Source: Cohaesibacteraceae bacterium (lineage in GTDB: Bacteria > Pseudomonadota > Alphaproteobacteria > Rhizobiales > Cohaesibacteraceae). Taken from it: 28,226 bases of DNA. Positions within the stretch are counted from its first letter, which is position 1, and every line of letters begins with the position of its first letter. Positions 1 through 28,226 of the stretch are shown piece by piece. The stretch lies in NCBI GenBank assembly GCA_016764535.1, contig JAESRR010000008.1, forward strand, positions 8,993 to 37,218. Reading direction: 5' to 3'. A program made the position numbers and the translations under genes. Below the pieces are notes generated by a model, which was not told the origin of the DNA, made no database searches, and worked only from the letters and a program-made list of their open reading frames with translations.

Positions 1-548
1 CAGTGATTGAGGTAGTCAAAGAACTTCTCCTCTTCCTTATATGACAAGATACGCTCACGGCCCCCCTTCTCTTTTGAGAATGAGATGTGTGGTTTCTTGT
101 CGATAAACTCTTTTTGAAGAGCAAACTTGAGAACCTTGGAGATCGCTGAGCGCTTACGGTTCAATGTGCTCTGTGAGATAGGCTTCGTAGCCATCATCAT
201 AGTTTCCATCATAAGGATGGACTTGGCGTCCACTTCAACCAACGGGATGTCAGGAGTGATCTGTTCCAAGGTTTCTATGCAATGTCTGATTTGTGCAGCT
301 GCATTCTTGACCGAAGCACCCTCTTTAAGGTCCGGCCAGATGCTGTTGAAGTAGGTATCCACAAAGGCCCTTAAGGTCGGACCGTTGGTAATATCATTCT
401 CGTTCGGAAAAGGTAGCCCCTCTAAGTCTGCTTGCCTAACTGCCTTTTCCCATCTGAGCGCTATATCCTCAGACTTGAACCTCTTACGTTTCCTTATGCC
501 TCCATATGAGGCGTCAGCCATCCATATGCTACCCTGTTTTCTGGCCAT
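1..548 (-). CDS. int: Tyrosine-type phage integrase, N-terminal part (runs off window)
   Basis: This is an open frame of about 182 codons from ATG at 548 down to the window edge, with no stop. The protein starts MARKQGSIW, followed by a basic beta-strand-like stretch (GGIRKRKRFKSED). That is the usual opening of phage tyrosine integrases with an AP2/SAM-like arm-binding domain. Next come a helical core-binding region (about residues 60-150, with a basic STLNRKRSAISKVLKFAL segment) and the ERILSYKEEEKFFDYL linker into the catalytic domain. The catalytic R-H-R-Y residues lie outside the window. The ATG overlaps the 3' end of the regulator gene 529-912 by 20 bases, so the two are probably cotranscribed and translationally coupled. 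AAGGAG directly abuts the ATG, which is tight; the in-frame ATG about 10 codons downstream is an alternative start. Family call is by recognition of the fold signature, not by search. Confidence 0.8.
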   Translation of the reverse strand, partial: MARKQGSIWMADASYGGIRKRKRFKSEDIALRWEKAVRQADLEGLPFPNENDITNGPTLRAFVDTYFNSIWPDLKEGASVKNAAAQIRHCIETLEQITPDIPLVEVDAKSILMMETMMMATKPISQSTLNRKRSAISKVLKFALQKEFIDKKPHISFSKEKGGRERILSYKEEEKFFDYLNH

Positions 549-912
549 CTCCTTTTAGTTCCCTCTTGGTTCCCGGAGTCGTCATGATCTTGTCTATAAA
601 TGCCTCACCCGTGTGAGTTAGCCTGAGCACACGCTTACGGTTATCCTCAGGGTCCATTTCGTTCGTCATGTACTTCATTGCTTTAGACATGGACTTGTGA
701 CCACTGCCCCAATAGCGGACGTTGCGGGAGGCTGTGCCTGATCCCATACCAACTTTCTTTTCCACTAGTTCGGTAGTGCCATGGCCACCTCTGGATACCG
801 CCAGAGCCACTTGGAGCAGGGCAAGAATTGTACCTACCTGCATGTTGTTATCAATGCTGCTGAAATACCCCAGCTGCCTGATTAATTCCTCAATATCACC
901 TGATGCACTCAT
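529..912 (-). CDS. MarR-like winged-helix transcriptional regulator
   Basis: The protein is 127 aa. Residues 23-68 look like the helical core and helix-turn-helix (TTELVEKKVGMGSGTASRNV). Residues 86-103 (MDPEDNRKRVLRLTHTGE) match the wing and following strand of MarR-type proteins, where a D-x-R-x-(K/R)-x-V-x-L-T-x-x-G pattern is typical. The length is that of a small MarR protein, without extra domains. Start ATG is preceded by AGGAAATCCG. The gene directly precedes and overlaps the integrase, so control of integration or of the lysis-lysogeny choice is the obvious role, but that is inferred from position. No classical CI- or Cro-like repressor is seen elsewhere in the window. Confidence 0.68.
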   Translation of the reverse strand: MSASGDIEELIRQLGYFSSIDNNMQVGTILALLQVALAVSRGGHGTTELVEKKVGMGSGTASRNVRYWGSGHKSMSKAMKYMTNEMDPEDNRKRVLRLTHTGEAFIDKIMTTPGTKRELKGDGQKTG

Positions 913-988
913 CGGATTTCCTGACCTCTAACGGGCCCCTTTCCTCATCTCTCCACTAAACTATTTCACTGCGCTGGGAGATTGTCTT

Positions 989-1017
989 CTTATTGCATCA
1001 TTACGTTCACTTGTCAC
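989..1017 (-). promoter_or_regulatory. Candidate sigma70-like promoter for the regulator-integrase pair
   Basis: Reading the minus strand, GTGACA (five of six to TTGACA) is followed after 17 bases by AATAAG (four of six to TATAAT), about 75 bases upstream of the regulator start. Only pattern matching supports it. Confidence 0.3.
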
Positions 1018-1041
1018 TAGGTTAAGTCTCTTATTAACACA

Positions 1042-1284
1042 CTATCTTGGGTGGGATTTTATAATGTGATATTCTGTTATGGTTGTACTAGATGCCATCA
1101 ACTCGAAGGCAGCATTATCAACCTCGTCATATGTCATGTCAGCCGTATGGATGGTGGACAGTATAGCCCCCTCCCCATCGCTGAACTCGACAGTATAGTT
1201 ATTGGTTTCGTTCATATGTATTGTCTCTTGATATTCTACGCCCCTATTCACCGGATACCCAAGGTGAACCCTTGTAGTATCCAT
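1042..1284 (-). CDS. Small hypothetical phage protein
   Basis: Family not recognised. From the ATG at 1284 it is 80 aa; the conserved-looking part is the last 57 residues (YTVEFSDGEGAIL..., then an acidic helix TYDEVDNAAFELM). The ATG at 1284 has AAGGGGAG 11 bases upstream. An internal ATG at 1215 has a weaker AAGAGA 8 bases upstream and would give a 57-aa protein; either may be the true start. A longer reading from a TTG at 1350 has no ribosome site and is not favoured. It lies alone between the palindrome-rich region and the regulator gene, followed by about 130 noncoding bases. Confidence 0.5.
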   Translation of the reverse strand: MDTTRVHLGYPVNRGVEYQETIHMNETNNYTVEFSDGEGAILSTIHTADMTYDEVDNAAFELMASSTTITEYHIIKSHPR

Positions 1285-1350
1285 ACTTTCAACAACTCCC
1301 CTTGAAACACAACAGTCATGTGGCATTACTACAGTGTGGTTCAGAGACAA

Positions 1351-1871
1351 AGGGACTATATTGATTGTTACACTAAGTGATAGGGATCGTGGTTTATATT
1401 ACTAATTGCAATTTCTACTTATTCCAAAGTTCCCTTCTATGATGTTAGTGTTGGTGGTAATTCAGGCCTTCGTGTGACGTCAATTGTATTCCTCATACGC
1501 TGGGGTCCTTATGTTACCTATGGTTTCTTGGGGGGAATTTGTGGCACCCTTTCAGGTAGCCCGTCCAAAGGCCTTGGCAAGCCCCTGTCTATTGCCCTTG
1601 AAGGACACTCTTCCAAGCCAAATCAATGCAGAAATGACCTGTTTAATTTAGCCAATGATTTCAAGGTCTTCTAAATGTCTGCCTATTGTATATATTACTT
1701 ATAGTAACCTATAGAAATCATATGCCCATGATATGAGCCATGAATATGATTCATATTATTTGGTATGGATATTTATAGGAGGATATAAGAGGAAGGAGAG
1801 AGAGTAAGAGATAACTGTAGGGATACATATGTATCTATAGGATCTATAGGTGTCCTATAGGGGCCTCTGAA
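1351..1871. other. Noncoding region upstream of the lysogeny genes
   Basis: About 520 bases with no convincing gene. The only long frame (plus strand, 1474-1674) has a GTG start without a ribosome site and no recognisable product. The left part is of average composition. The right part (about 1681-1860) is AT-rich and full of palindromes and CTATAG repeats, listed separately. A purine-rich run lies at 1776-1810. It could hold operators, attP or a replication signal. Confidence 0.5.
1700..1860. promoter_or_regulatory. Cluster of palindromes and CTATAG repeats (operator or origin-like)
   Basis: A perfect 14-bp palindrome GATACATATGTATC is at 1822-1835, and a 15-bp one with a single central base, AATATGATTCATATT, at 1743-1757. 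CTATAG occurs at 1709, 1835, 1844 and 1855, the last three 9 and 11 bp apart, with TTATAG variants at about 1700 and 1773. Spacing close to one helical turn fits cooperative binding of a dimeric regulator such as the winged-helix protein at 529-912. That is inference; an AT-rich origin or attachment site is also possible. Confidence 0.45.
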
Positions 1872-2045
1872 TCAATACAGGTAGACTGTGGGCTCTTCTG
1901 TAAAGTCCTCAGCCTGTTCATCAGATACAACGGGCCAGATCCAACCATCTGCAATAAACCTATCGACCTCATCCAAGAAGAGCTGGTTATAATCGACAAG
2001 CTTCGTCACAAGCGGAGCCTTGGGTGCTTTAGGGCTCATCATCAT
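1872..2045 (-). CDS. Small hypothetical protein
   Basis: Not recognised. About 57 aa, starting in a run of five ATG codons (2051-2037) that exists because the previous gene ends in a GAT-rich Asp tract read in another frame. The AAGAGG at 2057-2052 best fits initiation at the ATG at 2045 or 2042. The body is APKAPLVTKLVDYNQLF followed by an acidic end with Trp residues (ADGWIWPVVSDEQAEDFTEE). It overlaps the gene 2029-2229 and is probably translated by coupling. Confidence 0.5.
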   Translation of the reverse strand: MMMSPKAPKAPLVTKLVDYNQLFLDEVDRFIADGWIWPVVSDEQAEDFTEEPTVYLY

Positions 2046-2229
2046 CATCATCCTCTTCACAACCTACATACTCTCTGATTGCCAAATTGTACTCGTAATG
2101 CAGCGCCACAGTTTCTCGGGCATAGTTGCCAATGTCTCCTCTGGCTTCCCCTTCCTTGATGCTCTGTAGATGCCGGGCGAAGTCGAGATACTTACCAAAA
2201 GCATTCATTACCTGTCTTCTCGTCTTCAT
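2029..2229 (-). CDS. Small hypothetical protein with acidic tail
   Basis: 66 aa, family not recognised. It begins MKTRRQVMNAFGKYLDFARHLQ, predicted helical and basic, then a helical middle and an acidic C-terminus (CEEDDDDDEP). The ATG overlaps the stop of the preceding gene as ATGA, and GAAGAG lies just upstream, so it is the middle gene of a coupled three-gene set (2411-1872). Confidence 0.6.
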   Translation of the reverse strand: MKTRRQVMNAFGKYLDFARHLQSIKEGEARGDIGNYARETVALHYEYNLAIREYVGCEEDDDDDEP

Positions 2230-2411
2230 TTCTCTTCATTCTCCTCTTCACTGTCCAGAGGCTCATCAGTTTCACTGGCACCATAACTAAGTAGGTTTAC
2301 GGCGCATTCATATGCGTACTCTTCAGCATCGTCTAAATGCTCGAACTCAAGTACTTCTTCTGTATCCGTGCCAGCGTAGCAGGTCCCATAAATCACTTTG
2401 AATTTAGGCAT
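2226..2411 (-). CDS. Small hypothetical phage protein (MPKFKVIYGTCYAG type)
   Basis: 61 aa from the ATG at 2411, which has AAGGAG 10 bases upstream; the frame continues upstream to 2627 but that part looks noncoding and overlaps a hairpin. The protein has a short beta-rich start (KFKVIYGTCYAGTDTEEVLEF), one helix (DDAEEYAYECAVNLL) and an acidic tail. Similar short acidic proteins are common in podovirus early regions; function unknown. First gene of a coupled trio. Confidence 0.6.
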   Translation of the reverse strand: MPKFKVIYGTCYAGTDTEEVLEFEHLDDAEEYAYECAVNLLSYGASETDEPLDSEEENEEK

Positions 2412-2505
2412 GGTGGTTAGTCTCCTTTGATGTTGGCGGTGATAGGAAAGTTGGACGCAATAGAAACTCACACACCTCAACCAAATACCGGCACCCCCCT
2501 CAGGG

Positions 2506-2532
2506 CTGTTATAGGTATCGCAAAAATAACAG
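2506..2532 (+). promoter_or_regulatory. Hairpin with GGTATCGCA in the loop
   Basis: CTGTTAT (2506-2512) pairs perfectly with ATAACAG (2526-2532) across a 13-base loop AGGTATCGCAAAA. The loop contains the same 9-mer that sits in the leaders of several early genes, here on the plus strand. Confidence 0.5.
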
Positions 2533-2640
2533 TGACAGAGAGGGATGCCAGCGTGGCCCCGTGCGTGGTTAGTTGGGAGGAGGATTACACAGGACCGGGT
2601 GTTCTTAGATACTGGATATGAGTCCAAGGATTGATCCTAA

Positions 2641-2730
2641 GAGTCACACAGAGTCATTGAGGGCCTCAGATGACCCGACATAGCCAAAAGTGACAGACCG
2701 GACTCAGTGAGTCTCTGTGGGGTTCCTAGG
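2641..2730. repeat. Intergenic repeat element, copy A
   Basis: The copy consists of GAGTCACACAGAGTC (2641-2655), a spacer, GACTCAGTGAGTC (a 13-bp palindrome at 2701-2713) and CTGTGGGGTTCCTAGG (2715-2730). The same modules in the same order form copy B at 3168-3256. The copy lies just past the stop of the SLOG gene. It may act as terminator, processing site or phage-polymerase promoter. Confidence 0.5.
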
Positions 2731-2743
2731 ACCTCTCGGGTCT

Positions 2744-3121
2744 TTAGGGCGCTGTAGGGTCTAAGGAGGCTACAGGCTTTCCTTGCTTATCAACCATGAT
2801 AATCTTCACTCCAGCCTCCTCGGCTTTCGTGGCCATGTCTCTTGTTTGCCAACCACCCGGCATAACTACGGCAATATCAGGCTTCCCATATCTCAACATT
2901 TTGGTGTTGTTAATTGGTATGGCCTGTTTGCCGTGCCTAGACCAATTTGGAGGATACACAGTACAGGGCAAGCATCTCAACCTAGCAACCACCCCGGATA
3001 ATCTATCGGCACCACATGTCCCACCGTGAATGACGTGGGTTACATCGGGTATCAGGTCCATCACACGTCCAATTACTGCCAAGTCACGATAGCCCCTCCC
3101 ACCGCTAAAAAGCACACGCAT
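2744..3121 (-). CDS. SLOG-superfamily (YspA/DUF2493-type) protein
   Basis: 125 aa, a single Rossmann-like SLOG domain. Visible motifs are the N-terminal strand and glycine loop MRVLFSGGRGYRD (1-13), HVIHGGTCGADRLS (29-42), which is the phosphate-binding GGxxGAD signature, the YPPNWxxHGxxAxPxxNxxML block (56-76) characteristic of this family, and VVMPGGWQTRDM (85-96). Family members bind nucleotides or nucleotide-derived ligands, but no reaction is established. In phages they occur as accessory genes; roles in sensing host nucleotide signals or in counter-defence have been proposed for the superfamily. ATG start with GGGAGG upstream. It stands between repeat elements A and B, as though carried as a cassette. 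Confidence 0.85.
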   Translation of the reverse strand: MRVLFSGGRGYRDLAVIGRVMDLIPDVTHVIHGGTCGADRLSGVVARLRCLPCTVYPPNWSRHGKQAIPINNTKMLRYGKPDIAVVMPGGWQTRDMATKAEEAGVKIIMVDKQGKPVASLDPTAP

Positions 3122-3167
3122 AGTCTGTCCTCCCTTTCATCATTCATAATCAAGAGATTCAAATAGA

Positions 3168-3256
3168 GACTCGCACAGAGTCTTTAGCTCCCAAGGGTAC
3201 GATTGCACCTAAAGAACCCGCATGACTCTGTAAGGACTCCTGTGGGGTTCCTATGG
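3168..3256. repeat. Intergenic repeat element, copy B
   Basis: GACTCGCACAGAGTC (3168-3182, with AGACTC/GAGTCT able to form a stem round GCACA), a spacer, then GACTCTGTAAGGACTC and CTGTGGGGTTCCTATGG (3240-3256). CTGTGGGGTTCCTA is identical in copies A and B, and a shorter form CTGTGGGGTC is at 8633-8642, directly after the large terminase stop. In all three cases the element lies just downstream of a minus-strand stop codon. Confidence 0.5.
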
Positions 3257-3269
3257 CCCATTCTGTGAC

Positions 3270-3638
3270 CTAAGGAGGCTTGGTAACTATCGACCACCCC
3301 TCATTCATGAGCTCCAACATGTGATCCCTTACAGCTTCCCGGGCCGCGGAGTATGCAGGACCCCCCACAGAACATCTCAGGACGTCCACGGTCTCTTCGA
3401 CACCCTCGGCTCCCGTTCGGGTAACCTTGCAAGAATTGTATTCAGCAGTCCCGTCCATCATGTCCACGACAAGGATACGGATCATCTGCCTATGGTCTGG
3501 ATGGGCCAGCAGGAACGTACAGGTCCCGGAGATCTTGGGGAGTGCGTGGGACAGTTGGGTGCATTTGGATGCTTGGGAGGCTTGGGGTTCTGTGGGAGCG
3601 TTGGGGTCTTCAGGGGCCGTTGGATGATAGGAAGCCAT
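3270..3638 (-). CDS. Hypothetical protein
   Basis: 122 aa, not recognised. The first 30 residues are a low-complexity Pro/Ala/Gln/Glu stretch, then a domain with TCTFLLAHPDHRQMIRILVVDMMDG, a central strand-rich part, and a C-terminal helix (AAREAVRDHMLELMNEGWSIV). The ATG at 3638 is preceded by AAAAGGTATCGCAAACCT, a leader shared with three other early genes, which supports this start. The GGxxAYxAAREA pattern does not identify a family. Confidence 0.55.
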   Translation of the reverse strand: MASYHPTAPEDPNAPTEPQASQASKCTQLSHALPKISGTCTFLLAHPDHRQMIRILVVDMMDGTAEYNSCKVTRTGAEGVEETVDVLRCSVGGPAYSAAREAVRDHMLELMNEGWSIVTKPP

Positions 3639-3643
3639 AGGTT

Positions 3644-3652
3644 TGCGATACC
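3644..3652 (-). promoter_or_regulatory. Shared leader motif GGTATCGCA
   Basis: The exact 9-mer lies 5 bases upstream of the ATG at 3638, fused to the AAGG that should pair with 16S rRNA. See the copies at 6066, 6128, 6644 and 7098. Confidence 0.55.
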
Positions 3653-3719
3653 TTTTGTTAGGTGTTGGATGAAATGGGGTGTGAACTTGGTTGACCGCTA
3701 CTCAGCGTCAATTAACAGG

Positions 3720-4028
3720 CTAAATGGATGTATCCAGCCACCTTTTCAGCTTCGTATCTGCGTGTAATCCAACCTTGATAATCCAGTAACAAGTTAGCAA
3801 AATACAATGGGGCCATAAGAGAGCACTGAGGCTGAGGTTAAGTATATATCGCCCTCTGGTCTTGGTTACCCCTAGGTCGAATTCACGCTCTAAATCTTCG
3901 TTACTGTAACCAAGCAACCAAAAACATAGACGCTCAATCACTTCAAGAACGTGTACAATCACCAGACCTGTAAACAGCCATCCGACAACGTAATATTCCA
4001 ATAGAAATTCGAGTAACATCAGGAGCAT
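3720..4028 (-). CDS. Small membrane protein
   Basis: 102 aa, not recognised. A long hydrophobic N-terminal segment (about 4-38), a charged middle (SNEDLEREFDLGVTKTRGR, 42-60) and a second hydrophobic stretch (62-86) suggest an integral membrane protein with two to three helices. GGGAA directly precedes the ATG at 4028, so the ATG at 4019 (9 bases further) may be the real start. It is divergent from the plus-strand membrane protein gene at 4150, sharing a 120-base intergenic region. Confidence 0.5.
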   Translation of the reverse strand: MLLMLLEFLLEYYVVGWLFTGLVIVHVLEVIERLCFWLLGYSNEDLEREFDLGVTKTRGRYILNLSLSALLWPHCILLTCYWIIKVGLHADTKLKRWLDTSI

Positions 4029-4087
4029 TTCCCAAGTTTGTGGTGAAGATTGAAATAAGGGTAATTGTTCAACTCAACTCGTAAACG

Positions 4088-4117
4088 TTGCAATCAACGA
4101 CCATCTACCGTTAATAT
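4088..4117 (+). promoter_or_regulatory. Candidate promoter for the plus-strand gene
   Basis: TTGCAA, an 18-base spacer and TAATAT, each four of six to the sigma70 consensus, lie about 30 bases upstream of the GTG at 4150 in the divergent intergenic region. Moderate match only. Confidence 0.35.
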
Positions 4118-4149
4118 GGTCATGGGCAATTAATGGGAGGAGCTAAGTT

Positions 4150-4641
4150 GTGGGCAGTGATAAGAAGTTCAATGAGTTGAGTGAAGAGGATATCCAGACG
4201 CTTCTGGGGGATGCCGAGAGGAACCCAAGGAACGCCGGAAACCTTGAGGTCTTGAGGGACCGTGGAGGACGCTTGCCCACTTGGGAGAACTTCAAGACGC
4301 TTAAGAAACGTGAACCACTCTCGGTGTCCATCAACTTTGATGTTGAGCTGAAGGTATACAGTGGCCTTACAGCTAACGCTTATCCTTCAATCACCAACTT
4401 CATGATCCTGATGTACAACTTGGTGCTCGTGGTAACTGTTCCGTTAGCCATATGGCTCTGGTGGGCAGGTCATATGAATGCTTGGGTTACAGTGATAGGC
4501 ACATTGTGTGCACTCGTGATCTTCAAGCAACTGGAGACATGGACAAGAGCACAAGCAACACGAAAGTTGGCCATGAAGGAAGCGTATCCTTACTACTACG
4601 CGTTAGCTCATGGGTTCTTCAGGTTCCATGGGTTGCCGTGA
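4150..4641 (+). CDS. Two-helix membrane protein, only plus-strand gene
   Basis: 163 aa from a GTG at 4150 with GGAGG 11 bases upstream. The first 80 residues are soluble and charged (NELSEEDIQTLLGDAERNPRNAG...). Two transmembrane helices follow at about 84-106 (rich in Leu, Val, Trp) and 111-128, then a basic amphipathic stretch (TWTRAQATRKLAMKEAYPYYY). Family not recognised. It points against all neighbours, has its own promoter candidate and is closed by a strong two-way terminator, so it is an independent transcription unit. Genes of that layout in temperate phages are often expressed from the prophage, for example for superinfection exclusion; here this is only inference. Confidence 0.75.
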   Translation: MGSDKKFNELSEEDIQTLLGDAERNPRNAGNLEVLRDRGGRLPTWENFKTLKKREPLSVSINFDVELKVYSGLTANAYPSITNFMILMYNLVLVVTVPLAIWLWWAGHMNAWVTVIGTLCALVIFKQLETWTRAQATRKLAMKEAYPYYYALAHGFFRFHGLP

Positions 4642-4651
4642 ATGTAGTGGG

Positions 4652-4699
4652 AAATAAAGAAGCCCTCGCCACAGGTTCACTGTAGGAAGGGCCTTATTT
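4652..4699. terminator. Bidirectional terminator between convergent genes
   Basis: AAATAA (4652-4657) pairs with TTATTT (4694-4699), GCCCT (4662-4666) with AGGGC (4688-4692), and ACAG (4671-4674) with CTGT (4680-4683). The A-rich left arm and T-rich right arm let it work for both the plus-strand gene ending at 4641 and the minus-strand gene ending at 4852. Confidence 0.65.
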
Positions 4700-4711
4700 G
4701 GTGCTGATCAA

Positions 4712-4723
4712 CCGCTTTCGCGG
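4712..4723. terminator. Short GC hairpin in convergent intergenic space
   Basis: CCGC-TTTC-GCGG, a compact stem with a tetraloop, followed on the plus strand by CGGCTTGTT. It may back up the terminator at 4652-4699. Confidence 0.35.
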
Positions 4724-4851
4724 CGGCTTGTTAACGGGCACATATTGCAGTGAACTGCTCACCACCCGCAACTACAAACTACCTTAGTAGTACCAGTACA
4801 GATAGATTAGTCATTTGCAACTCAACCGTCAAGCTATTTAGTTATTTAGGT

Positions 4852-5070
4852 CTAATAGCCAGCTTTCTCAGCAAGGGCTACACCCTTCTTTAAGATAGCT
4901 ATGGTTTCAGTCACATCCTTTTTTGCATCTACTGAAACGATTTTATTAAGAAGTCTCTCCTCGTAGTCTGCTATAGCGTCCAATGCTTCATCTTTGGAGT
5001 AAGCCACACTACTAAGCCCTTCATCGTAAACAACAATAACACCATCCTCGATAACTGGATAACTGGACAT
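4852..5070 (-). CDS. Small hypothetical protein
   Basis: 72 aa, not recognised. It has a short beta hairpin (YPVIEDGVIVVYDEG, 4-18) followed by two helices (KDEALDAIADYEERLLNKI and KDVTETIAILKKGVALAEKAG). The start is well supported by AAAGGAG nine bases before the ATG. Last gene of the minus-strand early run before the convergent plus-strand gene; it follows ArdA after about 70 bases. Confidence 0.6.
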   Translation of the reverse strand: MSSYPVIEDGVIVVYDEGLSSVAYSKDEALDAIADYEERLLNKIVSVDAKKDVTETIAILKKGVALAEKAGY

Positions 5071-5139
5071 ACTTAGTTGCTCCTTTGTTGTTGCTGATCA
5101 GAAGATCATGAACCGATAGATCTGTAGGGGGAAGTAGCC

Positions 5140-5754
5140 CTAGCAGTTATGGAACACATGGCCCCCTCGGACCCCTGAAACATAGTAATCTGTACAAGCC
5201 CAATCACGCGCCATGGCTTCCCAGTCTATGTAGTACTGGAGGGCATCAGGGATTGGGTCGTAACATTCTTCGTAAAGCTCTTGGACATAGTCAGCAAAGT
5301 TCTCATGGTAGCCACAGTAAGCTTCCCTGAACTCTTCGACATCCGGTGGTGAGGTTTCACCCCTCCAACTCATGTACTCACAATATGCTTCCCATTCGTC
5401 GTCGTCCGACATCTCTTCATAAGCAACAGCGAATTCAATGATTGTTTCAAACGAGGTGTATTCACCAACGTATCCTTGAGGAAACCCTTCGTGGTCGTGG
5501 ATAGCGTGTTCGTTAAGCCCCGAGGTTTCACAATCGCTCTTGCCTAGCAGTTTACGTTTATCAATCTCTTCCCAGATCTCATCAACATCAGTCATGTTGG
5601 TAACGTCGATCCAGCCTCCTTTAAGGCTCCCGCTAACATATGCAGTCAGATCGGCTACATAGATACGCAGGTCACCATCAGTGGAACTAAGGTCAACTGT
5701 AGGAAGTGGCTTGGTAGCCGTGAGGTCAGGTGGTGTTGTTGGGGTAATATTCAT
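5140..5754 (-). CDS. ardA: ArdA-type antirestriction protein
   Basis: 204 aa, very acidic. After a roughly 27-residue Thr/Pro-rich leader come family hallmarks: LRIYVADLTAYVSGSLKGGWID (29-50), the AIHDHEGF block (84-91), GEYTSFETIIEFA (97-109), EWEAYCEYMSW (120-130), EEFREAYCGYHENFADYVQEL (140-160) and the C-terminal PDALQYYIDWEAMARDW (169-185) followed by a GG-HVF end. ArdA proteins mimic B-form DNA and occupy type I restriction enzymes, protecting incoming phage DNA. The ATG overlaps the previous stop as ATGA, so it is coupled to gene 5751-6062. Placement among the first early genes matches the need for immediate expression, as for the unrelated DNA mimic Ocr of T7. Confidence 0.92.
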   Translation of the reverse strand: MNITPTTPPDLTATKPLPTVDLSSTDGDLRIYVADLTAYVSGSLKGGWIDVTNMTDVDEIWEEIDKRKLLGKSDCETSGLNEHAIHDHEGFPQGYVGEYTSFETIIEFAVAYEEMSDDDEWEAYCEYMSWRGETSPPDVEEFREAYCGYHENFADYVQELYEECYDPIPDALQYYIDWEAMARDWACTDYYVSGVRGGHVFHNC

Positions 5755-6062
5755 GAAAGGTCGCCCCCATAAATATATGTTTCTTTAAGGCCGCCACCGT
5801 CAGAGAGACCAACCAGATAAGCCTCAACTAATGGAAACGCTTCACACTCAGGCACAGGCTCAGGTCCAAGCGGGTAAATCACATCCCCATTTTTAGCTAT
5901 ATATCTTGCTAATCTACACCCGCTGACAAGGTCGAAATGATTAAAATAATGACCAACATTTGAACTTGACGACCCGTTTCTAAATCCTTCTTCCGGGCTT
6001 CCTGTAAATCTATTTAATGCGTCTATAAGGGTCTTGAGATCTTCCAGAGTATATTTAATCAT
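5751..6062 (-). CDS. Hypothetical protein coupled to ardA
   Basis: 103 aa, not recognised. N-terminal helix (YTLEDLKTLIDALNRF), a Gly/Ser-rich central part, and a C-terminal part containing LVEAYLVGLSDGGGLKETYIYGG. The ATG at 6062 carries the AAAAGGTATCGCAACC leader. It ends in ATGA with ardA, so both are made from one message; a role alongside ArdA is possible but not shown. Confidence 0.6.
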   Translation of the reverse strand: MIKYTLEDLKTLIDALNRFTGSPEEGFRNGSSSSNVGHYFNHFDLVSGCRLARYIAKNGDVIYPLGPEPVPECEAFPLVEAYLVGLSDGGGLKETYIYGGDLS

Positions 6063-6065
6063 GGT

Positions 6066-6074
6066 TGCGATACC
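6066..6074 (-). promoter_or_regulatory. Shared leader motif GGTATCGCA
   Basis: Exact copy just upstream of the ATG at 6062, in the frame AAAAGGTATCGCAACC-ATG. Only about 55 bases downstream of the hairpin that shows the same 9-mer in its loop. Confidence 0.6.
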
Positions 6075-6115
6075 TTTTGATTTTGTTTAATAATCACAGT
6101 GCGGGGTAACGTACT

Positions 6116-6146
6116 CAGCCAGTCCAATGCGATACCGGACTGGCTG
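6116..6146 (-). promoter_or_regulatory. Perfect 10-bp hairpin with GGTATCGCA in the loop
   Basis: CAGCCAGTCC (6116-6125) pairs with GGACTGGCTG (6137-6146). On the minus strand the 11-base loop reads GGTATCGCATT, which contains the leader 9-mer. No U tract follows, so it is a poor terminator; RNase III processing or protein binding is more likely. Confidence 0.55.
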
Positions 6147-6151
6147 TGGTT

Positions 6152-6182
6152 GAAGGCCGGGAGGTACGAACTCCTAGCCTTC
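6152..6182 (-). promoter_or_regulatory. Second intercistronic hairpin
   Basis: GAAGGC pairs with GCCTTC, then after a 2x2 internal loop GGAG pairs with CTCC around a 7-base loop (TTCGTAC on the minus strand). It stands directly upstream of the 6116-6146 hairpin in the early transcript. It superficially resembles a tRNA T-arm but no complete tRNA is present. Confidence 0.45.
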
Positions 6183-6232
6183 TTCCCCCGTGATTTCTCT
6201 GTGGGTGAGTAGTTTAGACAACTTCGGTAATC

Positions 6233-6436
6233 CTAAGGTTCTGTGTCTACCTCAACATTACAAATTCCAGACCAGTCACAAGCTTCTCGCAACTCATCAA
6301 TACTCATGTTGGTCACATGATCCATTAAGCTGGACCTGAGCTTTCCCAACACAATACCACCAGCGTTAGGAAGTTTGGAAGTCACTCTGAATGACCCATG
6401 GAAATCATACATATGATCAAACTTAAACTTGGTCAT
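6233..6436 (-). CDS. Small hypothetical protein
   Basis: 67 aa from the ATG at 6436, chosen because AGGAGG lies eight bases upstream and the ATG overlaps the stop of the preceding gene as ATGA; an upstream in-frame start at 6466 lacks such support. Begins MTKFKFDHMYDFHGSFRV, ends with an acidic segment (SIDELREACDWSGICNVEVDTEP). Not recognised. Confidence 0.55.
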   Translation of the reverse strand: MTKFKFDHMYDFHGSFRVTSKLPNAGGIVLGKLRSSLMDHVTNMSIDELREACDWSGICNVEVDTEP

Positions 6437-6636
6437 AACAATTGCCTCCTGCCCCTTCGCTGCCACTCAGCTCTATAATTGATTTCATGGTTGCCAGAGG
6501 TTCTTACGGTCCTCCTTCGATACCTGCGTTGTTGATCATGCTTGGCAGCGATGGCCGCGATGATGCCCATAGTGACCATGAGGGTTCCTATGAGTGCCCC
6601 GGCGTACTGGAGGTACTGTGTGTCTGAGATTTCCAT
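6433..6636 (-). CDS. Small single-helix membrane protein
   Basis: 67 aa from the ATG at 6636. One transmembrane helix (about residues 12-33, AGALIGTLMVTMGIIAAIA) is followed by a strongly basic cytoplasmic-type tail (KHDQQRRYRRRTVRT... RRGRR). The start at 6636 is preferred over 6690 because the leader AGAGGTATCACAAGCCATC precedes it, a one-base variant of the shared leader. Function unknown; coupled to the following gene. Confidence 0.55.
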   Translation of the reverse strand: MEISDTQYLQYAGALIGTLMVTMGIIAAIAAKHDQQRRYRRRTVRTSGNHEINYRAEWQRRGRRQLL

Positions 6637-6643
6637 GATGGCT

Positions 6644-6652
6644 TGTGATACC
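6644..6652 (-). promoter_or_regulatory. Variant leader motif GGTATCACA
   Basis: One-base variant of GGTATCGCA about 8 bases upstream of the ATG at 6636. It supports that start. Confidence 0.45.
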
Positions 6653-6734
6653 TCTTGATGTTGATTGTTAACCCAGAAGATGGGTTTCATGATGTGTCTC
6701 TTGCTATGTTATATTCACAATACCTATGCTGCGC

Positions 6735-7094
6735 TTATGATGCGTAACTTGGTAACGATGGTTCGCCCGCCGCGATGTATAAATCTTTGAAATCCCCAAT
6801 TTCTTCAAAGTTCCAATCAATAATTAAGGACATTTCTTCCGCGTATATCTTCGCGATCTTTAACGTTCTTGCCAGACCTATACCATTTAGCACTGAACTG
6901 CCTGTTGTCGCATGTGTAACGACCCATCCATTAGCGTCATCTAACCGACGATGAATAACAAACTCTCCTAATGCGTAGGCATCAAGCTCGCGAGAATCTT
7001 TACCGCTTTGCATTGCCTTGCCGGGGATTTTGTATTTGGTTTTGACCCATTTGGTGGCGGCGGCGGCTGTTGTGTTGGAGATGTTGGCTGTCAT
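6735..7094 (-). CDS. Hypothetical early protein
   Basis: 119 aa, not recognised. It has an Ala/Thr-rich start, then a beta-rich domain with YALGEFVIHRRLDDANGWVVTHATTGSSV (41-69), one helix (GLARTLKIAKIYAEEMSLI) and a C-terminal part with WNFEEIGDF. The look is of a compact ligand- or protein-binding domain. The ATG is preceded by AAGGTATCGCAACC. Second gene of the early run. Confidence 0.6.
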   Translation of the reverse strand: MTANISNTTAAAATKWVKTKYKIPGKAMQSGKDSRELDAYALGEFVIHRRLDDANGWVVTHATTGSSVLNGIGLARTLKIAKIYAEEMSLIIDWNFEEIGDFKDLYIAAGEPSLPSYAS

Positions 7095-7097
7095 GGT

Positions 7098-7106
7098 TGC
7101 GATACC
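7098..7106 (-). promoter_or_regulatory. Shared leader motif GGTATCGCA
   Basis: Exact copy just upstream of the ATG at 7094 (AAGGTATCGCAACC-ATG), identical over 14 bases to the leader at 6062. Confidence 0.6.
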
Positions 7107-7160
7107 TTATGTCTGGATGAATAGTTGAAGTGATGGAGGGAGGCTTGTTGGGACCCCTCG

Positions 7161-7322
7161 CTAATACCCAAGAGCCGCAAGGACCTTGGAGGCCTCAATG
7201 ACCCTGAAACCGTCCGGGAAATCAGACTTCAATTCAGCCTCATTCAACCCGTGTGATTTGTACTCACGGACTGCCCTTGCCCAATCGATTTCAACAAGCT
7301 CTGAACTCTCTAAGTAAGTCAT
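7161..7322 (-). CDS. Short hypothetical protein, first early gene
   Basis: 53 aa: an acidic-amphipathic protein (MTYLESSELVEIDWARAV...) with a helix-loop-helix look and ending EASKVLAALGY. The ATG at 7322 has GGAG eight bases upstream. It is the first gene after the long noncoding region in the direction of transcription, so probably the first expressed. Not recognised; its support is the good ribosome site and coding-like composition. Confidence 0.6.
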   Translation of the reverse strand: MTYLESSELVEIDWARAVREYKSHGLNEAELKSDFPDGFRVIEASKVLAALGY

Positions 7323-7795
7323 TATCAATTCTCCAAATGTATGAATTATAAGTGTTATTCACTCTACAATTACAGGTGGACTCACGTATGGACTCTATGC
7401 ACTAACGCAGTGTTTACCACAAACGAAGACTAAAGAACGTCCGTTCTCATGGTGTATTTAGGTAGTCAATATTGTGCTTGTTACTAGCCATCCAAATCAA
7501 TGGCCACATCTATCGAGATAGCTAGAATACAAGAACAATACTCGATTACTGGTAGACTTTATTCAACTAAAGTAGTCAGGCGATTTGTTACATTTATTCC
7601 AATGGTGCCACCTAACCGCTGGGCACCGTGGGACCTATTTAATTATCAAAGAGCCTAAGAGTAAGAAGTCCTCTTAGATCGAGATCACGTTGATTAGCCT
7701 GTTTGCTGCAACAACTGTTTCGATGTCACCAATAGATATCAATGCACTTGTGAAGTCAATCGCTAATTGTAATTCAAACTGGAAACAGCCTGAAA

Positions 7796-7836
7796 GTGAT
7801 TCAGTGATTGCGTGAGTAAAGCGTGAATGTGCGTGA
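7796..7836 (+). repeat. Phased GTGA/GCGTGA direct repeats
   Basis: GCGTGA at 7810-7815, 7821-7826 and 7831-7836, spaced 11 and 10 bp, preceded by two GTGATT units. Same-face spacing suggests a protein-binding array, such as an iteron-like or packaging-related site. Confidence 0.4.
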
Positions 7837-8151
7837 TTAATTTCCAAATAACCTAATGATTACTGTGGGTTGATTCGGCCACCAAACGGATTCAACACGT
7901 TTAGCGAGGCTGTGGGTAACCATGTGAATAACTATGATTAAGCGTTATAAACCCTAACTTATCGCCAGCGGTAATTTGGGAGCCTATAGCTCATATGGGC
8001 TACGTAATGCCCCGTATACTAGCTATACGCGCGTTAGGTGTTACGTCATGTCAATACAAAAAATGTGGGGGAGTTTGCATGATTCCAAATATATGGATGA
8101 CTAGTGCAGTCATATACAAACTATTAAGACAAGATAACATATGAACTAGAT

Positions 8152-8179
8152 ATTATATCTGGTAAGGAATGGCTGTAAC
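8152..8179 (-). promoter_or_regulatory. Candidate early sigma70-like promoter
   Basis: On the minus strand GTTACA (four of six), a 16-base spacer and a perfect TATAAT. It points toward the early genes, as expected for a host-polymerase early promoter. Confidence 0.4.
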
Positions 8180-8336
8180 CCTAGGCTACCAGTGCACCAA
8201 TGGCACAAAGGTATGCCATGACCCCCATATGTGACCTCACCCCTATAGGAAAACAGCCAGAGCTAATAGGGGTACGGGGGGTGTTGTTGTCTCATATATA
8301 CGTATTCATCTACACACATTTTCTACAGAAACATAT

Positions 8337-8445
8337 GGCCCCCAAGGCACCCTCAGGAACCTCAAGGCCCTCACAGCTCCCCCAAGATCCCCAAGGAATC
8401 CCAACGGACCCTCAAGACCCCCCAAGACCCCACAGGACCCCCTCA
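8337..8445. repeat. C-rich degenerate CCCCAAG/CCTCAAG tract
   Basis: About 110 bases made of loosely repeated CCCCAAGG, CTCAAGAC and CCAAGACC units with almost no G runs on the plus strand. A plus-strand frame through it gives only Pro/Ser-rich low complexity. It resembles in position the short repeats flanking T7 terminal repeats. Confidence 0.4.
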
Positions 8446-8544
8446 TAATCATCATGAACCCTTCACTAAGAGAACCTTGGGTCTACATCCAGTATTAACA
8501 TCAATGTACAACCTCAAGGCCCCCTAAGAACTTCTAAAGAAGCC

Positions 8545-8628
8545 CACAGGACTCCATACAGACTCGTAAGCCCTTTTGGAGTCCTGACATACCTGGTTTT
8601 GCCTAAAGGCGCTGTATGGAGTCCTGTG
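8545..8628. repeat. Perfect 17-bp inverted repeat after the terminase gene
   Basis: CACAGGACTCCATACAG (8545-8561) is the exact reverse complement of CTGTATGGAGTCCTGTG (8612-8628), with 50 bp between, which themselves contain TTTTGGAGTCCTGAC. It could be a late terminator, a recombination site or a terminase recognition feature. Confidence 0.55.
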
Positions 8629-8644
8629 AGTCCTGTGGGGTCAT

Positions 8645-10324
8645 TTAGGTATCTACCCAAGTGTTATTTCCACGGCTCCCACCGGTCCCCCCAGCACTGT
8701 CAATGAACTTCAGAAACTCTTCATCCATCAGCCTCATGTACTCGTCTTCAGCTGCCCTCTTGGAATCCTGATTCATGAGCTCTGTGAAGTGAGCAATGAG
8801 GATAGCCATGACATCGATACGATCATCGAACCTCAAGGCCCCCTTCTCCCTGCAGATGTGGGTCATCTGGTAGAACAGTGAGCGTGAGTTCCTGATTGAA
8901 GGTTCGTACTTCTGGATGGATTGATCATCTTTGCTGAGGACATCAGGGTCCACTATGAGCCTGTGACCGGACACCACGGGTTCCATGGTATCTATGATCC
9001 TCATCTCTTTCATCGTGTGATGACGAACTTCCTCAATAGTACAAGGATGTTCTCTGTTGAGGAAAGGTTCAAAGAGCTTGGCGAACATACCGTCACCAAA
9101 GTTGCTCTCAATGACAATGCAATGGACCTTATGCTTCTTGGCGATCTTGGCCAACACTTGAAGTGTCTCGGGCTCATAGCCCCCTGTGAGACCACCGGCC
9201 TCAGGGACCCATACGTTCCCTGCTAACTGAAAACCTACAGCGTAGCCTGTCTCGTCCTTGCCTCTACCTGAGGGATCAATAGCCATGACCCTTAATTGGT
9301 ACTCATCAAACTCATTCCCATGGCTTGCTACACTGAACAGCTTGTCCCCGGCCATCCCGTGGTTCGGGAGATCCTTGAGTTGTCTGTCAGGATTGGGGAG
9401 CCAATGGACTTCTATAGGTGCCCTTAACGGAGGCACGGGCATCACTATTAGGTCTTTGAGTTTGAGAGGATATCTCTCTTCGTCAGAGAGCTTGGTGTTG
9501 AGCATGAACTGAAGGGAGAACCCTGCAGCTCCGTACTCTGCCCTACGATCCTGAAGCTCCTCTTCATCGAACCTCTCAGGGTCCGTAGGGACTCCGTACA
9601 GCCCCTTGTCGTACATGGTTCTGATAAGGGGAGCCAAAGAGCTACCATAGGCCTCTACCTCTTCTGAGGTGGGCACATAGGCAGGCCATATTCGGTTAGT
9701 GAATGTCTCTGGTAGTTTGTTGTAGATACTATCCTCAGTTTGAGGCGTACCAAGGTAGATGATCCTAGAGTTCTCAAGGGGTTTCAGGATCGCTGAGTAC
9801 TCTTTGGTTCTCTCTATGAGAGCGTCACGTCTTTCGACGGTCATGGAGTTGTTGGGGACTTCAACGTCATCCGAGATAATGATGTCAGCACGACCCCCGG
9901 TCAGCTGGGAATCAATCCCTTTGGAGAAGACTGAAGGGGTCTGATCAGGAAGAGCTGGACCTACATCAAATTCAAGACGTGATTGTCTTTGAGATGCCTT
10001 GGGCTTCAGGTGGACTAACTCTGGTACAGTGTTAATAAGATTGAGGGCAAAGGTAGTAAAGTTATCCGCTCTGTTCTTAGAGGCCGATACCACCATAATC
10101 TTGTTTTGAGGATCTCTGTAAAGCTCCCAGAGGACGTAGGCAGAGGTCACGAATGACTTACCAACGCCCCTGAACGCTTGTATGCAAATCTTGTTAGGAC
10201 CGTGCTGCAGGAAGATCGCCAGATCAATCTGGACCTTGGTAGGCTTGGGGAGGTTTATCTGTTCCCAGATGAAACTAAGGAAGACCCTGAAGTCCTCCTT
10301 GAGAGGATCTTTGACTATGATCAA
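8645..10324 (-). CDS. terL: Terminase large subunit (T7 gp19-like)
   Basis: 559 aa, close to the 586 of T7 gp19 and similar along its whole length. It is the ATP-driven DNA packaging motor and headful/concatemer nuclease. ATPase: Walker A RGVGKS (52-57), Walker B ADIIISDDVE (146-155), coupling motif YLGTPQTE (190-197). RNase H-like nuclease: AIDPSGRGKDETGYA (348-362), ESNFGDGMF (406-414) and DDRID (500-504) supply the metal ligands. The start is a TTG at 10324: no ATG is in frame nearby, the leader is pyrimidine-rich and no ribosome site is visible. It follows terS after 41 bases and is the last late gene. Confidence 0.96.
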   Translation of the reverse strand: MIIVKDPLKEDFRVFLSFIWEQINLPKPTKVQIDLAIFLQHGPNKICIQAFRGVGKSFVTSAYVLWELYRDPQNKIMVVSASKNRADNFTTFALNLINTVPELVHLKPKASQRQSRLEFDVGPALPDQTPSVFSKGIDSQLTGGRADIIISDDVEVPNNSMTVERRDALIERTKEYSAILKPLENSRIIYLGTPQTEDSIYNKLPETFTNRIWPAYVPTSEEVEAYGSSLAPLIRTMYDKGLYGVPTDPERFDEEELQDRRAEYGAAGFSLQFMLNTKLSDEERYPLKLKDLIVMPVPPLRAPIEVHWLPNPDRQLKDLPNHGMAGDKLFSVASHGNEFDEYQLRVMAIDPSGRGKDETGYAVGFQLAGNVWVPEAGGLTGGYEPETLQVLAKIAKKHKVHCIVIESNFGDGMFAKLFEPFLNREHPCTIEEVRHHTMKEMRIIDTMEPVVSGHRLIVDPDVLSKDDQSIQKYEPSIRNSRSLFYQMTHICREKGALRFDDRIDVMAILIAHFTELMNQDSKRAAEDEYMRLMDEEFLKFIDSAGGTGGSRGNNTWVDT

Positions 10325-10365
10325 ACATCTACAACACGGAATTGAATAATAGGGAGGGAGGAGAG

Positions 10366-10617
10366 TTAGTTGGTGGATAGCTTGACGTGGCCAAGCCCTT
10401 GAGCTGCCATATCAACCTCATCAAAGTTGTTAAATTGGGCAGCTAGGGAATCCATGGATGACCCTGAGGCCGTGATAGCCTCAATGCCATTGTCCTTAAG
10501 GAACTTCACGGCAACCGAGAGCTCCTGAGCTGATATTGAATTGTCATTGAGCTTCCTGATGAGGTCATTAGCTACACCAGCATGAAGGGCTTCAAGAACT
10601 TCTTTGGTTGCTGTCAT
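10366..10617 (-). CDS. terS: Terminase small subunit (T7 gp18-like)
   Basis: 83 aa from the ATG at 10617 (MTATKEVLEALHAG), with GGAGG six bases upstream; the frame is open further up but that part overlaps the previous gene. A helical segment (VLEALHAGVANDLIRKL) and a second (SAQELSVAVKFLKDNGIEAI) match the DNA-recognition small subunits of T7-like phages. It binds phage DNA and activates the packaging motor. Its start overlaps the previous gene by 26 bases. Confidence 0.85.
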   Translation of the reverse strand: MTATKEVLEALHAGVANDLIRKLNDNSISAQELSVAVKFLKDNGIEAITASGSSMDSLAAQFNNFDEVDMAAQGLGHVKLSTN

Positions 10618-10804
10618 TATTCGCCTCCAACTTCCTCTTACGCCTGAACTCGGCAATCTTGATATAGATTTGAACACTGAGCCAAACGGCACCAAGGATC
10701 GGCAGAAGTATTCCTGCTACCACAGAGGCCGTTTGGAGTGCAGGTAACCATGCGGGACTGGTAGCAGCCCCTAAAGCTATTCCACCATTAGCCAGTTCTT
10801 TCAT
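10592..10804 (-). CDS. Small membrane protein, holin-like (position of T7 gp17.5)
   Basis: 70 aa with one strongly hydrophobic helix (about 26-49) and a basic then polar tail (FRRKRKLEANNDSNQRSS). Size and place directly before terS match the T7 class II holin gp17.5. Because a three-helix holin gene lies just upstream, this could instead be an antiholin or an accessory lysis protein. It follows the holin gene by five bases. Confidence 0.55.
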   Translation of the reverse strand: MKELANGGIALGAATSPAWLPALQTASVVAGILLPILGAVWLSVQIYIKIAEFRRKRKLEANNDSNQRSS

Positions 10805-10809
10805 GCTTG

Positions 10810-11202
10810 TTATTTCTTCTTGTTTCTATTGAACTTGTCCATCATGGCGGGACCAATCTTCTCAACCGATCTACCAAGCCCATACACAGATCCAAAGAGA
10901 CCAAGGACAGTGAAGAAGTCACTGTGGGTCACTGTGGTGATCTCTGGAAAGAACACAGGTTGAATGATCATGATCCAAGGGAGCATTGCGATAAGCATCC
11001 ATGCCAAGGCAGGACGCCAACTGGACTGGAAGAGATTACCTGTAACCTCAGCCACCGCAATGTCTCGCATGGTGGCTTGAAGTTCACTCTCCTTGGCTAA
11101 GAGCGCCATGGTGATCTCGGAGCTCAAGCGTTTCCCTTCAGCAGTGTTGGGGAGAACCTTGGAAATCAATGGGATGATTGCACTAATAATTGTACCAATC
11201 AT
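10810..11202 (-). CDS. Holin, three-transmembrane type
   Basis: 130 aa. Hydrophobic segments at 2-17, 64-85 (ALAWMLIAMLPWIMIIQPVFF) and 95-112, with a charged helical region between the first two (GKRLSSEITMALLAKESELQATMRDIAVAE) and a basic C-terminus (NRNKKK). The SWRPALAW motif before the second helix is typical of the 3TM phage holin family. It forms inner-membrane lesions that set lysis time and release the lysin. It starts three bases after the lysin stop. Confidence 0.8.
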   Translation of the reverse strand: MIGTIISAIIPLISKVLPNTAEGKRLSSEITMALLAKESELQATMRDIAVAEVTGNLFQSSWRPALAWMLIAMLPWIMIIQPVFFPEITTVTHSDFFTVLGLFGSVYGLGRSVEKIGPAMMDKFNRNKKK

Positions 11203-11205
11203 GGG

Positions 11206-11877
11206 TTATGACCTGCTCTTGTTGAGTTGGAAGATTGCTTTGAAGATCGCTACGATTAGCCGTATCCACCATGCAGATTTCTTAGGGGCCTTTGGGGTAA
11301 CCTTAGGAGCCTTTATTACGACTTCCTTAGGTGCATTCATGGCACTCAGGAGAGCCTCTTGGAACTTGAGGGCATACGTGGCAATGGTCGAAGCTTTGTC
11401 CATACCGTTGACGATACGTCGGGCCTGTTTGTAGGAGGAATGTTGGCATGTAGGAGACTTGAGATACCTCTTGAGCCTCTTCCCTGTGAACATACCCCGT
11501 TCCATGCCCTCATAAATAACCTGAGCGGCTATGCTAGGGTCATTGGCGAGTTCAGGGTTCCCCTTGAGATCCAAGTCGAGGAACTTCCCCATCTTGATAT
11601 AGTTATAGTCCCAAGTGAGCTGAACGTACCCACGGCCAATGAATGGCCAGTAGGTCTTACCAGTAAGATACGCCTTGGAGCCATACTCAGTCACGGGCTG
11701 CATGGTGTACGCTGTCTCATGCCACGCCGTAGCGAGCACGTAAGCGATCCATGAGGTCGGCAGGTCCCGTTTGACCCCTTCATCCAGAAGGATATTAAAG
11801 CCGTCTACTTGGGCTTGAGAGAGCTTGAGGAGCTTAAGGTGCCCTCGGACCTCTTTGAAGAATACGCGTCTGTTCAT
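11206..11877 (-). CDS. Endolysin, GH19 chitinase/lysozyme-like, with hydrophobic C-terminus
   Basis: 223 aa. Residues 20-160 are a GH19-type catalytic domain: AWHETAYTMQPVTEYG (51-66; E54 and E64 likely acidic catalytic residues), YWPFIGRGYVQLTW (76-89) and NPELANDPSIAAQVIYEGMERGMFTG (107-132). GH19 phage lysins cut peptidoglycan glycan strands. A Pro/Lys/Ala linker (181-200) is followed by SAWWIRLIVAIFKAIFQL (201-218), an amphipathic or membrane-embedding helix that is unusual for this family. No N-terminal signal is seen, so export should depend on the holin. The ribosome site is weak. Confidence 0.87.
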   Translation of the reverse strand: MNRRVFFKEVRGHLKLLKLSQAQVDGFNILLDEGVKRDLPTSWIAYVLATAWHETAYTMQPVTEYGSKAYLTGKTYWPFIGRGYVQLTWDYNYIKMGKFLDLDLKGNPELANDPSIAAQVIYEGMERGMFTGKRLKRYLKSPTCQHSSYKQARRIVNGMDKASTIATYALKFQEALLSAMNAPKEVVIKAPKVTPKAPKKSAWWIRLIVAIFKAIFQLNKSRS

Positions 11878-11911
11878 TATCGTTTCGTGTGTAATGAATC
11901 ATCTTGTTGAT

Positions 11912-12139
11912 TTATAGCGAGGCATCAGAGCCCTCATCGTCCTCTTGAGACCTCCCAAGATGCCCCGGGTCTATCTTTTCAAGGATGCATGCCAGAGGCT
12001 TCCAGTACCATTTGTGCCTGTTCTTGGAACATCGGCTTGAGATGGTTTCATCAGGATCACCCCCAAGGACTGTGTTGAGGAGTTGATCAAGGGCAATGAG
12101 GATGTTGAGGAAGTAAGCTTGAAGGAACTTTAAGACCAC
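11912..12139 (-). CDS. Small conserved phage membrane protein
   Basis: 75 aa from a GTG at 12139, which has GAGG seven bases upstream and overlaps the stop of the preceding gene. A longer frame to 12271 is inside the previous gene and rejected. The first 24 residues form a hydrophobic helix (FLQAYFLNILIALDQLLNTVLGG), followed by GGDPDETISSRCSK and a CILEKIDPGH segment, then an acidic tail. Proteins with the LNxLIAxDQLxNxLLGGDPDETxSSR signature are frequent beside phage lysis genes; their role is unknown. Confidence 0.72.
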   Translation of the reverse strand: MVLKFLQAYFLNILIALDQLLNTVLGGDPDETISSRCSKNRHKWYWKPLACILEKIDPGHLGRSQEDDEGSDASL

Positions 12140-12558
12140 CAAGTGTCCTCTTGGAAATTGGATGGAATTGGGTTCATGGTTTGGAGCGCATTGCTCTTGT
12201 CCAAGGTAAGCTTCAGGGCACTTCGGGTCTGCCTGAGTATTAAGGCCCTCGCGGTTTGCTCTGAGGACCATGTGCCACCTTCAAGTCGAATGTCCTGAAG
12301 AGCCACGGCCTCCTCAACTCCCAAGGAGCGCTTGTAATCAAGGTCCTTGGTACTTGAGGAGGCTGTGAGACCCATGAGTACCTTGCGTCTCCTTAGACAC
12401 TCGGCTTTCACATCATCAATAGTTGGTTCAGGTTCTACAAACACACCACTCACATACAACCAGCCCGGACCAACTTCACCAGCCCATTGAATGGAACCAT
12501 CAACGAATTTCTCATGGATTTCATCTGCTACGCTATTACGTACAATCACGTAGTTCAT
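12130..12558 (-). CDS. Tail fibre assembly chaperone-like protein
   Basis: 142 aa. The N-terminal half contains IQWAGEVGPGWLYVSGVFVEPE (23-44), the W-x(n)-G-W-x-Y-x-x-G-x-F motif shared by phage fibre-assembly and tail-chaperone proteins, followed by a helical part with a basic RRRKVLMG segment and RQTRSALKLTL. It overlaps the fibre gene as ATGA, the normal arrangement for a fibre and its dedicated chaperone. Confidence 0.65.
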   Translation of the reverse strand: MNYVIVRNSVADEIHEKFVDGSIQWAGEVGPGWLYVSGVFVEPEPTIDDVKAECLRRRKVLMGLTASSSTKDLDYKRSLGVEEAVALQDIRLEGGTWSSEQTARALILRQTRSALKLTLDKSNALQTMNPIPSNFQEDTWWS

Positions 12559-13733
12559 ACGAGTAACTCCTGAAGAATGCAGACTGATGAACCGCGCTCA
12601 TAATCCGTACTGTCGATGCCTGACGATGTCCTGTTAAAATGGAACCCCATACTTTGACCCCTCACATGCAGCTCATATTTGTAAATTCCAGCAGCGAGAG
12701 TAAGATCTGAAAATTCCATTGAAACCTGTACGAGAGTGGAGCCTACATCGTTGTCAAAACCTATAGCTGCTAAGCCAATATGCCGGGTTCCCGCTGCATC
12801 AGCAGTACCCAACTCGACCGTTGAACCATCCGGATTAACGCGAACAATATAGAACATGCCATTTTGTTGACGGTCAAAGCACAACTGGAAGAATACTCGT
12901 ATTTTGGCGTTAGCTTGTAATGTTGTAAGGCTGGTATCAATGGTCGAAAGATGCCGGTCTGTGCTTGCTGCATACGATATGTTAGTAGTGACCAGCGTTT
13001 GCACCCGGTTTTTCGCGACCGTTTGCATCAAAGCTATAGCAACACTCTGATCCGCTGGAATGTCTCCGGTCGCAGGTACATCCAGCTTGGCTCTCATATC
13101 TCCAGCAGTTGTTAGAATGTCCAGCTCTGTAGCAAAGGTACTGTGAGGGACATGCTGAGCCGCTACTGCATCATCTCTAAGGATTTGCGTTTCATCTTTA
13201 AAGACCTCCGAGGCATCCGCAGAATCCTGAGAGGCACTTGCGGAAACCTGAGAATCTGTAGCACTCAATTGAGCAGCTGTACCGGCAGCAACTGCATCGG
13301 AACTATAGGCCTCCATGGCTGCTCGGGTCACAGCGTCCTGAGGGTCTATTGGGTCCGATAGGTTCTTGAGTCTCTGGCCTTTGGCATCAACTTCAACACC
13401 ATCTCCAATGAGAGAATTCTCGGACTTGTCTACAGCCTCTTGAACAGCATAAAGCAGCTGAGTGGTCTGAGTGTTTCGTTGCTTGGCAGTCTGGGTACTA
13501 CCATCCTTGAAGACCACTTTGGCAGCATCAATGTCTGTGTGACGCGTGATAACCACGGTCCCTGTAGGAGCATCGTCCAAGCGAACCATAGCTCCCGTGA
13601 GGAAGCTAAAGGACACGCTGGTGCCATTTACAGTGACCGTAATATCGTCGGTTTCAAGGTAGCCATAGCTGAGGGAGTAATCAGTCAATAACCCTGTTTG
13701 ATTTGGGTAGGTAATAGAAGCATAGGAAGCCAA
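12555..13733 (-). CDS. Tail fibre protein (T7 gp17-like N-terminus, distinct tip)
   Basis: 392 aa, shorter than T7 gp17 (553). Residues 1-150 are the T7-type virion-binding domain (YLETDDITVTVNGTSV..., VVITRHTDIDAAKVVFKDGST, then QAVDKSENSLI). Residues 155-205 form a heptad-like Ala/Ser/Asp coiled coil. From about 215 to the end is a beta-rich, Thr/Ser-rich tip with no resemblance to gp17 that presumably contacts the receptor. The start is a TTG at 13733 with AAGG 10 bases upstream; a stop lies five codons above, so no other start exists. Confidence 0.85.
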   Translation of the reverse strand: MASYASITYPNQTGLLTDYSLSYGYLETDDITVTVNGTSVSFSFLTGAMVRLDDAPTGTVVITRHTDIDAAKVVFKDGSTQTAKQRNTQTTQLLYAVQEAVDKSENSLIGDGVEVDAKGQRLKNLSDPIDPQDAVTRAAMEAYSSDAVAAGTAAQLSATDSQVSASASQDSADASEVFKDETQILRDDAVAAQHVPHSTFATELDILTTAGDMRAKLDVPATGDIPADQSVAIALMQTVAKNRVQTLVTTNISYAASTDRHLSTIDTSLTTLQANAKIRVFFQLCFDRQQNGMFYIVRVNPDGSTVELGTADAAGTRHIGLAAIGFDNDVGSTLVQVSMEFSDLTLAAGIYKYELHVRGQSMGFHFNRTSSGIDSTDYERGSSVCILQELLV

Positions 13734-13758
13734 ATCGAGACTACCTTAATGTATTGAA

Positions 13759-16700
13759 TCATCGGCTGGAGAGGAGCTCTGGGGGCCTAGCGTTTGGCAT
13801 GGTCTGGAAGAGGTCTCCAAAGGAGTTATTGCCAGTGTTATGAATCCTGTTAAGGCGTTTGTTAAGCCTCCGCATGACCTTGAGGTCCTTGAGAGGCATG
13901 GTCTTGCCTTCGGCATGTTCAAACTGGACAATTTGAGCTGTAACACTCTTGGCTATCTTCTTGTAATGATTAAACACACTGTCCATAATGTCACGCCGGG
14001 TCTCCCAAGATGCCTTGGTGTATTTAGGGTCATCCTTCAGCCTCGTTAGGGACGCCTTGAGGTTCTCACCTTTTATTACATTTACAGTGAAATGATCTGG
14101 ATTGGACTTCTTACGGGTAGACTTGCGACCCTCAGAGGTCCCTGAGACCGTGACGGCCTTGGAGCCCTTGAGAGGCACATCGTACACAGCGTTTCTATAG
14201 AAGTCCCACGCTGAAACCTTCTTGCCTTTCCAAGTGGCTGAGAGCTCTGTCATGGAAGGATAATCACCCTTCTTGTAACCGGCCTGAGTGAAGTCACTTC
14301 GAAACAACTCATGAGGCATGGGGAGCGTTAAGTGCATCCCTGTTTTCTGCATGAGCTCATAGATCTCTTGCTTGAGAGGCGTGAGGTGGCTGAGGTCCTT
14401 CAACGATAGCCCGGGAACAAAACCACGAGACTTGTCATAGATCACAGCGTCCCCAAGGACATCACGTTTCTGATAACCATTGGAGCCCCACATCTGTACT
14501 TGAATTCTCGTGAGGAAATCATAGCCCTCACGGGCCTCTTCATTCTCCCACTTGGACACCATCTTGATATGCCCGGGAATGAACTGAGCAGGAATACGTG
14601 AGGCCCAGCGTCCGAAGCGTTCACCGTCCCCAGCAAGCACACCGTCCGAAAGTGCCTTAAGAAACCCTGAGACACCTTGGAGACTTGCGGAGTCCTTGAG
14701 CATCGAAGCGACACCAATAGTGTACGCGTTGGATATCTCTAGATATTCATTTGCTGCATCTTGTGAATGTATAGATATACCGAGTGATTCATCCTCAAGG
14801 TTACGCAAGGTATCCGAGAGTGCCCCGGCCATTATGAGAGGCGCGGTGAACGGTAGGAACCTTGTGAGATCGTAAGGCTTGCCATCGATGATGATTGAGT
14901 TAGGTGGAAGGAGTTCACGTTGTCTTTTTTGACCCTTCCAGTCCTTGAGTCTCGTGGGACCTGTCAGGCTGATCATGCCAGCTTGTTGCATGGCCATGAC
15001 GCCACCGAAGATACTCCAGCCTATAGCGGCCTGAGCGCGGGCTTCAGCAGCTTGACGGGGCCCATTCTTACCGATGAAATCATCAACAAACTTGGGAGCG
15101 AATCGAGCTTCAACACCCATCTTCCTAGAAATCATCTCCAAGCCCTTCATGGGAATACCAACCACGATCTGTGAAGCAGGTATCGTCTGCATTGCGATGT
15201 TGAAGATGTTGATAGGAGTTCTGAAGAAAGGAACAACGATGTGAGTTAGAAGACCTACAAGGTCCTCTCGACGTCGTATGTTATCAAAGGCCTGAAGGAA
15301 CCTTCCACCAAGATAACGATCATCAAACCGTTGCTGGAAAGCTACTTTGGACGCTTCATTGAGATCCTGAACGTCCAAGCCTTTACCCGTCTGGTGATCA
15401 ATTCCCTTAATGATATAGGCCTTAGCGAACTTCTTGGCTTTAACACCTGTCTTACCCAAGCTCTCGGCAATCTCAACACCACGGGCATAACGGACGCCGC
15501 GGTATCTAAGTTGCTTGAAGAACTCATCTGCACCTAGTTGCAAATCCACAAGGAAGGTTATAGCTCTTGCCATCATGCGATGAATTAAAGAAGCACCATC
15601 ACCCGGTTTGAAAGCTGAGGAGTGTCTTAGTTCTGTAAGGTCATACTTATCGAGAACACCCTCTTTCATCTTCATAGCTTTACCAGCAGCCTCAAGGCTC
15701 TCACGCATGGCATAAGTGTAGCCCACAAACTCTCTGTAAGTGCCTTTGACGTCCCCGGCACCTATAGCTCTGTACATTGGAAGAGCAACAGCGTGAAGGC
15801 CGGTCGAGATTGCATTGAGGCTTACTGTAGAAAGCTGGCTTAACAACATATACGACTGTAATTCCTTCAAGAATCTAATGGCGCTGGCCATCACTCCTGT
15901 TTTGACTTCCATCTTCAGCGCTTTGTAAACAGGAAGGTTTTTGAAGTCCAAGAACTCACGTTCAAGGATCTCATCAAGCTTCATCATGTCTTCAGCACCA
16001 TTGGTAAGGTCAAAGACTTCTTTGGTTCTGATGAGTTTGAACTTCTCGAAGCTGTCACCAACCTTAAGCTTCAACTCAAAGTCAGTGATTGCATCATCCA
16101 TCTCACGGATCAAAGCGTTACCAGCGTCCCCTGTCAGAACACCCTTACGGATGAGCTGTTCATAGGAGCTCTGGGTGCCAAGGGTTCTGTAGAGCATGTG
16201 CAAGTTGATGACCTGATCAAAGTAATCTGAATAGACCTTCTTGTAAGCGTCATCAGTGGCAAGCTTGGGGGACTGCCTGATCACCTTGATGACCCTTGAG
16301 AAGTTATCCTGAGCAGCGTCCAAGAGCCCTTTGATAGACGATTGTCTGTAAAGGGCATCAAGTTCCTTGGAGCCTGTTTTCAACCCTACACGAGCAAGGT
16401 TTACTGCCCCTGCAAGATCACCTTCAGAGAGCTTCCTAAGGAGTCTGTTGGCGTGTTTGGCGTACGCAGGTCCATCGACATCAAGGATCTTCTGGAGCCT
16501 TAAGCGCTCTGAGGAATCCTTGACACCTTGGGACACAAAGCGTCTCAAAGGAGCCAGCATCTTCTCAATGAAAGGCCTGAAGGCTTCATCAGGTTGTGGG
16601 GCACCGGATTGCTTGCCTGTCTGGGCAGCTATGACATCATCAGTGACCTTGAGTTGACTTGAGGTCTCCCTGATCACCAAGGCTTGCTGGGAAGTAAGTT

Positions 16701-17544
16701 CCTCAGTAACCCTTGGGATCGAAGGGACAACGTTGGACGTTATGTCAGATACTACCTTGGTTTCTGACTTAGCCAGAGCTGGAAGTGCTTCATCAGCAAC
16801 TTCATCAATGACCTTCCCCGTACCCCTGCGGAACACAAGTTTCCCAAGGACCCCTATGACAGCTGCAGCCGCAGTACCAAAGGAGCCGTTGGTGAAACCA
16901 TTCTTGAGACGGTTGAGAAGCTCAGGGTCCTCAGGGTTCTTTACGAGTCCCGAGAGGATGGATTTATCAATGCCCAGCTCGTGAGCAACCTCAACGATGT
17001 TCTTATCGTCAACATCAAAGGTAATAGCATCAACAGCGGAGTCAGTAGCGAGTACTGAAAGCCACTTGAGGGCCTTAGGGGCATCTTTGAGAGCCTTGGC
17101 AACTCCGCCACCGGCAAGGATACCGGGGATGATTTGGGCACCCACGGTCGCTATGTGTGTAGCAGTTCCTTCGGGACCTTGGAGGCTATCTGATACAGCC
17201 CCTTTGGTACGTTCGTACTGAACTTGCTCTTCGTCATCCCCTCTGAAGACATTCTGCACCATCTCACTCGCTGCCATGCCAGAATCAATGACATTCTCGA
17301 TAGCCTTGGCAGTACCTTTGACAAAACCCTTCTCAATGGAATCAACAGTCCTCAGGGTCTGTCCGAGGTCTGAATCATCATGGAGATTGTAACGGGACAT
17401 CGCCTCGGCTTTGGAGAGACCTCCCATACTGGCAAAGTCCTTGAGGGCATCCGGGTAGGCTTTAGGATTGGCATGGACCTTGGCCAGTGTTTCGGCTGTA
17501 GGAGCCAATCCGGGACCCAAGGGATTCTTTACAAACTTACCCAT
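13759..17544 (-). CDS. Internal virion protein D (T7 gp16-like)
   Basis: 1261 aa, similar to the 1318 of T7 gp16 and at the same place. In T7 this protein is ejected with gp14 and gp15 and helps pull the DNA into the cell. Here the N-terminus (MGKFVKNPLGPGLAP..., DFASMGGLSKAEAM) shows no lytic transglycosylase signature (no E-S...G-L-M-Q motif), so the murein-cutting domain of T7 gp16 seems absent. The middle and C-terminal parts are long helical repeats with hydrophobic segments (AAAAVIGVLG, GWSIFGGVMAMQQAG). A GAAAGCATC stretch precedes the ATG. Confidence 0.82.
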   Translation of the reverse strand: MGKFVKNPLGPGLAPTAETLAKVHANPKAYPDALKDFASMGGLSKAEAMSRYNLHDDSDLGQTLRTVDSIEKGFVKGTAKAIENVIDSGMAASEMVQNVFRGDDEEQVQYERTKGAVSDSLQGPEGTATHIATVGAQIIPGILAGGGVAKALKDAPKALKWLSVLATDSAVDAITFDVDDKNIVEVAHELGIDKSILSGLVKNPEDPELLNRLKNGFTNGSFGTAAAAVIGVLGKLVFRRGTGKVIDEVADEALPALAKSETKVVSDITSNVVPSIPRVTEELTSQQALVIRETSSQLKVTDDVIAAQTGKQSGAPQPDEAFRPFIEKMLAPLRRFVSQGVKDSSERLRLQKILDVDGPAYAKHANRLLRKLSEGDLAGAVNLARVGLKTGSKELDALYRQSSIKGLLDAAQDNFSRVIKVIRQSPKLATDDAYKKVYSDYFDQVINLHMLYRTLGTQSSYEQLIRKGVLTGDAGNALIREMDDAITDFELKLKVGDSFEKFKLIRTKEVFDLTNGAEDMMKLDEILEREFLDFKNLPVYKALKMEVKTGVMASAIRFLKELQSYMLLSQLSTVSLNAISTGLHAVALPMYRAIGAGDVKGTYREFVGYTYAMRESLEAAGKAMKMKEGVLDKYDLTELRHSSAFKPGDGASLIHRMMARAITFLVDLQLGADEFFKQLRYRGVRYARGVEIAESLGKTGVKAKKFAKAYIIKGIDHQTGKGLDVQDLNEASKVAFQQRFDDRYLGGRFLQAFDNIRRREDLVGLLTHIVVPFFRTPINIFNIAMQTIPASQIVVGIPMKGLEMISRKMGVEARFAPKFVDDFIGKNGPRQAAEARAQAAIGWSIFGGVMAMQQAGMISLTGPTRLKDWKGQKRQRELLPPNSIIIDGKPYDLTRFLPFTAPLIMAGALSDTLRNLEDESLGISIHSQDAANEYLEISNAYTIGVASMLKDSASLQGVSGFLKALSDGVLAGDGERFGRWASRIPAQFIPGHIKMVSKWENEEAREGYDFLTRIQVQMWGSNGYQKRDVLGDAVIYDKSRGFVPGLSLKDLSHLTPLKQEIYELMQKTGMHLTLPMPHELFRSDFTQAGYKKGDYPSMTELSATWKGKKVSAWDFYRNAVYDVPLKGSKAVTVSGTSEGRKSTRKKSNPDHFTVNVIKGENLKASLTRLKDDPKYTKASWETRRDIMDSVFNHYKKIAKSVTAQIVQFEHAEGKTMPLKDLKVMRRLNKRLNRIHNTGNNSFGDLFQTMPNARPPELLSSR

Positions 17545-17584
17545 TCATGATGCTTTCCATCGTGGTGCAATATTATCTAGCGTA

Positions 17585-19276
17585 TTAGTACTTGGACGCT
17601 ATGGCAGCTGCTTCCTTGGCGGAGAGCTGAGGTACATCAGGAACTTCATTAGGCTCTTGGTCCTCAGGTGCCACATAGTTCTTGGCAGCGACCTCAAGAG
17701 GTGTTTCCCGAGTAGGAGTAGGCATAGCAGTGATAGGAACTTCAGGGTCAACCTGAGGCATGACATCGGACATCTGAGCTTCACCTGAAGTGATCGCCAA
17801 GAGCCTCATGTGTGCATTGGGCATGATGCCTTCAGTGGCTATGAGAGCCGATGATAACGCGAGTTCACGCATGGCATCCGCAGGGGGCTTTGAGTCGCCA
17901 TTGAGGTCCCTCCAGTCATAGATATTCTGCTCAAGGATCTCCTGATATTCCATCTGTCCCTTGTTCATCCAGTGTTGGACTTCGTGAGGAGCAGTAGTGA
18001 GATTATCAGGTTGAACAATTACAGAATGTATCATGCCTTGAATGCTATTGGACACAGGTCTGTTGAGGACTTCCTGAGCACTTGAGTAGTACTTGTGTCT
18101 CAGTTTGATCTGCTCAAACCCCTGCCTACTGATGTTCTGATCAATAAAGGCAGCATGTGCATTGTTGAGGAACTCAGGGTCCGATGGATCGTTGTTACTT
18201 TGGAAGGCTGAGAGATTGGAGTCTCTTGTGAGACGTTGGGAATGCGTTAGGGCACCACCAGACTTCTCTTGGTTTACATGATACAAAGCTGCCTGATAGT
18301 CCTCAGGGTACTTCTGTTTCAATGTGCTAAGAGCTTCAGCAGATGCATCAGCGTCACCATCGATAGCGGAGGTCTGAAGGGCTTGACGTTCATCACGCTC
18401 TGCCTGTTCAGCAGCATTGGTCTCAAGATCAATCTCTTGCTGCTTATTCAATGCAGCTTGTCTGATACGTTCCTGATCAGCTTTGTTGAAGTTCTTGATT
18501 GACTTATCAGTGACATCTTCAGGATCGATCTCTCCAGCGGCCACGGAGTCAACCACGGCTAACGCTGCAGCTCCCTTGGCCTCTGTGTGAGATAGCCCGT
18601 GTTCCTTGGGAGCGTTGGTTAGTTCACTGGCTAACTGAGCGATGTCAGTGGAGCCGTCAGTACGACTGGCACCCCCAGAGCGTATGGACGATCTCACGCG
18701 AGCTCTCATGACCTGCTGCTTCTTTGCAGTCCTGAAGGTACTCATGTGACCTGCGTGGGCACGTCCGGCGTCCCTGAAGTTCTTGGCTACCGATTGCATA
18801 TAGCCTTCACGATAGTACTCTGACTTGCCTTCAAGGCCCGAAAGAACCTCGGTTCTCTGGGCAGTTTGCCAAGCCCTGAATGCCTCAGGATCATCGTTGT
18901 TGTGAAGTCCTGATTTGTTATAATCATCAATTAACTGACCACCACGAAGGAAACCATCATCAGTACCTCTTTGGATATCGAAGCCCTGCGAGGTCCAGCC
19001 CGAATTGAAACTAAAGGGGCCTGAAGATTTACCCGAGGCTTCGTTGAGGTTCGAGCGCTCTACGCCCATCATGGCGAGCTGCTTGCCCTCTTCGACATCC
19101 TCTGCCTTCTGCTTGGTAGCACCTCCGAGAACTGCCCCGGAGAAAGCGTTGAGGGCCTTGGCAAGTGCATATCCGGGTTGGTTCTCAGCTCGGTGTTTGT
19201 GGTAGTTGGTATTGAATCGATTGATGTTTGAAGTGTTAGTGAACACAGCTGTTGAAGGTTGGACTGGTGCTGGCAT
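17585..19276 (-). CDS. Internal virion protein C (T7 gp15-like)
   Basis: 563 aa, shorter than T7 gp15 (747). Mostly helical and Gln/Ala/Glu-rich, with a N-terminal region FNTNYHKHRAENQPGYALAKAL and AFSGAVLGG. With the gp14- and gp16-like proteins it should form the inner core that becomes a trans-envelope channel on infection. AAAGAG lies two bases before the ATG. The C-terminus ends in a Pro/Glu-rich segment then LSAKEAAAIASKY. Confidence 0.78.
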   Translation of the reverse strand: MPAPVQPSTAVFTNTSNINRFNTNYHKHRAENQPGYALAKALNAFSGAVLGGATKQKAEDVEEGKQLAMMGVERSNLNEASGKSSGPFSFNSGWTSQGFDIQRGTDDGFLRGGQLIDDYNKSGLHNNDDPEAFRAWQTAQRTEVLSGLEGKSEYYREGYMQSVAKNFRDAGRAHAGHMSTFRTAKKQQVMRARVRSSIRSGGASRTDGSTDIAQLASELTNAPKEHGLSHTEAKGAAALAVVDSVAAGEIDPEDVTDKSIKNFNKADQERIRQAALNKQQEIDLETNAAEQAERDERQALQTSAIDGDADASAEALSTLKQKYPEDYQAALYHVNQEKSGGALTHSQRLTRDSNLSAFQSNNDPSDPEFLNNAHAAFIDQNISRQGFEQIKLRHKYYSSAQEVLNRPVSNSIQGMIHSVIVQPDNLTTAPHEVQHWMNKGQMEYQEILEQNIYDWRDLNGDSKPPADAMRELALSSALIATEGIMPNAHMRLLAITSGEAQMSDVMPQVDPEVPITAMPTPTRETPLEVAAKNYVAPEDQEPNEVPDVPQLSAKEAAAIASKY

Positions 19277-19292
19277 TACTCTTTATTTATCT

Positions 19293-19769
19293 CTACAGCT
19301 TTGCAAAACGAGACCAGCCTTTAAATCCACCGGCAGCTATTTCAAACATTGATGTCATGGGGTCTATATGTTGAGTAGCAATGTAATTATTGCCCTCAAT
19401 TTCCTTGGCCTTGGTCTCTGCCTGATGGTTTGCCTGAGCGGACTCTTTGCGGTCATAGGCTCTTGAGATACTCAAGCCACCTTGGCGGGACTGTTCACCC
19501 AAGCGGGCTCCTACAGTGGACCCTTGAGTCCCTGCGGAACCTGCGCTTACAGTGGCTTTGCTGGATTCCATCTTGAGCCATGCATCGTTAGCTTGTTCAC
19601 TGGCAGCTTCACTCTCAACGATAAGTTCACGCTGGGACTGTTGGTAATCCAAGGAAGTCTGGACCATCTGTGCAGCAATATTCTTGTTAGCTGCATCTTG
19701 TTTTGCAGAGGCACTAGCAGCTCCTTGGAGCAAACCCAAGCCTCCACCCATTGCAGCCATACTGCACAT
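19293..19769 (-). CDS. Internal virion protein B (T7 gp14-like)
   Basis: 158 aa (T7 gp14 is 196). It has a Gly-rich hydrophobic start (MAAMGGGLGLLQGAASA) and a long Ala/Gln-rich helix (KQDAANKNIAAQMVQTSLDYQQS), then GTQGSTVGARLGEQSRQGGLS, typical of this family. It is expected to form the outer-membrane part of the ejection channel. Start at 19769 or at the ATG three codons later; ribosome site is weak. Confidence 0.75.
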   Translation of the reverse strand: MCSMAAMGGGLGLLQGAASASAKQDAANKNIAAQMVQTSLDYQQSQRELIVESEAASEQANDAWLKMESSKATVSAGSAGTQGSTVGARLGEQSRQGGLSISRAYDRKESAQANHQAETKAKEIEGNNYIATQHIDPMTSMFEIAAGGFKGWSRFAKL

Positions 19770-19776
19770 GTGAGGA

Positions 19777-20277
19777 TTATTCCGGGATCAATGAAGAACG
19801 TTTGATTATGAAGGGTATGAAAGGTTCACCCAAGGGGCCTCTGGTTTCCTCAAGGAGCAATAGAGTCCCGAGGGACTTGAGCCACCTGTGATGAACCTTG
19901 TTAGCTGCATGGGTGTAATTCCAGAACAGTGAGACACCAAGGGTCTTGAACCATTCCTTGAGGAGAGTTGGAGAGTGCTCAAGGAACAGCCTTGGGTTCT
20001 CACGGACACCGTTGGTTCCTACTGCCCAAATCATGGCTGAATCATCCTGCACCCTGCCAACACCACAAACCATTGCTGGTATGCCATCCTTGGTCACACA
20101 GACTCTTGAATAGTCCGAAAGGGCCACTGAGAAATCAAGTGCCCCAAGGATGCTTTGGTCTCTGCCATAGGTAGCTTCGAGTTCAAGGATGTCGGCCTTG
20201 CGTAAGTTCTCTGCAAGGTACTCAAGATCCTCAGGGAGAACCTCACGTACAATCTCGGCATATGTGGAGAGTGTCAT
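19777..20277 (-). CDS. T7 gp13-like internal/assembly protein
   Basis: 166 aa (T7 gp13 is 138). The C-terminal half, with LFWNYTHAANKVHHRWLKSLGTLL and FIPFIIKR, aligns by eye with T7 gp13 (LWNYVWVGNTSHIRFLKTIG...FTITK). The fold looks like a GNAT acetyltransferase, but no acetyl-CoA loop is clear. In T7 gp13 is needed for normal virion infectivity. ATG two bases after the tubular-B stop. Confidence 0.75.
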   Translation of the reverse strand: MTLSTYAEIVREVLPEDLEYLAENLRKADILELEATYGRDQSILGALDFSVALSDYSRVCVTKDGIPAMVCGVGRVQDDSAMIWAVGTNGVRENPRLFLEHSPTLLKEWFKTLGVSLFWNYTHAANKVHHRWLKSLGTLLLLEETRGPLGEPFIPFIIKRSSLIPE

Positions 20278-20279
20278 TC

Positions 20280-22598
20280 TTAAACACGCCTACTCTTTGG
20301 ACGAAACATTCCACTCCATTCAGCAGATGTGAACTGGCTTGGAAGAGGACCATTGTTGGAGATCTCAATGGAGACTTTGGAACCCTTGGCAAACACAGCG
20401 AACCTGAACTTGCCATCAGAGAGCATTGGGAGCCCAAGGACGTTACTCTCGGACCCAAGGACATCTCCGGTGAACGTTGAGATCCAAGGGTCCCTGCCGT
20501 TTGTTGTTACCGTGGCTTGGAAGTAAGCCGTATTGGCGAACAGGAGAGAGAGGTACTGGAGCTGTAGGCGGGACTCCTGAATGACCGTCTGTTCTTTATC
20601 CCTCACAAAGAAGGGATTGTGTCTGAACATGTGATCAAACGCGGTGCCTACACAGTAAGTGACGCCCGTTAGATCAAGGGTGTCTTCAAACTGAAGGACT
20701 GCTCCGGTAATGCTGGTTGGTGTATAGACCTCTCCGGCCTTCAAGGTGTCCAAGGGGTCACTTATGACCACCAACAGGACCTCTTCAGGAGCCTCGGGGG
20801 TCAATGGAAGTGTGACCTGATTGGTTCCTGTGAGAGTGACTTGAGAGTTAGTTACGAGATAATCCATGTTCACTGTTGAGACGGTGAACTCTTGATCAGC
20901 TCTCTCGGCCATTTGCATCTTGAGGAGTACAAGGGAGTTACCTTTAAGCACCACAAGGTACAATTGGTCCTTGAGGAACGCTGCTCCATAGATGGTAGCT
21001 TCAGGGAAATTCCAGCGAACCCAAGAAGACTGAACACGGCCTTCGTGAGTGTAATAGTAACAATACAAATAGAAGGTAGATCGATCACCGTTAGTCAGGA
21101 GGCCCAGCTTGTTCTCAGTAGTTGACGAGACGAGCTTGTAGGCTCCTGCAGGTATCAATGAAGGTATTTGAGCAGAAATACGCTCTGCCTCTTCATTCTT
21201 GGACTCACCGTTCACATAGTACTCGCGGACAGCTACGAACTCTGAACCACCTTCAATGAAGACGGCATTGTTGTTGATCAGTCCGGGAAGGCACTTACGG
21301 TCAAACTCATAGCCCGTGGTTCTCTCAAGTTTCACGGAGTTCGGTGAGAAAGTATCTCCATAGCTCAAGATCATCTGATCGCGGTCTGAGGAGATCAACA
21401 GTTTCTCATTGAGTTCCACGGCATATGCGAGGTGCATGTAGCCCTCAGACGACGCTATATCAATTCTGTCATCATCAAGCAGCTGTGTGAGTGTCTTACG
21501 ATAGAAGCCTTCAAAGTTATCCTTCTGGGAAGCAATGAAGTTCTCATCAGCAAGGATGCACATCCGGCCTTTGTAGATAAACAGGTGGTTGATAGGATGC
21601 CCTACAAACGAAGGTGTAGGATTTGTATCAGTGTCACCTGAGCCCCTAGGGTCCCATTCGTGAGCCAAGAGTTCCCAAGTGCCATCACCATTATCAATGA
21701 GTTTGTGAGGCATTGTGGAAGCATCAAGTTCTTCCTTGGCATCAAACCCTACGACCTCTGACCAGATACCATTCTCAAAGCGTACAAAGTACCCTTCGGT
21801 GTCATCATCAGCGGAGCCTTGGATACGAACTACACGTCCATTGGATTCACTTGGTGGAAGATCAGAGAAACGCTCAATCACTTCGTTGTAAGAGCGAATG
21901 GCCTGATCACCGTAACCATCAGTGGACGTAAGGACCTGAGAGGAACTCACTTGAAAAGTAACCACTGAACCATTCTGATAAGTCGTGAAACCATTGGACA
22001 CCAAGTGTGATCTTAGCTCTGCAGCAAAGGTATCAGTGCCCTTGGTAGGACTTGTGTCATCATAGGTGGTCGCTGTAAGTGAGCCATTGATATAGAGGTT
22101 GTAATTCACCCCCAAGGCTTGCTGGCGTATCCAAGCGGTCGCATAGAGATCGGGGTCTAATCTGTCACCCGTTTCTGCAACGCCGGTAGCTTGAACATTG
22201 ACTGCCTTGTTGTAGATGAAAACGGTATCACCAACCGAAAGGAACCCAAGGTCCCCTTCAGGGTCAAGAGTGTTCACATAGGTAACACCCGACCCCGAGA
22301 TAGTCACAGGCTCCTCAGCACCGGTAGCAAGATCAAAGACCTTCAGGGAGCCGTTGGAGGCTATGAGCATCTTATCGTTCTTGGTAGCTCTCTCAAGTAG
22401 ATGAGAGCCTACAGAGGTGCTGAGTGTGCCTGTTTGTAGAATTGATACGAAGGATGTGGAAGGTCTCTTACGGAGCCCCGAGACCACTGAAGGGATACCA
22501 TTGAGTACGTCGGAGAAGGTGTTCAATGGACGTACTTCAGGAGGCTGTTGGGTGATACCACCAAACATATTTGGCATTGCGCCGCGAACGTTACCCAT
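20280..22598 (-). CDS. Tail tubular protein B (nozzle, T7 gp12-like)
   Basis: 772 aa (T7 gp12 is 794). Family hallmarks are the N-terminal MGNVRGAMPNMFGGITQQPPEVR (G-G-I-S/T-x-Q-x-P), the NGIPSVVSGLRKRPS segment, and repeated beta domains with HLFIYKGRMCILADENFIASQ. It forms the hexameric nozzle at the tail tip to which fibres attach. The short gaps on both sides fit one late operon. Confidence 0.92.
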   Translation of the reverse strand: MGNVRGAMPNMFGGITQQPPEVRPLNTFSDVLNGIPSVVSGLRKRPSTSFVSILQTGTLSTSVGSHLLERATKNDKMLIASNGSLKVFDLATGAEEPVTISGSGVTYVNTLDPEGDLGFLSVGDTVFIYNKAVNVQATGVAETGDRLDPDLYATAWIRQQALGVNYNLYINGSLTATTYDDTSPTKGTDTFAAELRSHLVSNGFTTYQNGSVVTFQVSSSQVLTSTDGYGDQAIRSYNEVIERFSDLPPSESNGRVVRIQGSADDDTEGYFVRFENGIWSEVVGFDAKEELDASTMPHKLIDNGDGTWELLAHEWDPRGSGDTDTNPTPSFVGHPINHLFIYKGRMCILADENFIASQKDNFEGFYRKTLTQLLDDDRIDIASSEGYMHLAYAVELNEKLLISSDRDQMILSYGDTFSPNSVKLERTTGYEFDRKCLPGLINNNAVFIEGGSEFVAVREYYVNGESKNEEAERISAQIPSLIPAGAYKLVSSTTENKLGLLTNGDRSTFYLYCYYYTHEGRVQSSWVRWNFPEATIYGAAFLKDQLYLVVLKGNSLVLLKMQMAERADQEFTVSTVNMDYLVTNSQVTLTGTNQVTLPLTPEAPEEVLLVVISDPLDTLKAGEVYTPTSITGAVLQFEDTLDLTGVTYCVGTAFDHMFRHNPFFVRDKEQTVIQESRLQLQYLSLLFANTAYFQATVTTNGRDPWISTFTGDVLGSESNVLGLPMLSDGKFRFAVFAKGSKVSIEISNNGPLPSQFTSAEWSGMFRPKSRRV

Positions 22599-22604
22599 CT
22601 CTGG

Positions 22605-23186
22605 TTACATGTCTCTGATAATGGATGAGTTGGCCATGGAGACCGGATGGTTCTCGTGCTCTTCGTTGTGAAGATCGTTCCAAGCTTCGGTGATTGCTCT
22701 ACCGAGGGACTGAGACTGCTGCTCGTCACCCAAATGACGCCCTTGGAAAACCCATGAGGCCTTGAGGGCCACATAGCGTCTACAGGACTCCGGGAGATCC
22801 TCGAATGGGAGAGCAAGGGTTAGCTCCAGTTCAATGAGGTCTTCAAATTCAAAGGAGTGTTTGAACGGGGTCATGTTGTAAACCCGGCCACTGCGAAGAG
22901 TCACAGGGACGTGCCCCGAGTTCCCAATGGGCTTGATCTCAAGGGTATTGGTAGGAAGCTGAATGAACTTGTCAGTGTCAGGAGTTAATCTGTGACACTC
23001 GCGGTTCCACTGCCAACCTTTCTTTTGGGTCTCCCGGGATGTCTCATTAATCAGGTCAAGCGCCATGGAAGCATCCAGAGGCAGAGCGTCCTGAGACAAT
23101 GAGGAAACCGGGGATTCGCTGAGAGACCCAAGGACCGTGTTGACAGCGTTCAGCAAGGAAGTAGGTGTGATGATGTCAGTCAACAC
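22605..23186 (-). CDS. Tail tubular protein A (adaptor, T7 gp11-like)
   Basis: 193 aa, the same length as T7 gp11 (196). It reads LLNAVNTVLGSLSESPVSSL, ALDLINETSRETQKKGWQWNRE, and ends with a helix KASWVFQGRHLGDEQQSQSL, the standard gatekeeper/adaptor pattern. It forms the 12-mer ring between portal and nozzle. It begins with GTG, and AAGG lies a few bases upstream. Confidence 0.93.
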   Translation of the reverse strand: MLTDIITPTSLLNAVNTVLGSLSESPVSSLSQDALPLDASMALDLINETSRETQKKGWQWNRECHRLTPDTDKFIQLPTNTLEIKPIGNSGHVPVTLRSGRVYNMTPFKHSFEFEDLIELELTLALPFEDLPESCRRYVALKASWVFQGRHLGDEQQSQSLGRAITEAWNDLHNEEHENHPVSMANSSIIRDM

Positions 23187-23226
23187 AGCACCTTAGATGT
23201 ATGGAATTATGTAGAGATGATGAAGA

Positions 23227-23257
23227 GGCCTAGCCGTGGTAATCAGAGGGCTAGACC
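23227..23257 (-). terminator. Hairpin after the capsid gene (equivalent of T7 Tphi)
   Basis: On the minus strand GGTCTAGCC pairs with GGCTAGGCC (nine pairs, one G-U) around a 13-base loop, followed by TCTTCATCATCTC. It lies between capsid and tail tubular A, where T7 has its main late terminator. The U-tract is weak, so partial termination is likely. Confidence 0.6.
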
Positions 23258-23269
23258 ATTATCTCATTC

Positions 23270-24232
23270 TTAGGCGATAGCGGCGATACGGCGTAGGCAA
23301 GCAGGTTTAAGAACCCCGTGACCTACAGCTTTCTTGGTGACCATGAGAGTACCCTGACGTTCAACCTGATAGGTCTTTTCAGACTTCATGTGCATCAGTT
23401 CCACAGTACCAAGAGCCTGTTTCTGGACAAGCAAAGCCATGGTGGCCGTTCCATCTACAGTGTAATCTGTAATGGTTGCTCCTGCCCGTTTACCAGCTAA
23501 TGTAGCCACGCCAAAGTTGAGGTTTAGATTGTTGGAAGCAACCACCTGGAATCCTGCAACGTGCAGCTGGCCACCGTTAGCCTGAGAGGCCTGATTGTTC
23601 CCAAAGTCACGATGGAGCATACTGCCATCTTCGATCAAGTCCCAATAAACAGTAGAGGGAACAACAACGAAGCGGTCATTAGCTGGAACGTTCTTGGTAT
23701 CGAAGTGAGCCGCACCGGCAAAGATAGCACTGGTGAGAGTTGCAAGAGTCGGAGATACTCCGATGTTCTCCTGCGTAGCGGGGTCCATACCCGCAACAGC
23801 ACCCGTGTCACCATTTACACAGGCCTTGGTAGCGATAGCAAATAGATGCTGATCGTATGCCTGAGCCATGGAATAGCCCTGCTGGAACGTATATTCTGAC
23901 CGGACATCATAGTGGTTCATTGCTTCTTCGTAGTTAGCAACAAATACACTGGAGATCAGCATATCATCGATTGTGATGACCTTCTCACCATGTGCAACCG
24001 ACTGGCCTAGGATTACATCACCGGGCTTATGGTACTCGGCAGCTGCAGTACCGATTGCAGGGAACTGAGCGGACTTACCGGAGTCAATCTGTCGGACGCG
24101 ATGTCGCGAGGCCATGACTGTCAAGTTGCGGAAGGTCTTCATTACTTCGCCCGAGAACCTCTTGAGATAGAGATTATCGGAATGGGAGGGACCGGCTACG
24201 ACACCGGCGTTAGTAGTAGAAGTTTGTGGCAT
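23270..24232 (-). CDS. Major capsid protein (T7 gp10A-like)
   Basis: 320 aa (T7 gp10A is 345). Conserved blocks: LKRFSGEVMKTFRNLTVMASRH (23-44), IDSGKSAQFPAIG (49-61), HGEKVITIDDMLISS (81-95) and YEEAMNHYDVRSEYT (101-115), plus a C-terminal YQVERQGTLMVTKKAVGHGVLKP segment. It forms the HK97-fold icosahedral shell. An in-frame TAA immediately precedes the ATG, so the start is certain, yet no ribosome site is seen upstream, unusual for the most abundant protein. No sign of a 10B-type frameshift product. Confidence 0.95.
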   Translation of the reverse strand: MPQTSTTNAGVVAGPSHSDNLYLKRFSGEVMKTFRNLTVMASRHRVRQIDSGKSAQFPAIGTAAAEYHKPGDVILGQSVAHGEKVITIDDMLISSVFVANYEEAMNHYDVRSEYTFQQGYSMAQAYDQHLFAIATKACVNGDTGAVAGMDPATQENIGVSPTLATLTSAIFAGAAHFDTKNVPANDRFVVVPSTVYWDLIEDGSMLHRDFGNNQASQANGGQLHVAGFQVVASNNLNLNFGVATLAGKRAGATITDYTVDGTATMALLVQKQALGTVELMHMKSEKTYQVERQGTLMVTKKAVGHGVLKPACLRRIAAIA

Positions 24233-24321
24233 TTAAAGTCATGCACTTTGGATCTTGGATAAGGTAGTTTCTGAAGGGGCACCTTGAGGTAGCCAACGGG
24301 TTCCATGGGTCAAACGCCCTG

Positions 24322-24354
24322 CACGAATGAGGTTGTCCCCGAGGGGGCCTCGTG
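24322..24354 (-). promoter_or_regulatory. Stem-loop in the capsid leader region
   Basis: The outer CACGA pairs with TCGTG and an inner CCCC with GGGG. It lies in the 200-base gap before the capsid gene, which otherwise shows nothing coding. It could be a processing site or be linked to a phage-polymerase promoter for capsid. Confidence 0.4.
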
Positions 24355-24434
24355 TGTGAGAGGGATACATTGACTTTGTGGAAGATGGCTTGAAGGCATT
24401 GCCCTTTGGGATGCTAGAGACAGTGGGTCCCGCG

Positions 24435-24680
24435 CTACGACCTCTTGGGTTGCTTGCGTCGGTTGGCTCTGCGAGATTTTATAGACAAATTGGAAAGGCG
24501 ATTGTCTTGAGCATTGAAGTTCTTGTGATCAACTTCCTTGCCCTTGAGCTTCGTCTTTCCATGTTTCTTGATCATGAGACTACGGGCTTTGTTACGCCCT
24601 GCCCTTCGTTTGATTTGAAGGGATTTAGAGTGGTAGTCCTCATATTCTTTCTTGTAGTTTCTTGGCTTACGCTTTGGCAT
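24435..24680 (-). CDS. Small HNH-like basic protein
   Basis: 81 aa, extremely Lys/Arg-rich. Residues 49-66 (EVDHKNFNAQDNRLSNL) resemble the DH...N...N core of HNH nucleases, but the N-terminal Cys/His-containing half of a normal HNH domain is missing, so activity is doubtful. Similar small proteins occur in marine podoviruses in the head gene cluster. Alternatives: DNA-binding or head-associated protein. It follows scaffold after eight bases. Confidence 0.65.
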   Translation of the reverse strand: MPKRKPRNYKKEYEDYHSKSLQIKRRAGRNKARSLMIKKHGKTKLKGKEVDHKNFNAQDNRLSNLSIKSRRANRRKQPKRS

Positions 24681-24688
24681 TCAATCCA

Positions 24689-25546
24689 TTAAATATTGGA
24701 GCGTTGCAACTTGGCGTCAATCTTGTCTCGATAGCTTGAGCTTGTGGCATACTTGGGGTCATCCATTGCATCCAGATAGTCTTCCATGGACTCAAAGGCA
24801 CCATCATCGGATGAGGAAGCATTTGAGCCACCAGCTTGGACCTGAGGCTCTTGGGACTGTGTGTCACCATAGCGGGCCTTGAGGCCTTCAACGGCGTCCT
24901 TGGTTGTCTTGAGGTCACCTGATTCAACTGCTTTGTTGTAGGCTTCAAACTCAAATTGGCTAAGGGTATTTCCCGCCCACTCAGTCATGTCCCGGTATTG
25001 TTCTTCACCACCAACAGCATCAAACACAGCTGATTCAATGAACTCTGTATTTGCTGCGACCGTGGCATTGGAGGCTTTGATACCGTTAATATATGTATCA
25101 ACCATTTCACGAGGGTATTTGGCCTTGGCCAGAGCCTCGTAGGTAGCACTTGAGAGTTCCCCATTTGTGTCATACTCGGCCTGAATATCTGCCATAGATA
25201 AACCAGCGCTGTCCAAGATATCGGAAGCCTGAGAGCGCTGCTCTTCAAGTTTCTCAGCAGCCTGAGGGTCCGGCTGGTCATTGTCATCATCCTTGGTGCC
25301 TTGAGCCTTCTCAAGTTCCTTGTAGGACTCAGCCATTTCCTTTGCAGTCTTGAACTTCTCAGGGAGCCACTCGGGCCGATCCTTGTCAGTGTCTTTTCCA
25401 TCGTCATTATCAATGGTGCCAGAGAGACCTGCAGCCACCTCACCATCTTCACCAATAATACCCTCTTTTTTAAGGGCTTCAATATCGGCCAAGAGGGTTG
25501 GATCAATATCATTCTGTACTTGAGCGTTCTGTGCTTCAATGGTCAT
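24689..25546 (-). CDS. Scaffolding protein (T7 gp9-like)
   Basis: 285 aa, very acidic and helical (DPTLLADIEALKKEG..., DNDDGKDTDKDRPEWLPEKFKTAKEMAESYKELE, residues 16-80, with the LPEKF-x-x-x-K-x-x-A-E-S-Y motif typical of podovirus scaffolds). It directs capsid shell assembly and exits before packaging. The ATG overlaps the portal stop as ATGA. Confidence 0.92.
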   Translation of the reverse strand: MTIEAQNAQVQNDIDPTLLADIEALKKEGIIGEDGEVAAGLSGTIDNDDGKDTDKDRPEWLPEKFKTAKEMAESYKELEKAQGTKDDDNDQPDPQAAEKLEEQRSQASDILDSAGLSMADIQAEYDTNGELSSATYEALAKAKYPREMVDTYINGIKASNATVAANTEFIESAVFDAVGGEEQYRDMTEWAGNTLSQFEFEAYNKAVESGDLKTTKDAVEGLKARYGDTQSQEPQVQAGGSNASSSDDGAFESMEDYLDAMDDPKYATSSSYRDKIDAKLQRSNI

Positions 25547-27288
25547 GATTCAGGGGTCGCTTCTTGTTGTTGTTGATGCTGTTGACTATTGAGTGAGTGA
25601 TCACTGATAGCTTTGACGGCGGGACCTGCGGCACTCTTGGCAGCTTCAAGGGTCGCTTGTTGCTGCATGAGCTGTTGCTGCTTCTGCTCTTCGGCTTGGA
25701 GATCTTCAGGTGTCTTAACCAGAGAATCCATATCAATACCGAGAGCTGCTCCACCACGTTTGATGAGCTCGGGGATGTTGATCAGGTTGAGACCATCGGA
25801 TCCAAGGGGAGCCACGATCTCTTTCATCCATACTTGATACTTGGAGAAATCAGCACCACGCCCGAGGGCATCCATGCCGGAGATAATCTTAATCTGTACA
25901 TTGTCCTGACCAGTCTGAGACTTGAGGTCAGAGATCTTCGGGATACGGTTCTGTTGCTCAAGGAGATCGATGTGTCTTCGAACAAGAGGAAGCTGGAACT
26001 CATGGGACAGGAGGGTGTAAACGCCACCAAGGGCGCTCTCAAGTTCCCTTATGACAGCCCTGATTTCCTCAGCTGTTACCCGCTCTGCATTACGCTGAAC
26101 AGACTGGTTCATGATGAACGCTTGAGACAATCTCATCTCAACTTCTTTGAGGGTCTGTTGGGCTACACTGAAGTCGGCATGTTTGTTGATTTGCAAACAG
26201 TTAATATCATCATCACGACCCGATACAAACGAGAGGTTTTCAGCTTCGGCTAATGCTTTGGCTTTAGTAACACCGCCGGGATTGACCATGAATATGATCT
26301 TGGCGCATGCAGCAGCATATTGCTTAATAGCATTTTGAAGTACATCGGCAGTCTTGAGGTCACCATAGTACTGCATGGCGTAAGACCGGCCATAGTCTTC
26401 ACCATGGAACCAATAGAGTCTCATGGCTAACACAGGGGCCTTCTTGACTGGCCATGAACCTCGGGTCCCGGGGATCTCAAAGTCAAAGACAGTCTGATAG
26501 GAGATGATCTTCTTACCCTGTCGCTGGTAGATCGTGTAGATGTCTACTTCTTTGGCTTCAGGTGTAGAGTCCTGATCAGCGTCCCCACTGTAGGAATCAC
26601 CAGAGTCGTTTTCACGTTCCTCAGAGGCCCTTAAAGCAAACTCACGCATCTGGGAGGACAAGGATTCGATTGAAAGTGTTTCCTTGGTGATTGCTTCAAG
26701 GAGGTTTCCTTCAGCGTCCCTGAGGAGCACAAAGCGGTTCAATCGGAACCCCTTCAAGGCCCCAGACTTCGGGAGGACCAATAGGTAGTTTCCAGCCACA
26801 AGGAGCTGTTGAATGCCCTCGTATATTGGGGCTCTCATGCCTTTGGCTTCAAAGTCCTGCTGGACAGTTCTCTCTATCTCATTGAGAGCCTCTTCCATCT
26901 TGCCTCTGGAAAGAGTCTGGCCCTCTTCATCAGGTATATTCTCAGACATATTCTTGAGAGTGTGATCATCCATGGACAGAGTGAACGGAGAGGTTCCGGG
27001 AGGGAACAGGCCGTCCATCAACTTTGAGGTAAGCGTATTTAGACCCCGGGCACCTATGGACTGCGCTGGTGAAGGTAGACGTTCTCCCTCACCCAGATTA
27101 CTCGGAGGAAAGGCTGAAGGTATAGTGAGCTTGGCGCAGTCCTCAGCTTGCTGGATGTACGGAAGGCGCTTTGATTCACCTCTGGAGTATTTCTTGGAGA
27201 GACCACGCTCAATGAAGTCTGGATGAGCTGGAGGACTAGGCTGTTCTTGTGATCCTTGGGATCGTCGTTCTCTTTGGGAGGCTTTCAT
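25543..27288 (-). CDS. Portal (head-tail connector) protein (T7 gp8-like)
   Basis: 581 aa, a little longer than T7 gp8 (536). Start is the ATG at 27288; one codon further up is a TTG. Hallmarks: TIPSAFPPSNLGEGERLPSPAQSIGARGLNTLTSKLMDGLFPPG, LPKSGALKGFRLNRFVLLRDAEGNL, and AERVTAEEIRAVIRELESALGGVYTLLSHEFQLPL before the barrel-like C-terminus. The tail is Gln-rich (QQQQLMQQQ, QQHQQQQ). It forms the 12-mer ring where packaging starts. Confidence 0.95.
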   Translation of the reverse strand: MKASQRERRSQGSQEQPSPPAHPDFIERGLSKKYSRGESKRLPYIQQAEDCAKLTIPSAFPPSNLGEGERLPSPAQSIGARGLNTLTSKLMDGLFPPGTSPFTLSMDDHTLKNMSENIPDEEGQTLSRGKMEEALNEIERTVQQDFEAKGMRAPIYEGIQQLLVAGNYLLVLPKSGALKGFRLNRFVLLRDAEGNLLEAITKETLSIESLSSQMREFALRASEERENDSGDSYSGDADQDSTPEAKEVDIYTIYQRQGKKIISYQTVFDFEIPGTRGSWPVKKAPVLAMRLYWFHGEDYGRSYAMQYYGDLKTADVLQNAIKQYAAACAKIIFMVNPGGVTKAKALAEAENLSFVSGRDDDINCLQINKHADFSVAQQTLKEVEMRLSQAFIMNQSVQRNAERVTAEEIRAVIRELESALGGVYTLLSHEFQLPLVRRHIDLLEQQNRIPKISDLKSQTGQDNVQIKIISGMDALGRGADFSKYQVWMKEIVAPLGSDGLNLINIPELIKRGGAALGIDMDSLVKTPEDLQAEEQKQQQLMQQQATLEAAKSAAGPAVKAISDHSLNSQQHQQQQEATPES

Positions 27289-27332
27289 CAATCAGCTCAG
27301 AGGGGATTAGGAATAATGGTTGTATGAGGTGC

Positions 27333-27563
27333 TTAGGTATTGTTGATACCAAGACCGTTTGAGGCCCCTTGGGAACCTATGCCAAGCCCGGAGGCTTTCT
27401 TCTGAGTGTTCAAACCACCCACGCGGTACTTCTTGGTGCCGTTGGAGGCATCCTTGGAAGTTGAGCTCTTCTTGGAGAGCTGTGGGCCTGATTGATTCAA
27501 TTGGGGAGGTGGTGGTGGAGGAGTTTCCACTCTGGGCTCGGGCGAGCTGTTTCCAAAACACAT
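27333..27563 (-). CDS. Small proline/lysine-rich virion-type protein (T7 gp7.3 position)
   Basis: 76 aa, low complexity: MCFGNSS, a Pro6 run, then Ser/Lys/Gly-rich repeats ending in GLGIGSQGASNGLGINN. Sits immediately before portal, where T7 has gene 7.3, whose product also ends in a Gly-rich GGI/LNI sequence and is needed for tail assembly and adsorption. The MCFG start recurs in marine T7-like phages. A frame-shifted alternative (27307-27561) is a shadow. Confidence 0.6.
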   Translation of the reverse strand: MCFGNSSPEPRVETPPPPPPQLNQSGPQLSKKSSTSKDASNGTKKYRVGGLNTQKKASGLGIGSQGASNGLGINNT

Positions 27564-27610
27564 ATGTAAAGGGTTCTGAACTTCTTTGAATTGGATGATG
27601 TAGGTTAGTT

Positions 27611-27802
27611 TTACTGGAGGTCTACAGTTACATTGGCCTGAAGGTGCTCAATGATTATATAGGCTCCCTGAAGTCTCAACAGGTCATTATTGTTTTTACC
27701 CTCGTTCATCAAATCTTCCAGCGGGTAAGTGGCCTTCAGATAATCCACGAGATCTTGGGAAATATGAGGGACTAAAGCCCTTTTCTCAGATGTATCGGAC
27801 AT
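27611..27802 (-). CDS. Small conserved pre-portal protein
   Basis: 63 aa: MSDTSEKRALVPHISQDLVDYLKATYPLEDLM then a helical part with GAYIIIEHLQANV. Small proteins with this LVPHIS-x-DLV-x-YL-x-x-x-YP pattern precede portal genes of podoviruses; function unknown. AAAGGATGAGCAAACT precedes the ATG. Confidence 0.65.
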   Translation of the reverse strand: MSDTSEKRALVPHISQDLVDYLKATYPLEDLMNEGKNNNDLLRLQGAYIIIEHLQANVTVDLQ

Positions 27803-27863
27803 AGTTTGCTCATCCTTTAAAAATGATGATTATTACAGTAGCAATATATTCATTTCACTCAAC

Positions 27864-27901
27864 AAAAAGGGGAAGACAACCACTTTCATGACCATCTTCC
27901 C
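27864..27901 (-). terminator. Rho-independent terminator after the reductase gene
   Basis: On the minus strand GGGAAGA pairs with TCTTCCC, 18-base loop, followed by CTTTTTG. It separates the nucleotide-metabolism gene from the head genes. Confidence 0.65.
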
Positions 27902-27940
27902 AGAGTAGGTTATTTGGAATTAGAGCAATACATATGTAGC

Positions 27941-28226
27941 TCAGCGGACGGGACACGTACCACCCGTACACTCGTCACCCGAGCCAATTTCATCATGACT
28001 GTTAGCGGCGTCAAGATCAACCGGCGATAGTAGTTGTACGTACGTATTATAATCAGCTTCAGTAACAACCTCTTGAGGCAGGTACGGATACCCAAGGTCC
28101 TTTGCAGTTTTCGTAGGGTCTGCCCTGAAGAGCCATGAGACGCCTACATAACTGTCCCAATTGGCATCAAGCCACTCTACGATCTCCTCAACCTCTTTTG
28201 GGTCATAGCTGATCGTGATGGAACAA
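27941..28226 (-). CDS. nrdJ: Class II ribonucleotide reductase, C-terminal fragment (runs off window)
   Basis: 94 codons plus stop are inside the window. The visible sequence includes VGVSWLFRADPTKTAKDLGYPYLPQEVVT and a C-terminus CTGGTCPVR. The two cysteines five residues apart right at the end match the disulfide-relay pair of monomeric adenosylcobalamin-dependent reductases (RTPR type), which take reducing equivalents from thioredoxin. The enzyme makes deoxynucleotides for phage replication without oxygen-dependent cofactors. Such genes sit between replication and head genes in several marine T7-like phages. Confidence 0.87.
   Translation of the reverse strand, partial: CSITISYDPKEVEEIVEWLDANWDSYVGVSWLFRADPTKTAKDLGYPYLPQEVVTEADYNTYVQLLSPVDLDAANSHDEIGSGDECTGGTCPVR

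Follow-up and report, generated by a model that had tools for sequence, protein, structure and literature searches.

Early region of the prophage and the repeated 9-mer

A temperate T7-like prophage sits in the bacterial chromosome studied, and its early region falls within the window (the whole stretch of 28,226 nucleotides analysed here). The genes of this region and the copies of the 9-mer GGTATCGCA found among them are listed in Table 1. The ArdA gene is probably translationally coupled to gene B, judging from the overlap of the two reading frames. The regulator shares 47% identity over 94 aa with the regulator of a Maritalea prophage.

Table 1. Features of the early region (positions in the window)
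Feature	Position	Strand	Remarks
Tyrosine integrase	1..548, running out of the window (contig C5 8518-9540)	-	adjoins tRNA-Leu(tag)
Phage transcriptional regulator	529..912	-	beside integrase; PHROG 9665, E 2.3e-12
Gene D, 60 aa	2226..2408	-	3' of hairpin; weak PHROG 1997 match, E 0.00034
Proposed antisense RNA hairpin, extended stem and internal loop	2480..2560	-	fold energy versus shuffles
Apical hairpin part, 7-bp stem, 13-nt loop 2513-2525 showing UGCGAUACC	2506..2532	-	perfect-stem search, folding
Gene C, 122 aa, no known family	3270..3638	-
Sense copy of GGTATCGCA, gene C leader	3644..3652	-	5 nt 5' of ATG at 3638
ArdA-family anti-restriction gene	5140..5754	-	Pfam PF07275, E 9e-32; PHROG 2059
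Gene B, 103 aa, no known family	5751..6062	-	stop overlaps ArdA gene start (ATGA)
Sense copy of GGTATCGCA, gene B leader	6066..6074	-	3 nt 5' of ATG at 6062
Sense-loop hairpin, gene B leader, perfect 10-bp stem	6116..6146	-	loop 6126-6136, motif at 6128-6136
Small ORF, 67 aa from ATG at 6636	6433..6636	-	in-frame ATG also at 6690
One-mismatch copy GGTATCACA	6644..6652	-	7 nt 5' of ATG at 6636
Gene A, 119 aa, no known family	6735..7094	-
Sense copy of GGTATCGCA, gene A leader	7098..7106	-	3 nt 5' of ATG at 7094, overlaps TAAGG

All copies listed in the original prediction were recovered, namely the exact ones at 2514 (plus strand) and at 3644, 6066, 6128 and 7098 (minus strand), and GGTATCACA at 6644 (minus strand). 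Counted against a shuffled control, the five exact copies in the window compare with 0.17 expected, and none of 100 shuffles reached five. With one mismatch allowed, the window holds 9 copies against 3.65 expected. This total was equalled in 3 of 100 shuffles; therefore, only the exact copies stand out. GGTATCGCA is the commonest 9-mer in region 1-8640 (5 copies), and other 9-mers reach up to 7 copies over the whole window. The motif count by itself is unexceptional; what is exceptional is the placement.

Four leader copies had been described, 3-8 bases before start codons. Three of them are exact, at 3, 3 and 5 nt, whereas the fourth, at 7 nt, carries a mismatch. The 9-mer thus behaves as a start-associated repeat, located near the starts of several genes and over the ribosome site. 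Leaders A and B have 16 nt in common, GGTATCGCAACCATGA. A 9-mer common to at least three starts was also found in 16 of 65 comparison loci, so that a shared leader 9-mer alone is frequent. The host genome (3.86 Mb) contains 60 copies of GGTATCGCA versus 20 of the same pattern read backwards; among 20 of the 60 whose contexts were inspected, 8, on two contigs, lie in one common repeated coding-like context. Search for AGGTATCGCAN{0,8}ATG genome-wide gave five matches. Three are the phage leaders; at the other two, the ATG opens frames of 80 and 14 codons, candidate genes at most.

A strand-specific hairpin complementary to the leaders

Five distinct perfect hairpins (stem of at least 7 bp, loop of 9-14 nt) are present in 8.6 kb and two of them carry the motif. 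Both perfect stems of the original prediction are real; loop 6126-6136 is closed by 10 bp and loop 2513-2525 by 7 bp. The two loops differ in what they display. Because the genes are on the minus strand, the plus-strand copy at 2514 reads as the complement UGCGAUACC in the gene-sense RNA. Hence, on the gene-sense strand, the motif itself is exposed in loop 6126-6136 and its complement in loop 2513-2525, and the original description of one motif shown by both loops does not hold for 2514 on this strand. The fraction of positions that would place a 9-mer wholly inside such a loop is 0.12% (shuffles) to 0.22% (real sequence). By simple arithmetic, two of five copies in loops would occur about 1-5 times in 100,000, a post hoc figure.

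Folding of region 2480-2560 gave -37.9 kcal/mol on the minus strand (z -4.17; 0 of 200 shuffles as good) versus -24.8 kcal/mol on the plus strand (z -1.64). The strong fold is thus confined to the minus strand. Its extended stem has 26 pairs, 5 of which are G-U. Segment 6104-6158, containing the gene B leader hairpin, has a folding z of -3.2. No promoter-like site was found directly 5' of hairpin 2480-2560, the nearest one on the minus strand being at 2980-2951, within an ORF, and no terminator-like site was found 3' of it. A cmscan search of window positions 1-9000 with Rfam models, up to E 5, returned two unrelated matches and no C4.

Since the motif is repeated exactly, with the copy at 2514 inverted relative to the leaders, the anti-loop (2513-2525) is complementary to leaders C, B and A over 12, 11 and 11 nt, respectively. 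These leaders give the best three anti-loop duplexes among 2145 start windows on the contig, that of gene C ranking highest (-18.7 kcal/mol). None of 2000 loop shuffles came within 2 kcal/mol on all three. With leader A, the pairing extends past the loop into the stem arm and across the AUG (18 of 20 positions, 17 Watson-Crick and one G-U); compared with the complement of leader A, the hairpin arm and loop agree at 17 of 20 positions. Predicted hairpin-leader duplexes amount to -22.3, -19.4 and -21.1 kcal/mol for A, B and C, as compared with -8.8, -8.0 and -8.5 kcal/mol for three other early starts. The one-mismatch leader (ATG 6636) has a weaker predicted duplex, -13.1 kcal/mol. The values compared are duplex and opening energies, and net energies give the same ranking. 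For the sense-loop hairpin 6116-6146, full opening would cost 20.0 kcal/mol against a duplex of -16.8 kcal/mol, an estimate that leaves loop-only kissing aside.

Relatives of the prophage and the cluster K parallel

No close relative of the prophage was found in TerL, viral-contig, whole-genome, GTDB or protein searches. TerL identity is at most 55% among the best 80 of at least 600 matches in viral contigs. A TerL match, own genome included, was present in 2 of 61, 4 of 397 and 2 of 385 whole genomes. In GTDB contigs, 25 loci were retrieved, the best one in Maritalea (69%). Genes A and B have no match in viral contigs, nor has gene B in phage records, and genes A, B and C, searched against 5.8 billion proteins, matched only themselves. 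The 17-mer AAGGTATCGCAACCATG retrieved 11 stretches in viral contigs. Nine of them have a coding-like context in common, and a second GGTATC[GA]CA is absent from all 11; therefore, they were not retained as relatives.

The Maritalea sister prophage occupies the same tRNA-Leu site. In the 21.6 kb examined, it has no copy of the motif and no comparable antisense hairpin. Its start repeat is different, CTACGATAACGGAGG, which precedes two starts and occurs once more elsewhere; the best reverse copy, at 12742-12757 (12/14), is outside any loop. A palindromic ACGTTAACGT near the regulator has an operator-like look.

A parallel was found in the start-associated sequences (SAS) of cluster K mycobacteriophages. 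These were described in 2011 as short asymmetric repeats that cover the ribosome site of many non-structural genes; almost all have the same orientation, and K1 phages have just one reverse copy (PMC3203893). The function of SAS was still called unknown in 2024 (PMC11373665). The present motif resembles SAS in its position over the ribosome site, its near-uniform orientation and its single reverse copy. In contrast, SAS has 13 bp, 11-19 copies per genome and promoter-associated ESAS repeats, and belongs to unrelated phages and hosts. The present motif is not SAS proper, as it differs from the consensus GGGATAGGAGCCC and lies in a T7-like prophage. In the passages cited, the authors of PMC3203893 draw no link between the reverse copy and a hairpin. 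Our literature search, mostly of open-access papers with the ZoeJ study outside its scope, found none linking SAS to an antisense hairpin.

In Adephagia and Anaya, the loop of a hairpin in the gene-sense RNA contains the reverse SAS copy and, in Adephagia, this hairpin is 3' of all 16 sense copies. The conserved reverse-SAS hairpin of K1 phages is an independent parallel to the one described here. Among the 15 cluster K loci surveyed, seven have the exact 10-nt anti-SAS core, including Shaobing, where the best fold of the fragment is without the hairpin. Five have a changed pyrimidine-rich loop in the same hairpin, and no anti-SAS loop was seen in three (Keshu, MarkPhew, Pixie). SAS is unchanged in all three changed-loop genomes checked, so that loop and repeat do not strictly change together; the altered Unicorn loop still pairs better than 497 of 500 shuffles. 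In a covariation count over 11 loci, from which Keshu and MarkPhew were left out because the loop is absent, 5 of 22 pairs show a two-sided change. Microbacterium phage AnnaSerena has such repeats and no antisense copy with up to two mismatches in 50,000 of its 56,707 bases.

A screen of 110 sequences for the architecture, requiring a perfect 7-bp stem, recovered the window. Outside GC-rich actinobacteriophages, only two other loci (L133 and L134) matched, each through a single GC-rich 9-mer. With the sequences reversed, the screen gave 4 matches out of 110, all large GC-rich phages. Adephagia was missed because its stem has 6 bp.

A candidate antisense RNA for an early regulon

The original prediction proposed a regulator of early translation, either a small RNA or a protein in the manner of T4 RegA. 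The small-RNA half is supported, and better than that prediction could tell, because the copy at 2514 is antisense to the genes and occupies the loop of an RNA hairpin with strand-specific folding. Nothing pointing to a RegA-like protein was found, and no such gene is named among the PHROG matches of the 27 scanned ORFs. We propose, giving the idea about an even chance, that a prophage-encoded antisense RNA represses a small early regulon, working like the C4 RNA of P1/P7. The loop-leader complementarity, the strand-specific fold, the two copies placed in hairpin loops, the duplex energies and the K1 parallel speak for it. Against it weigh the missing promoter- and terminator-like sites next to the hairpin, the lack of an Rfam match, the motif-free stretch of the Maritalea sister prophage, the cluster K loops that drift from a constant SAS, and AnnaSerena, with repeats but no antisense copy in the bases searched. 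The minus-strand hairpin 2480-2560 would be transcribed leftwards along with the early operon. Its 13-nt exposed loop, complementary to the motif over the Shine-Dalgarno sequence and spacer of genes A, B and C, would hide their start regions, stop their translation and so silence the regulon. The ArdA gene would be silenced too, through its coupling to gene B, and the gene at 6636 may be a less well paired target of the same loop. As the hairpin is 3' of all sense copies and just 5' of the regulator/integrase end, its RNA would appear last and could either shut the regulon off with a delay or silence it in connection with lysogeny. For hairpin 6116-6146 in front of gene B, which exposes the sense motif, the role of an additional landing site or of a decoy is conceivable, although the energy estimate above lends little weight to a decoy.

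C4 is a structured phage RNA of three stem-loops, with two different recognition loops that pair with target leaders, one of them occluding the ribosome site (PMC5320573). The present hairpin likewise has a loop complementary to the ribosome site of its putative targets and lies in the same transcript direction as these. C4 is processed, with an RNase P cut, to an RNA of about 77 nt and acts on one operon; here, a single loop would face several separate leaders that have one motif in common. Temperate T7-like phages of the LUZ100 type also combine a T7-like order with a regulator and an integrase, and antisense transcripts were reported in them (PMC10134795). According to the passages cited, the LUZ100 antisense RNA is opposite structural genes, whereas the present loop faces early leaders. 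VpdS and PreS are trans-acting phage-encoded RNAs that regulate by pairing; their targets include host mRNAs, and VpdS is Hfq-dependent (PMC12197685). The account of them in the parts of that article considered here describes no target set of identical start motifs within the phage itself.

Other explanations have to be weighed. The start-associated sequence may act alone, or bind a phage or host protein at the ribosome site like cluster K SAS or a T4 RegA target, the antisense loop being incidental. Copies 3-7 nt before the ATG, over the Shine-Dalgarno sequence and conserved beyond it, would fit this, as would the sense motif exposed in the loop at 6128, well suited to an RNA-binding protein; SAS occupies the same position, with a function given as unknown (PMC3203893). 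The antisense orientation of the fifth copy and its position in the loop of a hairpin with strand-specific folding are left unexplained, and we regard this reading as unlikely. Hairpin placement is also unaccounted for if the copies are DNA operators or stoperators of the phage regulator at short intergenic sites. The copies are indeed asymmetric, intergenic and mostly in one orientation, and the CTACGATAACGGAGG start repeats and palindromic ACGTTAACGT of the Maritalea prophage look operator-like. However, the motif is non-palindromic, the regulator start (912) has no copy nearby, and the upstream regions of the regulator and the RNA polymerase are not linked by any repeated palindrome, which makes operators distinctly improbable.

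Duplication could account for much of the similarity: the motif would be a recombination linker or duplicated leader, and the antisense hairpin would derive from an inverted copy of leader A, with no regulatory function. The 16 nt common to leaders A and B and the 17/20 identity between the hairpin sequence (arm plus loop) and the complemented leader A point in this direction. An inverted copy alone, however, gives neither the long flanking stem of 2480-2560 nor the 10-bp stem of 6116-6146, and we hold this origin to be rather improbable. Finally, a good ribosome site may have been kept in three leaders, with hairpins falling on the motif by accident. The frequency of shared start 9-mers in comparison loci and the post hoc choice of the finding speak for such a coincidence. 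Set against five copies where 0.17 are expected, two motif-bearing hairpins out of five and a fold z of -4.17, it appears very improbable.

Known phage antisense RNAs mostly have one gene or operon as target, whereas the proposed one would be directed against several genes of its own phage that carry the same start motif. If the proposal is true, it would provide a compact timing of early gene shut-off, anti-restriction gene included. More tentatively, and with considerable doubt, an antisense hairpin against identical start motifs may be a recurrent device, invented separately in T7-like and K1 phages, in which the repeat marks the regulon and a single reverse copy 3' of all sense copies encodes the shut-off RNA. 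Mycobacteriophage SAS would then be landing sites of a small RNA, and a cheap and concrete test of their role is offered.

Prophage setting and start repeats

The prophage lies on a contig of 70,376 bases, in an assembly of 302 contigs (3.86 Mb). By PHROG matches the minus strand carries T7-like genes for portal, scaffold, capsid, tail, tail fibre, endolysin, holin and TerL; the set ends at 8645 with TerL. Beyond it come an early region of 8 kb, a transcriptional regulator and then a tyrosine integrase. The Maritalea mediterranea prophage likewise has its integrase beside tRNA-Leu(tag), and TerL identity is 69%. A 163-aa plus-strand frame (4150-4641) has hydrophobic stretches, neighbours on the opposite strand and a weak PHROG match (E 0.0052); it is possibly a lysogeny-expressed gene.

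Locations of features in the window and in comparison phages
Feature	Location	Remark
Early genes A, B, C	6735-7094, 5751-6062, 3270-3638 (minus)	
Transcriptional regulator	529-912	PHROG 9665
Tyrosine integrase	past regulator	adjoins tRNA-Leu(tag)
834-aa ORF	opposite prophage end	size of T7-like RNA polymerase (candidate by size)
CTACGATAACGGAGG	Maritalea prophage (L110 11709-16389): 12521, 13651, 14468	first two exact, third with 2 mismatches
Palindromic ACGTTAACGT	Maritalea prophage (L110): 11710, 16107, 16378	near regulator and after TerL
Conserved anti-SAS-loop hairpin	Adephagia 58640-58725 (L144 38640-38725) and relatives	near right end of K1 genomes

The original prediction described a 9-mer recurring in four gene leaders. 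Counted in the window against a shuffled control, exact GGTATCGCA occurs five times (0.17 expected; none of 100 shuffles reaches five), which bears out the repeat. All five copies fall within 2.5-7.1 kb; the contig holds one more, at 58110, inside a chromosomal ORF. Exact copies stand 3, 3 and 5 nt 5' of the ATG of ORFs of 119, 103 and 122 aa, each joined to AAGG. Three leaders, not four, thus carry the exact 9-mer; the copy in the fourth leader, 7 nt ahead of the ATG at 6636, has one mismatch. The pattern AGGTATCGCAN{0,8}ATG has five matches in the 3.86-Mb genome, three of them leaders A, B and C, versus one for its backwards control. A leader 9-mer common to several starts is by itself not rare (16 of 65 comparison loci).

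Another such repeat, TCATCACTGGAGA, precedes seven early ORFs of a T7-like viral contig (L038 11359-14346; TerL 52%), in three exact copies and four with 1-3 mismatches. In five of these seven leaders a common hairpin shape hides the ribosome site in the predicted local fold; a search of phage records found no match. Long early leaders also hold GGCTCTTTGATAATT- and GTTCTTTGACAT-like sequences (window 7640-7700; Maritalea prophage L110 12610-12630 and 12850-12870), which we take to resemble rRNA boxA antitermination elements.

A hairpin with an antisense loop

A search of 1-8640 found five distinct hairpins whose perfect stem has 7 bp or more and whose loop has 9-14 nt, and two of them hold the 9-mer in the loop. 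Such loops take up 0.12% of 9-mer positions in 20 shuffles versus 0.22% in the real sequence, and in a sliding minus-strand fold (60-nt windows) the two motif hairpins rank fourth and fifth among regional local minima. Because of this low coverage and these ranks, the loop placement is not an accidental product of many weak hairpins, although the test is post hoc. Both loops thus carry the 9-mer, as first described, but they do not both display the motif: on the minus strand, that of the leader genes, the loop with the 6128 copy shows GGUAUCGCA, but that with the 2514 copy shows the complementary UGCGAUACC.

The region 2480-2560 folds strongly on the minus strand (-37.9 kcal/mol, z -4.17, 0 of 200 shuffles) and less well on the plus strand (-24.8 kcal/mol, z -1.64); five of its 26 pairs are G-U and are lost on the opposite strand. 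The hairpin is therefore most readily interpreted as a minus-strand RNA whose loop is antisense. No promoter-like site was found close upstream of it. Its arm and loop (2506-2532) agree with the complementary strand of leader A (7088-7107) at 17 of 20 positions, as if the hairpin had arisen when leader A was copied in inverted form.

Of 2145 start-codon windows, taken on both strands of the contig at every start of a frame of at least 40 aa, the three leaders give the antisense loop its best predicted duplexes (-18.7, -17.8 and -17.8 kcal/mol); the fourth best reaches -15.7 kcal/mol. Predicted duplexes with other early starts (gene D, the anti-restriction gene ardA, ORF 2744-3121) lie at -8 to -9 kcal/mol. 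With leader A, pairing extends from the loop into the stem arm and across the AUG (17 Watson-Crick pairs and one G-U over 20 positions), an extension that the 9-mer repeat does not entail.

The cluster K parallel

The start-associated sequences (SAS) of cluster K mycobacteriophages are a 13-bp repeat covering the ribosome site, and Anaya, Adephagia, Angelica and CrimD are each reported to have one opposite-orientation SAS with no obvious tie to a gene start (PMC3203893). Within Adephagia 20001-59646, allowing up to two mismatches, SAS occurs 16 times in sense and once in reverse orientation. The reverse copy falls in the gap that separates genes 92 and 93, downstream of all 16, where it occupies the loop of a strong hairpin in the gene-sense RNA; the reverse SAS of Anaya is likewise within a hairpin loop of that strand. 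Strand preference is weaker in Adephagia than in the window, since both strands fold well (-48.7 and -44.4).

The Adephagia hairpin region matches 177 phage records, and several records annotate a hypothetical protein across it. An 11-locus alignment has 22 pairs, five of which changed on both sides in one or more sequences. Counting against the parallel, among 15 cluster K loci seven keep the exact anti-SAS core, five have an altered loop and three have none; SAS was unaltered in three of three genomes with an altered loop. In Microbacterium phage AnnaSerena, ten SAS-like copies differ from the repeat at no more than one position, and none in reverse orientation was found at up to two mismatches in 50,000 of its 56,707 bases. 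The parallel thus holds in subcluster K1 without being a general law.

Operators or antisense RNA

The repeats could be DNA operators instead of RNA targets. This explanation stays alive because the sister Maritalea prophage has a different start repeat together with operator-like palindromes, and CTACGATAACGGAGG and ACGTTAACGT are probably operators. For the window itself the antisense loop, its strand-specific fold and the top-ranking leader duplexes lead us to prefer a phage antisense RNA, the small-RNA option of the original prediction, to which we give about an even chance; the original observation itself is confirmed in part. A protein search with the three leader genes found no relatives but the genes themselves.

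Since the hairpin lies downstream of every sense copy in the direction of transcription, we infer that its RNA would be made last off the early transcript, or together with the regulator/integrase end. Loop pairing would mask the Shine-Dalgarno sequence and spacer and, in gene A, the start codon too. Gene B ends in an ATGA overlap with the ardA start, through which the anti-restriction gene would belong to the regulon. The antisense RNA reading also connects, in a way that can be tested, with the role of SAS in mycobacteriophages.
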